DNA of 64,000 bases, taken from NCBI GenBank assembly GCA_001784175.1, contig MFPR01000020.1, forward strand, positions 62,001-126,000, in the 5' to 3' direction. The DNA comes from Candidatus Lindowbacteria bacterium RIFCSPLOWO2_12_FULL_62_27 (lineage in GTDB: Bacteria > Lindowbacteria > 2-12-FULL-62-27). Shown here one piece after another: positions 1-64,000 of the stretch. How positions within the stretch are numbered: the first letter of the stretch is position 1; each line of letters begins with the position of its first letter. A program made the translations under genes and the position numbers. The notes under the pieces are model-generated. The model was given only the letters and a program-made list of their open reading frames with translations, was not told where the DNA came from and made no database searches.

Positions 1-1
1 C

Positions 2-736
2 ATTCTTCTCGTGCTGACCGGCGTCGGCCCGGCCATCTCGTGGCGGAAGGCGACCGGATCGAACTTGGCGAGGAATTTTCTCACGCCGGCGGCCGGGGCC
101 GCGCTGTCGGTGGGGATTCTGTGGGCCGGGGGCGTGCGGCATCCAAAGGCGGCGATGGGGATCGGCTGCATCGTGTTTGTTCTGTCGTGTCTCATTCTCG
201 AATTCTACCGGGACACCGCCGCGCGGCGCCGGTCGACCGGCGAGGCATTTTTCCCCGCGATGGGGCGGCTGATCGGCAAGAACCGCCGGCGGTACGGCGG
301 ATACATCGTGCATGTGGGCGTTGCGGTTACGGCGCTCGGCATCGTCGCCTCGTCGGCCTATCAGGTTGAAAAACAACTGGAGCTTCAGCCGGGCCAGTCC
401 GCGCGCGTGGAGCGGTTTCGGCTGGAGATGGTGGACCTCACGGACGGCGTGCTGCCCAACGCGAAGACCGTCCGGCTGCGCCTGAACGTTTTCAACGAGA
501 ACCGTCCGATGGGCGAGCTTGTGGCTGAGAAGCGCTTGTACGAGAAAACGGAACAGCCGCACACGGAGACCGGCGTGATGGCCCGATTTTTTTATGACCT
601 CTATGTGGTCCTCGCCGGCTGGTCGGGCGACGGGACGGCGATGATCCATGTGTATGTGAATCCGCTCGTGAGCTGGGTGTGGCTGGGCGGCGGGATTTTG
701 CTGATGGGCGCCGTCGTGTGTTTGTGGCCGAAGTGA
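2..736 (+). CDS. ccmF: Cytochrome c heme lyase subunit CcmF, C-terminal part
   Basis: This is the C-terminal 244 residues of CcmF, the integral membrane subunit that ligates heme to apocytochromes c in System I maturation. The reading frame is open to the left edge, so the 5' end lies outside the window. Seen: membrane segments near the start and at the very end (YVNPLVSWVWLGGGIL), and the CcmF-type block around EKRLYEKTEQPHTE followed by FYDLYVVLAGW, which is characteristic of the family's periplasmic loop. The stop overlaps the GTG of ccmH by four bases (GTGA), and ccmA and ccmB follow, so the neighbourhood is a ccm operon. The family assignment is secure; only the length is unknown. Confidence 0.93.
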   Translation: MLLVLTGVGPAISWRKATGSNLARNFLTPAAGAALSVGILWAGGVRHPKAAMGIGCIVFVLSCLILEFYRDTAARRRSTGEAFFPAMGRLIGKNRRRYGGYIVHVGVAVTALGIVASSAYQVEKQLELQPGQSARVERFRLEMVDLTDGVLPNAKTVRLRLNVFNENRPMGELVAEKRLYEKTEQPHTETGVMARFFYDLYVVLAGWSGDGTAMIHVYVNPLVSWVWLGGGILLMGAVVCLWPK

Positions 737-1161
737 GCGCGTCGCTTGTGTTATTGCATCTGGCCCTCTTTTTCCCGGCTGCGACTCCCCAGCCCTCTGA
801 CTTGGTCTCGGAGTTCATGTGTCCGTGCCCCGACCGGTGCGGCAAGGCGCTCGAGGTGTGCGAGTGCTCGGACGCGGCCGGATACATCCAGGAACTCATG
901 GATCTGCGGAGCCGCGGCCTGAGCCGGGAGGCGGTGCGGGAGAAGTTCGTCGAGAAGTACGGCCCCTCGGTTCTGGCGTCCCCGCCCGCGAAAGGATTCG
1001 GCCTCGTCGTGTATCTGCTCCCGCCCCTGGCGGTACTCGGCGGCGCCGTTCTGGCGGTCGGGGTCGCGCGGCGGTGGAAGCGCCGGCCTGTTGGCGCGCC
1101 CAAGGTGACGGATGCGGATTTAAAACGGGCCGAGGAGGCGATGAAGAAATGGCGATCGTAG
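733..1161 (+). CDS. ccmH: CcmH/CycL-type cytochrome c biogenesis thiol protein
   Basis: A 142-residue protein with a hydrophobic N-terminal signal segment, then a cysteine-rich block (FMCPCPDRCGKALEVCEC) and the family stretch EKYGPSVLASPPAKG followed by a membrane helix. CcmH keeps apocytochrome CXXCH thiols reduced for heme attachment. The usual LRCPVCQ motif is replaced by a variant carrying five cysteines, so the redox chemistry may differ. I chose GTG at 733 because it overlaps the ccmF stop (GTGA) and places the signal peptide at the N-terminus; a longer reading from 679 would remove that. The gene ends just inside the next one. Confidence 0.85.
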   Translation: MSASLVLLHLALFFPAATPQPSDLVSEFMCPCPDRCGKALEVCECSDAAGYIQELMDLRSRGLSREAVREKFVEKYGPSVLASPPAKGFGLVVYLLPPLAVLGGAVLAVGVARRWKRRPVGAPKVTDADLKRAEEAMKKWRS

Positions 1162-1424
1162 GCGCGGTCATGATGCTCCTGTCCGCCGCCGCGCTCTTGT
1201 ATGTCTTCTCGGCGTTTTTGAGCGATCCGGCCGGCGTCGGAGACGCCGGCACTTGGGGCGCCGGAGGCGCTGATCCGCCGTCACCGGCCGCCCGCGCGGC
1301 CGAAGCGATCGCCGAGATGGAAATGGATCTTGCCGCCGGAAAGATTTCCAGGGAGGATTTCGAGACGATCCGCAGTCAGGCCGTCGCGGAGTTGGCGGCG
1401 GAATTAAAGAAAGGACGCGCATGA
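1149..1424 (+). CDS. Mini CcmI-like membrane protein (91 aa)
   Basis: A 91-residue protein with one N-terminal membrane helix (about residues 3-23), a flexible linker, and a charged amphipathic tail (EMEMDLAAGKISREDFETIRSQ) that resembles the N-terminal membrane and linker part of CcmI, where a D/E-rich stretch with a G-K-[IL]-S-x-E-D-[FY] core follows the first helix. The large TPR domain of full CcmI is missing. The ATG overlaps the end of ccmH by 13 bases and the stop overlaps the next gene (ATGA). Residues 27-43 are encoded by the 51-bp palindromic element, so part of the linker is probably repeat-derived. The CcmI relation is inference from a short match. Confidence 0.62.
   Translation: MAIVGAVMMLLSAAALLYVFSAFLSDPAGVGDAGTWGAGGADPPSPAARAAEAIAEMEMDLAAGKISREDFETIRSQAVAELAAELKKGRA
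1227..1277 (+). repeat. 51-bp palindromic coding-embedded element, copy 1
   Basis: The element holds an inverted repeat GCCGGCGTC-3 nt-GACGCCGGC followed by a smaller hairpin around GCGCC-GGA-GGCGC, and ends in GATCCG. This copy lies in the linker of the 91-residue protein and is read in the frame CCG-GCC-GGC. It differs from copy 2 by one base in 51. Confidence 0.85.
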
Positions 1425-2383
1425 ATCGGTTGTGGGGTCATTCTGTTAGTTTGTTAGTCAGCCATTGGTTCATTGTTGCATTCTCAATGTTGAATGTATC
1501 CGCCGTCCCCGCCGCCGGCGCCGAGCCGGGCCTGGCGATCCGGCAGAATCACCTGTTCTTTGAATTCGCCGGGGAGAGCGGCCGGGTGGTGTGCGGGATA
1601 CAGGAAATCGTGGTGATCGAAAACGCCGGCTCGGCGATTCCTGAAAATCCGGCCGGAACGGTCCGGTTGTCGGTTCCGGTGGCCGCCCTCTCGGTCCGCC
1701 CGATGCCGGTGCCGCCGGTCATGCCGGGCGCCGAATCTGTCCGGCCGCTTGAGGCATCGGAGGTGGACATCCAGCCGGGCGAATTGCGGATCAAACGACA
1801 TCTTCATGCGGGCAAGAACACGTTTTCGTACGCGTATATCCTCCCGGTTTCCGGCGACGCCGTCCGGTTTGAGAAGAAGGTGATCATGCCCACCCGCCTC
1901 CTCGTTTCCTTCGCGCCTGATGTCGGCGGGCTGACGTCGAAGACGCTGACGGTCGAACGCGCCGAGGGCGGATACAAGATCATCGGTCAGAGTCTGGCTG
2001 CGGGCACGATGATCGATCTGGAGTTCACCGGCGTCGGACGCGTGTCGGCTGGCGTCCCGACACCGGATCCCGGCGCCGCCCCGGTTCAGATCGCCCCGAG
2101 CCGGACCATCGAGGCGTTTCTGGCGCCGACGATGGCCGGCGTTATTCTGGCGCTGGTTGTGTTCCTACATCTTCGGCTGCGCCGGACCGCACGGTCGGTG
2201 GAGGCGCGATTCCGGAAATTTCTGATGGACGAAATCGAATCTCTCGACGCCGCTTTTGATCGAAGCGATGTGCGGCCGGAGTATCACAAGCGCAGAAAGA
2301 AACTCCTGATGGATATGCTCCGGATCAGCGCCTCCGGCGCCCCAAGTGCCGGCGTCTCTGACGCCGGCCGGGAGATTCATTGA
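1421..2383 (+). CDS. Unknown signal-anchored protein with cytoplasmic tail, ccm-linked
   Basis: A 320-residue protein I cannot name. Seen: N-terminal signal-like hydrophobic stretch (to about residue 33, ending VPAAGA), a beta-rich extracytoplasmic region of roughly 190 residues, one membrane helix near residues 228-250 (APTMAGVILALVVFLHL), and a charged cytoplasmic tail with FLMDEIESLDAAFDRSD, similar in style to linker segments of CcmI-type proteins. The last 20 codons are largely made by an inverted copy of the 51-bp element. It starts by a four-base ATGA overlap with the preceding gene and overlaps ccmA, so it is co-translated with the ccm genes and may act in cytochrome c assembly; that role is inferred from position only. 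Confidence 0.75.
   Translation: MNRLWGHSVSLLVSHWFIVAFSMLNVSAVPAAGAEPGLAIRQNHLFFEFAGESGRVVCGIQEIVVIENAGSAIPENPAGTVRLSVPVAALSVRPMPVPPVMPGAESVRPLEASEVDIQPGELRIKRHLHAGKNTFSYAYILPVSGDAVRFEKKVIMPTRLLVSFAPDVGGLTSKTLTVERAEGGYKIIGQSLAAGTMIDLEFTGVGRVSAGVPTPDPGAAPVQIAPSRTIEAFLAPTMAGVILALVVFLHLRLRRTARSVEARFRKFLMDEIESLDAAFDRSDVRPEYHKRRKKLLMDMLRISASGAPSAGVSDAGREIH
2321..2371 (-). repeat. 51-bp palindromic coding-embedded element, copy 2 (inverted)
   Basis: Reverse-strand copy, 50 of 51 bases equal to copy 1. It encodes residues 301-317 at the C-terminus of the unknown ccm-linked membrane protein and is read from the strand opposite to that used in copy 1. Confidence 0.87.
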
Positions 2384-3012
2384 TATCCATCACGGACCTC
2401 ACCGTCGATTTCGGTCCGGTACGGGCCTTGGATCACGTGACGCTGGATCTGCCGTCCGGCGCCATCATGGTTCTTGCCGGTCCGAACGGTTCCGGAAAGA
2501 GCACCCTGCTCTGGGCGATGGCGGGCCTGCTCCTGCCGACGTCCGGCGCCGTGCGACTGCGCGGGCCGGCTGGCGTGCCGTCGATCGGATTTCTGGCGCA
2601 TCAGAGTTTTCTGTATGAGGAACTCACCCCGCTTGAAAATCTCGTTCTGGCCGCGCGGCTGTGCGGTCTGTCCGATCCGGCCGGCCGGTCCATCGGGATG
2701 ATCCGGAAGATCGGGCTGGAATCCGAGTCCCGTCGGCGGGTGTCTACCTTGTCCCGGGGGCAGCAACAGTTGGCGGCGTTTGCGCGCGCGGTGTTGCCGG
2801 ACCCGCCGGTTCTGTTTCTGGACGAGCCGTTTTCGAATCTCGACCGGACGGCCGTCCACGTCATCCGTCAGATGCTTGATCCCTTTGTGTCCCCGGACCG
2901 TCTGGCGGTCATTGCGACGCACGATCCGAATCCGGAACCGTTGTCCGGCTTGCCGACCCGTTGCATCCAGATCGAATCGGGGCGGGTCCGCATGGTCCGC
3001 GGAGCATCATGA
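2380..3012 (+). CDS. ccmA: Heme exporter ATP-binding subunit CcmA
   Basis: A 210-residue ABC ATPase that drives release of holo-CcmE in cytochrome c maturation. Walker A is GPNGSGKST at residues 34-42, the Q-loop glutamine is near 75, the signature LSRGQ at 124-128, Walker B LFLDEP at 145-150 and the switch histidine at 181. It is short and ends soon after the H-loop, as CcmA proteins do. The start is TTG at 2380, overlapping the stop of the gene before; no ATG fits better because the first strand (ISITDLTVDFG) begins right there. ccmB follows with an ATGA overlap. The generic ABC match is certain; the CcmA identity rests on size and on the ccmB partner. Confidence 0.92.
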   Translation: MISITDLTVDFGPVRALDHVTLDLPSGAIMVLAGPNGSGKSTLLWAMAGLLLPTSGAVRLRGPAGVPSIGFLAHQSFLYEELTPLENLVLAARLCGLSDPAGRSIGMIRKIGLESESRRRVSTLSRGQQQLAAFARAVLPDPPVLFLDEPFSNLDRTAVHVIRQMLDPFVSPDRLAVIATHDPNPEPLSGLPTRCIQIESGRVRMVRGAS

Positions 3013-3677
3013 ATCCCGTATCGGCGCTGGCGGCGGCGGAACTGAAAGTCGAATGCCGGAACCCTTCGGGTGTTGTCTCCGCCGCAATGTTTTCCTGCCT
3101 CGCGCTTCTGGCGCAGGCGCTGGTCCTTCCAGGCGTGGTTGCGGCGCGCCCGGAGGCGGCCTTTGCGGCGTGTTTCATCGCTGTCTTTTTTTCGGTGCTT
3201 CTGGCGGAAACCGGCCGGATGGCGCGGGAATCCAAAACGGGAACGCCGTTTGTCCTTGCGCTCAGCCCGGCCTGCTCGCCGGCGCTCTTTGCGGGGAAAT
3301 CCGCTGTGCCGTTCGGTTTCATGATGCTGGTCGAAGCCTGCATGGCGCCGCTTCTGATTGTGTTCTTTAACCTGCCAGTCCGGGGGCCCTGGTGGGCCGT
3401 CGCGCTTCTCGCGGCGCTGGTGAATCTGTCCCTGGCGGGATTGACCACACTCCTCGGCGCCGCCGCGTCGTCCTGGAAAGGCGTCGCCCGCGCCGTCTCG
3501 TTGCCGCTCCTGGTCCTTCCGCTCGCGCTGCCCGTTCTGGCGACGGCCGTGGTCGGCGCCGCCCGCGCGATGGCGCACGATCCGTTCGGCGCGCATCTCC
3601 GGCTGCTTCTTGCATCGGCTCTGGCGATCTGGACCGTGGGCATGGCGACGTACGGGAAATTGCTTGGAAGATATTGA
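3009..3677 (+). CDS. ccmB: Heme exporter membrane subunit CcmB
   Basis: A 222-residue polytopic membrane protein with about six hydrophobic helices, the permease partner of CcmA. The family segment following helix 2 is visible: ETGRMARESKTGTPFVLALSP, a degenerate version of the D-x-x-x-G-x-[LI] stretch of CcmB. ATG at 3009 overlaps the ccmA stop by four bases, which decides the start against a longer reading from 2961. ccmC and ccmE are not in the window and may lie upstream with the rest of ccmF. Confidence 0.9.
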   Translation: MNPVSALAAAELKVECRNPSGVVSAAMFSCLALLAQALVLPGVVAARPEAAFAACFIAVFFSVLLAETGRMARESKTGTPFVLALSPACSPALFAGKSAVPFGFMMLVEACMAPLLIVFFNLPVRGPWWAVALLAALVNLSLAGLTTLLGAAASSWKGVARAVSLPLLVLPLALPVLATAVVGAARAMAHDPFGAHLRLLLASALAIWTVGMATYGKLLGRY

Positions 3678-3699
3678 TCGAAGAGATACCGTAGAGCGT

Positions 3700-4674
3700 A
3701 TGAGCGATTCGACCGGCCCGGAGGTTGGTCCGGAGGCGAAATTCCGGCCGGCGTCAGAGACGCCGGCACCTGGGGCGCCAGAGGCGCTGTTCCGCCCCCA
3801 GCTTCTGGTGCAGTGGTTTGTCATCCCGCTTCTCGTGGTGGGCTTGTGTGTCGGGCTGTATCTCAGTTTCCGGCTGCTGATGCTGGAGAGCAAGACGACG
3901 GAAGACTATTTGAACGAGCTGCGAAGCGGCAACCCGCATCGCGCCTGGCAGGCCGCGTTTGCGCTCGCCAACCAGGTCAATCTCGGCCGCCTCCCGGAAC
4001 ACGAACAGTCTGCGGTCGGCCGGCAGCTCCTCGAGATGCTGGACCAGAGTTCGGCCGGCGCAGGCGAAATCCGGCACTATCTGATTCTGACCCTGGGCCG
4101 GCTCCGGTACTCGGAGGCCGTTCCGCGCTTGCTCGCATTGGCCGACGGCGCGGACGCGACGGAAAAAATATACGCGCTGCTGGCGCTGGGAGAGATCAAA
4201 CCGGTCGAGGCGATCGACGCCGTGTCCCGGTCGCTGAATGATCCGGACCCGGGCGTCCGGAAAACCGCCGCGCATCTTTTCGCTGTGCTGAATCGCCCGC
4301 TGCCCGCCGGCCGGGTCAGCGCCTATACCCTGCCGCCGGACTGGCCGGTGCGCCTTCGGCCGGTCCTGAACGATCCGGTTGCGGACGTCCGATGGAACGC
4401 GGCGATTTCACTTGCCGAGTTCCGCGACCCGGCGGCCATTCCAGTGCTGGCCGGTATGCTGGACCGGCCGGTGCTGGCGGCCGAGCTGAAAGAATTCGGC
4501 GGACTTGACGAAACGAAGGTCGAAAAGATAATCAAGGCGGCACTGGCCGCAAGCCTGCAGTATCGGGATGCCGGCCTGGGCGGGAAAATCCAGACGCTGG
4601 CTGAATCGGATCCCAACGCCGCGGTGCAGGCGACTGCCCGACAGGCCTTGGAGCGCTTAAGAGGGACGAATTAA
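3700..4674 (+). CDS. Membrane-anchored HEAT-repeat protein beside the bc complex
   Basis: A 324-residue protein with a short N-terminal tail, one membrane helix near residues 37-58 (VIPLLVVGLCVGLYLSF) and then helical HEAT/PBS-type repeats, seen as recurrent A-x-x-x-L and D-x-x-x-x-V-R-x-x-A-A patterns (DPDPGVRKTAAH, DPVADVRWNAAI). Such repeats are protein-binding scaffolds. It sits between the ccm genes and the Rieske gene and abuts the latter with no gap, which suggests a role in assembly or stability of the bc-type complex (inference). Residues 16-32, before the helix, come from copy 3 of the 51-bp element. The ATG at 3700 was chosen because the upstream extension would overlap ccmB. Confidence 0.82.
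   Translation: MSDSTGPEVGPEAKFRPASETPAPGAPEALFRPQLLVQWFVIPLLVVGLCVGLYLSFRLLMLESKTTEDYLNELRSGNPHRAWQAAFALANQVNLGRLPEHEQSAVGRQLLEMLDQSSAGAGEIRHYLILTLGRLRYSEAVPRLLALADGADATEKIYALLALGEIKPVEAIDAVSRSLNDPDPGVRKTAAHLFAVLNRPLPAGRVSAYTLPPDWPVRLRPVLNDPVADVRWNAAISLAEFRDPAAIPVLAGMLDRPVLAAELKEFGGLDETKVEKIIKAALAASLQYRDAGLGGKIQTLAESDPNAAVQATARQALERLRGTN
3744..3794 (+). repeat. 51-bp palindromic coding-embedded element, copy 3
   Basis: Forward copy with three differences from copy 2. It encodes the segment before the membrane helix of the HEAT-repeat protein and is read one base out of phase relative to copy 1, so conservation is of DNA rather than of peptide. Confidence 0.85.
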
Positions 4675-5223
4675 ATGGCGGAACAACCACAATCCCCAAA
4701 CGTCGAACCCAAACCCGCCGCACTTGGGGCGCCGGAGGCGCGGACCCGGCGCGGGTTTTTCAAGTGGCTGGGCGGCGCATGGGCGGCGTTTACGGCCGGC
4801 GTCGGCATGATGAACATTCTGACGGTCCGATTCCTCTATCCGAACGTGCTGTTCATTCCGCCCACCGACGTCAAAGTTGGCTTGCCGGAGGAATTCCAGG
4901 TGGGTCAGGTGGACACGCGGTTCAAGGACAAATTCGGGTTCTGGATCGTGCGGACCGAGGAGGGATTCTACGCCGTGTCGACGGTCTGCACCCACCTCGG
5001 CTGCCAGCCCAACTGGCTGGAGGCGGAACAGAAATTCAAATGCCCGTGCCACGGATCAGGATTTTATGTTTCGGGGATCAATTTCGAGGGCCCGGCGCCC
5101 CGGCCGCTTGAGCGGTTCCGCATCGTCCTCGCGGACGACGGGCAGATCTTGGTGGACAAGTCGAGAAAGTATCAGCATGAGTTAGGGCAATGGACAGACC
5201 CAGAGGCGTTCCTCAGAGTTTAA
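4675..5223 (+). CDS. Rieske iron-sulfur protein of a cytochrome bc-type complex
   Basis: A 182-residue Rieske subunit that passes electrons from quinol to the c-type cytochrome. The [2Fe-2S] ligands are C105-x-H107 with C110 in CTHLGC, and C123/H126 in CPCHGSGF; the two extra cysteines C110 and C125 would form the stabilising disulfide. The N-terminus has a twin-arginine stretch (RRGFFKWLGG, residues 25-34) followed by a membrane anchor (AAFTAGVGMMNIL), as expected for Tat-dependent Rieske insertion. It is the first gene of the bc set; cytochrome b follows after 72 bases. Residues 15-25 match a truncated 51-bp element. ATG directly follows the preceding stop. Confidence 0.95.
   Translation: MAEQPQSPNVEPKPAALGAPEARTRRGFFKWLGGAWAAFTAGVGMMNILTVRFLYPNVLFIPPTDVKVGLPEEFQVGQVDTRFKDKFGFWIVRTEEGFYAVSTVCTHLGCQPNWLEAEQKFKCPCHGSGFYVSGINFEGPAPRPLERFRIVLADDGQILVDKSRKYQHELGQWTDPEAFLRV
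4717..4748 (+). repeat. 51-bp element, truncated copy 4
   Basis: About 32 bases matching the right half of the 51-bp element (CACTTGGGGCGCCGGAGGCG), with its left palindrome missing. It is read in the same phase as copy 3 and encodes residues 15-25 of the Rieske protein, in the disordered N-terminal tail before the Tat motif. Confidence 0.7.
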
Positions 5224-5295
5224 GAACGCCTCGTTTCGTAGCTCCCCGTTGCGGGGCTTCTGATTTTCTGAATTTCTGATTTGAGGTGTACCCTG

Positions 5296-6114
5296 ATGTG
5301 GGACAAGATTAAGAATTACGTCACCGACTCCCAAGTCTGGAAATCCGTCATCCGGCACGGATACCCGGACACCCGCCGAAACCGTGTCCTGGTGGTCCTG
5401 ACCAACGTCTTTTTGCACCTGCACCCGACCAAGGTCCCGGCGCATTCGCTCAAGCTCTCCTACACGTGGTGCATGGGCGGCCTCACGTTTTTCCTGTTCC
5501 TGGTCGAGACTCTGACCGGCGTTCTCCTCATGTTTTACTACCGGCCCGTCGGCGAATACGCCTACAACGACATTCTCGCCCTCCGGGAACACGTCCCGCT
5601 CGGCATCATGCGCGAAATTCACCGTTGGGGCGCGCACGCCATGGTCATCACGGTCTGGCTTCACATGCTGCGCGTCTTTTTGACGGGTTCCTACAAGCCG
5701 CCCCGCGAGTTCAACTGGGGCGTCGGCGTGATTCTGCTCACGCTCACGCTCCTGTTGTCCTTCACCGGATATCTTCTCCCCTGGGACCAGCTCGCGATCT
5801 GGGCCATTACGGTTGGGTCCAACATGGCGCGCGCCACGCCCTTTGTCGGGCATGAAGGTCCGGGATCAAAACTCCTCAATCCCGGCCTGCTTGGCATGGA
5901 GGACATTCCGCTGATCCATGCGACCGACGACGCCCGGTTTGTGCTCTTGGGCGGCCCATTTGTCGGTGAAGCCACGCTGCTCCGGTTTTACGTTCTGCAC
6001 TGCGTCTTCATCCCGCTGGCGGCGGCCACCCTGATCGCCGTGCATTTCTGGCGGGTCCGAAAAGACGGAGGCATCTCCTCGCCGACGGACGACTTTTCCC
6101 AGAAACCCCTGTGA
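5296..6114 (+). CDS. Cytochrome b, N-terminal (b6-like) subunit
   Basis: A 272-residue membrane protein carrying the heme-binding four-helix core of cytochrome b. Histidine pairs are visible on helix 2 (RWGAHAMVITVWLHML) and helix 4 (LHCVFIPLAAATLIAVH), enough for two b hemes, and the quinol-site region follows GYLLPWDQLAIWA. It ends after helix 4, so cytochrome b is split as in b6/subunit IV systems. ATG 5296 is preceded by GAGGTG at 5283-5288 with good spacing, which decides against the TTG at 5281. The stop overlaps the next gene's GTG (GTGA). Confidence 0.95.
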   Translation: MWDKIKNYVTDSQVWKSVIRHGYPDTRRNRVLVVLTNVFLHLHPTKVPAHSLKLSYTWCMGGLTFFLFLVETLTGVLLMFYYRPVGEYAYNDILALREHVPLGIMREIHRWGAHAMVITVWLHMLRVFLTGSYKPPREFNWGVGVILLTLTLLLSFTGYLLPWDQLAIWAITVGSNMARATPFVGHEGPGSKLLNPGLLGMEDIPLIHATDDARFVLLGGPFVGEATLLRFYVLHCVFIPLAAATLIAVHFWRVRKDGGISSPTDDFSQKPL

Positions 6115-7190
6115 TCGAGACCCTCAAACACTGCATTAACGCCCTCGCCGCGCCGACGATCTTTTTGCCCCTGGTGGCGGCCGCGTTTTTCCTCGTCCTG
6201 CATTTTTACCGCACCATCACGCGCCCGAAGGTGGCGCTCGGTATCCTGATCGGCGCGATCCTGTTTTACGTCGTGTCGCTCTTCGACCCGAATTTCCAGC
6301 ACATCGTCGCCAAGCCGGACAACGTGCCGATCACGATCATGCTCCTCCTGTGTGGATTCTGCGTCTGGCTGGCCCTCCGGCAGGCCGCGATCAACGACGA
6401 GCGGATGGAACGGGGCCTTCCGCCGCTCGAAAAGGAGTCGAGCGAGACCATTTTCGTCTGGCCAGACCTCGTCTACATCGAATTTTTGTCCGCCATCCTT
6501 GTCGGCGTCATCCTGACCCTGTGGTCGATCGAGCTGAAAGCGCCGCTGGAGCAGCCGGCGAGCCCTTTCAAGGCGCCGAACCCCTCCAAGGCGCCGTGGT
6601 ACTTTCTGGGGTTGCAGGAAATGCTGGTGTATTTCGACCCGTGGCTGGCCGGCGTGGTTTTCCCGAGTCTGATCATCTCCGGGCTGATCTCTATTCCGTA
6701 CATGGACACCAATCCGCGGGGCAGCGGCTACTACTCGTTCAAACAGCGCCGGATGTCGATCACGATTTATCTGTTCGGATTCCTGTTTCTTTGGGTCACG
6801 CTCATCATGCTCGGCACGTTTTTCCGGGGACCCAACTGGAACTTTTTCGGGCCTTATGAATTCTGGGACGTCCACAAAGTCGAGCCGCTGGTCAATATCA
6901 ACCTGAGCGAGATCATCTACGTGAAACTCCTCCACACGGGCATGCCGGCCCACTGGCTGCCGCGGGAGATATGGGGCCTGCTCCTTGTCGGATTCTACCT
7001 CTTTGCCCTCCCGCCGATCCTGCAGAAAACGGTGCTGAAGAAATTTTACGCCGAGATGGGCTTTGTCCGATACAACGTCTTCATGATGCATTTCCTGATG
7101 ATGATGATGCTCCCGCTGAAGATGATCTGCCGGTGGATGTTCAACCTGAAATATTTCGTCGCCGTCACCGAGTTCTTTTTCAACATCTGA
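6111..7190 (+). CDS. Cytochrome b, C-terminal (subunit IV-like) protein
   Basis: A 359-residue membrane protein that completes the split cytochrome b. The quinol-oxidation region is seen as PNPSKAPWYFLGLQEMLVYF, with APWY in place of the PEWY motif. It is longer than plant or cyanobacterial subunit IV (about 160 residues): extra hydrophobic segments lie both before this block (residues 10-90) and after it (about residues 215-345, including a methionine-rich stretch near 325). The start is GTG at 6111, overlapping the previous stop. Function: quinol oxidation and proton translocation jointly with the N-terminal subunit. Confidence 0.92.
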   Translation: MIETLKHCINALAAPTIFLPLVAAAFFLVLHFYRTITRPKVALGILIGAILFYVVSLFDPNFQHIVAKPDNVPITIMLLLCGFCVWLALRQAAINDERMERGLPPLEKESSETIFVWPDLVYIEFLSAILVGVILTLWSIELKAPLEQPASPFKAPNPSKAPWYFLGLQEMLVYFDPWLAGVVFPSLIISGLISIPYMDTNPRGSGYYSFKQRRMSITIYLFGFLFLWVTLIMLGTFFRGPNWNFFGPYEFWDVHKVEPLVNINLSEIIYVKLLHTGMPAHWLPREIWGLLLVGFYLFALPPILQKTVLKKFYAEMGFVRYNVFMMHFLMMMMLPLKMICRWMFNLKYFVAVTEFFFNI

Positions 7191-7192
7191 CC

Positions 7193-10063
7193 ATGGCCCA
7201 AAAACCGCCTGCCGACAAATATTTCCGGGACATGCCGGCCGTCCACATGGTGTTCTTCGCCTCGGCGGTCGCCATGGTGGCCGTCATCGCGTGGATGTCG
7301 TGGGACGATTACGCCAGGGACTGGAAGGGATATCAGCGGCACTTCGAAAAGCTCGAACGGGCCCTGGCGAAGGAGGAGCTGAAGGCGGCCAAGGCGCGGC
7401 TGGACGGGGAGAAAATCCAACAGCTTCAGCAGGACATCGCCGCCGAGGCCGGGGCGTTGAAGAAAAACCGCGTCGAATACGAAAAGGCTCGCGCGGAGCA
7501 CCGCAAGGCCGACGCGGACCTGTACCGGAAGAGAACGGTCATGGCGTTCGCCAAATCCGACCTCGACGCCGGCCGGTACCAGTACGAGGAGGCGACCCGA
7601 CACGGGCCGAACGAACGGGCGCTGAAGAAATTCGAAGCGATTGAGAAGAGGCACCGCGACGCCCGCGAGGCCTTCATGCGCCAGGAAACCCTCGTCAAGA
7701 CGCTCGAGGAACGCGTGAAATCTTTTACGGACCGCAAGGAGCAGCTTGAAAAGGCGCTGGAGCGGGCGCAGTCGGAGGGCCGGATCCTCGCGGCCAAAAT
7801 CGACAAGCTTTCGCCCAACCCTCTCAAGTTTCTCCTGAACGCCCCGATCCTCGATTTCGTCGCGCCGACGTCCAGAATCCGCCAGACGGTCCTCCCCGAT
7901 CTGCACGACGATTATAATTTCCTGATGGTCGAGAAGGTCGACCGGTGTCACACCTGCCATCTGGGGATCGAGAAACCGAGCGTGAAGGACGCCGACGGCA
8001 ACGTCGTCAAGCTCGGATACGACGACGACAATCCCAATGCGCCGTACCGCGCGCAGCCGTTCCGGGCGCATCCTCGCCTGGATTTGTACGCCGGCGCCGG
8101 ATCAAAGCATCCGGTGGAAAAATTCGGCTGTTCGACCTGCCACGCCGGCGTCGGGCACGCCGTCAGCTTCATGGACGCCGGCCATACGCCGAAAGACGGC
8201 GCGCAGGAGGCGGCATGGAAGAAGAAATACGGATACAAGCCGCTCGACCACAACCATCTTTCCGATTTCCTGTGGGACTACATGATGTATCCGGGCGACC
8301 TGGTGGAGGCGTCCTGCCTGAAATGCCATCAGGGCGTGGTGGAAATTCCGGAGGCGCGCGCGCTGAATGCCGGCCGGCGGCTGTTCGAGGACTACGGCTG
8401 TTACGGATGCCACAAGACGGCCGGGTTCACGGAGCTTCGAAAGCCCGGGCCGCCGCTCACGCATCTCCAGGAGAAAGTGTCGGCCGACTGGGTCAAGAAA
8501 TGGCTGAAGAACCCGAAACGGTACCGTCCCACCACCCGGATGCCGCGGTTCTTTGATCTGTCGAACACTTCGAGCGCGGAGGACGTGCGGCGAAGCGACG
8601 CCGAAATCGCAGCCATCACGGCGTTCCTGTACGACCGCGCGCGTCCTCACACGAAATTCGACGCGCCGCCGGGCGCAGGCGACGCGAAACGAGGGAAGGA
8701 ATTGTTCGAAACGGTCGGCTGTCTGGGCTGCCACAGCATGACGGCATCCAACCGGTCGGCCAATGATTTCGGGCCGGACTTGGGCGCGCTCGGGAGCAAA
8801 ATCTGGGACCGCGCGTGGCTCTTCACGTGGCTCCGCGATCCCCGGCGGTATTTCCCGCACACCAAGATGCCGAGTCTGCGGCTGACGGACGAGGAGGCGG
8901 GGGACATCGCAGCGTATTTGCTCAGCCTCAAGAATGCGGAGTTCGACGAGGCGCCGGTTCCGGCGGGCTCGGTCGACGACGTCGACGCGATTCTCCGGCA
9001 GTTCTGGTCGGCCAAGGAAACGTCGATCCGAATGGACGAAAAATTGCAGGAAATGCCGGAGAAAGACAAATGGATCGCAGCCGGAGAAAAACTGATCGGC
9101 CAGTACGGCTGTTTCGGATGCCACGATATCGCGGGCTTCGAGAAAACCAACCCCATCGGCACCGAGCTTTCGGAGGAGGGCAGCAAGGACCTCGACAAGC
9201 TGGATTTCGGCGGCCTGCATCTCGCGCACGACCGCATGACATGGTTCACGCAGAAACTCACCGACCCGCGCGCGTTTGACCAGGGCAAGCAGAAGGACCG
9301 GCAGGACAGGCTCCGGATGCCCAATTTTGATTTCACGCCCGATCAGGTCCATCAGCTCGTCACGCACATCTTTTCGATGACGAAGGACCAGGTCCGGCCG
9401 GAGCGCCGGCGGAGGCTGTCGGCGCGGGAGGAGATCGTCGAGAAAGGCCGGCGGCTGGTCCGCGACCACAACTGTTACGGCTGTCACACGGTGGACGGCC
9501 ACGAGGGCGGCATCCGGGCGTACTATCAGGAGGACCCCGGTCTTGCGCCGCCCATCCTGTTCGGGCAGGGCCGGAAGGTCCAGGAGTACTGGCTGTATGA
9601 GTTCCTGAAGCATCCGACGACGATCCGCCCGTGGCTCAAGGTGCGAATGCCGACGTTCGGATTTTCAGACGAGGAGGCGACGGCCGTCGTCAACTATTTT
9701 CAGGCCCTCGACGACGTCAAACACGTCTATCGCCCGAAGGATTTTCACAAACCCGACGCCCAGCTTGCGGCCGCCGGCCGGGACCTGTTCGACAAATTGC
9801 AGTGCATGAAATGCCACGTCGTCGGATCGCAGGCGCCGCCGGGCCGCGCGGCCGGCGATCTCGCGCCGGACCTGGCGATGGCCAAACAGCGCCTGAACGC
9901 CGACTGGCTGATCGACTGGCTGTCAGACCCGCAAAAACAGATGCCGGGCACCCGCATGCCGGCCTTCTTCGCCGAGGGCCGCCCGGCCCTGCCCGACGCT
10001 TTGGGCGGCAGCGCTGAAAAACAAATCCAAGCCCTTCGGGACCACGTTCTAAGTCTTCGTTAG
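7193..10063 (+). CDS. Octaheme membrane-anchored cytochrome c with coiled coil
   Basis: A 956-residue protein with an N-terminal membrane helix (residues 15-34), a long charged coiled coil (about 38-210, rich in K, E, A, Q), then eight CXXCH heme sites with first cysteines at residues 252, 313, 375, 403, 510, 640, 761 and 871. The later part is a chain of class I cytochrome c-like modules, each with a downstream methionine motif such as TRMPRF, TKMPSL, LRMPNF and TRMPAF. It directly follows the cytochrome b genes (2 bases) and presumably replaces cytochrome c1, carrying electrons from the Rieske centre toward terminal reductases or oxidases. ATG 7193 was chosen because a start at 6971 would lie inside the preceding gene. 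Confidence 0.93.
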   Translation: MAQKPPADKYFRDMPAVHMVFFASAVAMVAVIAWMSWDDYARDWKGYQRHFEKLERALAKEELKAAKARLDGEKIQQLQQDIAAEAGALKKNRVEYEKARAEHRKADADLYRKRTVMAFAKSDLDAGRYQYEEATRHGPNERALKKFEAIEKRHRDAREAFMRQETLVKTLEERVKSFTDRKEQLEKALERAQSEGRILAAKIDKLSPNPLKFLLNAPILDFVAPTSRIRQTVLPDLHDDYNFLMVEKVDRCHTCHLGIEKPSVKDADGNVVKLGYDDDNPNAPYRAQPFRAHPRLDLYAGAGSKHPVEKFGCSTCHAGVGHAVSFMDAGHTPKDGAQEAAWKKKYGYKPLDHNHLSDFLWDYMMYPGDLVEASCLKCHQGVVEIPEARALNAGRRLFEDYGCYGCHKTAGFTELRKPGPPLTHLQEKVSADWVKKWLKNPKRYRPTTRMPRFFDLSNTSSAEDVRRSDAEIAAITAFLYDRARPHTKFDAPPGAGDAKRGKELFETVGCLGCHSMTASNRSANDFGPDLGALGSKIWDRAWLFTWLRDPRRYFPHTKMPSLRLTDEEAGDIAAYLLSLKNAEFDEAPVPAGSVDDVDAILRQFWSAKETSIRMDEKLQEMPEKDKWIAAGEKLIGQYGCFGCHDIAGFEKTNPIGTELSEEGSKDLDKLDFGGLHLAHDRMTWFTQKLTDPRAFDQGKQKDRQDRLRMPNFDFTPDQVHQLVTHIFSMTKDQVRPERRRRLSAREEIVEKGRRLVRDHNCYGCHTVDGHEGGIRAYYQEDPGLAPPILFGQGRKVQEYWLYEFLKHPTTIRPWLKVRMPTFGFSDEEATAVVNYFQALDDVKHVYRPKDFHKPDAQLAAAGRDLFDKLQCMKCHVVGSQAPPGRAAGDLAPDLAMAKQRLNADWLIDWLSDPQKQMPGTRMPAFFAEGRPALPDALGGSAEKQIQALRDHVLSLR

Positions 10064-10090
10064 GAGGTAAGTGTTCAGGTCGTCTTTTTC

Positions 10091-10119
10091 TTTATCCCCC
10101 CTTTACAAGGGGGGATAAA
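10091..10119. repeat. Perfect 11-bp inverted repeat after the cytochrome operon
   Basis: TTTATCCCCCC and GGGGGGATAAA are separated by seven bases. It belongs by style to the C-run/G-run hairpins found at other gene ends in this window. There is no T-run directly after it on either strand, so it is at best an atypical terminator. Confidence 0.7.
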
Positions 10120-10172
10120 GGGGGGGGTCGATCCACCGTTGCCGACCCCTTGCATCCGCCGCCAGATTTCCC

Positions 10173-10201
10173 TTGACAATCGCCCGTCGGTTCGATAGAT
10201 T
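10173..10201 (+). promoter_or_regulatory. Sigma70-like promoter for the secreted-protein gene
   Basis: TTGACA at 10173-10178, a 17-bp spacer and TAGATT at 10196-10201. It lies 92 bp upstream of the ATG at 10293, which has its own Shine-Dalgarno run GGGGAGGTGG at 10274-10283. Confidence 0.65.
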
Positions 10202-10292
10202 CCCGTAATTTGCATTCCGCACAGGCAGGATGGATTTATCGTTCAAATACCTGTCGGAGGCTTCGAAACTTCAAGGGGAGGTGGTTATTACA

Positions 10293-12587
10293 ATGATTCG
10301 CAAGCAAACGATGGGGATGATGGGATGTTTGGCTTTGATGTTTGTCCTTGCCTGCACGGTTCCTTCCTTCGCTACATTTACAGAGGACACGATGGTGTTG
10401 AGGGGCACGACGGATACGTCGTCGAGTACTTTCAACGCCGCCGGCGGCCTGAATGGAGATACGAATGTGACGACCATGCTGGATGTGGCCGTGGACAGTT
10501 CGGGACAGATGTATTTCCTGCATTTTCACAGCGAAGCGGGTGACACGGAGATTTTGATCACCAAATATGACAACGCCGGTAATTTCAAATCGGTTCTGAC
10601 GGTCGACGACAATCCGGAAACGGATATTGTCATGATGGCGCTGGCGGTCAACAAGCAGTCGGGTGCCATCTATGTCGCTGCTGCCGGTTTGACGGGTGCC
10701 TTGTACCTGTATACGGATACAGGTCCACACACGAACTCACGTTTTACGGTTGACACCATCCAGTTCGGTCTGATCAACATGGACTCCAAATTCGGTTCAG
10801 TGGACGTCACGGTGTTTGGCAAGAGCACCGTCGATTCCGTGTATGTGGTCGCTATTTCAGACACTACATTTCGGCCAACTGGAAATCGTGATTCTGGTGT
10901 CCTGCTGTGGAGATTTAACCATACCGGAATGATCACCGACACCAAGGTTCTGATCCGGAGAAACGACACGGAGGCGGAAGACACCCTGGCTCTAAGCCGG
11001 GGTTCCATTCCGGCGAGGGTTCTGATTGAGGCCATCGATACGGATAAAATCGCCGTTGTGTCGATCGGCCGCGCTCCGTACCCGGCGCGGTTGGGCGGGG
11101 TCGGCTACGATACGGGCAAGTACGGTGTGTATTATGACACGTTCCAAATCGGCCCGGATGGGACGATCGTCACAGATTCCATGGCCGATACGATAACGGT
11201 CCTGGCCGACTCCGTGACGGTCAATTCCATCGCGGCGTTCGACATGAAGTGGGATACCTTCAACAACCGGATCGTAATCTATTACGCGCTTCGGACTTCT
11301 TCCACCAAGCTGTCCAGAATCTACATCCCGGCCTTTGGGTACTTCACATCTTCCGGGAGCAACACGGCAGTTTCCGACAATTTTTCCTTCGATACTCTGC
11401 CGTCGGCCATTTCGTTGAGCATCCACAAGCTGACGGGGCAGTCCGTGAAGGAGCATCTCGCGTATCGTTCCCGAGGGGCGGGAACGATTCACTACATTAA
11501 ACGGGAAGCTGATGCGACGACGGGAAACGTCGAGATCGACACGGTAGCCGGCACTCGTGACCGTGCCAGTGGATCCGTCTCCTTGAGCGATTCGTTGCCG
11601 GTCGTGATCGCCGTCACGAACGACGGCGCGCCCAGGATCGCGTATGAGCAGCGGGTGCATAACCAGATTTTCATCAACCTCGCGCGCCAACAGGGCGCGT
11701 CGGTGGCGAGCGGGGAGAACGTGTCGGTCACAACGTCCCAGACGTTCACGTCCTCCTCCGGCGCCGGCACGGCGTCGGCGCCGCTGGTTTCCACCATCGT
11801 CCCTGCGTTCAACAGTACGATTGACAGCCCGGCGCAGCTCGCCCAGATCGCGTTGACGTCCTCTCCGACCTCTCCCGCCACGTCCTCGTCCGGGCTTACC
11901 GATTTCACCACGCCGTCGTATGTGGTCGCGGTCCCGCTCGGAAACGCGCACGGGGACACGCTCACGGTTCAGCTTAAGGCGACGGGCAACGGCGCCGGCG
12001 TCGCGGTCTACATGCGCCGCCTGACCGACACGAATCCGTCGGGCGGAATGGGCGGCAGCAGCTCGACGCCGGACACCAGCGTGTTCGCGGGCCTGTCTGA
12101 CTCCCAGTTCACGGCTTGCGCCCAGACTTGGGTGAAAATCCGGCTGGGCGACACCGCCGGCAACGTCTATGACGACAACGCCTTTTCCGACACCCTCGCC
12201 GTCCGGCTGTCCTTCACGCTGACGCCGGCCGTGCTGGCGTCGTTGATGAATGCGGGCATCGACACTACCCCGGGCCAGCTTGCGGTGTGGGTCCTGAACA
12301 GCAGCAACGCGTTCGTTCAGATCGGAAATTCGTCCGCCTACACGCAGACCGAACTGAACGCCGGCGGCGCCGTGACGCTTGTATCCAACACCATCACGAG
12401 CTTCTCGCCGGGTGGCGTTGCGAAAGCGGTGGGTGCCGCGTCCGGAAGCGACGGCGGCATCTGTTTGATGGGCCGCTGCGTCGAAAGCGCCTCTCCTGCG
12501 GCCGGCGCGTTCCGGTCGGTGCGGGACACGTTTCTATCGAGCAAAGTGGGCCGCGTGTTGACGTCGCTGTATTATCGGATGAAGTAA
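10293..12587 (+). CDS. Secreted beta-rich protein with C-terminal sorting-like tail
   Basis: A 764-residue exported protein of unknown function. Seen: signal peptide (residues 1-29, MIRKQ... then a hydrophobic core ending VPSFA), a first part of about 450 residues with repeated beta-type segments suggestive of a propeller (DVAVDSSGQMYFLHF, LAVNKQSGAIYVAAAG), then a Ser/Thr/Ala-rich part. The C-terminus has GGICLMGRC followed by a spaced FR-x-x-RD-x-FL...GR...YYR pattern, resembling the CFI-box type C-terminal tails of some exported proteins, although the CFIATAAYG core is absent. ATG 10293 is favoured over 10230 because a strong Shine-Dalgarno precedes it and the signal peptide begins there. 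Codon use in the first half is less GC-rich than in its neighbours. It is a single-gene unit with its own promoter and terminator. Confidence 0.8.
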   Translation: MIRKQTMGMMGCLALMFVLACTVPSFATFTEDTMVLRGTTDTSSSTFNAAGGLNGDTNVTTMLDVAVDSSGQMYFLHFHSEAGDTEILITKYDNAGNFKSVLTVDDNPETDIVMMALAVNKQSGAIYVAAAGLTGALYLYTDTGPHTNSRFTVDTIQFGLINMDSKFGSVDVTVFGKSTVDSVYVVAISDTTFRPTGNRDSGVLLWRFNHTGMITDTKVLIRRNDTEAEDTLALSRGSIPARVLIEAIDTDKIAVVSIGRAPYPARLGGVGYDTGKYGVYYDTFQIGPDGTIVTDSMADTITVLADSVTVNSIAAFDMKWDTFNNRIVIYYALRTSSTKLSRIYIPAFGYFTSSGSNTAVSDNFSFDTLPSAISLSIHKLTGQSVKEHLAYRSRGAGTIHYIKREADATTGNVEIDTVAGTRDRASGSVSLSDSLPVVIAVTNDGAPRIAYEQRVHNQIFINLARQQGASVASGENVSVTTSQTFTSSSGAGTASAPLVSTIVPAFNSTIDSPAQLAQIALTSSPTSPATSSSGLTDFTTPSYVVAVPLGNAHGDTLTVQLKATGNGAGVAVYMRRLTDTNPSGGMGGSSSTPDTSVFAGLSDSQFTACAQTWVKIRLGDTAGNVYDDNAFSDTLAVRLSFTLTPAVLASLMNAGIDTTPGQLAVWVLNSSNAFVQIGNSSAYTQTELNAGGAVTLVSNTITSFSPGGVAKAVGAASGSDGGICLMGRCVESASPAAGAFRSVRDTFLSSKVGRVLTSLYYRMK

Positions 12588-12607
12588 TTTAAGGATCGCA
12601 TTCGTTC

Positions 12608-12657
12608 CTCCCCACTTCCGACGGCTGGCCATACTGTTGGAAGTGGGGAGTTTTTTT
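12608..12657 (+). terminator. Rho-independent terminator after the secreted-protein gene
   Basis: A 12-bp perfect stem, CTCCCCACTTCC (12608-12619) with GGAAGTGGGGAG (12639-12650), is followed by seven T residues. The loop is 19 bases. Confidence 0.93.
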
Positions 12658-12691
12658 ATTCGGAATTGGGGGCTTGGGAATAGAGAAGTAA

Positions 12692-12728
12692 GTCTCACGC
12701 AAAGGCGCGAAGGTGCAAAGGCGCAAAG
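12692..12728 (+). repeat. Left terminal repeat and 8-bp iterons of the GxxExxY cassette
   Basis: After GTCTCAC come four tandem 8-mers, GCAAAGGC, GCGAAGGT, GCAAAGGC and GCAAAGAA, ending about 30 bases before the TTG start of the gene. Confidence 0.8.
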
Positions 12729-12757
12729 AAAACATGACGTAGCGGTGAGGGAAGCGT

Positions 12758-13156
12758 TTGACTGAGAATGAGATTGCCGCCATTGTTGTGGATGTGGCGT
12801 ATAAGATCCATGTCAAACTGGGGCCGGGGGTTTTCGAGTCCGTCTACGAAGCCGTTATGACACGTGCGCTCACGAAACGTGGACTCGAGGTGAAACGACA
12901 ATATCCGATCCCGGTCAGCTATGACGGTGAGGAGTTTGATGAAGGATTCCGCGCCGACCTCATCATCGAGAACAAAGTTATCATCGAATTGAAATCCCAA
13001 GAAACCGTCTTGCCCGTCCATAAAAAACAATTGCTCACCTATCTGCGTCTGTCGGGGTTGAGGCTCGGACTGCTCATCAATTTCGGCCAAGAATATATCA
13101 AAAACGGAATCCATCGCGTAGTCAACGGCCTTCCGGATGAGTCCTCCTCCTCATAA
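12758..13156 (+). CDS. GxxExxY protein (PD-(D/E)XK-like fold)
   Basis: A 132-residue member of the GxxExxY family. The motif itself is GPGVFESVYEAVM (residues 24-36, G-x-x-E-x-x-Y), and the nuclease-like residues are visible as E/D in FRADLIIENKVIIELKSQE (D-x(n)-E-x-K). The family is widespread in environmental bacteria and has no established function. The start is TTG at 12758: the in-frame ATG upstream at 12734 hits a stop after two codons, the family usually starts M-T-E-x-E-I as here, and a GGTGAGG Shine-Dalgarno lies just upstream. It stands alone inside the inverted-repeat cassette between unrelated operons, consistent with acquisition by transfer. Confidence 0.9.
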   Translation: MTENEIAAIVVDVAYKIHVKLGPGVFESVYEAVMTRALTKRGLEVKRQYPIPVSYDGEEFDEGFRADLIIENKVIIELKSQETVLPVHKKQLLTYLRLSGLRLGLLINFGQEYIKNGIHRVVNGLPDESSSS

Positions 13157-13170
13157 CCCCAAGTATATGT

Positions 13171-13215
13171 TTCTCCGCGTCTCGCGCTTTGTGTCTTTGC
13201 GCCTTTGCGTGAGAC
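13171..13215 (-). repeat. Right terminal repeat and iterons of the GxxExxY cassette
   Basis: Read on the minus strand it is GTCTCAC followed by GCAAAGGC, GCAAAGAC and ACAAAGCG, then decays into CGAGACGCGGAG. It mirrors the left end and begins 14 bases after the stop of the GxxExxY gene. Confidence 0.8.
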
Positions 13216-13237
13216 CCCATGGTTTCTAATCTTCCTG

Positions 13238-14077
13238 TCACCATTCCAGTTGATTTCTCAATAACTTTCCGTACATCCGGGGCGGCAGGAAGGCGTGGGC
13301 GTGGATTTCCGCGCTGTAGAATTTTGTCTTGACAGAATGCCTTCTTCTCATTTTCCTCGGCGTCCATTTCCGGGACGCCACCGCGAAGCTCCACCAGTTG
13401 CTCGGATAGGTCGCGATCGGCGCGGTGTAGAGATCGACGATGGGAAAATGCCGTTTGAGTTTTCGTTGCATCGCGATGATCGTTTTCTTGTGAAAGTGCA
13501 TCGATTCGGTGTGGGTCACGAAGAAGCCGTCGGCGCTCAGGCAATGTTTGACGAGCTTGAAAAAATTGTCCGTAAACAGGGTGTTTGCGATTCCCGTGAT
13601 GTTGGTGGAATCAACGATGACCGCGTCGATATTCTCCGGTTTGCCGTCTCTCAAGAAGGCCGCCCCGTCGCCTACGTGAATCTCAACCTTGTCGTCATCC
13701 ACGCGCCCGGCCACCTTCGGAAAAAACCTCCGGGAAACATCGATCACTTCCCCGTCCAATTCGGCGAAAAAGACCTTCTCAACCGTCCTGTGTTTCAACA
13801 CCTCCCGCACGATCCCGCCGTCGCCGCCGCCGATGACGATGATCCTGCGAGGCGCCGGATGCGCGTGCATCACGACGTGCGTGAGCATCTCGTGATAGAA
13901 AAATTCGTCCCGCTCGGTGATCTGCACGGCGTCGTCCAGGATCAGCATCCGGCCGAAATACTTGTGCTCGGCCACCATGATCTTCTGGTATTTGCTCTTG
14001 TGCCGATACAGCACCCTCTCAATGTCATAGGAAAAAATGACGGGCGAGTACCGCGCATTTTCTGAGAATCTGGCCAC
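13238..14077 (-). CDS. speE: Polyamine aminopropyltransferase (spermidine synthase)
   Basis: A 279-residue enzyme that transfers the aminopropyl group of decarboxylated S-adenosylmethionine to putrescine or a similar acceptor. Seen: the SAM-binding GGGDGG at residues 83-88, acidic ribose contact in FFAELDGEVI, the catalytic aspartate D156 in VDSTN (usually DSTDP), and the acceptor-site motif YPSNWWSF near 213-220. Size is normal. The C-terminal 40 residues are basic. It is divergent from speD, its obligate supplier of decarboxylated SAM, with 125 bp between the starts. Confidence 0.93.
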   Translation of the reverse strand: MARFSENARYSPVIFSYDIERVLYRHKSKYQKIMVAEHKYFGRMLILDDAVQITERDEFFYHEMLTHVVMHAHPAPRRIIVIGGGDGGIVREVLKHRTVEKVFFAELDGEVIDVSRRFFPKVAGRVDDDKVEIHVGDGAAFLRDGKPENIDAVIVDSTNITGIANTLFTDNFFKLVKHCLSADGFFVTHTESMHFHKKTIIAMQRKLKRHFPIVDLYTAPIATYPSNWWSFAVASRKWTPRKMRRRHSVKTKFYSAEIHAHAFLPPRMYGKLLRNQLEW

Positions 14078-14144
14078 CGTGTCACCTCCGATTTCTCACG
14101 CGAAGACGTATCTTATCTCATCTTCAAAAATTTTAGCAATTTTC

Positions 14145-14173
14145 TTGACATTGGGGTTCAAAGTTGCGATATT
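14145..14173 (+). promoter_or_regulatory. Sigma70-like promoter for speD
   Basis: TTGACA at 14145-14150, a 17-bp spacer and GATATT at 14168-14173, 30 bp ahead of the speD ATG. It lies in the AT-rich divergent speE/speD region. Confidence 0.6.
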
Positions 14174-14202
14174 TCGTGAACATTTGCGCAAAGAGGTGAA
14201 GG

Positions 14203-14610
14203 ATGAAGCAGTTGGGGAAGCATTTGCTGGTTGAGCTGTATGATTGCGATCCGAAGCTGTTGAACAATACGTCGACTGTGGAGCGTGAGATGCAGCGCGC
14301 GGCGCGCGCGGCCAAGGCCACCATTGTGCGGTCGACCTTTCACACCTTCAGTCCCTGGGGCGTTTCCGGGGTTGTCCTCATTGCCGAATCTCATCTCACC
14401 ATTCACACCTGGCCCGAACACAATTACGCCGCCATCGACATTTTCACCTGCGGCGGGTCCGTCGAACCCTATACGGCCTATCAGGTCCTGAAAGACGCGT
14501 TTCGGTCGAAAAATTCATCCGTGATCGAACTCAAGCGGGGCCTGATCGAAGGCGCCGTCGAAAAGGCGCGCAAAATCGCCCGCCGGAGCCGCGCAAAGCA
14601 GCCCGCCTAA
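14203..14610 (+). CDS. speD: S-adenosylmethionine decarboxylase proenzyme
   Basis: A 135-residue SpeD/SpeH-type proenzyme that self-cleaves to form a pyruvoyl cofactor and decarboxylates SAM for spermidine synthesis. The cleavage site is E62-S63 in ESHLTIHTWPE, with H68 for processing and C83 as the catalytic acid in FTCGG. Length matches the small bacterial class. A strong Shine-Dalgarno (AGAGGTGAAGG) precedes the ATG. It pairs with divergent speE; the following epimerase gene is 23 bases downstream and may be cotranscribed. Confidence 0.95.
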   Translation: MKQLGKHLLVELYDCDPKLLNNTSTVEREMQRAARAAKATIVRSTFHTFSPWGVSGVVLIAESHLTIHTWPEHNYAAIDIFTCGGSVEPYTAYQVLKDAFRSKNSSVIELKRGLIEGAVEKARKIARRSRAKQPA

Positions 14611-14633
14611 ATTCATTTCCTCCTGTTTGACCC

Positions 14634-15551
14634 TTGAAGATATTTCTGACCGGCGCTTCCGGCTTTGTCGGATCGCACCTGGCGCGGCTTCTGGTACGCG
14701 CCGGCCACGAGGTCCATGCGCTTCTAAGGCCGGGCGCGTCCGTCGAGCGCATCGGCGACATCCTGGATCGGCTGGCCGTCGTGGAGGGGGATCTCAAACG
14801 ACAGGATGAGTGGTTCGCGCGGATCGACCGCGGCCGGCCGGAAGTGTGGGTTCACCTCGCTTGGATCGCCACACCGGGCGTTTATCTCAAAAGCCCCGAA
14901 AATACGGAGTACGTGGCCGCGAGCCTGCAACTCGCCAAACGGCTGGCTGAGACGGGATGCCGGCGATTCGTTGCGGCGGGCACGTGTTTTGAATATGCCC
15001 CGTCGACCACTGCGCTTTCGGAAAGTGCGCCCACCGGCCCGCGAACGATCTACGCGGCTTCCAAGCTGGAATTCGAAGTATCGATCGAGCGTCTGGCGGC
15101 GTCGTGGGGCGTTCATTTTGTCTGGCCTCGGCTCTTTTACCTCTACGGCCCCGGCGAGCATGAAAAGCGGCTGGTGCCGGTTCTGATCCGCTCGCTGTTA
15201 AGAAATGAAATCGCGAAACTGGCCTCCGGAGACAGGGTGTTTGATTACCTGCACGTCGAAGACGTCGCGGCCGGAATCTGGGCGGCTGCTCAATCGGATC
15301 TTCGCGGCCCCGTCAACATCGCGTCGGGCCGGCCCGTCACGCTGCGGGATCTGGCGGAGGAGGTCGAGCGGCAGATCGGCGTGGCCGGTCTTTTGGCGTT
15401 TGACGCTTATGCGTCCGATCCGATCGACCTCGCACACGTGCTGGGTGACAACCGCCGGCTCCTCAGCACGGGCTGGAAACCGCGATACACGCTTCAGGAG
15501 GGGATTCGGCAAACGATTGAGTGGTGGAAAAACAGGATGCGCGCGAATTGA
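14634..15551 (+). CDS. NAD-dependent sugar epimerase/dehydratase (extended SDR)
   Basis: A 305-residue extended short-chain dehydrogenase with a nucleotide-binding GASGFVG at residues 7-13 and catalytic Y140-x-x-x-K144 in YAASK. The C-terminal part has the sugar-nucleotide type pattern FDYLHVEDVAAGIWAA, then a segment found in NDP-sugar 4-epimerases and reductases (NIASGRPVTLRDLAEEV). The substrate cannot be read from sequence. The start is TTG at 14634, as the Rossmann strand begins at once (MKIFLTG). It opens the surface-glycan region that continues with glycosyltransferases. Confidence 0.88.
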   Translation: MKIFLTGASGFVGSHLARLLVRAGHEVHALLRPGASVERIGDILDRLAVVEGDLKRQDEWFARIDRGRPEVWVHLAWIATPGVYLKSPENTEYVAASLQLAKRLAETGCRRFVAAGTCFEYAPSTTALSESAPTGPRTIYAASKLEFEVSIERLAASWGVHFVWPRLFYLYGPGEHEKRLVPVLIRSLLRNEIAKLASGDRVFDYLHVEDVAAGIWAAAQSDLRGPVNIASGRPVTLRDLAEEVERQIGVAGLLAFDAYASDPIDLAHVLGDNRRLLSTGWKPRYTLQEGIRQTIEWWKNRMRAN

Positions 15552-15560
15552 CCGCTATGG

Positions 15561-15676
15561 TATCCCCCCTCTCCCGCCTTTGGCGGGAGAGGGTCGGGGT
15601 GAGGGTGGTCCCGCCGTCATCGACCCCCCTCACCTCAATCCTCTCCCCCCTTCGGGGGGAGAGGAGGTGAATAGAT
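15561..15676. repeat. Composite hairpin repeat (about 116 bp), copy A1
   Basis: Two hairpin halves: CCTCTCCCGCC...GGCGGGAGAGG then GGGGTGAGGGTGG, a short spacer, then CCCCCTCACCTCAATCC and CTCCCCCC..GGGGGGAGAGGAGG. It fills the gap between two converging genes (epimerase and GT2). The same unit recurs at 18661 and, inverted, at 32459. Confidence 0.85.
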
Positions 15677-15681
15677 ACCCG

Positions 15682-16593
15682 TTACGGCCGCCTGAACCCC
15701 AGCGCCTGGAGGATGTCGTGGAACATGTGTTTGGTCCGGCGGGCGAGAAAGAAGAAGGCGACGCTGGCGAGCATGACGGGCTTTCGGCGGATGGAGTGGG
15801 GCGAGCGCAGGACGGCCGTCAGGTGATCAAAGAACTGCCGCCAGTGCGTCATCCACATTCGGAAATATTTTGGTTTGGGGCACGTCGCCGGATAAAAAGT
15901 CGTCTTATACCGCTCCAGCACGTCCCGGAGATGCGCGGAGGGTTTGGTTTTCCGGAAGTACATCAGGTCTTCGTGCACGCAGGCGATGGCGCCGATGAGG
16001 GAAAGCTCAAAAATCAGCAGGTTGTCCGGTGAGATGACATGGTGGTACATCCGTGTCCGCCGCAGGGCATCGGCGCGAAAGAGTCCGCCTATTTGATTGC
16101 ACCCGCTGGATGACCAGAGCATGATGTTGAGTCTGGACACAACGTTGAGGGCCCGGGTGTCCATCCAGGCATTGAACCGAGGATCCGATATCACTTTACC
16201 GTCCGTGTCGATCACGGGGATCAGAGGATAGGCGCAAACCACGGCCGGGTTCGATTCGAGGACCGGCAGGAGTTGCGAAATGTAGTTGGGCCGCCAGAGG
16301 TCGTGGCCGGCCGCCCACATGAAGAAGGGCGCGCGGGCCTGGCGGAACACGAAGTTCTGGTGATCGATGATGCCCAGCCGGGACGGCTGGCGAAACAACC
16401 GGACGCGCTTGTCGCGCTCCGCGTATTGCCCACATATGTCGCCGGTCCCGTCCGTGGAGTTATCGTCGGAAAGGATCAGCTCAAAATCGGTGAAGTCCTG
16501 CGCCAGCAGGGACTCGATGGCTTCGCGCGCAAACCTCCCGTCGTTGTAGGAGGTGAATCCGATACTGACGCGCGGGCTTGCTGGATCCGGCAT
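15682..16593 (-). CDS. Family 2 glycosyltransferase, tandem copy 1
   Basis: A 303-residue GT-A fold glycosyltransferase. Seen: the N-terminal nucleotide-binding core RVSIGFTSYNDGRFAREAIESLL, then LILSDDNSTDGT (residues 39-50) typical of GT2. The C-terminal part (HLRDVLERYKTTFY, then HSIRRKPVML) has no catalytic motif I recognise and ends in a basic, possibly membrane-associated segment. Its neighbour at 16601 is clearly a paralogue, colinear over the whole length, only 7 bases upstream in the same direction. Both probably build or decorate a surface glycan; donor and acceptor are unknown. Confidence 0.9.
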   Translation of the reverse strand: MPDPASPRVSIGFTSYNDGRFAREAIESLLAQDFTDFELILSDDNSTDGTGDICGQYAERDKRVRLFRQPSRLGIIDHQNFVFRQARAPFFMWAAGHDLWRPNYISQLLPVLESNPAVVCAYPLIPVIDTDGKVISDPRFNAWMDTRALNVVSRLNIMLWSSSGCNQIGGLFRADALRRTRMYHHVISPDNLLIFELSLIGAIACVHEDLMYFRKTKPSAHLRDVLERYKTTFYPATCPKPKYFRMWMTHWRQFFDHLTAVLRSPHSIRRKPVMLASVAFFFLARRTKHMFHDILQALGFRRP

Positions 16594-16600
16594 GTCGCGT

Positions 16601-17521
16601 CTAGGGGCGGGGCAAACCGAGTGCCTGAACGCCGTCGTGGATCATGTGCTTGGTGTGCCGTGCCATGAATCCGAAAACGGTGCTGGCGAGCATGACGGGT
16701 TTGCGGCGTGGGGAGTGTGCCGAGCGAAGGACGGCGGCGAGATGTTCGTAAAAGAGCCGCCAGTGGGTCAGCCACATCCTGAAGTATCGGGGCATCGGAT
16801 CGTCTTCGGCGTAAAACACTGTCTTGTAACGTTCCAGCACGTCCCGGAGATGCTTCGAGGGAGAGGTCTTCCGAGAAATCAGGAGTTCCTCGTGCACACA
16901 GGCGATGGCGCCGATCAGGGAAAGCTCAAAAAGCATCAGATTGTCCGGCGCGATGACGGGCCGGATGAGCCGCGTCTGCCTGAGCGCGTCCGACCGAAAT
17001 ATTCCGCCGCCCGGATTGCAGCCGCTGGCGGACCAAAGCGCGATGTTGAGTCTGGAAACGACGTTGAGCGCCCGCGTATCGACCCAGCAATTGGCTGCAT
17101 GGGCGGTCGGATTAGAGATGATCATTCCATCGCTATCAATGACCGGGATGAGGGGATAACTGCAGACCACGGTCGGGTTATTTTCGAGGATCGGCAGGAG
17201 CCGGGAAATGAAGTCCGGTCTCCAGAGGTGCTGGCAGGTGGTCCACGCAAAGAAGGGAGCGCGGGTCTGGCGAAACACAAAATTCGCCTGGTTGACGATT
17301 CCCTGCCTGCGGGGCTGCCGGAAAAACCGGATACGGGGATCCTGATCCGCGTATTTCCGGCAGACATCGGCGGTCCCGTCCGTGGAGTTGTCGTCGGACA
17401 GGATCAGCTCAAAATCCTTGAACTCCTGCGCCAGGAGCGACTCGATGGACTCGCTCACGTAATGGACATCATTGAAGGCGCTGAGTCCTATTCCGACACG
17501 CGGGCTCTGTCCTTCTGACAT
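16601..17521 (-). CDS. Family 2 glycosyltransferase, tandem copy 2
   Basis: A 306-residue paralogue of the gene downstream. The same blocks are present: SDDNSTDGT near residue 42, APFFAWTTCQHLWRPDFIS, PLIPVIDSDG, the invariant DTRALNVVSRLNI, and the C-terminal HSPRRKPVMLAS. By eye roughly two thirds of positions agree with copy 1, including long identical runs, so this is a fairly recent tandem duplication. Differences cluster in the acceptor half (CNPGGGIFRSDALRQTRL). It is divergent from the GT9 gene, with only 25 bp between the two starts, so both promoters must share this gap or overlap coding DNA. Confidence 0.9.
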   Translation of the reverse strand: MSEGQSPRVGIGLSAFNDVHYVSESIESLLAQEFKDFELILSDDNSTDGTADVCRKYADQDPRIRFFRQPRRQGIVNQANFVFRQTRAPFFAWTTCQHLWRPDFISRLLPILENNPTVVCSYPLIPVIDSDGMIISNPTAHAANCWVDTRALNVVSRLNIALWSASGCNPGGGIFRSDALRQTRLIRPVIAPDNLMLFELSLIGAIACVHEELLISRKTSPSKHLRDVLERYKTVFYAEDDPMPRYFRMWLTHWRLFYEHLAAVLRSAHSPRRKPVMLASTVFGFMARHTKHMIHDGVQALGLPRP

Positions 17522-17546
17522 GGAGAGTATGCTATCTTAGGCGGAT

Positions 17547-18644
17547 ATGTTGCGCCAGATTTTGAAAACGGTTGTGCGGACGGCGGTGTCCCTGTTGTTC
17601 CGGCTGTACAAGCGATGGTGGCGGCCCCGCAGTCCCGCCGTCTTTGAGCGGATCCTGGTGTTTTCGACCGGCGGCATCGGCGACACGCTGTCGGACACGC
17701 CGGCGGTGCGCGCGGTCCGGCAAAGTTTCGCGGATGCGCGGATCGAGGTGGTGGCGGACCGGCGTCGCGCCGTGATCTGGGAGGGCAACCCGGACGTGGC
17801 GGCGGTTCATACGTATCGGAAATCGGTCCTTACGTTCTTGCGCCTCGCGGCGGCGGTTCGGAACCGATATGATCTCTCGATCGTTCTCCGCGCAAACGAT
17901 CCGGATATTTATCCGCTCGCCTATCTGGCCTCCCGCAACGTCCTGGCCAACCCGCACCGGACGCAGATGCCGTTTCTGGTGACCCGGCCCCATGCCGATC
18001 CACGCTGGCGAAAGAGGCATGGCGTGGAACAGATGCTGGACGTGGTGTCGGAAATCGGCGCCAAAACGAGCGACCCGCGCCTGGTGCTGATGATTTCCGA
18101 TCGCGAGGCGTCGGAGGCCGAACAGAGGCTGCGTTCATCCGGCGTCGATCCCCGCGCGGCGGTGGCGGTGCAGGTCGGCGGAAGCGGCCGGCAATACTGG
18201 CGGGAATGGCCGGCGTCATCGTTTGCGGCGCTGCTCGATCTTCTCCACGCCGCGCGGCCGGAGTTGACGCCCATATTGATCGGCGGCCTGAATCTGAGGG
18301 ACAAGGCCTGTGAGATTCTGCGGCTGTGCCGCAAGGCCGCGCCGCTCAATTTCGTCAATGCGACCAGCCTCCGGCAGACCGCCGCGCTCCTGTCGGTCGC
18401 CGGCGCCATGGTCACGACCGACACCGGCATCATGCACGTGGGCTATGCGGTCGGCTGCCCGACCGTAGCGATCCTTCACTGTTCGATTCCGCAAACGGAG
18501 GTCGGCCCATACGGCTATGATCCGAAACGCTATCGCATCCTGGAACTGCGGCCGCCCCAGGGCATGGACTGCTCGGAGAGCCTGACGCTGGCGTCGATTC
18601 CGCCGAACCTCGTGCTGAATGCGTTGTTGTCGCTCTTGACATGA
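17547..18644 (+). CDS. Family 9 glycosyltransferase (heptosyltransferase-like)
   Basis: A 365-residue GT-B enzyme of the LPS heptosyltransferase family. Seen: a basic, amphipathic N-terminus that could bind the membrane (residues 1-30), the family start motif VFSTGGIGDTLSDTPAVRAV, and the donor-site motif TTDTGIMHVGYAVGCPTVAI in the C-terminal domain. Heptosyltransferases add heptose to lipid A-core in the cytoplasmic leaflet; the precise sugar is not deducible. The composite hairpin repeat A2 separates it from the second GT9 gene. Confidence 0.9.
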   Translation: MLRQILKTVVRTAVSLLFRLYKRWWRPRSPAVFERILVFSTGGIGDTLSDTPAVRAVRQSFADARIEVVADRRRAVIWEGNPDVAAVHTYRKSVLTFLRLAAAVRNRYDLSIVLRANDPDIYPLAYLASRNVLANPHRTQMPFLVTRPHADPRWRKRHGVEQMLDVVSEIGAKTSDPRLVLMISDREASEAEQRLRSSGVDPRAAVAVQVGGSGRQYWREWPASSFAALLDLLHAARPELTPILIGGLNLRDKACEILRLCRKAAPLNFVNATSLRQTAALLSVAGAMVTTDTGIMHVGYAVGCPTVAILHCSIPQTEVGPYGYDPKRYRILELRPPQGMDCSESLTLASIPPNLVLNALLSLLT

Positions 18645-18660
18645 AACGTGATTATTCAGA

Positions 18661-18779
18661 TATTCCCCCTCTCCCGCCTCTGGCGGGAGAGGGTCGGGGT
18701 GAGGGTGGCGATGCCGCCGCTGTCTGACCCCCCTCACCTCAATCCTCTCCCCCCTGCGGGGGGAGAGGAGGTGAATAGA
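18661..18779. repeat. Composite hairpin repeat, copy A2, carrying a ribosome binding site
   Basis: Almost identical to copy A1 along its length, in the same orientation. Its right end, GGAGAGGAGGTGAATAGA, reaches to 2-3 bases before the ATG of the next glycosyltransferase, so the AGGAGGTG within the repeat is the Shine-Dalgarno of that gene. Here the repeat lies between two co-directional genes, not at a convergent junction. Confidence 0.85.
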
Positions 18780-18781
18780 CC

Positions 18782-19870
18782 ATGAAACTCCGTCTACGCG
18801 ACTGGCTCCTCTCGACCGTGTTTCAGGCCCTGCTCGATCGCGGCGCCGTTCAGGGACGGCCGTTGGCGCAGTACGGCGCGCAGGACACGCCGAGACTGCT
18901 CCTGGTGATCACGACCTCGTTCGGGGATCTCGTGGCGTCCACGGCGGCGCTCGAGGTGTTGCGGCAGACGTTTCCGAAGGCGGTCATCGGCGTCATGGGA
19001 AAACATCCGTTCGAGACGGTGCTGAAGGATGATCCGCGCGTGAACGCGCTGATTCCGTACTGGGGGAAATACCGCCGCGTGTGCCGGACGCGCCGAATGA
19101 TCCGTGAAGGGCGGTTTGATACGGCGTTGCTCCTGAACATGAATGATCCGGATGTCATCCCGCTTCTGTATGTTTCAGGCGTCCGTTGTTTCGTGCGGAT
19201 GCCGGGCCGGACGACGATCTATCGGCGCATTTGCGCCAATCAAAATGATCTTGGAACCGGAATCGAAGGCGAACACATGTACGAGGCGATGGACCGGATT
19301 GTGCGATACTTTGGCCTCTCCCTCCCCTCACCCCAGCCGGTGTTGCGGCCGTCGCCGGCGGCACAGGATCAGGCTCGCCGGTTTCTGGATGGCGCGGGAT
19401 TGGCCGGCAAGCGGCTGGTGGCGGTCCACCCCGGCGCATCGATTCCGGCCAAGGCATGGTCCGAAGGGCGTTTCGCGGAATTCATCCGGTTTTTTCATGA
19501 GCGACGCCCGGACGACGAAATTCTCCTGACGGGCGCTCCGGCCGAAACCGGCAAGTGCGAGCGGATCGCGCGCCGGTGCGGCGCCCCGGTGCGCGTGGTG
19601 ACGTCGGAGCTGGACCTGCCGGCCTTTGCGGCGTTGTTTTCACACCTTTCGTTGTTCATCGGCGGCGACAGCGGCGCGTTTCATCTCGCGCAGGCCTTTC
19701 AAATCCCGGGCGTGATTCTCTACTTCCAAACGCCGGTCTTTCGAACCCGCCCACTGCCCGGCGCCGGTCGCTACCGCATATTGCAGGCGTCCGGCGCTGT
19801 CACGCGCCACGGGGTGGATGCGATTGAGCCGGCAGATGTCGTTGCGGCGGCAATGGAATTGCAGTCATGA
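18782..19870 (+). CDS. Family 9 glycosyltransferase (second heptosyltransferase-like)
   Basis: A 362-residue GT-B protein. Seen: VITTSFGDLVASTAALEVLRQ in the N-terminal domain (the GDxxxxTAAL motif of ADP-heptose transferases), VHPGASIPAKAWSEGRFAEFI at the start of the donor domain, and IGGDSGAFHLAQAFQIPGVIL as the donor loop. It is distinct from the upstream GT9 and is probably a sequential enzyme in core or glycan assembly. Its ribosome binding site is supplied by the preceding repeat. The stop overlaps the next gene (ATGA), so it is translationally coupled to a methyltransferase. Confidence 0.9.
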   Translation: MKLRLRDWLLSTVFQALLDRGAVQGRPLAQYGAQDTPRLLLVITTSFGDLVASTAALEVLRQTFPKAVIGVMGKHPFETVLKDDPRVNALIPYWGKYRRVCRTRRMIREGRFDTALLLNMNDPDVIPLLYVSGVRCFVRMPGRTTIYRRICANQNDLGTGIEGEHMYEAMDRIVRYFGLSLPSPQPVLRPSPAAQDQARRFLDGAGLAGKRLVAVHPGASIPAKAWSEGRFAEFIRFFHERRPDDEILLTGAPAETGKCERIARRCGAPVRVVTSELDLPAFAALFSHLSLFIGGDSGAFHLAQAFQIPGVILYFQTPVFRTRPLPGAGRYRILQASGAVTRHGVDAIEPADVVAAAMELQS

Positions 19871-20574
19871 CGGCGCCGTTTGTTTTCAAGCATGTCATTT
19901 CAGAATTGAGCGCGCGTCCGTGCGGTCCGCTGCTCGATATCCCGGCGGGCCGGTTGGAGATGTGCTGGGTCCTGTCGGGAAGGGGATTCGAATGTGTCGC
20001 CGCCGATCTGTCGCTGGCGGATGGAGAGGAACCCATGCCAGACGGAAAGACCATCCGGCGATGCCGGGTCGACCTGAACCAATCCCTGCCGTTTCCCGCG
20101 GGCGCCTTCCAGTATGTTTTGTGTGTTGAAGGCCTCGAACATGTCGAAAACACATTTCTTGTATTAAGGGAACTCCATCGGGTCCTGCGCCCGGGCGGGG
20201 AGATATTCATCACAACGCCCAACATCCTGAACATCCAGTCCCGGATGCGGTTTCTGCTGTCCGGAACGTACATGAGTTTCCCGCATCTGACGGCGCCCGT
20301 TCGTGCTGCCGAACACGCCCATATCAATCCTGTGGCGTATCCGATGCTGGACTTCGCTCTAAGGCAGGCAGGATTTGATCACATCGTGGTTCACAGGGTC
20401 CACAGGAAATGGAAACTGCTTGTGTACGCTCCAATCCTCCTCATGATCAAGTTCCTGAACGTATTTCCACGCCACGGCCAGTCGCCGGACAGTGCGCGGA
20501 TTAGAAATACCATTCAGTCCACGAATTTTCTGATGTCCGACGCAATGGTGGTCAGCGCCCGGCGGGCTGCATGA
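19867..20574 (+). CDS. Class I SAM-dependent methyltransferase
   Basis: A 235-residue methyltransferase. The Rossmann core is divergent at motif I (LLDIPAGRLEMCWVLSGRGFECVAADLS) but clear at the later strands: FQYVLCVEGLEHVENTFLVLRELHRVLRPGGEIFITTPN, typical of small-molecule or glycan methyltransferases. A hydrophobic segment near residues 190-205 (KLLVYAPILLMIKFLNVF) might associate with membrane. It starts four bases inside the preceding GT9 gene. Role in methylating a glycan or lipid precursor is inferred from context. Confidence 0.85.
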   Translation: MTAPFVFKHVISELSARPCGPLLDIPAGRLEMCWVLSGRGFECVAADLSLADGEEPMPDGKTIRRCRVDLNQSLPFPAGAFQYVLCVEGLEHVENTFLVLRELHRVLRPGGEIFITTPNILNIQSRMRFLLSGTYMSFPHLTAPVRAAEHAHINPVAYPMLDFALRQAGFDHIVVHRVHRKWKLLVYAPILLMIKFLNVFPRHGQSPDSARIRNTIQSTNFLMSDAMVVSARRAA

Positions 20575-20576
20575 CG

Positions 20577-20616
20577 AACCCCCCATCCCAGCCTTCCCCC
20601 ACAAGGGGGGAAGGGG
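20577..20616. repeat. Short C-run/G-run hairpin at convergent genes, S1
   Basis: CCTTCCCCC-ACAA-GGGGGGAAGG forms a near-perfect hairpin of about nine pairs, preceded by CCCCCCATCCCAG. It fills the 42-bp gap between two converging methyltransferase genes. Copies S2 and S3 share the core. Confidence 0.75.
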
Positions 20617-21399
20617 TCAGCCCTCGCGGATCGCGTGCCCGTAGAGGCGGATGCCGCAGCAGTTCGGCAGCGCCGGGCCGAGGAGTCGTTCCGCGTTGAA
20701 GGATGCGGACATGAGCCACGAGTTTTTGGTGCGGGCGACATCATCGAGGAGGCGCCGGCGTTTTTCCTCCATGGTTTTGCGTCCCATGGACCAGCGGCCG
20801 TATTTTTTGACGGCGTAAAACGCCGGATACAATAAAACGCCCATGTAGCGGATTGCCCGGATCGCAAATCCCACCGATCGGATCTTGTCGCGAAATTCCC
20901 GCTTTCCGTATCGCCGCACGTGATGGACGACCTCGTCGTAATAATTGTAAAGCGACGGTCCGGCCGGCACCATGAAAAAGGCCGAACCCCCTGGTTTGAG
21001 CAACCGGAATATTTCGCGGATCGCCCCTGCGTCATTTTCGATGTGCTCCAGCACGTTCAGGCATGAGATCGCATCGAACGACGCCGGGGCAAACGGGGCT
21101 TGCAGGAGGTCGAACTGGACGACGCGCCGGCCGGCCGGGCGGGCTTTGGCGGCGTTCAGCGCGGGCAGAAACGCGTCGGCGCCGTAGACTGCGGCGTTCG
21201 GAAACATTTTTGCCGCGTCCTCCAGGAGCCACCCTGCCGCGCAGCCGGCGTCCAAGTAGGCCGCGCCAGGCCGGCGCAGGGCCGGCGCCAGAACCTCGAG
21301 GGCCACACGCCTCGACGCGACCTCGACCGCATGGGTCGGCGCCGCCTCCTCCAGCATCTCCTCGTTGTCCGCGGTCCAGTGCCGGTCTGGCGAATTCAT
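20617..21399 (-). CDS. Class I SAM-dependent methyltransferase
   Basis: A 260-residue methyltransferase with motif I AAYLDAGCAAGWLLEDAAKMFP near residues 47-66, acidic ribose contact in VYGADAF, and ISCLNVLEHIENDAGAIREIFRLLKPGG for motifs post-I and II. The C-terminus has a stretch with several aromatic residues (YMGVLLYPAFYAVKKYG) and is probably acceptor-specific. It is divergent from the third methyltransferase (52 bp between starts) and converges on the second. Substrate unknown; the surrounding glycosyltransferases suggest glycan or lipid. Confidence 0.87.
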   Translation of the reverse strand: MNSPDRHWTADNEEMLEEAAPTHAVEVASRRVALEVLAPALRRPGAAYLDAGCAAGWLLEDAAKMFPNAAVYGADAFLPALNAAKARPAGRRVVQFDLLQAPFAPASFDAISCLNVLEHIENDAGAIREIFRLLKPGGSAFFMVPAGPSLYNYYDEVVHHVRRYGKREFRDKIRSVGFAIRAIRYMGVLLYPAFYAVKKYGRWSMGRKTMEEKRRRLLDDVARTKNSWLMSASFNAERLLGPALPNCCGIRLYGHAIREG

Positions 21400-21451
21400 C
21401 GGCGGTCACCATAGCAGAAAACCGGGAGCCGATGGTAGGGTTCACGCGATC

Positions 21452-22258
21452 ATGAGCGTCTGTTCCGTCATTTCCGTCGATGAATTCGAACGCGACCCGC
21501 GGTTCCGGAAAATCCTCGGCGACATGCACGCCCTCATGGGCGTGCCGGACCATCCTCTGGGCCGGCACTGCAAGACGGGCCACGGGCGGCTGCGCCGGGC
21601 GGAGATCGAGGGCGGGAAGCATTTCGAATATCCATGGGCGGTGGTTCACGGCGATTTTCAGCCGGGAATGCGGGTGCTGGACGCGGGCTGCGGCCGGGGC
21701 GTTCTCCAGTATTATCTGGCGCGCATGGGATGCCGCGTGTCCGGCTGCGACCTCGACGGGTTCAGGTCCAGGAAATTGCTCAGGATTCACAGACTCCTGC
21801 ACCGGCTGGGTATCGCGCCGGCGCCGGACCTGACGTCGCGGCTTCGAAAAAACGCACGGTATTTCGGCATCGAGGTCGATTACCACATAGAGCCGATGCA
21901 GGCTCTTTCCTGGCCGGACGCCGCGTTCGATCGCGTCTATTCGATTTCGGTGCTTGAACATATTCAGCCGCTCGATGAGCAGAAGCGCGCGGTGGAACAG
22001 TTGGCGCGCGTCCTGAAACCGGGCGGAAAGATGATTCTCACGCTGGATTACGCCGAGAAGACTGCGGGTCGTGAGAGCGTCCCCGGGTTGTTCCAGCCGG
22101 CCGACGTCGAGCGCGTGATCGGATGGTCGGGCCTGCGTCCTGTCGAGCCGCCGGTATACGACTCCGGCGGCTGGGCCGATTATCTGATCAAGCTCGCGCA
22201 ATTTTTCGACGTCCCGTCGGGCTCGTACAGCGTCTTCACGCTGGTGCTCCAGAAGTAA
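21452..22258 (+). CDS. Class I SAM-dependent methyltransferase
   Basis: A 268-residue methyltransferase. Motif I is MRVLDAGCGRGVLQYYLARMG (about residues 73-93), followed by CDLDGF, then YSISVLEHIQPLDEQKRAVEQLARVLKPGGKMILTLDY. A 40-residue insertion after the acidic loop (HRLLHRLGIAPAPDLTSRLRKNARYFGIEVDYH) separates the first and second halves. I use ATG 21452; a reading from 21365 would overlap the divergent gene. Part of the same glycan region. Confidence 0.87.
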   Translation: MSVCSVISVDEFERDPRFRKILGDMHALMGVPDHPLGRHCKTGHGRLRRAEIEGGKHFEYPWAVVHGDFQPGMRVLDAGCGRGVLQYYLARMGCRVSGCDLDGFRSRKLLRIHRLLHRLGIAPAPDLTSRLRKNARYFGIEVDYHIEPMQALSWPDAAFDRVYSISVLEHIQPLDEQKRAVEQLARVLKPGGKMILTLDYAEKTAGRESVPGLFQPADVERVIGWSGLRPVEPPVYDSGGWADYLIKLAQFFDVPSGSYSVFTLVLQK

Positions 22259-22261
22259 TTG

Positions 22262-22303
22262 TAACCCCCCATCCCAGCCTTCCCCCACAAGGGGGGAAGG
22301 AGG
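22262..22303. repeat. Short C-run/G-run hairpin at convergent genes, S2
   Basis: The same core as S1 (CCTTCCCCC-ACAA-GGGGGGAAGG) lies between this methyltransferase gene and the end of the giant protein gene, again exactly in a gap between converging genes. Confidence 0.75.
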
Positions 22304-25300
22304 TTAAAACCTCAGTTCCGCCGTGGCCGCGAAGCTGGTGACGCTGCGGTCGTCATCCGGGGTGATTTCGTTGCTGGTGACGTTGTAGCCGAAGGTGCCG
22401 TTCACGCGGAAATTTTCGCGGATGTCATAGTTCAGTCCGAGGGTGCTGCCATAACTCATATTGTCGTCCTTTTTCGCTCCGTCCAGTTCCCGCTCGTTTG
22501 CGGCCCAGTTCATGCCGCTGGTGAGTTCCAGGCGGTTTTGGAACCGGAGGAGGTTCCCGGTGAAGGAGGTCATTTTGAACGGATTGGAGATGAGATAGGA
22601 CATCGAGTAGGCGGAGTTCTGGCCCGCATTTTTCGAAAAGGACAGCCGGTCCTTGGCGTCGCTGAAATTGAACGCGTAGCTCAGGCTGGTCCGGAACCGG
22701 TCGGTCCACGACACCGGCCAACTCACGTTGTTGGTGATGTTTCTCGACTGGGTCGTCCGCGTGACGCTGGAGCTGAAGGCGTATCCGTAGGTCAGCGCGG
22801 CGGAATTGGGCCCCTTGAAGAGCCGCGAGGCCCGTTTGAGGTCCCAAGTGTTGTTGAGGTTGAAGCTGAATGCGTCGGAGACCTCCACCGAGTTGAGGCT
22901 CTGGACCTCGGACGCGCTGAACCCGCTGCTGTAGGTGGTCGACAGGCTTTCCCAGATCTTGATCGATCCTCCGAAACTGTGGCTCCGCGATGTGCTCGCG
23001 GAATTTCGCAGGAGCGCGAGCGTGTCCGACGTGACCTCGAGCTTGCCGCCCTTCCAGAAAAGGAATATGTTCTTGTAAAAATCGTCGAAGACCGCCGCCA
23101 GCCCGAACCGTTCGGGCAGGTTCTGATAGGCGGCGCTGCCGCCGACGGAATAGGCGTAGGAGATGGTGAAAAACTTGAGTCGCCGCCACCACTTCTCCGG
23201 CGCGATGCCGATGCTTGCCCCGAAATTCCCGCTGGACTGGATGCTTTTGAATTCGCTCTCGTTGTTGAAGCTTTCCGAAAAATTGAAATTCCAGTTGAGG
23301 GAGGGCGTGAGGCCGATAAAGGTCGGAAGCGGCCAGGACCAGCCGTAGCCGCGCCCGCGCCCGCTTTCCCTGAGCGGCGCCGTTTCCGACAGCGTCTGCC
23401 GGGACAGCGACTGGTTGAGGGTGAAGCTCCAGTCGAACCATCGGGTGATGATGTAGTGGACGCTGAGCGAGACGTTGTCGGACTGGCTTTTCTGGAACGA
23501 ATTCTTTTCCGTGCCCAGGAGAATGTCCCGGTCGCGGACGCTCGTGCCGCGGGAAAAGCCCGTGGTGTAATCGAACGACCGCCCGATCGGAATGAACCAG
23601 AGAATCTTCCGGTTGAAACTCTGCCCATAGGACGTGGAGTAGCTGCGGTCGGTGTTTTCCTGCCTGGAAACGAATGTTTTCTGATTGACGTCCTCCTCTT
23701 GTTTGCCCCAGTTGGCGCTGAAGCTCGGCCATTTGGGGCCTCGCGTGACGCTGAACCCGAGCGTCTGTCCCTGCGCCGACCGGTGCCCGATTTCGGTCCG
23801 CTTCAGATTCTCGACGAGATCGGGATTGACAAAGGTTTTGGACTTGTTCTTGGTAAAGTTCGCCGGGATCTCCAATTTCAACAGGCGGTCGAGGAACAGG
23901 AGCTTGGAGACTTTCACCGATCCGTTGTACGCCTCGGACTTGCGGTCCTCCGTCACATAATCGCTGACGCCGCCGTAATTGATGCGGCCGACCGGCCGGA
24001 ACGTGTTATCGACGATTTCCTGGCTGCCGTTCAGGGTCATGAGGTTGTCGAAGAGGGTGCTGCTGAAGGACGATTTGTTGGCCGTGCCCTTTTCCTCCTC
24101 GATGTCCTTGATGATGATTTCGTCCAGAAAAATCTGCCCCGAATTGCCGTTGGAGTTCACGCCCGCGCCCATGAACCGGACGCGGTCGAGGGTGGGCGAG
24201 CCGAAAACCCGGACGCCGTTCACGGTGACGTTGAAGGGGGGTTTCGTGTCCTGATTGAGTTTGACGAGATCGAGTTCGATCTGATCCAAGCTGACGGTCC
24301 GCTCCACCCAGTCGGTGCTGGCGGTGAGGGTATCAGCGATCTCAAAAAAGTTGGCGGCGTCGGGGCCGAACCGAAAGATGAACGTGTCGCCGGCGTTCGT
24401 GGGAACCTGACCGGCGAGACCGTTGCGGTACCAGTACGACATGTTGCGATAGAGGGAAAGGCGGAGGTCGTTCAGGGGAAGAAACTTCGTCACGTTCTGT
24501 CCCGTGCGGCTCGCGTAGCTGATCGACAGGGCCTTGGCATCGAGCGCCTGAACGTCCGCCGCAAGGACGGGCGGCGCGTCGAAGTTCGGATCCGTGCGTT
24601 TGGACACGACGCCGACCGTGAAGGTCTGCGTGTCGTTGAAATTGTCGTCTTCCCAGCTCACCCCGCGGATCGAGATGTCGTTGACCAGGATCGTCCCCGT
24701 CGTCCCGGCCGCCAGTCCGGTCTTCGTGAAGATCAGCCGGATGTCCTTGATGACCTTCGCGTCCGGTTTCTGCGTGCTGCCGACCGCCAGTCCCGCCGCC
24801 TCGGTCGCGCCGCCGGCGGCCAGCAGTGTGCCGAGAAAGACGCGGTATCGGCGCCATTTGTTTTCCGGGAAGAACGTGATCTCGGCGATGGACGAGTCGG
24901 TGTTGAGCCTGGTCCTGAAAAACGCCTGGTCGACGTCTAGCGTGCCGTCGCGGTCGCGGTCCTCCGAGTCGAGAATGCCGTTGCCGGACCCGACCGGGAT
25001 GCCGGCGAGGACGATACCGCCGTCCTCGCCGGAATTCAGCAGGTTGTCGGCGTTCTTGTCCTCCGTTTCCAGCCCGTCGCCGTCCGCGTCCTCGTTCAGA
25101 ATCCCGACATCGAGCGTCACGTCCGGGTAGTTGTCGTCCCGCACCCAGAATTCCAGAAAGGTTTTCTTGGAAAAGTCCTGGGCGACGTCGGAGATGTGGA
25201 ATGAGATCGCGACGTAGGTGTCCTCGGCATTGAACGTGTAGCCGACCGAGAGGGACGACTGGTTGCGCAGGTCCTGGGAACTGACGTTGGGCAGTCCGTC

Positions 25301-27745
25301 CAGATGCCCGACTTCAGACACCTGGCCGATGCTGAAGGTGGCGATGCCGGTGTCGCCGAATCCGTCGGGGATTTCGGGCCGCCACTGGTTCTGGCTGATG
25401 CCGAGCTGGTCGATGAGGCCGGCGTCCTCGAAATCGGCGAGGATGGCGACGCCCCGCGTGTTGAAGTTGAACCGGCTGGTGGCGTTCTCAAACTGGATGC
25501 CCAGGCTGAACCGGTCGAGCAGTTTGGGCGGCGTGAACCAGTTGCCGAGCCAGTTCTTGGTCATGCCGAGGGGATTGAAGCTGACCGAGAAGTCCGAGAT
25601 GTCGATCTTCTTCGGCTCTTCGCCGACCCTCGGCTTTTCCGCCGGCTTTTCGTCGAAGTTCGACACGAAGGTTGCCGCCCAGTTGATGTTGGGCGACACG
25701 TCCATGTAGAGGCTCGTACCGATCAGCGTCTGGTTGGACCGCTGCGTGAACGGGAAATATTCGTAGTCGACCACGATCAGGCTCTTGGACGTGATCAGGT
25801 CGGGCCGGAGGAACTGGAGGAATCCCGAGGTGTAATCCAGAAAATAGTCCTGGTCGCGGATCATCCGGGTGCCGTCCACCGTGATGATCTCGCTGTTTTT
25901 GACGATGCTCGGATTGAGCAGATACACATTGGTTTTCTGTATGTACTCGACGTGGATTTTGTATTTCTGCGTCGGGATGTTGGACGTGTAAATCTGCGGG
26001 TTGGACAGATCCGCCCGCCCGGCCAGCCCGAGGGCCGCGAGCGTCGCGTCCTCCGCGATGAACGGCGTCGAGTCGGGAAACCGGAGAATGCCGAAATCGA
26101 AATCGACGTTCTTCTCGTCCACGCGCCCGTCCCCGTTCTGGTCCAGCCCGAAGATCTGGTTGTAGGGCACGTCCGGCGTGCGCTCGGCGTCGCTGTCCTT
26201 GTCAAACCCCGGGTTATTGTTGAGGTCCCGGATCTGAACGATGAAGTCGGGGTCATTCCGGATGATGTTGTTCGATCCGAGGGCATACCGGTTCTTCAGC
26301 TCGTAGACCCGGTAACTGTCCGTCACGTTCTCGTTCTTGATCATGCTGTCGGTCACGACTGTGCCATCGGCGGCGGTGAAAGAGACGGAGAGGACGGCGT
26401 TGCCGGACACCGGCGTTTTGAACTGGACGATGCCGAGCTGGTAGTCGATGAAGTAGTCCTGGCCGGTCACCAGGGGATCGAAATCTCCGGCGAAGGTGTC
26501 GGCGCCCTGGCCGAAGATTGTTTTCTTGACGGTATTGGCCGTGTTCGTGGCGAGGTTCCGGTCGTCCCGGAAAAGCCTTTCCGATCCCACCTTGATCGAC
26601 AGTTTCGTCGCCCGGACCGCCTCCGGCAGATCGCCCAGCAGGTCATAGTAGGTTCTGGCGAGGAAGATAATGTCGGAGATGTCGCGGACGACGAGGGAGT
26701 TCTGCCCGGAGAATTCGCGGTGCGCGCTGATGCCCTTGGTCTGGGTGGCCACGAACCGCGAGCGGAACTGTCGGGCGCGAAAGACGTCGAAGAAGTGGAA
26801 GTCGTCGAAGGTCAGCGCGGCGGTGATGCCGAAGAGTCCCTTGTTGTAAAAGGCGTAGGAGGTCCCCTCCAGAAGAAGGTTCACGTCGCCGAACTCGGCG
26901 ACGGGCGACATGGCGCCGAGCGGCGTCTGGAATTTTTTGGGCGACCCATTCGCTTCCTTGGGCTCAAACTTGATCGTGATCGCCTGCGCCTGGTTTTTGT
27001 CGCCCTCGGCGTCGTCGAAATGGACGCCGACCGTGAGCGCCTCCTGGAACTGAAAGGCGACGCCCCCGCCGATCTGGATCTGGAGCTGCTGGTCGACGCG
27101 GACGTCCTTCGAGTTCTTGCGCACTTCGGTCGGTTTCTTGTAGCGCGTCGAGTTGGCGGTCCATCCGATGAATTTACGCCCCCGGACCGACAGCGATGAC
27201 ATTCCCTTACCCCCGAACGGCAGTGTCTTGGTGTACGACCGCTCTCCAAATATGCCGAGCGTCGGCTCCTCCCCCGCCGATTCCGGCGGTTCCGTCATCA
27301 GGCCGGGCAGGGAGCGCGCGCCAAGCGAGATGGAGGAGAGCTTGTCCCGGATCAGCGGCTTGGGTCCGGTGATCAGGTGGGGCTGGGTGACCTCGAGGAG
27401 CTGCCGGACGTCCACCCGCACGCCGCGGATGGTTTCGTATTGCCGCACCACCGCCAGGCCGTCGGAGTAGGACTGCAGACGCTTCTCGCTCCACTTGGAG
27501 CGCTCCGCGTCGTCCGCGCTCTCCTGGAACAGCGCGTCGTACAGGTGGTAGGCCCGGAAGTAGTTCATCGCGGCCAGACCAAACTCCCCCTCCAGTTCCG
27601 CCTTCCGGCCGTTGGACCACATTCCCTGCGCCAGAAGCTCCCTGGAGAAAGACGCCGTCTGTTCGACGGCCGAGACTGCGGCCGGCGCGAGGAGAATCGC
27701 GAGCACGGCCAGCGCCTGATACAGCGTTTGAGTTCTTGCTCTCAT
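22304..27745 (-). CDS. Giant outer-membrane SprA-like protein (1813 aa)
   Basis: An 1813-residue exported protein with a signal peptide (residues 1-26, ending AAVSA), a C-terminal phenylalanine (AELRF) as in outer-membrane barrels, and many alternating beta strands in the last 500 residues. The middle part has the style of SprA, the translocon pore of type IX secretion: D-Y-x-[IV]-D-Y segments such as GQDYFIDYQLGIVQFKTPVS and DQDYFLDYTSGFLQFLRPD, and a VDYEYFPF-x(n)-LIGT block. Two Asp-rich putative calcium-binding stretches occur (DQNGDGRVDE, EDADGDGLETEDKN). ATG 27745 starts the signal peptide; an upstream TTG at 27781 would overlap the divergent gene. The SprA relation is by pattern, not alignment; an alternative is another large barrel with Ig-like modules. 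Confidence 0.72.
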   Translation of the reverse strand: MRARTQTLYQALAVLAILLAPAAVSAVEQTASFSRELLAQGMWSNGRKAELEGEFGLAAMNYFRAYHLYDALFQESADDAERSKWSEKRLQSYSDGLAVVRQYETIRGVRVDVRQLLEVTQPHLITGPKPLIRDKLSSISLGARSLPGLMTEPPESAGEEPTLGIFGERSYTKTLPFGGKGMSSLSVRGRKFIGWTANSTRYKKPTEVRKNSKDVRVDQQLQIQIGGGVAFQFQEALTVGVHFDDAEGDKNQAQAITIKFEPKEANGSPKKFQTPLGAMSPVAEFGDVNLLLEGTSYAFYNKGLFGITAALTFDDFHFFDVFRARQFRSRFVATQTKGISAHREFSGQNSLVVRDISDIIFLARTYYDLLGDLPEAVRATKLSIKVGSERLFRDDRNLATNTANTVKKTIFGQGADTFAGDFDPLVTGQDYFIDYQLGIVQFKTPVSGNAVLSVSFTAADGTVVTDSMIKNENVTDSYRVYELKNRYALGSNNIIRNDPDFIVQIRDLNNNPGFDKDSDAERTPDVPYNQIFGLDQNGDGRVDEKNVDFDFGILRFPDSTPFIAEDATLAALGLAGRADLSNPQIYTSNIPTQKYKIHVEYIQKTNVYLLNPSIVKNSEIITVDGTRMIRDQDYFLDYTSGFLQFLRPDLITSKSLIVVDYEYFPFTQRSNQTLIGTSLYMDVSPNINWAATFVSNFDEKPAEKPRVGEEPKKIDISDFSVSFNPLGMTKNWLGNWFTPPKLLDRFSLGIQFENATSRFNFNTRGVAILADFEDAGLIDQLGISQNQWRPEIPDGFGDTGIATFSIGQVSEVGHLDGLPNVSSQDLRNQSSLSVGYTFNAEDTYVAISFHISDVAQDFSKKTFLEFWVRDDNYPDVTLDVGILNEDADGDGLETEDKNADNLLNSGEDGGIVLAGIPVGSGNGILDSEDRDRDGTLDVDQAFFRTRLNTDSSIAEITFFPENKWRRYRVFLGTLLAAGGATEAAGLAVGSTQKPDAKVIKDIRLIFTKTGLAAGTTGTILVNDISIRGVSWEDDNFNDTQTFTVGVVSKRTDPNFDAPPVLAADVQALDAKALSISYASRTGQNVTKFLPLNDLRLSLYRNMSYWYRNGLAGQVPTNAGDTFIFRFGPDAANFFEIADTLTASTDWVERTVSLDQIELDLVKLNQDTKPPFNVTVNGVRVFGSPTLDRVRFMGAGVNSNGNSGQIFLDEIIIKDIEEEKGTANKSSFSSTLFDNLMTLNGSQEIVDNTFRPVGRINYGGVSDYVTEDRKSEAYNGSVKVSKLLFLDRLLKLEIPANFTKNKSKTFVNPDLVENLKRTEIGHRSAQGQTLGFSVTRGPKWPSFSANWGKQEEDVNQKTFVSRQENTDRSYSTSYGQSFNRKILWFIPIGRSFDYTTGFSRGTSVRDRDILLGTEKNSFQKSQSDNVSLSVHYIITRWFDWSFTLNQSLSRQTLSETAPLRESGRGRGYGWSWPLPTFIGLTPSLNWNFNFSESFNNESEFKSIQSSGNFGASIGIAPEKWWRRLKFFTISYAYSVGGSAAYQNLPERFGLAAVFDDFYKNIFLFWKGGKLEVTSDTLALLRNSASTSRSHSFGGSIKIWESLSTTYSSGFSASEVQSLNSVEVSDAFSFNLNNTWDLKRASRLFKGPNSAALTYGYAFSSSVTRTTQSRNITNNVSWPVSWTDRFRTSLSYAFNFSDAKDRLSFSKNAGQNSAYSMSYLISNPFKMTSFTGNLLRFQNRLELTSGMNWAANERELDGAKKDDNMSYGSTLGLNYDIRENFRVNGTFGYNVTSNEITPDDDRSVTSFAATAELRF

Positions 27746-27775
27746 TATCACACCGAAGTTATACTTGATGTATAT

Positions 27776-28831
27776 ATGCAAATCTTATACCGGTACATTT
27801 TCCATCGGGCGGCCGTCGCCTCCCTATTTGTCGTAACGACTTGTGTGGTAATCGCTTCTCTCATTAACCTTTTCGACATTCTGGACGAGGTTGTGAAGCA
27901 GAATGTCGGACTGGATATTCTCTTTCGATATCTCGGAATCAATTGCGCGCCGCGGATGATGGATCTGTTGAACGTGATGATGATTCTGGCGGGATTGTTT
28001 ACGATGGGTGAGCTGGGCCGCCGCCTGGAACTGGTTTCAATGCGGGCCGCGGGGCTGAGCGACGGCAGGCTTCTTCAGCCGGTGGTGTGGCTGGCCGGCA
28101 TTTTATTTGTCGTGATTCTTGGCGGCTCACTCGAAGCGATCCCGAAGTTGCAGAAGGAAGGAGACCGATTGAAGGGGATTTTGCGGACCGGCAAGGTGAT
28201 GGAGCCGCAGGCGGCGCCATTTTTTGTGCAGATGGGCGGCACGGCCCTGCAGGCGTCCGGATACTGGCCGGACCGGCGGGAGATGCTGCAGGTCCGGCTG
28301 GTGCGGTTTGAGGGAGACCGGGTGTCGGAAATCCATCAGGCCGAGCGGCTCATCCGGTCCGGCCGGCAATGGGACCTCGTCGCCGGCGTCTACCGGAAAA
28401 TGGATCCGCCCACCGGCCAGGTCATGAAATACGAGCCGTTCGCGCGCAAGCCCTTTCCGGCCGGATATGCCACGCCGGAGGAATTGCTGTTCGAAATGCG
28501 GAACCGGAAAAACATGGTGTCTTGGATGAGTTTCACGCAACTCATGTCCGAGCGGACATTTCTGGCGCGGCAGGAGATTCACAAGCGAGTCGCGCTGGCG
28601 ATGTCGACGGCGATTGGTCTTTGCGTGGGCGCGTGGTTTGGCGTGAAGATGCAGCGATTCAACGCCGCGCGGGCCATCTGTCTTGCGATCCTGATCGGAT
28701 TCGCCTACCGGCTGATTTTTGACGGATGTCTGGCGCTGGGCGTGGAACTCGGAGCGTCCTGGGTGTGCCATGGCGCGAATCTCATCCTGATCGGCGTGGC
28801 GCCTTTCTCGCGATTCTTGACGGCCACGTAG
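27776..28831 (+). CDS. LptF/LptG family permease
   Basis: A 351-residue inner-membrane protein of the YjgP/YjgQ family, part of the LPS export ABC transporter LptB2FG. Seen: three helices in the N-terminal part (LFVVTTCVVIASLINLF, then MMDLLNVMMILAGLFTMGEL with the conserved ELxx-R-x-E-L-V-S-M-R-A-A-G cytoplasmic helix), a periplasmic domain of about 180 residues, and three C-terminal helices. The RRLELVSMRAAG coupling segment is diagnostic. Only one such subunit is present here; the partner must be elsewhere. Its ATG is 30 bp from the divergent SprA-like start. Confidence 0.9.
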   Translation: MQILYRYIFHRAAVASLFVVTTCVVIASLINLFDILDEVVKQNVGLDILFRYLGINCAPRMMDLLNVMMILAGLFTMGELGRRLELVSMRAAGLSDGRLLQPVVWLAGILFVVILGGSLEAIPKLQKEGDRLKGILRTGKVMEPQAAPFFVQMGGTALQASGYWPDRREMLQVRLVRFEGDRVSEIHQAERLIRSGRQWDLVAGVYRKMDPPTGQVMKYEPFARKPFPAGYATPEELLFEMRNRKNMVSWMSFTQLMSERTFLARQEIHKRVALAMSTAIGLCVGAWFGVKMQRFNAARAICLAILIGFAYRLIFDGCLALGVELGASWVCHGANLILIGVAPFSRFLTAT

Positions 28832-28851
28832 ACCCGTAGGATAGTGGAGCG

Positions 28852-29472
28852 ATGAGAGAGACAGCGTATCGGCAGATCCGGGACGCCGGGGAGAAACTCC
28901 TGGCGCTTGGCATCAACACGACGCATTCCGGAAACGTCAGCGTCCGGAGCGAAACGGAAATCTTCATCACCCGGACCGGCTCCCGGCTGGATCGGCTGGC
29001 GGAGTCGGACGTGATTTCGGTCGGCTTGAACGAGGAAGGCAAGGGCATCGCGTCCGTCGAGCTGCCGATGCACCGCGCCATCTATCAGAACACGCCCGCG
29101 AAGGCCATTCTCCACGCGCACCCGCCGTACACGATCGTGTTTTCCCTCATGGAGGATTCGATTTTCCCGGTGGACAATGAGGCGTTCCTGTTTCTGGGCG
29201 AGATTCCCATCCTCAAGCCCAAAGAGGTGTCAGGGTCGGCCGAGACCGGAAATCTGCTGGCGACGGCGTTCAACCGGGGCACGCACATCACCGTGATCCG
29301 GGGACACGGCAGTTTCGCCGCCGGCGAGAATCTGGAGGAGGCGCTGCACTGGACATCCACGCTCGAGCGCGCCTGCCAGATGGGGTATCTCCTCCGGACG
29401 CTCTCCGAGTTCCGGTACCGGGAGATCATCCGGGCGCGCCGGGATGAGATTCGGAAACAAAAACGCAAGTAA
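28852..29472 (+). CDS. Class II aldolase/adducin family protein
   Basis: A 206-residue zinc enzyme of the fuculose-1-phosphate aldolase/ribulose-phosphate epimerase family. Zinc ligands are H88 and H90 in HAHPPY and the later histidine in RGHGSFAAG near residue 146; the catalytic glutamate E70 lies in SVELPMHRAIY. The family start SGNVS-x-R is also present. Substrate specificity is not deducible. It is the first of four closely spaced genes with a kinase-like protein and two zinc dehydrogenases, suggesting a small sugar or polyol phosphate pathway. Confidence 0.88.
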   Translation: MRETAYRQIRDAGEKLLALGINTTHSGNVSVRSETEIFITRTGSRLDRLAESDVISVGLNEEGKGIASVELPMHRAIYQNTPAKAILHAHPPYTIVFSLMEDSIFPVDNEAFLFLGEIPILKPKEVSGSAETGNLLATAFNRGTHITVIRGHGSFAAGENLEEALHWTSTLERACQMGYLLRTLSEFRYREIIRARRDEIRKQKRK

Positions 29473-30351
29473 TTGGACTGGCTCCTCGTTAATCTGGCCT
29501 CCCGATCGGGCCGCGTCCAGTCGCAACTGGACGGCGTCCGGTCCCAGTTCAAGGCGCACGGAGTGGAGGTGGCCGAAAAGGCCGCGTCCACCATGCCGGA
29601 ACTTCAGGACATCGCGCTCAAGGCGGTCCAGTCCGGCGCGGACCGGCTGTGGGTGTTGGGCGGAGACGGCACGCTGGCCGCCGCCGCGACGCATCTTTGC
29701 TATTCGCCGACCGTGCTGTGCGCGCTGCCCGGCGGCACCGCCAACGTCTTCTGCCGGGAGATGGCCATTCCCTTGGACGCGCCGGCGGCCGTCCCTGCAC
29801 TGTTGTCAGGAAGGCTCATGACGATCGACGTGGGGGAAGTGGACGGGATTAAATTTTTGCTGATGGCAAGCGTCGGGCTGGACGCGCAGGCTGTGAGGGA
29901 CGTGAATGTGGGGCTCAAGCAAAGGGTGGGACCGCTGGCCTATGTGATCGAGGGCGTCCGGAAACTGTTTTCGTTCGGCTCGCCGCGGCTTACTGTGACG
30001 GACGAGCACGACATCGAGCATCATGGATACCATGTCGCGGTCCAGAACGCGCGGTTGTACGGCGGATCGATCGAAATGGCGCCAAAGGCGAAACTGGACG
30101 ACGGGCGGTTCGATGTGGTGCTCCTGAAAAAACCGGGCCGGCTGGCGATTCTTCGTTTTTTGTGGGCTGCGGCCGCCGGCCGGCATGTCCGGCTGCCCCA
30201 TGTCGAGTATTTCCGTTCGCACAGCGTGCGGATTCACAGCGCGACGGAGCTGTCGCTGCAGGCCGACGGAGATTGTCTCACGAAACTGCCGGCCACCGTT
30301 TCTATATTGCCGAGAGCACTGAAAGTTCAGTCAGCCCGCAGCCAGGCGTGA
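29473..30351 (+). CDS. Diacylglycerol kinase-like lipid kinase family protein
   Basis: A 292-residue DAGK-catalytic domain protein (YegS/DgkB-like). ATP-binding motif is LGGDGTLAAAATHL (GGDGT at residues 63-67) and the second motif is LPGGTANVFCREM (85-97). The C-terminal beta-sandwich contains NARLYGGSIEMAPKAKLDDGRFDVVLL. Such enzymes phosphorylate diacylglycerol, sphingosine or related lipids. The start is TTG at 29473, immediately after the aldolase stop. An A of its stop (TGA, 30349-30351) is shared with the next gene's ATG. Confidence 0.9.
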   Translation: MDWLLVNLASRSGRVQSQLDGVRSQFKAHGVEVAEKAASTMPELQDIALKAVQSGADRLWVLGGDGTLAAAATHLCYSPTVLCALPGGTANVFCREMAIPLDAPAAVPALLSGRLMTIDVGEVDGIKFLLMASVGLDAQAVRDVNVGLKQRVGPLAYVIEGVRKLFSFGSPRLTVTDEHDIEHHGYHVAVQNARLYGGSIEMAPKAKLDDGRFDVVLLKKPGRLAILRFLWAAAAGRHVRLPHVEYFRSHSVRIHSATELSLQADGDCLTKLPATVSILPRALKVQSARSQA

Positions 30352-31394
30352 TGAGCGGCCGGATTCCGGAAATCATGAAGGCGGCGATTCTGCATGCGCC
30401 GCTCGACCTTCGGTATGAAACTGTTCCGGTTCCGGCTTTTTCCGACGGTGAGATACTGATCCGGGTGCGCGCCGCCCTCACGTGCGGGACCGACCAGAAG
30501 GCGTATTTGCGGGGCCATCCGAAGATCCGGATTCCGGGCGCGCTGGGCCACGAGTTTTCCGGTGAAGTGGCCGCGGCAGGGCGCGCCGTTCAGAACGTGC
30601 GGGTCGGCGACCGGGTGGCGTGCGTGCATACGGCGCCCTGCGGCGAATGTTTTTTTTGCGGCAAGCGCCAGCCGAACTTGTGCGAGACGCTGACGGACCG
30701 GATGGCCTACGGGGCCTACGCGGAATACATCCGGATTCCCGAGCATGTGCACCGGCAGAATTGCCTGCCGCTGCCGCCGGGTCTGACGCATGAAGCGGCG
30801 GCGCTGACGGAGCCGCTGGCCTGCTGCGTGTACGGGATGAAGCAGGTGAATGTGCGTGAAGGCGAAACCGTCCTGATTCTGGGCGACGGCCCGGTGGCGC
30901 TGATGATGGTCGCGCTCGCGCGTCTTCGCGGCGCCCACAGCGTGGCGGTGGCGGGCCGGCACAAGGCGCGGCTGGACGTGGCAGCGGCGGCAGGCGCGCA
31001 GCGAGTGTTCGGGGAACAGTCGGCGGCCTCAGAGATTCTGGATTTTTTCCGGCCTCGCGGCCCGGATGTGGTTCTCGAGTGCGTTGGAAACCCGGATACG
31101 TGGAGACTCGCGCTGTCGCTGGTCCGCCCGGGCGGCCGTATTCTTCTGTTTGGCGGCTGTCCGCCGGGCGTTGAAGTGCCGATCGACGCGGGAAAAATTC
31201 ATTATGGGCATCTTGCGATTTACGGCACATTCCATTTCACGCCGGTGGAGGTCCGGGAGGCGCTCAATCTTCTGGAAAGCGGTTCCATCCCGGTGTACCC
31301 GCTGATCACCGCCCGCGTGCCGCTGTCCGACATCCCCCGATACTTTTCGGCGGACGCGCCGAAGGATTACCTGAAAGTCGCGTTCATTCCCTGA
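30351..31394 (+). CDS. Zinc-dependent alcohol/polyol dehydrogenase (MDR family), 1
   Basis: A 347-residue medium-chain dehydrogenase. Catalytic zinc ligands are C45 (LTCGTDQK) and the H-E pair in ALGHEFSGEV (about 66-68); the structural zinc cysteines lie in CGECFFCGKRQPNLC; the NAD site is VLILGDGPVALMMVALA, a GDGPVA variant of GxGxxG. Closest in style to threonine or sorbitol dehydrogenases. ATG 30351 gives TGATG coupling with the kinase gene; ATG 30375 (MKAAIL) is an equally typical family start and cannot be excluded. Possible role in sugar-alcohol oxidation with the neighbouring aldolase. Confidence 0.9.
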   Translation: MSGRIPEIMKAAILHAPLDLRYETVPVPAFSDGEILIRVRAALTCGTDQKAYLRGHPKIRIPGALGHEFSGEVAAAGRAVQNVRVGDRVACVHTAPCGECFFCGKRQPNLCETLTDRMAYGAYAEYIRIPEHVHRQNCLPLPPGLTHEAAALTEPLACCVYGMKQVNVREGETVLILGDGPVALMMVALARLRGAHSVAVAGRHKARLDVAAAAGAQRVFGEQSAASEILDFFRPRGPDVVLECVGNPDTWRLALSLVRPGGRILLFGGCPPGVEVPIDAGKIHYGHLAIYGTFHFTPVEVREALNLLESGSIPVYPLITARVPLSDIPRYFSADAPKDYLKVAFIP

Positions 31395-31395
31395 C

Positions 31396-32418
31396 ATGAA
31401 ACTCGCACGTTGCTATTCTTTCAATGACGTCCGCGTGGAAGACGCGCCGCCGCCGAGGATCGGCCCGGGGGAGGCGCTCGTGAAGGTCAGCATCTGCGGC
31501 GTCTGCACCGGCGAGGCGATGCCGTGGTATGTCAACCGCAAGTGCCCGACGGTGCTCGGGCACGAGCCGGTGGGGATCATCCAGCGGGTCGGCGCGGGCG
31601 TCACGGGTTTCAGGCCGGGAGACCGCGTTTTTTTCCATCACCACACGTCCTGCGGCCGGTGCGTGGAATGCCGGCGGGGCCATCGGACGCTGTGCCGGGA
31701 ATTCCACGAAACGCGGCTCGATCCCGGCGGGTTCTCCGAATTCGTGCGGATCCCGAAACTCAATCTTCAAAAAGACACATTGAAACTGCCGAAATCGGTA
31801 ACGGATGAGCGGGGCGTTTTGATCGAGCCACTGGCCTGCAGCGTGCACGCCGTGCGGCGACTCAACCTGAACGCCGGCGATACGGTGCTTGTGATCGGCG
31901 CCGGCGTCATGGGCCTCTTGAACATTCAGGCTGCGAAACTCTTCGGCGCGCGGAAGGTCCTGGCGTGCGATCTTTTGCCGGAACGCCGCCGTGCGGCGCT
32001 GCGGTATGGCGCGTCAGCGGCGTTCGCACCGTCCCTCGCGCGGTTGCGTTCTGAAACGGCCGGCCGTGGCGCCGATTGCGTGATCGTCGGCCCGCCGCGT
32101 CCGGAGGCGCTCGAATTCGGCCTCGCCGCCGCCTCGCCCGGCGGCACGGTCCAGCTTTTCGGTCCGATGCCGCCGGGTTCGCGTACCCGGGTCGAGTTCC
32201 ATGATCTCTATTTCAGAGAGCAGTCCATCACCACAAGTTATTCCTGTGACGCCAGCGACACTCGCGCGGCCCTGCGCCTTTTGGCGGCCGGGAAAATAAA
32301 AACGCGTGGATTGATCACGCACCGATTCAGTCTCGGCGGCGTCGGCATGGCGCTCAAGAAAACATTCAGGGGGAGCGGAAATTTCCTAAAAGCGGCCGTG
32401 TATCCTCACCGGGACTGA
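31396..32418 (+). CDS. Zinc-dependent alcohol/polyol dehydrogenase (MDR family), 2
   Basis: A 340-residue medium-chain dehydrogenase, clearly related to but not a recent copy of the gene before it. Catalytic zinc cysteine in SICGVCTGE, HE in VLGHEPVG, structural zinc set CGRCVECRRGHRTLC, and NAD motif VIGAGVMGLLNIQAAKLFGA. It starts one base after the previous stop. The C-terminal half (FREQSITTSYSCDASDTRAALRLL) resembles L-threonine/sorbitol/IdnD-type dehydrogenases; substrate unknown. The operon ends at repeat A3. Confidence 0.9.
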   Translation: MKLARCYSFNDVRVEDAPPPRIGPGEALVKVSICGVCTGEAMPWYVNRKCPTVLGHEPVGIIQRVGAGVTGFRPGDRVFFHHHTSCGRCVECRRGHRTLCREFHETRLDPGGFSEFVRIPKLNLQKDTLKLPKSVTDERGVLIEPLACSVHAVRRLNLNAGDTVLVIGAGVMGLLNIQAAKLFGARKVLACDLLPERRRAALRYGASAAFAPSLARLRSETAGRGADCVIVGPPRPEALEFGLAAASPGGTVQLFGPMPPGSRTRVEFHDLYFREQSITTSYSCDASDTRAALRLLAAGKIKTRGLITHRFSLGGVGMALKKTFRGSGNFLKAAVYPHRD

Positions 32419-32458
32419 TTTTTTCCGGCAGATTTTCGCATAAGGGCCAAGTAGCTGA

Positions 32459-32564
32459 TCCCCTCTCCCCCGAAGGGGGAGAGGGTTAGGGTGAGGGGGT
32501 CCCTCGGCGCCGGAAATGGCCACCCTCACCCCAGCCCTCTCCCGCCAGAGGCGGGAGAGGGGGA
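32459..32564. repeat. Composite hairpin repeat, copy A3 (inverted)
   Basis: Inverse orientation of A1/A2: CCCTCTCCCCC..GGGGGAGAGGG then GGGTGAGGGGG, a GC spacer, and CACCCTCACCCC with CCCTCTCCCGCC..GGCGGGAGAGGG. It lies between converging genes (dehydrogenase 2 and the CoA-binding protein). Flanking T-runs are absent, but its stability suggests a bidirectional transcription stop. Confidence 0.82.
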
Positions 32565-32593
32565 AAATCACAGTAATCTTAGCGGCCATGATC

Positions 32594-33133
32594 CTAAAAC
32601 AGCCTGCGGGCCTTTCGCGCCGTGATGATCTCCGTGTTCATGCCGACCCAGTGGAGGCTGCCGTTGTATCGGCCATGCTCCATTTTCACGCACTTGTCCA
32701 TGACGACGTCGAGTCCGGCGGCCTCGGCCGCCTGCGCTGCATGTTCATTTACGATGCGAAGCTGAAACCAGACCGTTTTGGCTTTTTTTTCGATCGCCTG
32801 TTGGACGATTTCATCGCATTCCTCCGGCCTGCGGAAAACTTCAACGAGATCGATGGGGTGCGGGATCGACCGGACGTCCGGGTAGGCTTTCTCGCCGAGA
32901 ATCTCCTTCGCCTTCGGATTGACCGGAATAATCCGGTAGCCCTCGTACTTCAGGTACGACGCGACGAAGTAACTGGGGCGCTGCCCGTCGGAGGAGAGGC
33001 CGACCATGGCGATGGTTTTCGATTCGGCGAGAATTCTTCGGATGAGGGACGGGTTCTGGTACCGGTCCTGCAGGTGTTTCGGCAGAATGGAATTTAGCGA
33101 GATGTCGCAAGCAAGGCTTGATCCAGATCCCAT
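32594..33133 (-). CDS. CoA-binding domain protein (YccU-like)
   Basis: A small protein of about 179 residues with a succinyl-CoA synthetase-type Rossmann CoA-binding domain: KTIAMVGLSSDGQRPSYFVASYLKYEGYRIIPVNPKA, then SIPHPIDLVEVFRRPEECDEIVQQAIEKKAKTVWFQLRIVN. The C-terminal VMDKCVKMEHGR is the family's conserved end and includes the cysteine-containing DxC-x-K-x-E-H. Homologues are often near O-acetylhomoserine sulfhydrylase, as here, and their function is unknown. Start 33133 lies 40 bases inside metY; a start farther in would shorten only the poorly conserved N-terminus, so the true start is uncertain. Confidence 0.85.
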   Translation of the reverse strand: MGSGSSLACDISLNSILPKHLQDRYQNPSLIRRILAESKTIAMVGLSSDGQRPSYFVASYLKYEGYRIIPVNPKAKEILGEKAYPDVRSIPHPIDLVEVFRRPEECDEIVQQAIEKKAKTVWFQLRIVNEHAAQAAEAAGLDVVMDKCVKMEHGRYNGSLHWVGMNTEIITARKARRLF

Positions 33134-34380
33134 AGCAGATCCTCCAGAGTTTCCAGGCCGATGGACAGCCGGATGAGTTCGGGTCCCACGCCGCATTTTT
33201 GCAATTCCTCGTCCGAGAGCTGCTGGTGCGTGGTGGACGCCGGGTGAATGACGAGGCTCTTGGCGTCGCCGACGTTGGCGAGATGGGAAAAAATCTGCAG
33301 CGCTTCGATGAATTTCTTCCCGGCCTCGCGCCCGCCCCGGACGCCGAACGCAAACACCGCACCGGGGCCCTTCGGCGTGTATTTCTTCGCGAGCGCGTGA
33401 TAGGGGCTGTCCGGCAAGCCGGCGTACGACACCCACTCGACCTTTGGATGGCTCTTCAGAAATTGCGCGACCGCCAGCGCATTCTGGACATGCCGCTCCA
33501 TCCGGAGGGACAGCGTTTCGAGTCCCTGGATGAGGAGAAACGAATTGAAGGGCGAGATGCAGGCCCCCACGTCCCGGAGCGTTTCCGCGCGGGCTTTCAT
33601 GAGGAATCCGTAGTGGCCGAACGTCTCGTAAAATTTGAGATTGTGGTACGAAGGCGACGGATCGGAGACGGTCGGGTAATGGCTGTAATCAAAATTGCCG
33701 GACTCCAGGAGCGCTCCGGCGATGGACGTGCCGTGCCCGCCGATGAACTTGGTCGCCGAGTGGACCACGATCGTCGCGCCGAAATCGATCGGGCGGCACA
33801 GCCAGGGCGTCGCGAAGGTGTTGTCGACGATCAGCGGGATGCGCCGCGCTTTGGCGATCTCCGCCGCCGCCTCAATGTCGAGGATGCTGCCCCGGGGATT
33901 GCCGATGGTTTCCCCGTAGAGTGCGCGGGTCTTCGGCGTCAACGCGCGTTCAAAATTTTTCGGGTCTGTCGGATCGACAAAGTGGGCTTTGACGCAGAGT
34001 TTTCTCAGCGTATGGGAGAACTGGGTGTAGGTGCCGCCGTAGAGGTGGGCCGAGGCGACGATTTCGTCTTCGGGCTGAAGGAGCGTCGCCAGCGCGATGA
34101 ACTGGGCGGCCTGGCCGCTGGCGGTGGCGAGGCATCCGGTTGCGTTTTCAAGGGACGCGAGCCGCTCCTCGAACACGGCCGTGGTCGGGTTCATGATGCG
34201 CGTGTAGATGTTGCCGTACTGTTTGAGCTCGAAGAGTTGGGCGGCGAAATCGGTGTCGTCGAAGACGTAGGAGGTCGTCTGGTAGATCGGGACCGCGCGG
34301 GCGCCGGTGACGGCGTCCGGGATATGGCCCGCGTGGAGCATGCGGGTCTCGAACCCGAACGCGCGTTTGGACTCGTTCAT
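33094..34380 (-). CDS. metY: O-acetylhomoserine sulfhydrylase (PLP)
   Basis: A 428-residue Cys/Met metabolism PLP enzyme. It makes homocysteine from O-acetylhomoserine and sulfide. Seen: the N-terminal [29 protein letters not shown] typical of MetY, the PLP lysine K211 in [12 protein letters not shown]186 in VDNTFATPW, and the C-terminal [18 protein letters not shown]. Size matches MetY, which is longer than cystathionine synthases. ATG 34380 overlaps the cupin stop (ATGA). With metX upstream it forms the direct sulfhydrylation route. Confidence 0.95.
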
Positions 34381-34841
34381 ATTTTGATGAAGCGCGCCGC
34401 GGCACGGCGCCGCCGGCGGAGGCGTGCGGCCATGCCGGGCGAAACGAGTTCGGGCCGGTCGCGGGAGGCGGCGACCATGCACAGAAAACCGAACGGTTCG
34501 CGGCCGACCTGGTGGAACTGGTGGACGGCGTTTCGTCCAATGTAGACGGCGTCGAACGGTTTCAGGTCGTGCACTTTATTTTTTAGAAACATTTTCCCGC
34601 GCCCGCGGATGATGACAACAGCGTGCCGGTGGGCGTGCCGCTCGAGGCTCGAGTAGCCACCGTTGCGGATCTCGAAATAGCGCACCTGAAACGGCAGGTC
34701 CGGCTCGCGGTTGCCCAGCACCACGCGCCGGATGATATTTTTAAATCCGGTGCCGGCCGGTTTGTAGATCAGCGTGGGAACTCCCTGCCAACGGAACCCT
34801 CGCCGGGCCCGGACAACCGAAACGCCGCGCGTCCTGGCCAC
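34377..34841 (-). CDS. Cupin-domain protein between metX and metY
   Basis: A 154-residue protein with a single cupin barrel. Metal-binding motif 1 is seen as SSLERHAHRHAVVIIRGRGKMFL (G-x(n)-HxH-x(n)-E-type, here H-x-H-x-H), and motif 2 as IGRNAVHQFHQVG. The C-terminal 20 residues are very basic (ARLRRRRRAAARF). It lies between metX (2 bases) and metY (4-base overlap), so it is translated with them; a sensor or small-molecule enzyme in methionine synthesis is possible but unproven. Confidence 0.85.
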   Translation of the reverse strand: MARTRGVSVVRARRGFRWQGVPTLIYKPAGTGFKNIIRRVVLGNREPDLPFQVRYFEIRNGGYSSLERHAHRHAVVIIRGRGKMFLKNKVHDLKPFDAVYIGRNAVHQFHQVGREPFGFLCMVAASRDRPELVSPGMAARLRRRRRAAARFIKI

Positions 34842-34843
34842 GG

Positions 34844-36025
34844 TCAGGCCGCTTGGTTGGCTTCTAGAAATTCGCGGATGATCGGCGCCATCCGGTTGGC
34901 CTCCAGGAAACAGGCGTCGTGACCGTAGGTCGTCTGAATCGTTTCGTGCCGGACTTCCCTGCCGGCGGATTTCAGCGCTTCAGCAAGTTCGACCGACCGT
35001 TCGACCGGATAGAGCCAGTCGGAGGTATAGGACAGGATCAGGAACTTGGAGGGGCATTTTTTGAATCGGGCGGCGAGATGCGCCTTCAGGCTCCCGCCGT
35101 TTCTGAGTCCGTTCGCGAGATCAAAGTAATCGATGGCCTTCGTGATATACAGATAGCTGTTGGGGTCGAAACGCTTGACGAAGATGTCGGCCTGGTGCTG
35201 AAGGTATGTTTCGACCTGGAATTCCGGCACGAAATCAAACGCGAGCCGGTCGCCGTTCATGAGGCGCCGGCCGAACTTGTCCCACATCGTCCGGCCGCTC
35301 AAGTAGGAAATGTGGCCGATCATGCGCGCCACGCCCAAGCCCCGGACCGGCCGGGCCGTGCGGCCGTAGTAGTCGCCGCCGTTCCAGTCGGGGTCGGCCA
35401 TGATCGCGCGCCGGCCGACTTCCTGCAGCGCGATATTCTTGGGGGACTGCCGGGCCGCGGCCGCAATGGGGATCACGCACCGGACGGACGAGGGATACTC
35501 GACCGCCCACTGGAGCGCCATCATGCCGCCCATGGACCCGCCGGTGACGGCGAGAAGCTGGCGAATTCCGAGATGGTCCGTCAGCGTCTTCTGCGCACGG
35601 ATCATGTCCCGGAGTGTCACGATGGGAAAAGCGGATCCGTAAGGCCGGCCGGTCCGGGGATTGATCGAACCTGGCCCGGTGGTGCCGCGGCAGCCGCCGA
35701 GAACGTTCGCGCAGATGACGAAGAGCCGGCCGGTGTCGAACGCTTTGCCGGGGCCGATCATGTTGTCCCACCAGCCGGGTTTCGGATCGTCCGGCCGGCA
35801 TCGGCCGGCGGCATGGTGGTCACCGGACAGGGCATGGAACACGAGAACGGCGTTGGACCGCCGGCGGTTCAGGCGGCCGTACGTCTCGTAGACTTGCGTG
35901 ATCGGTCCGAGTTTCCGGCCGCAGTCGAGTTTGAGTTCATGGGGAGGGGTGAAACCGGTCAACGAGCGGGGTTTGATGACCCCCACCGACCCGTCCGCCC
36001 CCGGCGCCATTTCCTGATCCTGCAT
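34844..36025 (-). CDS. metX: Homoserine O-acetyltransferase (MetX type)
   Basis: A 393-residue alpha/beta-hydrolase fold enzyme that activates homoserine for sulfhydrylation. Nucleophile S164 in TGGSMGGMMALQWA, the oxyanion region HALSGDHHAAG, aspartate in SYTSDWLYPVERS and histidine in YGHDACFLE complete the triad. The substrate-specific stretch ANVLGGCRGTTGPGSINPRTGRPYG is typical of MetX. I chose ATG 36025 (another ATG is at 36010); the longer reading to 36076 has no family support. It follows the metallo-hydrolase gene by 70 bp, where I see no SAM riboswitch. Confidence 0.94.
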   Translation of the reverse strand: MQDQEMAPGADGSVGVIKPRSLTGFTPPHELKLDCGRKLGPITQVYETYGRLNRRRSNAVLVFHALSGDHHAAGRCRPDDPKPGWWDNMIGPGKAFDTGRLFVICANVLGGCRGTTGPGSINPRTGRPYGSAFPIVTLRDMIRAQKTLTDHLGIRQLLAVTGGSMGGMMALQWAVEYPSSVRCVIPIAAAARQSPKNIALQEVGRRAIMADPDWNGGDYYGRTARPVRGLGVARMIGHISYLSGRTMWDKFGRRLMNGDRLAFDFVPEFQVETYLQHQADIFVKRFDPNSYLYITKAIDYFDLANGLRNGGSLKAHLAARFKKCPSKFLILSYTSDWLYPVERSVELAEALKSAGREVRHETIQTTYGHDACFLEANRMAPIIREFLEANQAA

Positions 36026-36095
36026 AGGGCTGAAAATAACCTCGCGGGCCGTCAGCGTCAAGGAGACGGCCGCCACGGCCGCCTCGCGCTTTCAA

Positions 36096-37331
36096 CTACG
36101 AAAACAGATAACTTTCCCCCCACAGGAGAATCTGGTACGGCACGGTGCATTTCTGGAACTGACTGAGGGCGTCCCGGAGGGAGGCGCGGCCGCCCAGCGG
36201 ATAATGCGCAAGCTCGCTGAGGTGTCCCGGAATGATGAGGCCGGCGTCGCCGTACCGGAAAAGGATTTCCAGGACTTTTTCGTTCGGATACTTGGGTGTG
36301 ACGCCGTCGAATTTTGGGATCAGGATGTCCGGCGGCTCCTGCCAGTCGAGGGATTCGGCGTAGTCGTGGTCGCCGGTGTGAAAGATGCGGACGCCCGTGT
36401 CGGTGACGATTTCGTACGTGAAACAGGGGACGTTGCGGCCATTGTCGTAGACGTGAACGCCGGGCCGGGCCATGACGTCGACACCCCGGAGGCTCCGGCG
36501 CTCCCACGCGTCGATGCCGGTCACGCGGGCGGAGAAGTGCGGCCGGAGGACGGAAGGGACGATCACGGGCTTCTGGTGCGCGGTCATCCGCGCGATGATT
36601 TCGTGATCCGCATGGTCGCTGTGGTTGTGGGTCACGAGGAGCATCCCCAGCGCGCGGGCCAGCCGCTCCGGGATTTCGTCGGGAATCTCCCAGGCGAGGT
36701 TCCAGATATGGCGGGTGGTGACCACATCGACACCAAAACAAATTTTTGGCGTTTTGAAGACATAGCCATGATTATAGATGTACCAGACCCGGACGCCGTT
36801 CCGGACCTCCGTGCGCTCAATCTCATCCAGCGCGTGGAACAGCCGCTGGACGAGAAACCCGCGGACCGTCGAGCTGCGATTGACATGGGGTTGGAGGAGA
36901 TAGTCATCGAGGAACATCGTACAGAGGTCGCGGACCCAGGGATTGCCGGTTCCGGGCGGATGCTGGATCAGGGAGTCGTGAATGCCGTTCAACTGGGCCG
37001 AGACGCCGGGTATGTCGGCCCACGTGTCGAAAAACGAGGCCGGGCCGTGTTTGTTTTGCGTCCGGTTGAAATTCAACGGGTCGTCATAAAACCTCTCGCC
37101 GTCCAATTGAAACCGGTAGAGGTGGCGCGCCGGCGCCGGCACTTGGACCGGGTCGGAGATCCACCAGCCGTCGTGAATCCGCCGGAGCGGATGGGCGTCC
37201 TTTTTCCAGCCATTGAATGATCCCACCGCCGATACCTGGAGGGCGTCCGGGATGTGCACAAAGAACACGACGGTGTTGTCGCAGACATAGGGCGAGGTTT
37301 CGAGTTCGGCAAGTTTCCGATGATTTAACAT
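36096..37331 (-). CDS. CBM48-like / metallo-beta-lactamase fusion protein
   Basis: A 411-residue fusion. Residues 15-95 look like an AMPK-beta/CBM48 glycogen-binding domain (VVFFVHIPDALQVSAVGSFN, GW, PL, then HLYRFQLDGERFYDDP). Residues 180-400 are a metallo-beta-lactamase fold: THNHSDHAD with H235, H237, D239, H240, then H318/D321 in FHTGDHDY and H370 in IPGHLSEL. The middle 100-180 is helical. The fold can be a hydrolase or oxidoreductase on unknown substrates. It starts four bases after cbiG ends, so it belongs to the cobalamin transcript. The domain pairing is unusual to my knowledge. Confidence 0.8.
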   Translation of the reverse strand: MLNHRKLAELETSPYVCDNTVVFFVHIPDALQVSAVGSFNGWKKDAHPLRRIHDGWWISDPVQVPAPARHLYRFQLDGERFYDDPLNFNRTQNKHGPASFFDTWADIPGVSAQLNGIHDSLIQHPPGTGNPWVRDLCTMFLDDYLLQPHVNRSSTVRGFLVQRLFHALDEIERTEVRNGVRVWYIYNHGYVFKTPKICFGVDVVTTRHIWNLAWEIPDEIPERLARALGMLLVTHNHSDHADHEIIARMTAHQKPVIVPSVLRPHFSARVTGIDAWERRSLRGVDVMARPGVHVYDNGRNVPCFTYEIVTDTGVRIFHTGDHDYAESLDWQEPPDILIPKFDGVTPKYPNEKVLEILFRYGDAGLIIPGHLSELAHYPLGGRASLRDALSQFQKCTVPYQILLWGESYLFS

Positions 37332-37335
37332 GGAT

Positions 37336-38457
37336 TTAAAACGGGACGCGCGCGACCGCCAGCGTACAGCGGGTTCCCTTGACTTTGGGCACGAGCAACT
37401 GGGCTTTCCCCGCCGGCGAGCTTTCTGATGGAGCGGAGGATTCGGCGGCCAGAAGCGCGGCCGGCTCGGAGACGCCGACGACCTTCAAATATTTTTCCGC
37501 ATAGGGCGACGGCGTGACGACGCGGTCTTTGAGGCCGTTGAGAAGGTCGCGGGTGAATGATTCGAACTCGTATCCGTGCTTGTTCACGAACGCCACCAGT
37601 CCCGGCTCGTTTTGTTTCAAGTCCACCGTTGCCACTTTCCGAACGCACCGGGCCGACAGGCCGTGGGATTGGAGCGTCGGAAAAACGAGGGCCTCCAGGT
37701 CCTCCACCGTGACGCCCGAATCGCAGCCCATGCCAAGACACAGAGACCTGGGACGATAGACGACGGTGCGGTCCGCGAGGCGCCCCAGATCCGCCCGAAC
37801 GCTGAGCCGGTCGGTCACGAGAAGGACGGCTGAAAACGGGGGCCGGCCGTTTTCAAAAATCGACGCGATCCGGTCGAACAGAGAAACGGTTGGGGGAACC
37901 GGCGTTGGCCGTGTCCACCAGTTTTTTTCCCCCGTTTCCTGAACGAAGGCCACGGGCTCCTCGTTCACGACCGCGGCGCTGACGGCCGTCACGGGTGAAA
38001 AATCCTCGATCGTCCAGCCGAGCTTGCGGCCGACGAGGTCGACCGGCACGGTCTTGCCGACGTCGGATGCGGTGGTGACGATGGGCGCGGCGCCGATTTT
38101 TGCGGCAAGGAGTTCCGCCATCTCGTTGGCGCCGCCGAGGTGCCCGGAGAGGACGCTGATGACATATTTGCCGGCGTCGTCCACCACCAGCACGGCGGGA
38201 TCCGTCTTCTTGTCCTTCAGAACCGGCGCGATGAGCCGGACGACGGCGCCGAGCGACACATAAAACACCAGCGTGATGTAGCCGTCGAAAATTTTCGCTA
38301 TGAGATCCTTCAGAGGCTCCTCATAATAAATCGCAACTCGGTCGTCCTTGAATTTGGGCGAGACGTAAAGGTCCGCGTCGGGGACTTGGGCGGCGAGCCG
38401 CCGCGCGTTTTCCGCGCCGTGTTTGGTGATGGCAACGATGGCGATCGGCTTTTTCAT
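37336..38457 (-). CDS. cbiG: Cobalt-precorrin-5A hydrolase CbiG
   Basis: A 373-residue CbiG, which opens the delta-lactone of cobalt-precorrin-5A and releases acetaldehyde in the anaerobic B12 pathway. The N-terminal part shows VAITKHGAENARRLA, the central part the CbiG signature VVDDAGKYVISVLSGHLGGANEMAELLA, and the C-terminal domain CLGMGCDSGVTVEDLEALV with QNEPGLVAF. I use ATG 38457, four bases inside cbiET (ATGA), with GGAAGG just upstream; an in-frame ATG 12 bases earlier exists. It ends the cobalamin-specific section of the operon. Confidence 0.94.
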   Translation of the reverse strand: MKKPIAIVAITKHGAENARRLAAQVPDADLYVSPKFKDDRVAIYYEEPLKDLIAKIFDGYITLVFYVSLGAVVRLIAPVLKDKKTDPAVLVVDDAGKYVISVLSGHLGGANEMAELLAAKIGAAPIVTTASDVGKTVPVDLVGRKLGWTIEDFSPVTAVSAAVVNEEPVAFVQETGEKNWWTRPTPVPPTVSLFDRIASIFENGRPPFSAVLLVTDRLSVRADLGRLADRTVVYRPRSLCLGMGCDSGVTVEDLEALVFPTLQSHGLSARCVRKVATVDLKQNEPGLVAFVNKHGYEFESFTRDLLNGLKDRVVTPSPYAEKYLKVVGVSEPAALLAAESSAPSESSPAGKAQLLVPKVKGTRCTLAVARVPF

Positions 38458-39692
38458 CCGGCCTTCCATGCGGTCACGATGACAACGGGGTTCAGGGCCT
38501 CAAAGCGGGTCATGTCGAGAATGGGCGCGCCCCGGCTGATCTGGACCTGCATGAGTTCATGCTGGAGTCCGAGTTTCCGGATCGACTCGATCGTTTCGGC
38601 GAGATTTTCGACGGTCGCAAGATTTAGAACAATGCGCCCGTCCGGTTTCAAGCGCCGTGAGACGGCTTCCAGAATGTCATACATGCGGCCGGCGCTGCCG
38701 CCGATGAAAACGGCGTCCGGGTCGGCCGGAATCTCGTCGAGCGCCTCCGGGGCGCGTCCGAGGATGGGCGTGACGTTGGCGGTGTGAAACCGGGCGATGT
38801 TTTCACGAACATTTTCGATATCTTCCTCATTTTTTTCGATCGCGTAAATTCTGCCGAGCGCCGCAATCCGCGCGGATTCGATCGACACGCTGCCCGACCC
38901 GGCGCCGATGTCCCAGACGACGGCGTCGGGGGAAAGGCGGAGCTTGGCGATGGAGAGAATCCGGATTTCGGATTTCGTGATCAGGCCCAGCTTGGGTTTG
39001 CGGTGCGCAAATTGCTCCTCGGGCAGGCCCAGATCGAGACGCGATTTTGGTCCTCGGGGCTGTTTTCGGACAAGGAGGACGGTATTGAGAGGATCAAACA
39101 TCTGTCCGTTGAGTTCGGCGAGCGAAAACCGTCGCACGGTCTGGGTTTCGTTTCCCAGCCGTTCACAGACGATGGCGTCAAAATCGCATATCCCGTGTTG
39201 TGCCAGTAATCCTGCGATTTTCCCGGGCGTGGCGCCGTCCTCGGTAAAAACGCCGATGACGTCCGCCTCGCGCGCCGGCGGCAGAATCCGTTCGAGGGGT
39301 TTGGCGTGCACCGACACCAGCGAGGCCTCGTCCCACGACAGGCCGGCCGCGGCAAAGGCGAGCTGCATGGCGGAAACGGCGGGGAGAACAGCGACTCGGT
39401 CCGCCGAAAATCTTTTTGCGAGGTACCCGCCGACGCCGTAAAAGAGCGGATCGCCGGAGGCGAGGACGACCATCCGTTCCTGCCGTCCAAGTCCCTCCTC
39501 GAGGCGCTGCGCGAGTTCTTTGAGGTTGGATTTCACAACGAGTTTTATCGCCGGATGATTCGGAAAAAAGGCGAGGTGCCGTTCTCCTCCGGCCAGAAAC
39601 TGCGCCGCCTCGATCCGATCCAGCGTTTTTTGAGGAAGACCCGCCGGGCCGTCGTCCCCAAGTCCGATGACGTAAATCTTATTCCAGTCCAT
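38454..39692 (-). CDS. cbiE/cbiT: Bifunctional precorrin methyltransferase CbiET (CobL-like)
   Basis: A 412-residue fusion. The N-terminal half (about 1-205) is CbiE, a C5-type tetrapyrrole methylase (IYVIGLGDDGPAGL, VVLASGDPLFYGVGGYL). The C-terminal half (about 225-412) is CbiT, a class I methyltransferase that methylates C15 and decarboxylates C12 (VVWDIGAGSGSVSIESARIAA, ending RGAPILDMTRFEALNPVVIV). Fusion as in CobL is common. ATG 39692 begins the CbiE strand; a TTG at 39716 would lie farther inside cbiD. Confidence 0.95.
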   Translation of the reverse strand: MDWNKIYVIGLGDDGPAGLPQKTLDRIEAAQFLAGGERHLAFFPNHPAIKLVVKSNLKELAQRLEEGLGRQERMVVLASGDPLFYGVGGYLAKRFSADRVAVLPAVSAMQLAFAAAGLSWDEASLVSVHAKPLERILPPAREADVIGVFTEDGATPGKIAGLLAQHGICDFDAIVCERLGNETQTVRRFSLAELNGQMFDPLNTVLLVRKQPRGPKSRLDLGLPEEQFAHRKPKLGLITKSEIRILSIAKLRLSPDAVVWDIGAGSGSVSIESARIAALGRIYAIEKNEEDIENVRENIARFHTANVTPILGRAPEALDEIPADPDAVFIGGSAGRMYDILEAVSRRLKPDGRIVLNLATVENLAETIESIRKLGLQHELMQVQISRGAPILDMTRFEALNPVVIVTAWKAG

Positions 39693-40791
39693 ACGATCCC
39701 AACTTTTTTCCTTCAAAATCGGTCAGAAGGCAAGCCACGCGGGCCTCGTGGTTGATGTGCTTCCCGCAATTTCCGACGACCCGCTCGCATATCTTGTCGA
39801 AAAATCCCGGCAGACCGTTTTTTTCAACAATCTCATAGACATGCCGGGCCGTGTTGGCCTGCGATATTTCGTCGACCGTCGGCTGGGGCGCTCCGCACGA
39901 TTTGGCGATTTTGGCGAGCATGCCAAGGTCGACCTCCGAGCCGGAGGCGTGGGTCATCATGCGGCCCTGCGCGATTTTCGATATTTTGCCCGGCATCCCG
40001 CAAATCCGGATCTCCCGCACGCCGCGCTGGACGGCGGCCTTGAGGGAAAATCCGACGAAGTCGCCCATCTGAACGAACGCCTCTTCGCGCAGGCTCGAAA
40101 ACGCCTGCTGGGCGAACCGCTCGCTCTTGCCGCCGGTGGTCAGAACGACGACGGACGATCCGGCCGTGACCGCGACGTCGATTGCCTGCTCGATGCTGGC
40201 CTTGTAGGCGGCGGTGGAAAACGGTTTGACGATTCCCGTTGTTCCGAGGATCGAGATGCCGCCGAGGATGCCCAATCGCGCGTTGAGCGTTTTCTTCGCC
40301 ATCTCCTCTCCGCCGGGAACGGAAATCACGACCCGAAAGCCCTTTGGCGCCACGATGCTCGCCGCCGTCCGGCGCGCCTCTTCAATGGCCTGCGCGATCA
40401 TCTGCCGCGGGACCGGATTAATGGCCGGCGCGCCCACGTCGAGGCCGAGCCCGGGTTTGGTGACGCGGCCGACCCCGGCGCCGCCCTCGATCAAAATCCC
40501 GGCCGACTCATTCCGGTTCACGGTCGAGATGATGTGTGCGAGGTGGGTGCAATCGGGATCGTCGCCGGCGTCTTTCACGACTTCGGCCTCCGCCGATCCT
40601 CCGCGCACGTCACACCGGACAACGGCGAACGTCACTTTTTTTCCGATGGGCAGCGTGATTTCGACGCTCGACACCGGTTTCCCCGCGAGCATCGCGAGCG
40701 TTGCGGCCTTTGTGGCGGCGGCGGCGCAGGCGCCGGTGGTGAACCCGGTCCTCAGAGATTTTTTGTCGGCCGGGGGCTTTTCAACGTCCAT
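39679..40791 (-). CDS. cbiD: Cobalt-precorrin-5B C1-methyltransferase CbiD
   Basis: A 370-residue CbiD, specific for the anaerobic pathway. The N-terminal LRTGFTTGACAAAATKAA (residues 13-30) is the family hallmark, with GGAGVGRVTKPGLGLDVGAPAINPVPR in the middle and ISILGTTGIVKPFS later. Its presence with cbiG shows early cobalt insertion. A 24-base gap separates it from cbiC upstream. Confidence 0.95.
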   Translation of the reverse strand: MDVEKPPADKKSLRTGFTTGACAAAATKAATLAMLAGKPVSSVEITLPIGKKVTFAVVRCDVRGGSAEAEVVKDAGDDPDCTHLAHIISTVNRNESAGILIEGGAGVGRVTKPGLGLDVGAPAINPVPRQMIAQAIEEARRTAASIVAPKGFRVVISVPGGEEMAKKTLNARLGILGGISILGTTGIVKPFSTAAYKASIEQAIDVAVTAGSSVVVLTTGGKSERFAQQAFSSLREEAFVQMGDFVGFSLKAAVQRGVREIRICGMPGKISKIAQGRMMTHASGSEVDLGMLAKIAKSCGAPQPTVDEISQANTARHVYEIVEKNGLPGFFDKICERVVGNCGKHINHEARVACLLTDFEGKKLGSYGLE

Positions 40792-40815
40792 GAATCGGAA
40801 CTTGCGACCGAAGGG

Positions 40816-41454
40816 TCAGGCCGATTTGGCGAGAGCGAGCAGCGCGTTGAGGGCGGCGACCGCGACCGGCGTTCCGCCCTTCCGGCCACGGGCGGCGATA
40901 TGGGGGTATCCGGACGCGATCAGCGCGTCTTTGGATTCGACGGCGGAGACGAATCCGACCGGAACGCCGACGATCAGCGCGGGCGCCATCTGCTTTTCCT
41001 CGACCAGCCGGATGGCCTCGAAGAGCGCCGTGGGCGCGTTGCCGATCGCGTAGATCGCGTCGGGCGCCGCGCGTGCGGCCTTTCGCATGGATGCGATGGC
41101 GCGCGTGATTCCCTCGCGCTTGGCCTCCTCCACGACGTCCGGGTCCGTTATGAACGACAGTACCCGGCCGTTTCCGAATGACGCGAGGGCCGGTTTGGAC
41201 ACGCCCGCCTGGATCATGGCGACGTCGACCACGAGGTCGCACCCGCGCCGGATCGCCTGCATCGCGCGGGCGATCGCGTCCGGGTGAAAGACGAGATTGC
41301 GGGCGAACTCAAAATCGGCCGTGGCGTGGATCACGCGGCGGATAATTTGGAACTCGTCGGGAGAAAAGCCATGAGGCCCGAGTTCCTCTTCAATGATCCG
41401 GAAACTTTCCGCTTCGATCGCCTCCGGCGCGCGAAGTTTCGGTTGAACGCTCAT
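40816..41454 (-). CDS. cbiC: Cobalt-precorrin-8 methylmutase CbiC
   Basis: A 212-residue enzyme that moves the methyl from C11 to C12 to give cobyrinic acid. Seen: the active-site histidine in VIHATADFEF, the stretch VVDVAMIQAG, and the substrate loop IYAIGNAPTALFEAIRLVEE with VGVPVGFVSAVESKDALI. ATG 41454 overlaps the cbiA stop (ATGA), which favours it over the reading to 41487. Confidence 0.94.
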   Translation of the reverse strand: MSVQPKLRAPEAIEAESFRIIEEELGPHGFSPDEFQIIRRVIHATADFEFARNLVFHPDAIARAMQAIRRGCDLVVDVAMIQAGVSKPALASFGNGRVLSFITDPDVVEEAKREGITRAIASMRKAARAAPDAIYAIGNAPTALFEAIRLVEEKQMAPALIVGVPVGFVSAVESKDALIASGYPHIAARGRKGGTPVAVAALNALLALAKSA

Positions 41455-42854
41455 CGACGCCTTTTTACCATGCGCGCGGAGCCCCACTCAACCAGCCGGC
41501 GGAAAAATTCTGAATTGCCGTGCGGCGAAAGGTGCAGATAGGACGCAAAGACGGTGCCGGCCAGCCAGCCGGCGGCCTGGCGGTCGCGCGCGCCGATTTT
41601 TCGCGACTCATAGACAGGTCTCGCAGCTTTGCCGGGCTCATAGGTGGACCAGTGATATTCATGGCCGATGAGCACGAGGTTCTTTCGCAGAAATTCCGTG
41701 TTCCGCAATACACGCGCCTTCCAGTACCCCAGCGCCTGCCGCCGGGCATGCATGCGGCACCGTCCGGGCAGCGCGCCCGCCATCGGGTGGGAAACGCCGT
41801 CCGTTGTCTCAATCTCGCGGGACAGATACATGAGACCGCCGCATTCCGCGTAGACATGAGCGCCGTCCGCAATGCGCCGCCGGAGGTCCTCGCGGAACCG
41901 CTGGTTGCCGGAGAGCCGCGCGGCATATACTTCCGGAAACCCGCCTCCGAAATAGTACAGGTCCGCGTCGGGCGCTACCCGGTCTTTCAGCGGGGAAAAC
42001 TCAATCATCTGCGCGCAGCGGGCGCGGAAATAATCGAGAGTTTCGGGATAGTAAAAGGAGAAGGCTTCGTCCATGGCGATGGCGACGGTCAGGCTCCGCC
42101 GAACAGAATCGATGGCACGTGCGTGCGACGGCCGCGCGGATATTTTTTCAACCGGCGCCGCTCGCGCGGCATCGCGGAGAAGCCGGTTCAGATCGAAGGC
42201 GCCGGAGATCGCTTTTCCGCAGCGCGCATAGACGCCGTCCTGCGCGTGGAATTCGGCGGCCGGCACAAGACCCAGATGTCTGGACGGCATGGCGGGCAAC
42301 GCGTCCCGGAAAAGGCATCCCGCGACGCGGATGCCGGCCATCGACCGGACGCCCCTGGCCAGAAGTTCCGCGTGCCGGGGTGACCCGACGAAGTTCAGCG
42401 CAACGGCCGCGATCGGTACGTCGCGCAAGAGCGTGCGCGCACCAACGATCTCGGCCGAGATGCTCTGCGCGCAGGACCGTGTGTCGCATACCAGCAGGAC
42501 TGGCAGGCCGAACCGTCCGGCGATGTCGGCGGTGCTGCCGGTGGCCTTCCCGGGAATCGGCCCGTCAAACAGGCCCATGACGCCTTCGATGATCCGCGCG
42601 TCCACCGGCCCCGACCCATGAAACAGGTCGTTCATGCCCCGGGACGATTGCAGGATCGGGTCGAGATTCCTCGCGTAGACAGCGCCCGCGTTTTGGTAGT
42701 GGCTTGGATCGAGAAAATCCGGGCCGATTTTGTACGCCGCCACCTTCAGGCCGCGGTCGGTCAGCGCGCGGATCAGGCCGAGCGTGACGGTCGTCTTCCC
42801 GACGCCGCTTCTGAGACCCGCCACGACCAGCGCGGGAATTGGTTTTAGAGCCAC
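41451..42854 (-). CDS. cbiA: Cobyrinate a,c-diamide synthase CbiA
   Basis: A 467-residue ATP- and glutamine-dependent amidase. The P-loop is AGLRSGVGKTTVTLGLIRAL at the N-terminus, followed by VAAYKIGPDFLDPSHYQN. The C-terminal class I amidotransferase domain has the nucleophile cysteine in VYAECGGLMYLS and a histidine in GHEYHWST. The start is GTG at 42854, 10 bases inside cbiB; the much longer frame upstream would lie wholly across cbiB and is an artefact. Confidence 0.94.
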   Translation of the reverse strand: MALKPIPALVVAGLRSGVGKTTVTLGLIRALTDRGLKVAAYKIGPDFLDPSHYQNAGAVYARNLDPILQSSRGMNDLFHGSGPVDARIIEGVMGLFDGPIPGKATGSTADIAGRFGLPVLLVCDTRSCAQSISAEIVGARTLLRDVPIAAVALNFVGSPRHAELLARGVRSMAGIRVAGCLFRDALPAMPSRHLGLVPAAEFHAQDGVYARCGKAISGAFDLNRLLRDAARAAPVEKISARPSHARAIDSVRRSLTVAIAMDEAFSFYYPETLDYFRARCAQMIEFSPLKDRVAPDADLYYFGGGFPEVYAARLSGNQRFREDLRRRIADGAHVYAECGGLMYLSREIETTDGVSHPMAGALPGRCRMHARRQALGYWKARVLRNTEFLRKNLVLIGHEYHWSTYEPGKAARPVYESRKIGARDRQAAGWLAGTVFASYLHLSPHGNSEFFRRLVEWGSARMVKRRR

Positions 42855-43774
42855 AGGATTCCGCACAGAAGCGCGGCGAACGTCAGAGACGCGCCGGTTA
42901 CCAGTCGCGCCGTCAGGAGGAGGTCGGCCGGAACCGGCGGGCGGAGTCCTCCGCCCAGGAACGGTTTTTCCGTTTCTTTTCCGAAATAATATGCGGGGCC
43001 GCCCAGCCGGAGGCCCAGCGCGCCGGCGGCGGCCGATTCGGGCCAGCCCGCGTTGGGGCTTGGATGCAGGCGCGCATATTCCCACATGCAGCGCCATCCG
43101 TCGCGGACCCGGCCGCGCGCAACCGGCGACCAGAGCGACAGGAGGACGGCCGTGAGCCGTGCCGGGATGAAATTCAGAATATCGTCCAGCCGGGCGGCGG
43201 CCCGGCCGAACCGCAGATACTTTTCGTTTTTGTAGCCGACCATCGAATCGAGCGTGTTGGCGATCCGATACAGCCACGCGCCGGCGGGCCCGAGGAGCGC
43301 CGCGTAGAAGATCGGTGCGGTGAACCCGTCGACGCTGTTTTCCGCCAGGCTTTCCACCGTCGCCCGTGTGAGGCCCTCGCGGTCGAGGCGGTCCACGTCC
43401 CGGCCGCACAACCGGGCGACGCCGGCGCGCGCGTCGTCCACACGCCCCGCCTCCAGCGCCGAACGCACGTCATGCCCGGTCCTGAGGAGAGAACCGAGCG
43501 CGATGGAAAAATAGACGATGACGGTTCCTGCCGCGAATTGCGCCGCCGGGGACGCGGCGATCAAAACGATCGCGACGACCGGAAACCCGCACAGCGCGAG
43601 GGCTAGAATCACGAGCGCGGCGCCGCCGACCCGTCCGTCCCATTTTAACCGGCGGAGCGCCGCCTCGATCCATTCGATCCCGCGTCCCGCCATCCGCACC
43701 GGATGCCATCGGACTTCGGGATCTCCGATGAGCAGGTCGAGGCCAACGGCGGCGATTAGAATCCACGCGGTCAT
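42845..43774 (-). CDS. cbiB: Adenosylcobinamide-phosphate synthase CbiB
   Basis: A 309-residue membrane protein with several hydrophobic helices that attaches aminopropanol phosphate to adenosylcobyric acid. Family blocks: DLLIGDPEVRWHPVRMAGRGI at the N-terminus, LAENSVDGFTAPIFYAALLG, the RIANTLDSMVGYKNEKYLRFG segment, and HPSPNAGWPESAAAGALG. ATG 43774 overlaps cbiP by four bases. Confidence 0.95.
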   Translation of the reverse strand: MTAWILIAAVGLDLLIGDPEVRWHPVRMAGRGIEWIEAALRRLKWDGRVGGAALVILALALCGFPVVAIVLIAASPAAQFAAGTVIVYFSIALGSLLRTGHDVRSALEAGRVDDARAGVARLCGRDVDRLDREGLTRATVESLAENSVDGFTAPIFYAALLGPAGAWLYRIANTLDSMVGYKNEKYLRFGRAAARLDDILNFIPARLTAVLLSLWSPVARGRVRDGWRCMWEYARLHPSPNAGWPESAAAGALGLRLGGPAYYFGKETEKPFLGGGLRPPVPADLLLTARLVTGASLTFAALLCGILWL

Positions 43775-45264
43775 GAATGTTTTATTAACCGCCGAAGAAT
43801 TGCGCCGACGTCCAAATGTGATTCGACCAGGTCGGCGGCCCGGTCAATCAGAGAGTCCAGGTCGTACCGGGCCGGCGGCCGCAGCGGCCGGCCGGCTCGC
43901 TTTCTCAAACCGTTCAGAAACGCCGCGCGAAACCGGTCCGAGTCAAACACGCCGTGAGTGAGTGTCCCGATCACGCGCCCGTCGGAGGAGATGCATCCTT
44001 CCCGGGTTTCATTTTCGCCGTGAAACAACGGCTGACATGCACCGGTTGATCCGTCGATCACGGAAACCATTCCGTGATGAATTTCATATCCCCGAATCAA
44101 CGCCTTCGACGGCCGGTGGCGCCACACCACGGGTCGGACGATTTTTTTCCGGGAAAATCGCGTGACGACGGGGAGCAGCCCGAGACCGGCCGTTCGGGCC
44201 GGTCGACCGGCTTCGACGCCGCCCGGATCGATCATCGCTCTACCCAGAAGCTGCAATCCCCCGCAGATTCCGACGATAGGGAGGCGGGTGTCGCTTCGCA
44301 AGGCATCCGCCAGGCCGCTCCGTCGAAGAAAGTCCATGTCGCCGAAAACATTTTTGGATCCCGGCAGGAGAACTGTGGAAAGACCCGACAGGTCTTTGGG
44401 CCGGACCACGTCGCGGATCATGACGTCAGGCTCGACTTGAAAAGGATCGAAGTCCGTAAAATTCGCGATGTGCGGGGTCCGGACAAGCCCGAGTGCGAGG
44501 CGGCGGCCGTCCCGCCCCTGCCGGCCCGGTGTCCGCCAACCGAGCGCGAGGCTGTCCTCTTCGGGAAGGCGCAGCTCGGTATCGTAGGGGATGACGCCGA
44601 GAACAGGGTGTCCGGTTTTTCGCCGAAGAAACCGCAATCCGGAATCCAGGAGCGTCGCGTCGCCCCGGAATTTGTTGATGCAAAGCCCGATGAGCGTGTC
44701 CCTCTCGTCCGGCCTCAGCAGGCGGACGGTCCCGAAGAGCGAGGCGAAAACGCCGCCGCGGTCGATGTCGCCCACGAGGATCACGCGCGCGCCGGCCATT
44801 TTCGCGACGCGCATGTTCGCAAAATCGACGCTGCGCAGATTGATCTCGGCGGGACTCCCGGCGCCTTCGATGACCATCGCGTCATTCTCCGCTGAAAGCG
44901 TTTGAAAAGCGCGGCGGACCGTTTTGAACCAGACCGGTTTTCTCCGGTCGATCTGCCGCACGGTAAACGTTCCGACGGGTTTCCCCATCAGCACCACCTG
45001 GCTGCGCCGGTCGCCGGATGGTTTGAGCAGGACCGGATTCATCCGGACATCAGGGTCGACGCGCCCGGCGGCCGCCTGCAGCGCCTGAGCCCGGCCGATC
45101 TCCCCGCCGGCGACGGCCGCCGCGTTGTTGGCCATGTTCTGCGCCTTGAAGGGCGCCACCTCGTATCCGCGGCGGAGAAGGATCCGGCAGAGGGCGGTGG
45201 CCAGGAAACTTTTTCCGACGTGCGAGCCGGTGCCTTGGATCATCAACGGCTGAAGTTTTCTCAC
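43771..45264 (-). CDS. cbiP: Cobyric acid synthase CbiP (CobQ)
   Basis: A 497-residue amidase for positions b, d, e and g. The dethiobiotin-synthase-like N-terminus has the P-loop IQGTGSHVGKSFLATALCRI and FKAQNMANNAAAV; the C-terminal amidotransferase carries the nucleophile in VGICGGLQLLG and the histidine in RGYEIHHG. The start is GTG at 45264 which forms a GTGA overlap with the preceding aminotransferase; this gives normal CobQ length. Confidence 0.95.
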   Translation of the reverse strand: MRKLQPLMIQGTGSHVGKSFLATALCRILLRRGYEVAPFKAQNMANNAAAVAGGEIGRAQALQAAAGRVDPDVRMNPVLLKPSGDRRSQVVLMGKPVGTFTVRQIDRRKPVWFKTVRRAFQTLSAENDAMVIEGAGSPAEINLRSVDFANMRVAKMAGARVILVGDIDRGGVFASLFGTVRLLRPDERDTLIGLCINKFRGDATLLDSGLRFLRRKTGHPVLGVIPYDTELRLPEEDSLALGWRTPGRQGRDGRRLALGLVRTPHIANFTDFDPFQVEPDVMIRDVVRPKDLSGLSTVLLPGSKNVFGDMDFLRRSGLADALRSDTRLPIVGICGGLQLLGRAMIDPGGVEAGRPARTAGLGLLPVVTRFSRKKIVRPVVWRHRPSKALIRGYEIHHGMVSVIDGSTGACQPLFHGENETREGCISSDGRVIGTLTHGVFDSDRFRAAFLNGLRKRAGRPLRPPARYDLDSLIDRAADLVESHLDVGAILRRLIKHS

Positions 45265-46316
45265 AAACCCCGGAGTGCGCCGTCCGGCCTTTCCTGGAGT
45301 ATGGTTTTCATCGCGCCGATCAGCCGGCCGTTTTCCTCCGGCAGGCGCGTCGAGACGCGGATATCGTGGCGGGTCAATCCCGGCATGCCGGCGTGCGTGC
45401 GGATCCACAGATGGTGGTCGGCCAGCCTCCGGGACACTTCCGGGCCGTCGGGACCTTCGGCGGGAAGGCGGATCAGGAAAAAATGAATGTCGGATTCAAC
45501 TGGCGCCACGCGCGGCAGGGTCCGGAAGGCTTTCCGGAACGAATCGGCCCACACGCGAATCCGCCGCCGCCGGTCGCGGACCTTCTCCGGCGCCATCTCC
45601 AATGCGGCTTTCACCGCGGCCCCCGCCGCTTGCGAGAGCGGCCATGGCGGAAGGTCGGATTCGACGCGATCGGCGATGTCGGCCGGCATGAGCGCAATTC
45701 CGGCGCGAATTCCAGGGAGCGAATAAAATTTGAGCGGCGAACGAAGAATGATGAGCGGATACGTATCGAATTCCTTCGCCGGCCATTCGCGCGGCCCGGC
45801 GTCGGAAAAATCGGCGTAGGCTTCGTCCATGATCAGAAATCCCTCCGCGTCCCGCGCCTCCCGCAGCCACGCCGCCAGCGTCTCTTCCGGAAGAACCTTG
45901 CCGGTCGGATTGCAGGGATTCGACAGGATCACGCATGCGTGAGGCGGCAATTTCGCCGGCGCCTCCGCCGCATGCAGGATCACCCGGGCGCCGGCGCGGG
46001 CGGCTGCGAAGGGATACTCGGAGAAACACGGCGTAGGCAGCACGACGATTTCCGGCCGAAGCGCAAACAGGATGTGATACAGAAGAGAGGAACTCCCGGG
46101 ACCGGCCAGAATCTGCTCCGGCGGGAGATTCAGCCGGTCCGAGTATGCCGCGCGGATCGTTTCGGCCCGAGGTTCCGGGTAGCGGGTAGATTCAGACAAG
46201 CCTGCGGCTGCGGCACTCAAGATTTCCGCCGGGGGCGGGGCTGGATGAAGGTTGGACGAGAAATCGACAAAGCCGGCCGATGGCGGATTCGCTCCGTGCG
46301 GCGGTTTCGGTGTCAT
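45261..46316 (-). CDS. cobD: PLP aminotransferase family, threonine-phosphate decarboxylase-like
   Basis: A 351-residue class I/II PLP enzyme. Seen: FVDFSSNLHPAPPPAEI at the start (the DFSxNxNP pattern of CobD/HisC), ILSNPCNPTGKVLP, DEAYADFS, and the cofactor lysine in SPLKFYSLPGIRAGI. In this operon the expected role is L-threonine-O-3-phosphate decarboxylase, giving aminopropanol phosphate for CbiB; histidinol-phosphate aminotransferase is the alternative. ATG 46316 overlaps cobS. Confidence 0.87.
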   Translation of the reverse strand: MTPKPPHGANPPSAGFVDFSSNLHPAPPPAEILSAAAAGLSESTRYPEPRAETIRAAYSDRLNLPPEQILAGPGSSSLLYHILFALRPEIVVLPTPCFSEYPFAAARAGARVILHAAEAPAKLPPHACVILSNPCNPTGKVLPEETLAAWLREARDAEGFLIMDEAYADFSDAGPREWPAKEFDTYPLIILRSPLKFYSLPGIRAGIALMPADIADRVESDLPPWPLSQAAGAAVKAALEMAPEKVRDRRRRIRVWADSFRKAFRTLPRVAPVESDIHFFLIRLPAEGPDGPEVSRRLADHHLWIRTHAGMPGLTRHDIRVSTRLPEENGRLIGAMKTILQERPDGALRGL

Positions 46317-47050
46317 GTGCGAAGGACGAACACGAACAAAACGGCCGTTTCGGCGAACTCCACGATCGCGCCCAGCACGTCGCCGGTGATGCCGCCGAAT
46401 GACCGGTGGGCCACGCCGCCGATCCCGATCCCGACCAGGGCAGCAACCAGCATCGGGATCGCGATGGCACTTTTTGAAAGGAAGAGAACGCCGGCCGTGA
46501 AGACGGTTGTCCACAGGATGTGTCGCCACCCCGCTTTGCCGATGAACGCCGTGCCCAAGCCTTCCGGACGTGCGTACGGGAACATCGCACAGCCGATCAC
46601 AACCACCCATCGGGCCGTCACGGCGGCGCAGACGACCGCAAGACCCCGCGCGGCCTGCGCAATGGCGGCGAGGGACCAGACTTTGGCGATCAAGATCAAC
46701 GCCACAGCCGCAACTCCGATCGGCCCGACGCGCGGGTCCCGGAGGATTTCGAGCCGACGGGCGCGGTCGGCGACGGCGCCCAGCGCGTCAAAGGTGTCCG
46801 CCACGCCGTCGATGTGGAGGCCGCGCGTCAGCACGAGCCAGAGAGCGACGACGATGAGTGGAGTGAGAATGCCGATATTGACCGACTCAACGGCCATCGT
46901 GAGGCCTGTCTCCATCCCCGCGAGAATCAACCCAACGACCAGCCCGGCGGCCGGAAACCAGTACAGGAGCGCGGGCCGCGCCGGATCTCGCCCGGCCGGA
47001 AGCGGGAGGATGGTGAGGAGGCGGATCGCGTCGAGAAACGAACGGATCAC
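46313..47050 (-). CDS. cobS: Adenosylcobinamide-GDP ribazoletransferase CobS
   Basis: A 245-residue polytopic membrane enzyme that joins adenosylcobinamide-GDP to alpha-ribazole in the last step. The conserved motif LHIDGVADTFDALG (residues 78-91) supplies metal-binding aspartates, and the N-terminal FLDAIRLLTILPLP is typical. Hydrophobic helices follow to the end. It overlaps both neighbours by four bases. Confidence 0.94.
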   Translation of the reverse strand: MIRSFLDAIRLLTILPLPAGRDPARPALLYWFPAAGLVVGLILAGMETGLTMAVESVNIGILTPLIVVALWLVLTRGLHIDGVADTFDALGAVADRARRLEILRDPRVGPIGVAAVALILIAKVWSLAAIAQAARGLAVVCAAVTARWVVVIGCAMFPYARPEGLGTAFIGKAGWRHILWTTVFTAGVLFLSKSAIAIPMLVAALVGIGIGGVAHRSFGGITGDVLGAIVEFAETAVLFVFVLRT

Positions 47051-48105
47051 GTGGCGGTGTCGACCCCGGCCGATTCGAACGTCGCCATGTCCCGGTACAT
47101 CGCGACCGCGCAGTCCAGCACGTGCATCGCGACGGCGGCGCCGGTGCCCTCGCCGAGCCGCATTTCAAGGTCCAGAATCGGCGTGGCCTTGAGATCCTGA
47201 AGCGCCCGCGCATGGCCCTGTTCGGCGGATTGGTGGGAGAAGAAAAGATAATCCTGGACGCCGGGCCGGAGCCGAATCGCGAGGGCCGCGGCGGCGGTTG
47301 AGATGAATCCGTCGACCAGCATCGCGCATCGCCTGGATGCGCCACCAAGAAAACAGCCCGCCATCTCGCCGATCTCGAACCCGCCGACCTTCGCCAGAAC
47401 GTCGACGGCGTCGGCGGGGTTCGGCCGCCTCTGTTTAAGACTTTCGTCGATCACCGAGACTTTTCGCGATAGTCCCTTGTCGTCCAGGCCGGTGCCCCGG
47501 CCTGCGACCTCTTGGGCCGGCCGGCCCGAAAGAGCGCAGAGGACGGCGGCGGCCGACGTGCTGTTCCCGATGCCCATATCGCCCACGCCGGCCATGTCGA
47601 TCGGCGCGTTCCGGTATTCTTCAAAGAAAACGTCCGCGCCCCACTCCAGACACCGGACGGCCTCTTCGCGCGTCATGGCGCACTCGTTCAAAAAATTTCT
47701 CGTCCCCGGCCCGATCCTTTTTTGGATCAGCCTGGGATCGCCGATGGGCGTCAGCGTGCCGGCGTCGATGACACGGACCTCCGCGTGGGCCTGCCGGGCC
47801 AGCACGTTGACGGCGGCGCCGCCTGTCAGGAAATTCAACACCATCTGGCCGGTCACGCTTCGCGGATAGAGGCTGACGCCCGCGACTTCCGCGACGCCGT
47901 GGTCCGCCGCAAAAGTGAAAATGACCCTCCGGCGGATCCGCAGGTCCGTCGTGCCGAAGACCTGGACCAGCCGGGCGGCGTTCGATTCCAGCTTGCCGAG
48001 ACTCCCGATGGGCTTCGTCAGATGATCGATCCGGCGACGGGCGGCGTCGCGAAGTTCGACGGAAACGGGGTGGATGCTTTCAAGAAGACGATTCAACTCT
48101 GTCAT
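47047..48105 (-). CDS. cobT: Nicotinate-nucleotide dimethylbenzimidazole phosphoribosyltransferase
   Basis: A 352-residue CobT, which activates the lower ligand base. Seen: LTKPIGSLGKLE near residue 30, FTFAADHGVAEVAGVSLYP, MGIGNSTSAAAVL, and the catalytic glutamate in MRLGEGTGAAVAM. Length is normal. The specific base (dimethylbenzimidazole or other) cannot be told. It overlaps cobU and cobS by ATGA junctions. Confidence 0.95.
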   Translation of the reverse strand: MTELNRLLESIHPVSVELRDAARRRIDHLTKPIGSLGKLESNAARLVQVFGTTDLRIRRRVIFTFAADHGVAEVAGVSLYPRSVTGQMVLNFLTGGAAVNVLARQAHAEVRVIDAGTLTPIGDPRLIQKRIGPGTRNFLNECAMTREEAVRCLEWGADVFFEEYRNAPIDMAGVGDMGIGNSTSAAAVLCALSGRPAQEVAGRGTGLDDKGLSRKVSVIDESLKQRRPNPADAVDVLAKVGGFEIGEMAGCFLGGASRRCAMLVDGFISTAAAALAIRLRPGVQDYLFFSHQSAEQGHARALQDLKATPILDLEMRLGEGTGAAVAMHVLDCAVAMYRDMATFESAGVDTAT

Positions 48106-48662
48106 GGGATTCCTCCTTTGGATGTGGACCGGGGTTTGATTTGCATCGGCAGGCCGGAGATCACGAGCAGGACGCGGTCGGCCTGCGCGGCCAGCCCGGC
48201 ATTGAGCCGGCCCAGCGCTTCAGAAAACTTCCGCCCGGCCCGCGTCACCGGAACCATGCCCAGACCGACTTCGTCTGAAACCACAATCACCGGCGCCCGC
48301 TGCCTCAGCATCTCCAGCAGCGCCCGCAGGTCTTCTTCCAGCGCTTGGGTGGTCCGGTCCTGAAAACGGGCGGCCACCCAGAGGGTCAGGCTGTCGATTA
48401 ATACACCTGCCGGCCGCCGGCCCGTCCGTACGCGATCAAGCGGCCGGCCGTTCAAGACCACAGTCTTCCAGGTTTGGGGCCGGCGCGCCCGATGACGGCG
48501 TATTTTTTCATGCCATTCCTTTGTTTGAGCGCCCGGCAATCCGGCCAGACCGGTCGCGAGATACAGGATCCGCCGGCCCAGCCGGCCGGCGATCCATTCC
48601 GCATATTCGCTTTTTCCGCTGGCCGCGCCGCCAAGAACCAGGGTGAGCGGATGTTTTCGCAT
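48102..48662 (-). CDS. cobU: Adenosylcobinamide kinase/guanylyltransferase CobU
   Basis: A 186-residue bifunctional enzyme. The P-loop is LGGAASGKSEYAEWIA, followed by LYLATG, HRARRPQTW (the segment containing the guanylylated histidine in known CobU) and VSDEVGLGMVP. It is the first gene of the long minus-strand string; only about 100 bases, mostly the flagellin terminator, separate it from the flagellin gene upstream, so no cobalamin riboswitch fits there. Confidence 0.94.
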   Translation of the reverse strand: MRKHPLTLVLGGAASGKSEYAEWIAGRLGRRILYLATGLAGLPGAQTKEWHEKIRRHRARRPQTWKTVVLNGRPLDRVRTGRRPAGVLIDSLTLWVAARFQDRTTQALEEDLRALLEMLRQRAPVIVVSDEVGLGMVPVTRAGRKFSEALGRLNAGLAAQADRVLLVISGLPMQIKPRSTSKGGIP

Positions 48663-48690
48663 GCGTTAGAAATATCTTATGGGAGGGAAT

Positions 48691-48721
48691 AAAAAAACCC
48701 CGCCCGCGGGGGCGGGCGGGG
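48691..48721 (-). terminator. Rho-independent terminator after flagellin 1
   Basis: On the minus strand a perfect 10-bp stem CCCCGCCCGC / GCGGGCGGGG with a four-base loop is followed by seven T residues. It separates the flagellin transcript from cobU. Confidence 0.93.
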
Positions 48722-48763
48722 GATGATCCATCTATCCCAAAAATAGGGGTGGAGCTTACGAGC

Positions 48764-49693
48764 TTACGAGAGCAATTGGAGAATGCTCGTTGGTTTCAAG
48801 TTCGCTTGGGCCAGCATTGCCTGACTTGCCTGCACCAAAACCTGCGCTTTGGTGAAGTTAATGACCTCCTCGGCCATGTCGGTGTCGCGAATCCGGCTTT
48901 CAGACGCCTGCATATTCTCCGCCGCGATCCCTACAAAATTGTAGGTGTGCTCGAGACGGTTGAATGCAGCGCCCAGCTTGGAGCGTCGCGTGACCAGCTT
49001 GTTGATGGCGCTGTCGATGATCGCAAGCGCGCTGTTCGCCTTGTCCTGCCTAGAAATCCCGAGCGAGTTCACGCTCAGAGTCGGCCTGGTGAAGTTGCCG
49101 GTCACCGCGCCAGAGGACGAGAACAGGTTGTTCAGGCCGAGCGAGACCACGGACGTCGTGCTGATGAACGTGCTGAACTTCTGCTTCGTGTTGGCGCCGA
49201 CATGAAACACCATGCTGCCGACAAAAGACCCGCCGCCGAGCGGCGTGCCGCTGACGGACGAAAACGTTCCGTCGAGAAGCTTCTGCTTGTTGAACTCGAT
49301 CGACGTCATCGAACGGTTGATCTCGTTCAGCAACTGATCGACTTCAAGCTGAATCAAGGCCCGGTCCGAATTGGTGTAGATGCCGTTGGCCGACTGGACC
49401 GACAGCTCCCGCATCCGTTGAAGGATGTCGTTCAATTCGGTCAGGCCCGCCTCCGCAACCTGAATCATGCTCAAGCCGTCCTGAATGTTCCGGCCGGCCT
49501 GCTGCAATCCTCGAACCTGCGCTCGGAGCCTTTCGCTTACGGCCAACCCGGCCGCGTCATCGCTGGCCCGGTTGATCCGGTAGCCCGAACTCAGCCGCTC
49601 CAGGGCTTTCGTCAGGCTTGTGTTGTTCAGCGTCGCCTGCCTTTGCGCGAACATGGCTTCTACGTTGTTACGTACAGAAAAATCGAGACCCAT
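48764..49693 (-). CDS. fliC: Flagellin 1
   Basis: A 309-residue flagellin with conserved D0/D1 ends and a small central region. N-terminus: NNVEAMFAQRQATLNNTSL..LERLSSGYRINRASDDAAGLAVSERLRAQ; C-terminus: RIRDTDMAEEVINFTKAQVLVQASQAMLAQAN..LQLLS. The central variable region is only about 90 residues, so the filament is thin-domain type. It is paralogous to flagellin 2, with its own leader and terminator. The leader places a CsrA-type ACAAGGAGGT site on the Shine-Dalgarno. Confidence 0.95.
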   Translation of the reverse strand: MGLDFSVRNNVEAMFAQRQATLNNTSLTKALERLSSGYRINRASDDAAGLAVSERLRAQVRGLQQAGRNIQDGLSMIQVAEAGLTELNDILQRMRELSVQSANGIYTNSDRALIQLEVDQLLNEINRSMTSIEFNKQKLLDGTFSSVSGTPLGGGSFVGSMVFHVGANTKQKFSTFISTTSVVSLGLNNLFSSSGAVTGNFTRPTLSVNSLGISRQDKANSALAIIDSAINKLVTRRSKLGAAFNRLEHTYNFVGIAAENMQASESRIRDTDMAEEVINFTKAQVLVQASQAMLAQANLKPTSILQLLS

Positions 49694-49702
49694 CGTGTGG
49701 GA

Positions 49703-49728
49703 ACCTCCTTGTCTTGAGCAGACAAGAC
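49703..49728 (-). promoter_or_regulatory. Putative CsrA site and hairpin in the flagellin 1 leader
   Basis: On the RNA strand a hairpin GTCTTG-TCTGCT-CAAGAC (49728-49711) abuts ACAAGGAGGT (49712-49703), which contains the Shine-Dalgarno and matches the CsrA core A-C-A-R-G-G-A with one changed base after it. Binding there would block translation. Confidence 0.55.
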
Positions 49729-49806
49729 CTTTGGATCGTCAATGATCCTCAGGTTCGTTCGCCACAGCCGACGCTTACCGTTCCGTCAGAATGAGTACCA
49801 CCTTTC

Positions 49807-49834
49807 CGGCCCGCGGGTGATGACCGCCGGGCCG
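49807..49834 (-). terminator. Weak hairpin downstream of flagellin 2
   Basis: CGGCCC-G-GCGG and CCGC-GGGCCG pair across a seven-base loop with one bulge, 14 bases after the flagellin 2 stop. No T-run follows on the minus strand, so termination may be partial, allowing read-through to flagellin 1. Confidence 0.35.
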
Positions 49835-49847
49835 ACGTTTCGCCTTT

Positions 49848-50780
49848 TTACCCCAGAAGGGAAAGCACGTTCTGAGGCAGAAGGTTGGCCTGTGCCAGCA
49901 TGGCATTGGCCGCCTGAACCAGAACCTGGGCTTTGGTGAAGTCAATGATCTCCGCCGCCATGTCCGTGTCCCGAATCCGGCTTTCCGCCGCCTGCAACTG
50001 CTCGCGGATGGTCCCGGCGTAATTCAGCGTGTGCTGAAGCCGGTTCTCCATCGCGCCGAGCTTGGATCGGTTGCGGGTGATGTTGTTGATCGCGCTGTCT
50101 AACAGCGCCATCGCACTCTCGGCTTTGATCTGACTGAGCACCCCGTTGAAGGTGCCGGTTTTCGTGAAATTCCCGGAAACTGCCCCGCTCGAAGAAAAGA
50201 GCGAGTTCAGACCCATCCCGAAGACTGACAGAGTCGCGATGCTGACGCGGATGGTCTGGTTCTTGTTGGCGCCCACGTGGAACAGAATGCTCCCGAGGTA
50301 CGTGCTGCCGCTGGGCAGGGCGCCGGTGGGTTGCGTGCTGGAAAACGTGCCGTCCATCAGCTTCAGGCGGTTGAATTCGACCGAAGTCTGCATCCGGTTG
50401 ATCTCGTTCAGCAGTTGGTCGATCTCCTGCTGAATCAGGCTTCTGTCCGAATTGTTGTAAATGCCGTTGGCCGACTGGATCGAGAGTTCCCGCATCCGCT
50501 GCACGATGTCGTGCAGCTCCTGCATCCCCGATTCAGCGACCTGAATGAGACTGATGCCATCCTGGATGTTCCTGAGCGCCGCCGCGTACCCGCGAACCTG
50601 GGTCCGCAGCCGTTCGCTCACGGCCAGACCGGCCACGTCGTCGCCGGAACGGTTGATCCGATAGCCGCTGGACAACCGCTCCAATGAACGAGTGAGCTGA
50701 CCGTTGTTCAAGGTCGATTGACGGTGGGCAAACATCGCTGTGACGTTATGACGTACAAAAAATCCGTCTGCTACTGGCAT
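49848..50780 (-). CDS. fliC: Flagellin 2
   Basis: A 310-residue flagellin, paralogue of flagellin 1 over its whole length (NVTAMFAHRQSTLNNGQL..LERLSSGYRINRSGDDVAGLAVSERLRTQ at the N-terminus; RIRDTDMAAEIIDFTKAQVLVQAANAMLAQAN at the C-terminus). The middle region differs most. ATG 50780 is preceded by AAGGAGGA within a hairpin loop. It is the first flagellin gene after csrA, with a 330-bp leader region between. Confidence 0.95.
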   Translation of the reverse strand: MPVADGFFVRHNVTAMFAHRQSTLNNGQLTRSLERLSSGYRINRSGDDVAGLAVSERLRTQVRGYAAALRNIQDGISLIQVAESGMQELHDIVQRMRELSIQSANGIYNNSDRSLIQQEIDQLLNEINRMQTSVEFNRLKLMDGTFSSTQPTGALPSGSTYLGSILFHVGANKNQTIRVSIATLSVFGMGLNSLFSSSGAVSGNFTKTGTFNGVLSQIKAESAMALLDSAINNITRNRSKLGAMENRLQHTLNYAGTIREQLQAAESRIRDTDMAAEIIDFTKAQVLVQAANAMLAQANLLPQNVLSLLG

Positions 50781-51110
50781 GACTGGATTCCTCCTTGAAT
50801 CAAATCCCGTGGTTCATCCTTGAGCCACGTATTAATCTATAATCAGTATGATCCGAATATCCTCCCGCAGGCCGCCCTCCTCGCCATGATGTCGGATGAA
50901 TGAATTGGCTCGGAAACGGCCGCGAGGCCGAACAGAATGTCCCGTCCTGTATTTCTGGAGGACGCCGCTAACCGGGGGCTCTGGGTTTTGTCACGCCGTT
51001 TCACCTCCTTATGCCGTCGGTTCCTCCGCCTCATGCGGAGGGTACATGGAAAACTCCTGTTCACATTTTCGGCGCGGGGGCCGGGAATCTTGAATGAATT
51101 GTGCGGGGGA
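50781..51110 (-). other. 330-bp leader between csrA and flagellin 2
   Basis: No convincing gene. Seen on the minus strand: two CsrA-type hairpins next to the flagellin ATG (separate entry), a possible -10 element TTATAG at 50842-50837 with poor -35, a 7-bp hairpin CCTCCGC-ATGAG-GCGGAGG at 51043-51025, and an isolated strong Shine-Dalgarno AAGGAGGTG near 51010 followed by GTG starts that give only a 9-codon or a weak 53-codon reading. I do not find a good sigma28 promoter. Confidence 0.5.
50786..50829 (-). promoter_or_regulatory. Two CsrA-type GGA hairpins in the flagellin 2 leader
   Basis: Upstream hairpin: CGTGG (50829-50825) pairs with CCACG (50812-50808), loop containing CAAGGATG. Downstream hairpin: GATTC (50801-50797) pairs with GAATC (50790-50786), loop AAGGAG, which is the Shine-Dalgarno itself. 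Paired GGA-in-loop sites with one on the ribosome binding site match known CsrA control of flagellin mRNA. Confidence 0.7.
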
Positions 51111-51368
51111 CTACTTGTTTCCGGATGGTTTCGGTGGGATCTCTTTCTTGAACAGCTGCGCGGCCTTGGCCAGGCTGTCGACCTTCTGCCGGGCGGCCTC
51201 TATGTTTTCCTTCTGGATGGCCTCGTAAACCTCGCGCCGGTGCACGGTCACCTCCCGCGGGGCCTTGATGCCGATCTTCACCTGTTCGCCGTGTACCGAC
51301 ACCACCACCACCTCGATGCCGTCGCCGATCATGATGCTTTCGTTCACTTTGCGGGTCAGGACCAGCAT
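51111..51368 (-). CDS. csrA: Carbon storage regulator CsrA
   Basis: An 85-residue RNA-binding regulator: [42 protein letters not shown] are the complete family core; the C-terminal 25 residues (to KPSGNK) extend beyond the usual 60-70. CsrA represses translation by binding GGA hairpins. It follows fliW by 10 bases and precedes the flagellin genes, the arrangement of the FliW-CsrA switch in which FliW sequesters CsrA until flagellin competes for FliW. Confidence 0.97.
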
Positions 51369-51378
51369 GGCGGCGCCC

Positions 51379-51837
51379 TCAACCTTCCGCGGGCGCGGCG
51401 GCCCGGTCCTTTTGGGCGTCGAACAGCGGGTGGCGGACCGTATACGGTTCGACCTGCGAGATCACCTGGCGGGCCTGCATACTTTTGGGGTGGACCACCA
51501 CGGGACCCTTGAGATTCACCGTGATCTTGCGCATGTCGTCCGGGATCACGCAGACGATGTAGCAGAGCAGCTCCGACTCTGATCCCACGTTCAGCGCGGT
51601 CTTGTCCGCCTCCGAAATCTGAAGCTGGTAGGCCGGCATGAAGGCCTCGGGACGGATCACGACGAAAGCGATGCCGGGTTCGTCGATGCACTGCAGCCAC
51701 TCGAAGGGTTTCTGCTCCTGCACGCCGACCAGGGCGAACCGCTCGAATCCCTCAAACCCGAACATCCCCCCCTGCACGGTGATGATCCTGGTCTCGTCGA
51801 TCTCAATCTCTCCAAACGGCCGGCTTTTGATTTTCAT
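51379..51837 (-). CDS. fliW: Flagellar assembly factor FliW
   Basis: A 152-residue FliW, the protein antagonist of CsrA that is itself bound by flagellin. Seen: [30 protein letters not shown] at the N-terminus, then [13 protein letters not shown], and [20 protein letters not shown] at the C-terminal end, all typical. It lies between flgL and csrA, same strand, 23 bases after flgL. Confidence 0.96.
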
Positions 51838-51860
51838 CGGTGTCCCTTCATATCACGTTC

Positions 51861-53279
51861 TCAGAGAAAATCCAGAAGCGTCAGGCTGAAAATGCGCGCG
51901 CCGGTGGCCAGCGCCGCCTTCTGGACATTCTGCTGCTGCTGGAATTCCGTGAGGGCCTTGGCGAAGTCCAGGTCCTCCACCCGCTGGAGCAATTGAGTCG
52001 AATTGTTCTCGAAATCGGTGTTCCGGCCCTCCGCGGCGTCCAGCCGGTTGACCCGGGCGCCGAAAACGGCGCGGCTCGACAGGATATTGTCCAGCGCCGC
52101 GTCCAGGTTCGACAGGCTCGACCCGCCGATCTTGAGCGGGGCCTTCATGATCGCGCTCAGGGGCGGGACGGCGAGGTCCCCCACGCCGTCGCCGTTCGTG
52201 TCGGCGCCGTATCGTTTGACGAAATCGGGATTCGTCAGCCCGATCCGGATGTCGAGGTCGTCCCGCAGGTTGATGAGGGACTGAAAGACGGACACATTGC
52301 TCTCGATCGCGGTCGGATCGATGTTGTCCGGCTGGTTGGGATCGGCCGTGGAGTACGCGGTGCCCTCGACGATCTGCAGGTCGTCGAGCAGGCCGTCGAC
52401 CCTGGTCGTGGCCGTGCCGGTGTCGATGTCGAGCAGCTCCATCTGGTGGGGATTGGTCGTCTCGAGTTTCAGCCGCTTCGTGCTGTTGAGGGTGACGACG
52501 CTCGCCTGAACTTCAATGCCCGCCTGGTTGACCCGGTCCGCGATGGCGCGGAGGGAGTCACGCGAAACGTCATAGTAAATGAGCGTCCCGTCGAGCCGGA
52601 GGTATCCGCTGCGCGACTTGGACGGGATTCCCGCGGCCGACGAGAGCGCAAGTTCCTCGTCGGTCACGCCGGTGAATCCCATCGTGACGGATTGGTTCGC
52701 CCCCGCGAACACCTTGTTCCCGGGCACGCTCGCGGAGATGAACTTGCCCTCCGCGATCTGCCGCAGCCGGTCCTGCCGGTCGCCCTTGTATTTGACCTTG
52801 ACGATGTGCCCGCCGACCCGGTCCACGACGAAGGGCGACTCGTTGAAGGTCTCATTCAGCGTCTCCGACCCGCTGAAAATGAACTTGCCCTCGAATTCGC
52901 TGTTCGCGGCGCTCACCATCTCTTCGAGAACCTGCTCCACCTCCAGCGCCAGATGCGACCGGTCGGACTCGGTGAGCGTGCCGGTGGCGCCCTGGATCGC
53001 GATCTCCCGCGCGCGCTGCAGGAGGTCCACCGCGTTCGAGAGCGCCGCGTCGCTCGCCTCGAGCACCCCTTTGGCCTCGCCGATGTTGTCGTTGAATTTC
53101 TTGAGCCGGAGGATGTCGGTCCGAAGCTGCATCGACTGCGCCGCCTTGACCGGCTCCTCGTGCGGAAACCGGAAAAGCCGTCCGGAAGAAATCTGCTGGT
53201 TCAGCCGGTCCAGCTCGGTCTGGTTCTTCTGCAGATTCCTCAGGACGTTTGCGTAGATGGAATCGGTCGCGATTCTCAT
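51861..53279 (-). CDS. flgL: Flagellar hook-associated protein 3 (FlgL)
   Basis: A 472-residue hook-filament junction protein. N-terminus MRIATDSIYANVLRNLQKNQTELDRLNQQISSGRLFRFPHEEPVKA and C-terminus LTEFQQQQNVQKAALATGARIFSLTLLDFL are the flagellin-like D0 helices. The centre has a beta-rich domain of about 250 residues, longer than the E. coli protein (317 aa). ATG 53279 overlaps flgK by four bases; the longer reading to 53837 is inside flgK. Confidence 0.95.
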   Translation of the reverse strand: MRIATDSIYANVLRNLQKNQTELDRLNQQISSGRLFRFPHEEPVKAAQSMQLRTDILRLKKFNDNIGEAKGVLEASDAALSNAVDLLQRAREIAIQGATGTLTESDRSHLALEVEQVLEEMVSAANSEFEGKFIFSGSETLNETFNESPFVVDRVGGHIVKVKYKGDRQDRLRQIAEGKFISASVPGNKVFAGANQSVTMGFTGVTDEELALSSAAGIPSKSRSGYLRLDGTLIYYDVSRDSLRAIADRVNQAGIEVQASVVTLNSTKRLKLETTNPHQMELLDIDTGTATTRVDGLLDDLQIVEGTAYSTADPNQPDNIDPTAIESNVSVFQSLINLRDDLDIRIGLTNPDFVKRYGADTNGDGVGDLAVPPLSAIMKAPLKIGGSSLSNLDAALDNILSSRAVFGARVNRLDAAEGRNTDFENNSTQLLQRVEDLDFAKALTEFQQQQNVQKAALATGARIFSLTLLDFL

Positions 53280-56200
53280 GAGGCGCCCATCCCGAGAAGC
53301 ACGTCGATCATCTGGTCGGTGACGTTGAGAAACCGCGCGGAGGCCTGAAAGCCCCGCTGATACTTCATGAGGTTCACCATCTCCTCGTCCAGCGACACGC
53401 CGGATATGCTTTTGTTCAGAAGCTCGACGCTGTTGAGGACGTCGAGCTGGGTCTGCTGGTTGGTGTCGGCCAGCCGGGTGTCGATGCCGACGGTCGAGAC
53501 GAGCCCGCCGAAAAACTGGTCCATGGTCGACGAATTGTTGTCCATGATCCGTGCGTCCTTGATGTCCGCCAGTTTCAGCATGGTGTCGCCGTTGCCCGGA
53601 CCCAGACTCTGGTTGCCCACGCCGTCCAGGTCCTGGTCGAGCCCGCCGGCGGCGGCGATTTTGCGGAGGTCGTTCTTGACCGAATCGGAAACGTCGATCG
53701 AAAACGCGAAATTGTCGACCGGCGGCCGGCCGTACACGCCGGTGATGTAGACTTCCGACGCGGCATCGCCGGAGGTGTAGACCTGGCTGCGCGGCGCGAT
53801 CCGAAGCACCTGGGTGAGATCTCCCGTGTCCCGCCAACTGCTCACGCCATTTACGATCAGCCGGTTGTCCTCCGTCAGGCTTGCCGACACACCGCTCATC
53901 AGGGTCGCATTGGCGGCGGCCGAGGCGTTGATGGCGTCCCGGACATTTTCGAGCGTGATATTGGAGACGAGGTTCTGAACGCTGTTGTAGAGCAGGCCGG
54001 GCAGCGTCGGCGGCGTGCCGGTGCTGGACCGGGCGTCGTACAGCGTCGGCGCGGTCGCCTGCGCTCCCAAGCCGGCGTTGGGCACATTGTCCGTGAACGA
54101 GGTCGTGGTGTTGTCCGCGATCGTTCCGACCAGCCGGAACGCCGGCGAATTGCCCTCGAGGGTCCTATATATTTTCCGGCTTGCCGTGCCGGTCGGCCCG
54201 GTCGGAATGCCGGACAGGCTGACTTGGGACGCCGTCGAGAGCGTGACCACCGCCGAAGGCGGTCCTGGGAGGCTTTCGACGCCGTTGGAGTCCACGTAGG
54301 TGACGACATACGTATGCGTTCCGACGTCGACGAGCCCGGCGGCGCCCGCGGTCGGCGTGGGGGCAGTGGCCGGGCCGACCCGCCGCTGGCTGAATATGTC
54401 GACGCCATTCACAAACAGGAATCCCTGCCCGGCGGGCCCGCGGTTGATGTTGTTCCTCTGCGAATCGAGATAATGCGTCCCGCCGGCGGAACCGTCCGTT
54501 CCCGAATCGAGCACGAGAAATCCGCTTTCGAAGGTGGAACTTGCGGACAGGACGCCGAGCCGCTCCAGAAGGTTTCCGGTGTCCGACAGTTCCTGGATTT
54601 TGAAATCGTTGCCGGCCGTGGCCCGGAGCGTAAATCGGTTCTGAGCGTTGATCTCGGCGGTGACGCCGATCCGGAGGTCGTTGATGCGCCGGACGATGTC
54701 CTGGAGCGAATCGGCATTGCCGTCGTAAAACACCTTGTATTGATCGATGGATATCTGGCCTTTGCCGACCCGGAGCTGTCCCGTGGGATAGTTCTGGGCG
54801 TTGGCGGTGGTGTTCTCAAAGTTTTCCTTCTCGGGCGTCATGCCCAGTTTGTTCAGGAGATTCCCCGAATCCTTCATCGAGTATACGCCGTTGATCACGA
54901 GCTTGCCGTCGACGATTTTGGCCTCGGCCCCCGTGCGGCGCAGCGTCGGCGCCGCGGGATTGACGCCGGAGGCGATGGACACGTTCCGGTTGATGTTGTT
55001 CACGATGTCTTCCAGCGTGTCGGTCGTCAGATCGTACGCGACGTACGCCGCCGTGCTGGTGTCCCCGCTGTCCAGATCCACGGTGCCGCCCGTCAGGACC
55101 TGGGCCCCGTCGCTGTCGAGGTCGTCGTCGTTGATGTCGTTGAAGGTCAGTGTGCCGCTGGTCTGAAGGCCCGTCGTCGTGCTGTTGCCGTCGAGGGCGC
55201 CGTTGAAATTCGCCGAGCCGTTCAGGAGCCCCCGGATGTCCTGCACCCTGACGGTCCCGTACAATCCGCCGTTCAGGGCAAGCTCCGGATTTTTCACGAA
55301 GGTCTTGCCCGTGATTTTGTGGATGCCCTCCGACTGGGTGAGAAACGGATCGAAAAAATTGACGTTCGTGCTGCCGTCGAGGCCGAATCCGTTCCGATGG
55401 ATGTCGTTGAACTTGTCGACGAGGGTCACCGCAAAATCCGACAGCCCCCGGATGTGGGCGGGCAACTGAGTGTCGCGAAAGTCGAAGAGCGCCTTGAGTT
55501 CCCCGCCGTTCGGCATAAGTTCAGTGGTGGTGCCTTTCACGTATATCCCGAGGGTTGCGTCCGATTTCAACCGCGTCTCGTACTGGGTCGCGTAGATGCC
55601 CTGGGCGAGGGTGAGGCCGGAGACGGTCGCCAGAAAATCGTCCCCGTCGCTTTCCGTGACCTGCAGGTTGATCTGTTTGGACAGCCGTTTGATGATCCCG
55701 TCGCGCTGGTCGAGAAGATCGTTGGGTTTGTGGCCGGCGGCGATCTGGACCTGGATCTGCCGGTTGAGCTGCGCGATTTCCTGAGCGGCGCCGTTCAGGT
55801 CGTCGACGATGATCTTGATGTCGCGATTGACGGCGGTGTTCAGGGTCTTGCCGCCGAGCCTCCCAAATTCCTCCGCCTGCTGGCTGATGATTTCCGTCAG
55901 TCCCAGCGCGTTTTCACGCACGGCCGCACGGACGGCCATGTCCTCCGGATGGTTCGAGAGATCCTGCAGCGTCTTCCAGAACTCGTCCGCCCGTGCCCGC
56001 AGGGAGTTGTCGGACGGCTCGTTGTAGATCAGTTCCACCTGATGGAGATAATCAAAGGCCTTCGCCCACTGGCCCAGGTCCTCGTTCTCCTCGCGAATCC
56101 GCCGTTCCAGAAATAAGTCCCGCATTCGCTCGATCATCTTGACGTCCACGCCCGTCCCGATCTGACGCGAAACGGTCGCGCCCGGAAACCCCAGCGGAAA

Positions 56201-56350
56201 CAGCGGGCTGGTGGCCTCCATCACCACACGCTGCTTGTGGTAATCCTCGTTGTTTACGTTGGCGATGTTTTGCCCCGTGACATCGAGCGCCTGCTGGTTG
56301 GCGAAGATGCCGCTTCGGGCGATCTCAAGACCAAATATGCCGCCTGGCAT
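53276..56350 (-). CDS. flgK: Flagellar hook-associated protein 1 (FlgK), oversized
   Basis: A 1024-residue FlgK, about twice the usual 450-650. N-terminus IFGLEIARSGIFANQQALDVTGQNIANVN and C-terminus EEMVNLMKYQRGFQASARFLNVTDQMIDVLL are the standard polymerisation helices. The middle contains several repeat units of the flagellin-hook IN type (LVINGVYSMKDSGNLLNKLG, FLFVNGVDIF, LIVNGVSSWRDTGDLTQVL) and an inserted FN3-like module (TYVVTYVDSNGVESLPG...SRKIYRTLEGN...VGTIADNTTTSFTDN) as found in phage and surface proteins. Surface-exposed decoration is likely. ATG 56350 is nine bases after flgN. Confidence 0.95.
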   Translation of the reverse strand: MPGGIFGLEIARSGIFANQQALDVTGQNIANVNNEDYHKQRVVMEATSPLFPLGFPGATVSRQIGTGVDVKMIERMRDLFLERRIREENEDLGQWAKAFDYLHQVELIYNEPSDNSLRARADEFWKTLQDLSNHPEDMAVRAAVRENALGLTEIISQQAEEFGRLGGKTLNTAVNRDIKIIVDDLNGAAQEIAQLNRQIQVQIAAGHKPNDLLDQRDGIIKRLSKQINLQVTESDGDDFLATVSGLTLAQGIYATQYETRLKSDATLGIYVKGTTTELMPNGGELKALFDFRDTQLPAHIRGLSDFAVTLVDKFNDIHRNGFGLDGSTNVNFFDPFLTQSEGIHKITGKTFVKNPELALNGGLYGTVRVQDIRGLLNGSANFNGALDGNSTTTGLQTSGTLTFNDINDDDLDSDGAQVLTGGTVDLDSGDTSTAAYVAYDLTTDTLEDIVNNINRNVSIASGVNPAAPTLRRTGAEAKIVDGKLVINGVYSMKDSGNLLNKLGMTPEKENFENTTANAQNYPTGQLRVGKGQISIDQYKVFYDGNADSLQDIVRRINDLRIGVTAEINAQNRFTLRATAGNDFKIQELSDTGNLLERLGVLSASSTFESGFLVLDSGTDGSAGGTHYLDSQRNNINRGPAGQGFLFVNGVDIFSQRRVGPATAPTPTAGAAGLVDVGTHTYVVTYVDSNGVESLPGPPSAVVTLSTASQVSLSGIPTGPTGTASRKIYRTLEGNSPAFRLVGTIADNTTTSFTDNVPNAGLGAQATAPTLYDARSSTGTPPTLPGLLYNSVQNLVSNITLENVRDAINASAAANATLMSGVSASLTEDNRLIVNGVSSWRDTGDLTQVLRIAPRSQVYTSGDAASEVYITGVYGRPPVDNFAFSIDVSDSVKNDLRKIAAAGGLDQDLDGVGNQSLGPGNGDTMLKLADIKDARIMDNNSSTMDQFFGGLVSTVGIDTRLADTNQQTQLDVLNSVELLNKSISGVSLDEEMVNLMKYQRGFQASARFLNVTDQMIDVLLGMGAS

Positions 56351-56359
56351 CGAAAGCTC

Positions 56360-56905
56360 CTACACCTTCTGGTCCACGAGGAGGGACGTCGAACCGGCCG
56401 GCCCGCCCGCCTTCTTTGCCCGCCGACCGGGCCGGCCGTACGCCTCCCTGGGCGCGGCGCTGGACATGATCTTCTCGAACGTGTGGTGGAGGAGCAGGAG
56501 TCGGTCGGACAGAAGCGTGTTATTGACCTTTGCCTCCCGGCGGAGCTGCAGCAGCTTCGATTCATAGGCCCGCAGAGATTTCTCCAGAACTGGCCGAAGG
56601 TTCTCCGGGGCCGCCGACAGGATGACTTGGCGGAGCCGGCCCTGGGCATAAGGCCGCGGCACGAGCGTTTCTCTCGCGCCCCGGTAGCCGAGGTCCGAGT
56701 AGAATTCCGCCATCTCGGTCTTGCGGAGTTTCCGCAGCCGCATGAGTTCGTCCATCAGCGAGTCCTCGGCATTCGACAGAGCGACAATTTCGTCCGCCGC
56801 GCTTCGCAGGATCGCCTGCCGCTTCCGGCGCGCCACGTCCAGAAGACGGTCCAATTCGGTCTCTTCCCTGGACAGAAAATCCAGGTACGCCTCAAATCGT
56901 TCCAC
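56360..56905 (-). CDS. flgN: FlgN-like flagellar chaperone
   Basis: A helical protein of about 181 residues with the FlgN-type N-terminal helix pair (LDFLSREETELDRLLDVARRKRQAIL) and a C-terminal coiled region (LEKSLRAYESKLLQLRREAKVNNTLLSDRLLLLHHTFEKI). FlgN delivers FlgK and FlgL to the export gate; the position directly before flgK supports this. I place the start at GTG 56905 since GGAGGG lies seven bases upstream; ATG 56920 is in frame but has no Shine-Dalgarno. A low-complexity basic tail follows at the C-terminus. Confidence 0.82.
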   Translation of the reverse strand: MERFEAYLDFLSREETELDRLLDVARRKRQAILRSAADEIVALSNAEDSLMDELMRLRKLRKTEMAEFYSDLGYRGARETLVPRPYAQGRLRQVILSAAPENLRPVLEKSLRAYESKLLQLRREAKVNNTLLSDRLLLLHHTFEKIMSSAAPREAYGRPGRRAKKAGGPAGSTSLLVDQKV

Positions 56906-56984
56906 GCCTATGCCCTCCATGGGTTTTGGGTATTCTCAGTCCACCTGTTGAACTTTTCGGCAATCGGAGGGTGAGGATTTAATC

Positions 56985-57026
56985 AACCTCCTCCCCCCTT
57001 GTGGGGGAGGATTGAGGTGGGGGGTC
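56985..57026. repeat. Short C-run/G-run hairpin, S3 (inverted)
   Basis: CCTCCCCCCTT-GTGGGGGAGG plus ATTGAGGTGGGGGG is the reverse-orientation relative of S1 and S2. It lies after comF and ahead of flgN on the minus strand. Confidence 0.7.
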
Positions 57027-57029
57027 CGC

Positions 57030-57776
57030 TCACCCCCCGCGCGCGAGCGCGAAGAGGACGACCTTCTGGGCGCCGCGGTCCTTGAGGGCGGCGGCGCAGG
57101 CAGAAGCGGTCGCGCCGGTCGTCAGGATGTCGTCGACCAACAGCACGGCGCGGACACGCTGGTCTCTCGGAATGGCGGCGGCGAATGCGCCCTCCACGTT
57201 CTTGATCCGGTCCTTCCGCGAAAGCTCGAATTGCGGGCGGGTGTCGCGGATGCGGCGAAGAAGGGCCATGTGCGGCCGTTTGTATTTTTCCGAAAGATGC
57301 CGGCTGATTTCCTCGGCTGGATCAAACCCGCGTTCCTGCCGGCGGCGTTCCGAGGTGGGAACCCACGTGTAGAGATCGAAGAGGTACGGATTGAATTCCT
57401 CCTCCGGCCCGATCTTTTCCAGCGCCGACTCGACGATGGAGGGAATCCAATCCGGCCGGTTGGAAAATTTGACGCGGTGCCAGAGTTTTCTGAATGTCCC
57501 GCCGTACAGGAAAGCCGATACGGCCACATCGAACCGCCGCGTCCCGGATTGGCATTCCCGGCACTGGGTCCGGGCTGCGCCCGCCGCCGCGCGCTTCAGG
57601 TTCACTTTGCCGCATTTCGGACAGCGTTCCTTTGGAATCGTCCGAAGACCTGCTTCGCAGGTGTCGCACAACGAGATCGGATCGCCGCCCGGCGCCATCT
57701 CGTCGCCGCAGACGCGGCATTCCGGCGGGAAGACCAAATCCATGAGGCCCCGCAGAACGCCGGTCAGAAGCGCCAT
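57030..57776 (-). CDS. comF: ComF family phosphoribosyltransferase-like protein
   Basis: A 248-residue ComF/GntX family protein, linked to DNA uptake in competent bacteria. The N-terminus has paired zinc-type cysteines: CRVCGDE, CDTCEAG, CPKCGK and CREC. The C-terminal phosphoribosyltransferase motif is VLLVDDILTTGATASACAAAL. The starting M at 57776 overlaps the FAD gene by 13 bases; ATG 57743 (MDLVFPPECRVCG) is an alternative. The longer reading to 58310 is within the upstream gene. Confidence 0.92.
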   Translation of the reverse strand: MALLTGVLRGLMDLVFPPECRVCGDEMAPGGDPISLCDTCEAGLRTIPKERCPKCGKVNLKRAAAGAARTQCRECQSGTRRFDVAVSAFLYGGTFRKLWHRVKFSNRPDWIPSIVESALEKIGPEEEFNPYLFDLYTWVPTSERRRQERGFDPAEEISRHLSEKYKRPHMALLRRIRDTRPQFELSRKDRIKNVEGAFAAAIPRDQRVRAVLLVDDILTTGATASACAAALKDRGAQKVVLFALARGG

Positions 57777-59047
57777 AATCGGTCGGCGAGCGCGCGCGCT
57801 TCCAGGATCACATCTGAAATCGCCACGTAACGCCAGGCGCCGAAGCGGCCCATAAGCTCCACGCCCTCTACCCGGAGACGCCGCGCCAGGCGGTCGCGGT
57901 ATCGGGCGAGACCCCGCAGCGGGATGGGATAGGCGTATCGGAGGTCCAGCCGGTGCATGGTGTCGACCGCACGCGCGTTTCGAATCAGGCCGAACTTCAT
58001 GAAATGCACGAGGATGGTTTGAAATCGGAACCGGCCCAGAGCGTCGGGCGGCGCGGCGCATTCGATGTAGAGGGCGCTGTGTCCCGCCGGGGCGGCGCGC
58101 CGGGAGATGTTCGAGTAAACGCCAAAACGGTAAAACGGCAGGCGGGGAGACGGCACATAGCACCAATGGAAATCCTCGGGAAAGGGAACGCGCAGGCCGA
58201 CGTTGAAAACGGTGACGCCGGTCGATTTCAGAATCGGCGGCGGCGTCCCGCCCGAAAGGCGCAGGAATTCCGGAAGCGGAATCGTCGAGACCAGCCGGCG
58301 ATACCGCCACACCTCCTGCGCGCCGTCGGAGCGAATGATCGCGACCGTCTTTGCGTCGATGTCGATCTGCACGATCCGGGCCTGCGTCGTGGTGCGGTCA
58401 CTCACGGTTTCGGCCAGTCTCGACCCGATGGCGCCGATGCCGCCGCGGACCGGATAATAAAAAATCGCGTTGTATCCCCACGGCACCTTCTCCCGGTAAA
58501 ACGCGCTTCTTAAAATCGCCTTCGCGTCCGACGACGGAAGAAACCGCGGCACCCAGTCGATCGCCATCCGGCGCAGGTCCACGTTCCAGAGTTTCCGGTT
58601 GTACGGATACAGAAACTGGGTTCCGACGCCGTCGCCGTAATTGGCGTGCAGCCATTCCTTGAAATTCCGCGGGGTCCCCCCGCGGCGGCGGAAAAAACCG
58701 GTCAGCGCTTCCCGGGTTTGTTCCGGATCGAGATAAAACAGGTTCTGCTGGTAAGGAAACGGGATGAATCGGCCGTCGGACCAGCAGACCGATCGGCGGG
58801 CAATCCGGGCCAGCGGCACGCGGAGCCGCCGTTCCACCAGACGCAGAATCTCCGGTTCATTCGTATGAAGCAAATGGCCGGAGTGATCGAAGGTATAGGG
58901 GCCCGCACGGAAACTGCGCGCAAGGCCACCCGCTGTCTCGGATTTTTCCAGCACATGTGACGCCACGCCGCGGTCTTTCAGGAAAAGCGACAACGACAAC
59001 CCCGCCGGCCCTCCGCCCAGAATCAAAACGTCGGTGGACCGCATCAC
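57764..59047 (-). CDS. FAD-dependent oxidoreductase (protoporphyrinogen oxidase-like fold)
   Basis: A 427-residue flavoprotein with the dinucleotide motif ILGGGPAGLSLSLFLKDRG at the start and E34 type contact in VLEKSETAGG. The fold is that of amine oxidase/protoporphyrinogen oxidase/UDP-galactopyranose mutase: FDHSGHLLHTNEPEILRLV, then PYNRKLWNVDLRRMAIDWVPRF and YPVRGGIGAIGSRLAE. Its pairing with a WecA-type transferase and glycan genes suggests a nucleotide-sugar or lipid-sugar step, but the substrate is unknown. ATG overlap with the transferase upstream. Confidence 0.82.
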   Translation of the reverse strand: MMRSTDVLILGGGPAGLSLSLFLKDRGVASHVLEKSETAGGLARSFRAGPYTFDHSGHLLHTNEPEILRLVERRLRVPLARIARRSVCWSDGRFIPFPYQQNLFYLDPEQTREALTGFFRRRGGTPRNFKEWLHANYGDGVGTQFLYPYNRKLWNVDLRRMAIDWVPRFLPSSDAKAILRSAFYREKVPWGYNAIFYYPVRGGIGAIGSRLAETVSDRTTTQARIVQIDIDAKTVAIIRSDGAQEVWRYRRLVSTIPLPEFLRLSGGTPPPILKSTGVTVFNVGLRVPFPEDFHWCYVPSPRLPFYRFGVYSNISRRAAPAGHSALYIECAAPPDALGRFRFQTILVHFMKFGLIRNARAVDTMHRLDLRYAYPIPLRGLARYRDRLARRLRVEGVELMGRFGAWRYVAISDVILEARALADRLWRF

Positions 59048-60057
59048 GCCCCGGTCGGCCGGATCGCGGCAAGCGCCATCCCGATGCCCACGCAGGACAG
59101 AAGCGTGACGCCGGCCAGAAATGCGGCATAGGGAAACGGAAGAAATACGGCGCCCGGCGCAAGAACGGCGGCGGCGGCCGACAGCCCCAAGAGGCTTGAC
59201 AGGACCCGGCCGTCGCTCCAGCCCAGGGCCCTCAGGCGGATCGCGATGTGATCGGGACTGCCCCGAATGGGCGATTGGCCCCGGGCCAGGCGAAGAACGA
59301 CCACGAACAACAGGTCGTACAGGGGAACCAGAAAAAGAAGAAATGGCACGAGAAGCCCCACCAGGTGGTCCGGCGTGTAGGATTCGCCGATCGCCAGGCC
59401 CGACAGAAGAAATCCCATCGGGAGGCTCCCCGCATCACCCAGAAACATCCGGGCCGGCGGGCGGTTGACCAGGAAGAACGCGGCGCTCGCGCCGGCCAGC
59501 GCCGCCGCGCTGACCGTCACGAACGTCTTGTCGAACAGCGTCGTGAACACGGAAACGAGCAGGAGCCCCGCGGAGATGAGCGAGGCCGTGCCGCTGCAGA
59601 GACCGTCGTGGACGTCAATGATGTTGAAGGCGTTCGTCATCGCCAGCATCCACACCACCGTCAGAAAATAATTTGCGGCCGGCGGCAGGGCCACGATGCT
59701 TACCCGCAGTCCCCCGGCGATCGCCAGCGCGGTCGCGAATCCCTCAAGGACGAGTTTGACGTAAGGAGAGATCGGCCGCAGATCATCCGCAAGGCCAACC
59801 AGAAAGAGAATGAACGCGCCGCCGAGAAGTCCCGAAAGTTCCGGCGGCATGCGGCCGGGATACATCAAGAGCCCGAATGCCACGCCTGCGACCACCACAC
59901 CGCCGCCCAGATACGGTACGGCGCGCCCGTGCGTCTTGAGCGGAGGCGCCGGCCGGTCCATTACGTCGAACCGCCCGGCCAGCCACCGGAACAGCGGAAT
60001 CGCCACGCCGGCGGATAGAAATGACGCGACCATCGGGATCAGCACGTTGCGGATCAT
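59044..60057 (-). CDS. WecA/MraY-type polyprenyl-phosphate sugar-phosphate transferase
   Basis: A 337-residue polytopic membrane enzyme that puts a sugar-1-phosphate on undecaprenyl phosphate. Family motifs: LADDLRPISPYVKL (the first aspartate pair), FNIIDVHDGLCSG (the N-x-x-D-V-x-D-G-L motif of WecA-like enzymes), and RMFLGDAGSLPMGFLL (F-x-GDAGS). About ten hydrophobic helices. The final His-rich loop is here GSPDHIAIRLRALG. It is a WecA-type enzyme by the DVHDGL variant rather than MraY itself. ATG 60057 is the first plausible start. Confidence 0.9.
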   Translation of the reverse strand: MIRNVLIPMVASFLSAGVAIPLFRWLAGRFDVMDRPAPPLKTHGRAVPYLGGGVVVAGVAFGLLMYPGRMPPELSGLLGGAFILFLVGLADDLRPISPYVKLVLEGFATALAIAGGLRVSIVALPPAANYFLTVVWMLAMTNAFNIIDVHDGLCSGTASLISAGLLLVSVFTTLFDKTFVTVSAAALAGASAAFFLVNRPPARMFLGDAGSLPMGFLLSGLAIGESYTPDHLVGLLVPFLLFLVPLYDLLFVVVLRLARGQSPIRGSPDHIAIRLRALGWSDGRVLSSLLGLSAAAAVLAPGAVFLPFPYAAFLAGVTLLSCVGIGMALAAIRPTGA

Positions 60058-60085
60058 GGACGGATGGAACTTGTCTTGCGGTCGG

Positions 60086-60268
60086 TTACGGTCGCGTGTC
60101 TGAGGTCGGTGCAGGCTGGGTTTGAACGCTGTCGGGTGACCATATTTCCTTGATTTGAGGTCCCAACGCCACAAAGACGGCGATGACGATGATGGCGATT
60201 AATCCGATGATCAATCCATACTCCACCACACCCTGGCCTTCGCTGCCCCTTTCAAAAGACGATTTCAT
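60086..60268 (-). CDS. Flp/Fap-type type IVb pilin
   Basis: A 60-residue pilin precursor. Prepilin cleavage is predicted in SEG|QGVVEYGLIIGLIAIIVIAVFVALG, with E+5 and Y+6 of the mature protein as in Flp pilins, and the hydrophobic helix directly after. The short leader is basic. No tad/cpa assembly genes are near, so the pilin is an orphan in the window. The start ATG 60268 is decided by the leader peptide; longer readings have no hydrophobic logic. Confidence 0.88.
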   Translation of the reverse strand: MKSSFERGSEGQGVVEYGLIIGLIAIIVIAVFVALGPQIKEIWSPDSVQTQPAPTSDTRP

Positions 60269-60299
60269 GTGTGAAACGTAACAGAGCGGCGGAGGCGCG

Positions 60300-61784
60300 T
60301 CAAGCAACTGTTTCCAGAGTTTCGACCAGCGATTCCAGCGTCGATTCCGGCGATTCGGCATGGACCGGCAGTCCCGCCCGGCGCGCCGCCTTGGTCGTGA
60401 CCGGACCGATGCTCACCAGCCGCAGGCGCCCGATTTGGATTTTCGCGGAGGCCATCGCGAAGGCCCGGGCCATCGAGGCGCTGGTGAGCGGCACCAATCC
60501 CGGCCCTGCGGTGTTCGCCCAGCGACCGATCTTGCCGATGTGGCTCCGGAGAAATTGTGTTCGATAAACCGGGATGGCAAAAACGGCGTGCCTCGCGCGT
60601 TTCAACATCCGGCCGAGAATCGCCCGCGCGTCTTCCGCTTGGGGCAGGAGAATCCGTTGCGGCGCCCGGTTCCGCCGGATCATTGTTTCGGCAAGGCCCT
60701 CGGCGTGGAAGTCTTGTTTCGGCACGAGGTCCGCTCGAAGCCCGATGGACCGCAGTGATTCGGCCGTCCCGGGGCCGATCGCGGCCAGCCTCGCGCGCCG
60801 CCGCGGGTTGGTCAGAATCGCCTTGAGAAGGCGCACCGTGTTTCCGGACGTCAGCACAATCCAGTCATATTCGCCAAGGATGCGTTCGGCCCGGTCCAGC
60901 CGGGGGTTCGGACGGATCGGCACGATGCCGAGGATCGGACATTCGGTCACCCGCGCGCCTTTTTGGCTCAGGAGGTCGCTGAGCCGGCCTGCCTGGTGTT
61001 CCGGCCGCATGACGAGGACGGGCCGGCCAAAAAGCGGCGGCGGCCGGAGGCTCACCACGCGCCCGATGATCGTGAGCGCCGGCGATTCGAGCCGATGGCG
61101 CACGGCGGCGGCGTGGATGCCGGCCAGGGTTCCCGTGACGACACGCTGCAGCGGCGTGGTCGCGCGGGAAATCACCGCGGCGGGCAAAGTCCTGCGGGCG
61201 CCGGAAACGATCAGGCGGCGGACGATCTTGGGAAGCGCCTTGAGGCCCATGTAAAAAATCCAGGTGCCGCCCAGCCGCGTCAACGACCGGAAATCCTGCG
61301 GCGGAAGGGGGCTCCCACCGCCGCTGTCAGCGGCACTCGCCGTCAAGAGCGTCACGCTCGACGCGCATCGCCGGTCGGTGACCGGGAAGCCCGCATAGGC
61401 GGCGGCCGCCATCCCGGATGTGACGCCCGGGATGACCGACACCTCGATTCCCTCCGATCTCAACGCGTCCGCCTCTTCGCCGCCCCGACCGAAAACCAGC
61501 GGGTCGCCTCCTTTCAGCCGCACCACGCGCCGCCCCGCCCGCACGGCCGCCACGAGCCGGCGGTTGATCTCATGCTGTGCCGGTGATGGCCGGCCGCCGC
61601 GTTTGCCGACGTTGATCCGATTGCGTTTCGGGATTCTTTTCAGAATTTCTTCCGAGACCAGAGCATCGTAAAACACGACGTCGGCCGAATCGATCGCCGC
61701 CTCGGCCGCCTTCGTCAAGAGGCCCGGGTCGCCCGGGCCCGCGCCCACGAGGATTACGCGCGGGCGCAATGTGTTCGGTTCCAT
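60300..61784 (-). CDS. cobA-hemD: Uroporphyrinogen-III methyltransferase / synthase fusion
   Basis: A 494-residue bifunctional protein. The N-terminal SUMT part (about 1-245) makes precorrin-2: VGAGPGDPGLLTKAA, VVRLKGGDPLVFGRGGEEAD, and VIPGVTSGMAAAAYAGFPVTDR. The C-terminal HemD part (about 250-494) closes hydroxymethylbilane to uroporphyrinogen III. The fusion commits flux at the branch between heme and B12. It starts inside hemC (31-bp overlap). Its product feeds the cob/cbi operon, 12 kb away. Confidence 0.94.
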   Translation of the reverse strand: MEPNTLRPRVILVGAGPGDPGLLTKAAEAAIDSADVVFYDALVSEEILKRIPKRNRINVGKRGGRPSPAQHEINRRLVAAVRAGRRVVRLKGGDPLVFGRGGEEADALRSEGIEVSVIPGVTSGMAAAAYAGFPVTDRRCASSVTLLTASAADSGGGSPLPPQDFRSLTRLGGTWIFYMGLKALPKIVRRLIVSGARRTLPAAVISRATTPLQRVVTGTLAGIHAAAVRHRLESPALTIIGRVVSLRPPPLFGRPVLVMRPEHQAGRLSDLLSQKGARVTECPILGIVPIRPNPRLDRAERILGEYDWIVLTSGNTVRLLKAILTNPRRRARLAAIGPGTAESLRSIGLRADLVPKQDFHAEGLAETMIRRNRAPQRILLPQAEDARAILGRMLKRARHAVFAIPVYRTQFLRSHIGKIGRWANTAGPGLVPLTSASMARAFAMASAKIQIGRLRLVSIGPVTTKAARRAGLPVHAESPESTLESLVETLETVA

Positions 61785-62695
61785 TCCAGTATTTTTTGCC
61801 CGCCTTTTTCCAGGAGATGCGCCGCCAGTTCCTGTGCGGTCGCTTCCGGGTCCCGGCCGGACAGGCCGGCCCGCACACGAAATTTGCCTTCCACCGAGTA
61901 CATCGCCGCCTCGATCGCGCACCCGCCGGCCGGGTCAGCGTCTCCGACGCCGGCCTGCGCCCACGCGGCCACCGGCCAGCGGCAGTCCGCGCCCAGGGCC
62001 TTGACCAACGCGCGTTCGGCTCGCAGCGCCGTGGCGGTCGGCGCGTCGGTCAGTTCAGAGAAGGCCGGCGCGTCGGCCGTCCTCGATACGAGCATGAGCG
62101 CGCCCTGCCCGGGTGCGGGCAAAAAATCGGCGGTGGGAATCCGCGCGTATTTCAATCCGCGCGATTCGATGACACGGGCTGCGCCACCCAGCCGGTTGAT
62201 CCCTGCGGCCGCCACCACGACGGCGTCGCACACGGATGGATCGCCCAGAATCTTTCCCAGCCGCGTCTCCACATTGCCCCGGATTTCGACGATCTCAAGA
62301 TCCGGGCGCAAATAGAGAAGCTGGGCCGAACGCCTCAGCGACGCGGTCCCCACCCGGCCGCCGGCTGGCAATGCCTTCAAGTCGGCGCCGGTCCGGCTGA
62401 CCAGAAGATCCCCGGCGTCCTCGCGGGCCGGCACGGCGGCTACGATCAGGCCGGGCGCTATCTCCACAGGCACGTCTTTCGCGCTGTGCACGGCCAGATC
62501 GATCCGGCCGGCCAGGAGCGCCTCGTCCAGCGCCTTCACGAACATTCCCTTGTCACGCAACAGCCCTCTGTCACCCTCCGTCACTATCCCAATCAGTTCA
62601 ACCGCCATGTCCCTGTTCCTCAGCAGCCCGGCGACCCACTCCGCCTGCGCAAGGGCCAGCGGACTTTTGCGCGTGCCGATTCTGACGGTTGCCAT
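61754..62695 (-). CDS. hemC: Hydroxymethylbilane synthase (porphobilinogen deaminase)
   Basis: A 313-residue enzyme that polymerises four porphobilinogens. Catalytic D74 in HSAKDVP, substrate-binding arginines in GTASLRRSAQ and RGNVETRL, and the dipyrromethane-attaching cysteine C238 in GADCRWPVAA. Just after that motif, residues 248-255 (VGDADPAG) correspond to a truncated 51-bp element and lengthen the loop before the next strand. Four bases separate it from hemA. Confidence 0.95.
   Translation of the reverse strand: MATVRIGTRKSPLALAQAEWVAGLLRNRDMAVELIGIVTEGDRGLLRDKGMFVKALDEALLAGRIDLAVHSAKDVPVEIAPGLIVAAVPAREDAGDLLVSRTGADLKALPAGGRVGTASLRRSAQLLYLRPDLEIVEIRGNVETRLGKILGDPSVCDAVVVAAAGINRLGGAARVIESRGLKYARIPTADFLPAPGQGALMLVSRTADAPAFSELTDAPTATALRAERALVKALGADCRWPVAAWAQAGVGDADPAGGCAIEAAMYSVEGKFRVRAGLSGRDPEATAQELAAHLLEKGGQKILEWNRTHCARA
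61931..61955 (-). repeat. 51-bp element, internally deleted copy 5 inside hemC
   Basis: On the minus strand GGCCGGCGTCGGAGACGC is joined directly to GCTGACCCG-type right end, as if about 26 bases between the two hairpins were lost. It lies 56 kb from the other copies and is read in the phase of copy 1. The match is short, so this one is tentative. Confidence 0.5.
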
Positions 62696-62699
62696 GCGG

Positions 62700-63959
62700 C
62701 TACAATCCGAAAAATTCTTTCAGCGCCTGGACCAGCGCCTGGCGGTCCTGCGCCCGGCCGCCCCTGCGGCTCTTGGCAAACGCCTCCGACAACACGCGGT
62801 TCGGGATGCTTTTCTTCAGAGACTCGAGCGAATCCGGCGAAATGTTGGATCGGCGCAGTTCCTCCTCCACGACGCTGGTGATTCGCGCATGAAACCGCCG
62901 GAGCGGCTCCTCGAGCTGCGCGTGGGCCAGCCGGTCCCAGAACGACTCCGTCTCCTCCCGGATGATCGCCTCGCAGCGCGGAATTTCCTGCTCGCGCTCA
63001 TGCCGGTGGTCTCGCGCAATTTCGTCCAGGTCGTCGAGGTTGTACAGAAAAACGTTGTCAAGGCCCGCTGACGCAGGGTCGATGTCCCGAGGGATCGCAA
63101 GATCCACCAGAAACAGCGGCCGGCCGGCGCGCTGCTTCTGCGCGATCCGCACGGCGTCGGCCGTGAGAAGCAGGTGTGGCGCGCCGCTGCCGCTGATCAC
63201 GATGTCCGCGTCCGGCAGCCGGCCGGCCAGCGATTCAACCGGCAGGCACGGCGCCGAAAACGAGCGTGCCAGCGCCTCGGCCGGCTCGCGGCTGCGGGTC
63301 GAGAAAATTTCGAGCCGCGCGCCGCGCTCGTGCAGATGTTCGGCCGCAATCGTCGAAATCTCTCCGGCGCCGACCACCAGCACGCGACGGCCCTCCAGCC
63401 GGCCGAATATTTTTTCGCATAGCCGCACCGCCACCGAACTCACCGACACCGGCGTCTCGGCCAGCCGCGTCTCCGCGCGGATGCGCTTGCCGACGGTCAG
63501 CGCGCGTTGAAACAGCATGTTCAGAATCTGGCCGGTCATCCCGTGTTGCCTCGAAATTTCGTACGCCTCCTTGACCTGCCCGAGAATCTGCGTTTCGCCC
63601 AGAACCTGCGCCTCCAGACCGCCGGCCACGGAAAAGAGATGCCGTACCGCGTCTTTTTCCTTGAAGGTCGTCAGGCGGCTGGACAGTTCCGGCGCGAACT
63701 CCGGCGCCCGGCGGCCAATCCATCCGGCGGCGTCACGGTCGGCCGGGGAATAAATTTCAAACCGGTTGCAGGTGGAAAGAATGACGGCTTCCTCGAGCCC
63801 GCAGGTTTCCCGCAGGTCCGCCAGCGCCTCCGGCAGGACCGAAGGCCGCAGATGAATCCGCTCGCGAAGCGACAGGTCCGCGGTGTGATGGGACACGCCG
63901 ACACAAAGTAGTCGGACAGGAACGTCCTGGTGATTCGGGCTAGAACTGGTGTCGGCCAC
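62700..63959 (-). CDS. hemA: Glutamyl-tRNA reductase
   Basis: A 419-residue GluTR, first step of C5-pathway tetrapyrrole synthesis. Catalytic C64 in LSTCNRFEIY, active-site GVSHHTADLSLRER, the LGETQILGQVKEAY block, NADPH-binding VVGAGEISTIAAEHL and the dimerisation helix at the C-terminus. It starts with GTG at 63959, overlapping by 20 bases the end of the gene upstream. The presence of HemA implies glutamate-derived 5-aminolevulinate. Confidence 0.95.
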   Translation of the reverse strand: MADTSSSPNHQDVPVRLLCVGVSHHTADLSLRERIHLRPSVLPEALADLRETCGLEEAVILSTCNRFEIYSPADRDAAGWIGRRAPEFAPELSSRLTTFKEKDAVRHLFSVAGGLEAQVLGETQILGQVKEAYEISRQHGMTGQILNMLFQRALTVGKRIRAETRLAETPVSVSSVAVRLCEKIFGRLEGRRVLVVGAGEISTIAAEHLHERGARLEIFSTRSREPAEALARSFSAPCLPVESLAGRLPDADIVISGSGAPHLLLTADAVRIAQKQRAGRPLFLVDLAIPRDIDPASAGLDNVFLYNLDDLDEIARDHRHEREQEIPRCEAIIREETESFWDRLAHAQLEEPLRRFHARITSVVEEELRRSNISPDSLESLKKSIPNRVLSEAFAKSRRGGRAQDRQALVQALKEFFGL

Positions 63960-63999
63960 TGGAGATGAAATTCACGGCGAAAAAGGAAATCAGGCAGAT
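63940..63999 (-). CDS. Partial CcsA/HemX-like cytochrome c assembly protein, C-terminal end
   Basis: Only the last 19 codons are in the window: ICLISFFAVNFISSGRHQF then TAG. The pattern hydrophobic helix-VNF-x-S-G-x-H resembles the C-terminus of CcsA/HemX membrane proteins, which often precede hemA. The 5' part lies beyond the right edge. The open frame and hemA context support the call, but the stretch is short. Confidence 0.55.
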   Translation of the reverse strand: MCLISFFAVNFISSGRHQF

Positions 64000-64000
64000 C

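Follow-up and report, generated by a model that had tools for sequence, protein, structure and literature searches.

The best-known cases of palindromic repeats lying in frame within protein-coding genes come from Rickettsia and Wolbachia, which are intracellular and have reduced genomes. In both genera, repeated palindromes occur in frame in unrelated, often conserved genes, where they are tolerated and where the mobilizing factor is unknown; the Rickettsia palindromic elements (RPEs) are 105–146 bp long and carry long stem-loops and 12-bp terminal inverted repeats (PMC2229807). Bacterial MITEs such as Correia, ERIC, and YPAL are small and nonautonomous and can encode fused reading frames; they measure about 100–200 bp, mostly have terminal inverted repeats and a target duplication, and are mostly intergenic (PMC2229807). 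In the REP/TnpA-REP system, short hairpins are recognized as folded single-stranded DNA (PMC8266576); REPINs show compensatory changes (PMC3116915), and REP families display alternative complementary stems (PMC3733652). The CGTC-tagged REPs, which include RPE-4 and RPE-6, have stems of 8–9 bp, are often dimeric, lie inside genes, and have had no dedicated transposase found (PMC3733652). Here, we describe a 48-bp element that probably represents a family of very small nonautonomous mobile DNA, analogous to the Rickettsia palindromic elements.

Copies of the Element in the Window

The window is a stretch of 64,000 nucleotides (C20:62001–126000) of the 4.39-Mb draft genome G000 (62% GC). A preliminary description of the window had reported three copies of a palindromic element, at 1227–1277 (+), 2321–2371 (−), and 3744–3794 (+), placed as a linker, a C-terminal tail, and an N-terminal tail of three membrane proteins; the copies were present at these positions, and their placement matched the host genes (table 1). 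Their high likeness also stood, with an identity range of 92–98% (1, 3, and 4 mismatches over 51 bp) replacing the 94–98% given. The unit had been taken to be 51 bp and 17 residues long, which proved too large: as defined by empty sites and nested copies, the insert is exactly 48 bp, or 16 codons, and the additional left-hand CC and right-hand G belong to the target.

In the homologues of the copy 1 host protein from G001 and G002, two further genomes of the phylum, a gap was observed at the element, and for the copy 2 host the alignment of both homologues stops where the element starts. The G001 orthologue of the copy 3 host reads PEVGPEAK-FRANLL, with a gap of exactly 16 residues. Two more pieces were found in the window. 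The 5'-truncated copy has 3 mismatches over 30 bp and was matched by the covariance model at C20:66715–66750 (E = 5.9e-5), and the 24-bp form adds AGVGDADP to porphobilinogen deaminase (HemC), at a site where the PDB homologues have a gap. Window positions 1–10063 hold a cytochrome c maturation and Rieske/cytochrome b/multihaem cluster, in which 3.6 kb of sequence contains three full copies plus a truncated one; the gene order around these copies is kept in G001 and G002, without the three full-length inserts.

Table 1. Copies of the element and their host genes in the window (window positions), and nested copies in two genomes (contig:position).
Feature	Position	Strand	Remarks
Host gene of copy 1	1149..1424	+	small membrane protein
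Full-length copy 1	1229..1276	+	+ frame 1, AGVGDAGTWGAGGADP; linker in 91-aa membrane protein, cytochrome c maturation cluster
Host gene of copy 2	1421..2383	+	
Full-length copy 2	2322..2369	−	inverted relative to gene; frame −2, ISASGAPSAGVSDAG; C-terminal tail
Host gene of copy 3	3700..4674	+	
Full-length copy 3	3746..3793	+	+ frame 2, PASETPAPGAPEALFR; near N-terminus of HEAT-repeat-like membrane protein
5'-truncated copy	4719..4748	+	right hairpin and spacer only; N-terminal region of Rieske iron-sulphur protein gene
24-bp single-hairpin form	61932..61955	−	GGCCGGCGTC-GGA-GACGC-TGACCC, 0 mismatches; in hemC
Nested copies, G000	C4:404324, C33:71422, C26:135191, C4:478004		
Nested copies, G002	C125:36058, C76:23492		

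Hairpins and Covariation

The unit is laid out as GGCCGGCGTC-GGA-GACGCCGGC, ACTTGGG, GCGCC-GGA-GGCGC, and TGAYCC, and contains two hairpins with stems of 9 and 5 bp and RGA loops. In single-strand DNA folding, either strand returned the same two hairpins (z = −3.5 and −4.6), exactly the number initially described. An alignment of 56 G000 copies showed that positions 1–49 are invariant or nearly so, and that only a target preference exists outside them. The stems covaried strongly, and the loops and linkers were almost constant. Among 38 distinct G000 copies, double-sided changes were observed at five stem pairs, with values reached in none of 500 shuffles, and every slid pairing register scored below the true register. 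The predominant form of hairpin 2 is GCCGC-GGA-GCGGC in G002 versus GCGCC-GGA-GGCGC in G000. In the full set of 93 copies, double compensation was seen in 88 stem cells versus 24 without it (3 wobble and 21 broken); these cells are nonindependent events, whose compensation could come from template switching too.

Quasi-palindromes can be perfected by intrastrand template switching. The element might accordingly be mobile while its stem covariation stems from palindrome-correcting template switching in replication, and not from selection for a folded substrate; the process is known for quasi-palindromes, and entire stem blocks were found to change together. However, identical stem variants turn up in numerous copies, at distinct sites and in both genera, as expected if folded variants spread, and we consider template switching a somewhat unlikely source of the covariation.

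Ends, Target Site, and Size Forms

The general target of the 93 copies is CC^GGCCGGCG. On the left flank, C was found at −2 in 70 of the 93 copies and at −1 in 76, with little preference further left; on the right, G at position 49 was present in all 93, followed by G (69/93), C (67/93), C (66/93), and G (62/93). Insertion occurred without target loss, and any target duplication is one G at most. Homology of the right flank to the left end, considered as a long target duplication, was ruled out, the flank being constant despite variant left ends (GGTCGG, GGCCGATG). In the nested copies, a newer 48-bp unit was placed between loop bases 1 and 2 (G^GA) of an older copy, and these insertions thus define both ends of the unit. 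The nested copies at C4:478004, C125:36058, and C76:23492 may have one composite ancestor in common.

Sharp ends and a fixed length would also be produced if a DDE-type transposase moved the element as a very small MITE, short-ended and with a target duplication of 1–2 bp, and the invariant G at positions 1 and 49 is compatible with a 1-bp duplication. However, terminal inverted repeats are absent from the 48-bp element, which ends in GGCCGG and TGAYCC (GGCC in 71/93 and AYCC in 90/93 copies), and the conservation sits in the internal loops and the spacer. Moreover, copies whose left flank departs from CC still have CC at the right end, and there is thus no duplication beyond 1 bp. A DDE-type mechanism therefore appears unlikely.

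The unit also occurs in other sizes. A 57-bp form with three hairpins was found four times in G002; G000 has one, which differs from these. A single-hairpin form of 24 bp was matched exactly at five places in G000 and closely at one more. Each of the three unit sizes (24, 48, and 57 bp) is divisible by 3, a property that the preliminary description had suggested checking in the copies. The additional hairpin of the 57-bp variant (L153 and L173–L176, mostly G002) reads TCCGCC-TGA-GGCGGA.

Copies short at the 5' end were also present, several of which retain the 3' end without the 5' part, as might be left by spread as RNA via target-primed reverse transcription. A group II intron in G000 (L069 16455–16871; RF02005, RF02003) is a possible source of the reverse transcriptase, and the covariation would fit RNA equally well. 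However, 3'-truncated copies exist too, the 93 copies have the same length, no poly-A or primer tail was seen, and some of the 5'-short copies, of 33 bp, probably arose by a 15-bp in-frame deletion between both GCCGGC repeats of stem 1. We regard spread as RNA as quite unlikely. On G000 contig C31 (L134), two 5'-short copies lie about 200 bp apart (20173–20220 and 20391–20428), one of which seems to contribute to a signal peptide (MKTRHLMLFTLLALAGTWGAGGADP).

Copy Number and Spread

The preliminary description had suggested looking for further copies in the genome and its relatives. A structure-aware scan of about 742 kb of genome stretches, from which low-scoring spurious matches were discarded, gave 61 full-length copies in G000, 31 in G002 (a second genus), and 1 in G001 (a third genus). 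The 42-bp core had 50 matches in G000 at up to 3 mismatches versus none for the reversed-pattern control, and the covariance model returned 78 matches at E ≤ 0.01. The phylum was sampled by these three genomes of three genera, all of which are draft MAGs; an assembly or binning artefact was ruled out, since all three contain the family, with different sites occupied in each genus.

Between genera, the copies are about 86% identical, and no insertion site of the full-length G000 and G002 copies in orthologous genes was common to both. Because no site was filled in both genera, the copies moved after the genera split; they were inserted as exact 48-bp units, and their stems were kept paired across variants. 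The family was found in none of 383 other genomes, and the viral contigs, phages, and plasmids searched gave no element matches. In a strict-pattern scan of 84,980 species genomes (genome_contigs), a set that may omit the window's own genome, only JACQOF01 matched, which was taken as G002. As far as tested, the 48-bp element is confined to this phylum. An open-access literature search found no paper describing the element, which is not proof of absence.

Host Proteins and Frame Usage

Alignment of homologues without the insert placed the 48-bp unit at its empty sites. TrmD of G000 is exactly 16 residues longer at the insert than its G001 and G002 orthologues (68% identical), and the empty site in G002 DNA, AAATCC^GGCGGG, indicated a clean 48-bp insertion. 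In GluRS of G000, the insert lies within the catalytic domain and is missing from G002 and from the best two PDB chains listed. In each genome in which they were found, TrmD and GluRS each gave a single full-length match. In the FAD subunit of a molybdenum hydroxylase, the insert is inside the domain, with a gap there in the alignment, and more domain-internal inserts were observed in a squalene/phytoene synthase, a LolA-like protein, a hexokinase, and a GH116 enzyme. These data demonstrated in-frame retention within domains of essential enzymes. The host genes are unrelated, and 24 of 29 host ORFs matched a family in a Pfam scan. An AlphaFold model of TrmD with the insert had a mean pLDDT of 50, from too shallow an alignment.

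The possibility that homologues carry the segment as an ordinary conserved peptide, raised in the preliminary description, was ruled out, as the peptides differ among copies and the relatives are without them. An immobile functional motif, whether a protein linker or a DNA or RNA regulatory hairpin, maintained by gene conversion or repeated selection would suit the flexible, apparently tolerated peptides and the retained hairpins but is highly improbable against a peptide that varies with frame and strand, unrelated host genes, the lack of sites common to genera, and nested insertions.

By a simple codon score, 89 of the 93 copies lie in coding frames; since the same score gives a genome coding density of 94–96%, we concluded that the mobile element neither seeks nor avoids genes. 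Six loci, among them those whose coding signal was weakest, were searched against Rfam, and no RNA family lay beneath an element. All six frames are used and the stems covary, which agrees with the different phases and strands and the DNA-level conservation proposed from the first three copies. The 89 copies were distributed as 37 in frame −2, 17 in −0, 16 in +1, 10 in +2, 7 in −1, and 2 in +0, which departs from the approximately 11–23% per frame that target-like sites predict. Five of the six element frames, rather than the four initially counted, are stop-free, with TGA only in + frame 0. This frame was depleted (2/89 versus about 15% expected; p = 0.0002), and in both of its copies the host gene ends at the element's TGA, whereas the −2 frame was favored (37/89; p = 3e-5). 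The seldom-used −1 frame is Arg-rich, and the favored frames are rich in Ala, Gly, Ser, and Pro. Such frame usage is what insertion and subsequent protein-level selection produce. The genes closing at the element TGA (L063 and L156) have gained an Arg-rich tail.

Mechanism and Candidate Mobilizer

The element inserts either at the general target or within a hairpin loop of a copy already present. A length divisible by 3, five open frames out of six, and mostly small and flexible residues would allow most insertions to be tolerated as surface-loop linkers; those in Arg-rich or stop-bearing frames would be removed by selection. A Y1/HUH-type transposase acting in trans may recognize the hairpins in their folded, single-stranded DNA form. 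The fixed ends, the duplication of at most 1 bp, the paired stems with near-constant loops, and the loop insertion fit a single-stranded DNA intermediate with an HUH/Y1 enzyme. Single-stranded HUH/Y1 transposition is our leading guess, held tentatively because none of the Y1 genes shows linkage to the element. The flanks of the eight Y1 genes in G000, a draft genome that may miss a gene, contained neither the element nor another abundant repeat, and the numbers of Y1 genes and full-length copies (8 and 61 in G000, 10 and 31 in G002, and 6 and 1 in G001) do not track each other. With no linkage and no copy-number relation, a Y1 transposase as the proven mobilizer is unsupported. No transposition events were observed. 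The eight Y1 transposase-like genes (L091–L098) have open frames of about 290–365 aa.

It is also possible, if on the doubtful side, that the element represents a class of gene-adapted mobile DNA, with lengths in multiples of three, five of six frames open, mostly flexible linkers, compensated stems under fixed loops, and loop insertion by an unrecognized single-strand mechanism unrelated to RAYT/REP.

Relation to Known Elements

Like RPEs, the 48-bp element lies in frame in unrelated genes, and homologues of TrmD, GluRS, and the third window gene are without the insert. Unlike RPEs, it is less than half their size and has two separate short hairpins in place of a long stem; it also lacks their terminal inverted repeats, is GC-rich, belongs to an unrelated uncultured phylum, and nests in its own loops. 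Compared by published description, RPEs are the closest in behavior. The preliminary likening to Rickettsia was strengthened by the copy number, covariation, stop-frame depletion, and 16-residue empty sites, and the element works like an RPE.

With REPs and REPINs, the element shares folded hairpins kept by compensatory changes. Some REPs lie in genes. Unlike the mainly extragenic REPs and REPINs, however, 89 of the 93 element copies are intragenic; the terminal GTAG or CGTC is absent, and, unlike in REP/RAYT systems, no element was found near any of the eight Y1 loci in G000. In CGTC-tagged REPs the CGTC is at the end, whereas that of the element is inside stem 1, beside the loop; the loops have 3 nt versus 4–5 nt, and both hairpins form one fixed 48-bp unit. 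Unlike MITEs, the element has no inverted termini and no target duplication of several base pairs, and its empty sites show clean 48-bp insertion. Fungal and sponge mitochondria contain double-hairpin or hairpin-forming elements, which are mobile hairpin units. These may be comparable in form, but they are organellar. Because its behavior is closest to RPEs, and because its termini, its intragenic location, and its distance from Y1 loci all differ from REPs and REPINs, we judged the element to be a new, separate variant of protein-coding palindromic mobile DNA, a member of neither RPE nor REP.

The same lifestyle as in Rickettsia and Wolbachia thus occurs in a 4.4-Mb, 62% GC environmental genome of another phylum, in a family recent enough for clean empty sites. 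It offers proteins, even TrmD and GluRS, a route to gain 16-residue linkers in one step, and it makes the survival of an insertion in an essential enzyme, the upkeep of folded hairpins, and the enzyme moving such elements open to experimental testing. Outside the element, a k-mer count of the G000 stretches revealed further repeated words, such as TGATATCATGATATC and GGCAACGTCGGCATC.

Follow-up and report, generated by a model that had tools for sequence, protein, structure and literature searches.

The window, a stretch of 64,000 nucleotides of contig MFPR01000020.1 from Candidatus Lindowbacteria bacterium RIFCSPLOWO2_12_FULL_62_27, carries at positions 12692-13215 a segment spanning 524 bp, in which a GxxExxY gene lies between inverted repeats. 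The original prediction described perfect inverted repeats of 17 bp passing inward into 8-bp iterons, and the following features bear this description out.

12692..12708, plus strand: left outer inverted repeat, GTCTCACGCAAAGGCGC, 17 bp, the perfect complement of 13199-13215
12698..12728, plus strand: left iteron array with the unit CGCAAAGG, 3.9 copies by Tandem Repeats Finder, a repeat-family search agreeing
12758..13156, plus strand: GxxExxY gene, 132 aa, with a PD-(D/E)XK fold (TIGR04256, 1.9e-40; PF13366, 7.7e-40; AlphaFold2 model)
13187..13215, minus strand: right inverted arm with iterons, reading inward, 86% over 29 bp with 12692-12720
13199..13215, minus strand: right outer inverted repeat, 17 bp, the perfect complement of 12692-12708

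The iteron unit is 8 bp long and the arrays run inward from the 17-bp ends. The pair, perfect over 17 bp, matches at 86% when it is lengthened to 29 bp (12692-12720 and 13187-13215). By calculation, a perfect 17-bp inverted pair at most ~500 bp apart is expected by chance ~0.002 times per 64 kb. The GxxExxY gene starts with TTG, ATG being found at the equal position in most relatives, and the opposite strand of the segment also holds a 139-aa ORF. GxxExxY is the sole gene with homologues inside the segment and the only one between the ends matched to a family in Pfam and NCBIfam; the original prediction was therefore right that no transposase is encoded there. The cassette is intergenic, with a protein gene that has no Pfam match and ends at 12587 on its left, a terminator-like hairpin (12608-12650) between that gene and the cassette, and, on its right, a gene for spermidine synthase in convergent orientation (13238-14077, minus strand). 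The spermidine synthase is 32-38% identical to those of two other genomes of the phylum, in which nothing was alignable at the cassette site, and a search for an empty site of the window cassette accordingly yielded none. Searches with Rfam at the gathering threshold gave no match in the window or in 14 further loci. Elsewhere in the window, the stretch at ~15565-15660, whose ORF translation reads LAGEGRGEG ... LNPLPPSGGEE, resembles what we take to be a widely dispersed palindromic repeat, and two adjacent minus-strand ORFs (15682-16593 and 16601-17521) with similar glycosyltransferase-like products are an apparent tandem duplication.

The window GxxExxY protein scored 137.8 bits against TIGR04256 (cut-off 35) and 136.3 bits against PF13366 (PDDEXK_3; cut-off 22), and the residues E31, D67, E77 and K79 were invariant in 40 of 40 sequences. 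An AlphaFold2 model with a mean pLDDT of 92.4 aligned best by VIA-align with 4ic1 (SSO0001; Z 9.1, rmsd 4.6, 102 aligned) and second with 3ijm (Z 8.4, rmsd 3.1, 100 aligned), followed at lower ranks by restriction enzymes, Hjc and Cas4 proteins. Foldseek alone returned nothing at E ≤ 0.001 (best 1.5e-3), and a profile search of solved structures returned nothing useful (best E 0.67). By its conserved active site and the core fold of the model, GxxExxY belongs to the PD-(D/E)XK superfamily, and nuclease activity is predicted. A median dN/dS of 0.127 over 110 pairs of site genes from Nostocaceae indicates that purifying selection acts on the protein. The sole PADLOC match was to a type IIG model (E 0.013, residues 66-111), and the one PHROGs match (1.9e-4, 'CRISPR/Cas system associated') fell in the shared nuclease region. 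Carriage by phages or plasmids was considered as the main vehicle and rejected, GxxExxY being found in 0 of 50,697 phage and 7 of 72,556 plasmid records. Two papers in the open-access literature name GxxExxY, neither more than in passing, and searches of that literature returned no description of an association between GxxExxY/PDDEXK_3 and iterons.

Within the window's own genome, iteron matches free of mismatches were found only at the two ends of the window cassette. The 11 further matches, all with 2 mismatches, are at control level, and no dispersed iteron copies were seen there. Two of these 11 (C28:253389 and C28:253835) pair around the second GxxExxY gene, which has a diverged pair of window-type iterons and, outside it, a further inverted pair made of AGGGTTCG iterons with an 8-bp unit. 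This AGGGTTCG pair encloses the second cassette at 1407-1431 and 1981-2005 of its extracted locus (L016). The third GxxExxY copy, at C28:274281, is without the window iteron; near it (L017, ~577-620, 1024-1057 and 1897-1987) 10-bp CACGAAGGAG iterons and 7-bp CAATCCG repeats were observed, the former also inverted around ~65 bp and the latter inside a coding region.

The check proposed with the original prediction, a search for iterons at GxxExxY loci of many genomes, was carried out on 80 relatives from named genomes of many phyla and 7 loci from the window's phylum, all picked via protein similarity and not via their repeats. After three of the 87 loci were dropped for short flanks, inverted arms scoring ≥ 13 were found at 66 of 84 loci, compared with 2 of 199 control ORFs from the same loci, and 18 loci had no clear inverted pair. 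Inverted ends are thus a frequent property of other GxxExxY loci, and the absence there that would have spoken against the prediction was not what was observed. Iteron periodicity, defined as at least 13 of 16 matches at a lag of 7-10, was likewise enriched in the many-phyla set (55/85 loci vs 14/157 controls), in Planctomycetota (23/30 vs 3/44), where 11 of 30 GxxExxY loci lack a clear inverted pair, and in paralogs of Nostocaceae (12/29 vs 2/19).

The iterons differ in sequence between lineages. Nostocaceae subfamilies carry CTCACGCAAAGGCGCAAAG-type, TTTAAACGCAAAGGGGCGC-type or AACCACAAAGACACNAAG-type ends, one type per subfamily, and Planctomycetota loci carry AACCACAGAGACACAGAG, ACGCAGATGGACGCAGAT and others. 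Across 129 loci with arms, arm similarity rose with protein identity (rho 0.55), exceeding the maximum of label permutations (0.16, or 0.33 when permuted inside host groups). At 70-80% protein identity the median arm similarity was 0.43 within and 0.42 between host groups, where the 'misc' group includes some Planctomycetota, so that a different host group is not always a different phylum. The test was repeated free of this mixed grouping as Nostocaceae against all non-Nostocaceae, giving a rho of 0.49 with a permutation maximum of 0.26. Left out of these tests were ten Nostocaceae loci, whose species would otherwise have been counted twice, and, of the 30 loci in the paralog set, 7 that repeat the shared Nostocaceae site. 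The best protein match reached a mean percentile of arm similarity of only 0.61, which is weaker than the rank correlation suggests. Judged from these comparisons, arm similarity tracks protein similarity rather than host, and together with the 66 of 84 loci this tracking supports the claim that the iterons belong to the GxxExxY family. Among 121 alignment columns, residues 8 (8/12) and 7 (6/12), which are adjacent within the first helix of the model, most frequently changed on the same branches as an iteron base A/G. Under a branch-weighted null the best p value was 0.001, with a borderline family-wise p of 0.048 (0.175 for the second), and no residue passed correction when the iterons were labelled by their first base. 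The co-change is suggestive of a direct reading of the iteron by the protein.

A site shared by many Nostocaceae genomes made it possible to compare cassettes at one location. The gene to the right of the Nostoc cassette occurs in 117 of 118 Nostocaceae genomes, and the site was read in 70 of these 117. The GxxExxY gene was present in 33 of the 70 (26 forward and 7 inverted) and absent or broken between both flanks in 18, and synteny was lost in 19. Gene-less sites showed a perfect iteron-arm hairpin (L136), other hairpins, remnants, or clean short intergenic regions (L178 and L186). For 29 of the 33 site genes, four with a split or odd-length matched stretch being left out, the GxxExxY tree and the flank tree showed hardly any correlation (Mantel rho 0.26, n = 29). 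On the flank tree the 7 inverted tips required 7 changes of orientation. When the iterons were scored as three subtypes, the gene tree required 2 subtype changes, the minimum for three states (shuffles ≥ 7), whereas the flank tree required 12 (shuffle mean 12.2); with the discordance of the trees, this indicates that gene and iterons travel together, independent of the site. In one pair of loci (L201 and L199) the flanks are 96.1% identical, the GxxExxY genes are 65.1% identical, and the iteron subtypes differ; this contrast and the two orientations indicate that cassettes replace each other and land both ways. Replacement breakpoints lie no more than some tens of bases from the iteron ends, inversions and swaps retain iterons at both ends, and by-eye inspection revealed no evident target duplication. 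A pair of cassettes in opposite orientations was also found beyond cyanobacteria, in Geobacter and Geobacteraceae (L076/L089). In one cassette (L175), an insert of ~20 bp, CGGCTTCCCGCAGGGTAG, stands in both inverted arms, so the arms were apparently copied from one another. The swaps, the two orientations and the discordant trees strengthen the earlier proposal of a mobile unit, and on this sequence evidence the gene and its iterons appear to move as one unit at the fixed Nostocaceae site.

Iterons also occur in Nostocaceae away from the gene. The pattern CTCACGCAAAGNCGCAAAG, scanned with up to 2 mismatches, had a median of 34 copies per genome among the 93 genomes of Nostocaceae that contain GxxExxY and of 2 among the 25 that lack it, and genomes with the site gene held 31-119 copies, compared with 0-2 for reversed-pattern controls. 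Of 31 near pairs of genomes, the member with the site gene had more iterons in 27 and fewer in 4; the pairs came from a greedy choice and are not strictly independent of one another. The iteron copies far outnumber the GxxExxY genes, and four genomes without any GxxExxY still hold 18-42 matches, which indicates that iterons persist after the gene is lost or spread in its absence. The original prediction had named common intergenic repeats unconnected to the gene as an observation against it; 'common' does apply in Nostocaceae, where most copies are gene-less, and 'unconnected' does not, since their number follows the gene. In one genome (G043), 20 lone copies were read and were mostly single arrays of ~27 bp rather than hairpins, some of them inside the loop of other palindromic repeats and one (L316) apparently in frame within a coding gene. 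Lone GCAAAGGC arrays of this genome were seen in or beside palindromic repeat families at six places (L313, L315, L317, L318, L324 and L326), and these palindromic repeats may be targets or carriers of the arrays. Six lone sites (c1-c6) were traced into up to seven relatives each. At c1 one relative carries GCAGAG units and two lack iterons, at c2 and c5 iterons are lacking in some relatives, and at c3 and c4 they are present in the aligned relatives.

We consider the 524-bp segment to be probably a minimal selfish mobile cassette, in which a GxxExxY protein of PD-(D/E)XK fold stands between lineage-specific inverted iteron arrays. A tiny nuclease-like gene that moves between very different bacteria, enclosed by matching repeats that vary along with the protein, points to a minimal mobile element of a kind not recognised before. 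In the mechanism we propose, the GxxExxY protein would bind its own iterons, perhaps via the N-terminal helix with residues 7-8, and would nick or cut iteron ends or iteron-bearing hairpins, after which repair would insert a copy of the cassette, or of an iteron array, at the cut. Iteron hairpins would be the empty target, the symmetric ends would allow either orientation, and host recombination between the arms may well supply the joining step. Spread would be homing-like or REP-like and leave no target duplication, a mode that the by-eye inspection fits and does not test. GxxExxY is a widespread family of no known function, to which the link between lineage and iteron gives a testable job. 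If this reading is true, a protein of ~130 residues with a few tens of bp per end would rank among the smallest DNA units that promote their own spread, and would do so with a nuclease fold in place of a transposase.

The strongest rival is host recombination between the arms. Host repair alone would use the arms as short homologies, ordinary recombination and natural transformation would invert, swap or delete the cassette, and the protein would be a passenger or have another role. The retention of iterons at both ends through inversions and swaps speaks for it, as does the greater likeness of arms within a locus than of arms exchanged with the nearest relative (87 vs 39 of 129 loci), and the insert shared by both arms of L175 fits recombination between arms. 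However, it leaves unexplained why the subtype tracks the protein (2 vs 12 changes), why iterons are subfamily-specific, why lone iterons scale with the gene, and why the active site is conserved and under purifying selection; as the whole explanation we regard it as unlikely. The iterons could instead be operators through which GxxExxY regulates itself, or an RNA stem that arises when the two ends of the transcript pair and is then processed; in either case mobility would be incidental. The left iterons do stand just before the start codon, which almost adjoins them in some relatives, co-variation of protein and iteron is expected from operator binding too, and processing of paired ends by RNase III is known in 23S intervening sequences (PMC4990558, excerpts). 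Yet an operator needs neither the inverted repetition after the stop codon nor dozens of scattered lone arrays, and leaves unexplained that cassettes replace each other and stand in either orientation at a single site, which makes this reading improbable. A host-kept structure-specific nuclease, for example one resolving cruciforms or junctions, which processes iteron hairpins and limits rather than spreads them, would be in keeping with inverted arms at which cruciforms could form and with the alignment of the model to Hjc, a resolvase of Holliday junctions (Z 6.5, rmsd 3.4, 87 aligned), and to other PD-(D/E)XK nucleases; we hold it very unlikely, as Z values of 6-7 may reflect merely the common fold, genomes with the gene have more iterons rather than fewer, and the gene has a patchy distribution and is swapped, as a house-keeping gene would not be. 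The view of the iterons as widespread intergenic repeats unrelated to GxxExxY, to which their excess over the genes in Nostocaceae could point, is hardly credible given 66/84 against 2/199 loci, the exact iteron solely at the cassette in the window's genome and a subtype that tracks the gene at a fixed site, and is refuted unless the alignments or trees are artefacts.

The selfish cassette favoured here differs from insertion sequences and transposons in encoding no transposase. Free-standing homing endonucleases, among which PD-(D/E)XK members exist, are small nuclease genes that invade sites without them; their target is a long host sequence and the setting usually an intron or intein, and many, not all, are carried by group I or II introns. 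The cassette resembles them in its small gene, its nuclease fold and its sites with and without the gene, but its recognisable target is its own iteron and there is no intron, as judged by the lack of an Rfam match in the window. In the RAYT-REPIN system, as described in excerpts of PMC3116915, a gene is flanked by inverted pairs of a repeat of the genome-dispersed kind, protein and repeats are proposed to co-evolve, and Nostoc punctiforme is among the hosts. The likeness lies in a gene with cognate inverted repeats and in protein-repeat covariation. However, in those excerpts RAYT is a Y1 (HUH; IS200/IS605-like) transposase and REPs are short palindromic sequences, whereas GxxExxY has a PD-(D/E)XK fold with only PDDEXK_3/GxxExxY matches and its repeats are tandem 8-bp iterons. 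Furthermore, lone copies are mostly single arrays (G043), the cassette itself is exchanged between lineages, and genome-dispersed cognate repeats, a RAYT-REPIN trait, were seen in Nostocaceae and not in the window's genome. Intervening sequences of 23S rRNA, according to the sections of PMC4990558 available, carry a small ORF between terminal inverted repeats and have been called selfish; the window cassette shares with them terminal inverted repeats, short tandem repeats near the ORF start and a similar size (524 bp here, 428 nt in Coxiella). In contrast, these sequences, in the same sections, lie in 23S rRNA helices, are excised from the RNA by RNase III and encode the S23 four-helix bundle, whereas the window cassette is intergenic, has no Rfam match and matches PF13366 rather than PF05635, an unrelated nuclease fold. 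The window cassette is thus neither RAYT-REPIN nor a 23S intervening sequence, though these are its nearest analogues. Dispersed heptamer repeats of cyanobacteria, Xanthomonas and Beggiatoaceae are short-period tandem repeats, often intergenic and sometimes in inverted pairs, with a patchy distribution suggesting horizontal spread (excerpts of PMC4679880 and PMC4692102), and PMC4679880 states in its excerpted part that no transfer mechanism is evident. The excerpts of both papers tie no gene to these heptamers, whereas the GxxExxY iterons are tied to one. For such short-period repeats, spreading by no known mechanism in the PMC4679880 excerpts, GxxExxY is a candidate agent, and the cassette is a possible source of some of the mysterious repeats scattered in bacterial genomes.

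A parallel architecture was found at genes of the S23 four-helix-bundle family in Planctomycetota (L233-L262), which have flanking inverted arrays of 7-9-bp iterons with many unit sequences, for example TGTCTGG, GGTTTGTAG and GAGCAGCG. After 6 of 30 loci at contig edges were dropped, 11 of 24 had arms scoring ≥ 13, and periodicity was found at 15 of 24 compared with 4 of 38 controls; the flanks look either intergenic or coding for protein. According to the available sections of PMC4990558, a terminal stem of 28 bp closes the Coxiella intervening sequence and heptamers in tandem precede the S23 ORF; with the Planctomycetota iterons this indicates that the architecture may be common to two unrelated proteins. 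More tentatively, and with somewhat less than even confidence, GxxExxY proteins might be the enzymes that mobilise a new class of minimal elements, reading lineage-specific iterons, copying their cassettes into iteron-bearing hairpins either way and seeding lone arrays, and this class, with a parallel one based on S23, might be a source of many unexplained 7- to 10-bp tandem repeats in environmental bacteria. In six genomes (G148:C3, G179:C78, G221:C1, G173:C23, G175:C73 and G138:C27) one contig carries S23 and PF13366 genes at a distance of ~0.6-2.5 kb, as if they shared insertion hot spots. Two genomes (G139, L304-L312; G205, L293-L303) each hold 13-21 copies of S23-family genes, and immediately upstream of the ORF lies a hairpin-like stretch that recurs among the copies (in G139, GGGAGAGCGCCTATCGCCCC ... 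GGGGCGATAGGCGCTCCC), an arrangement unlike that of the iterons.
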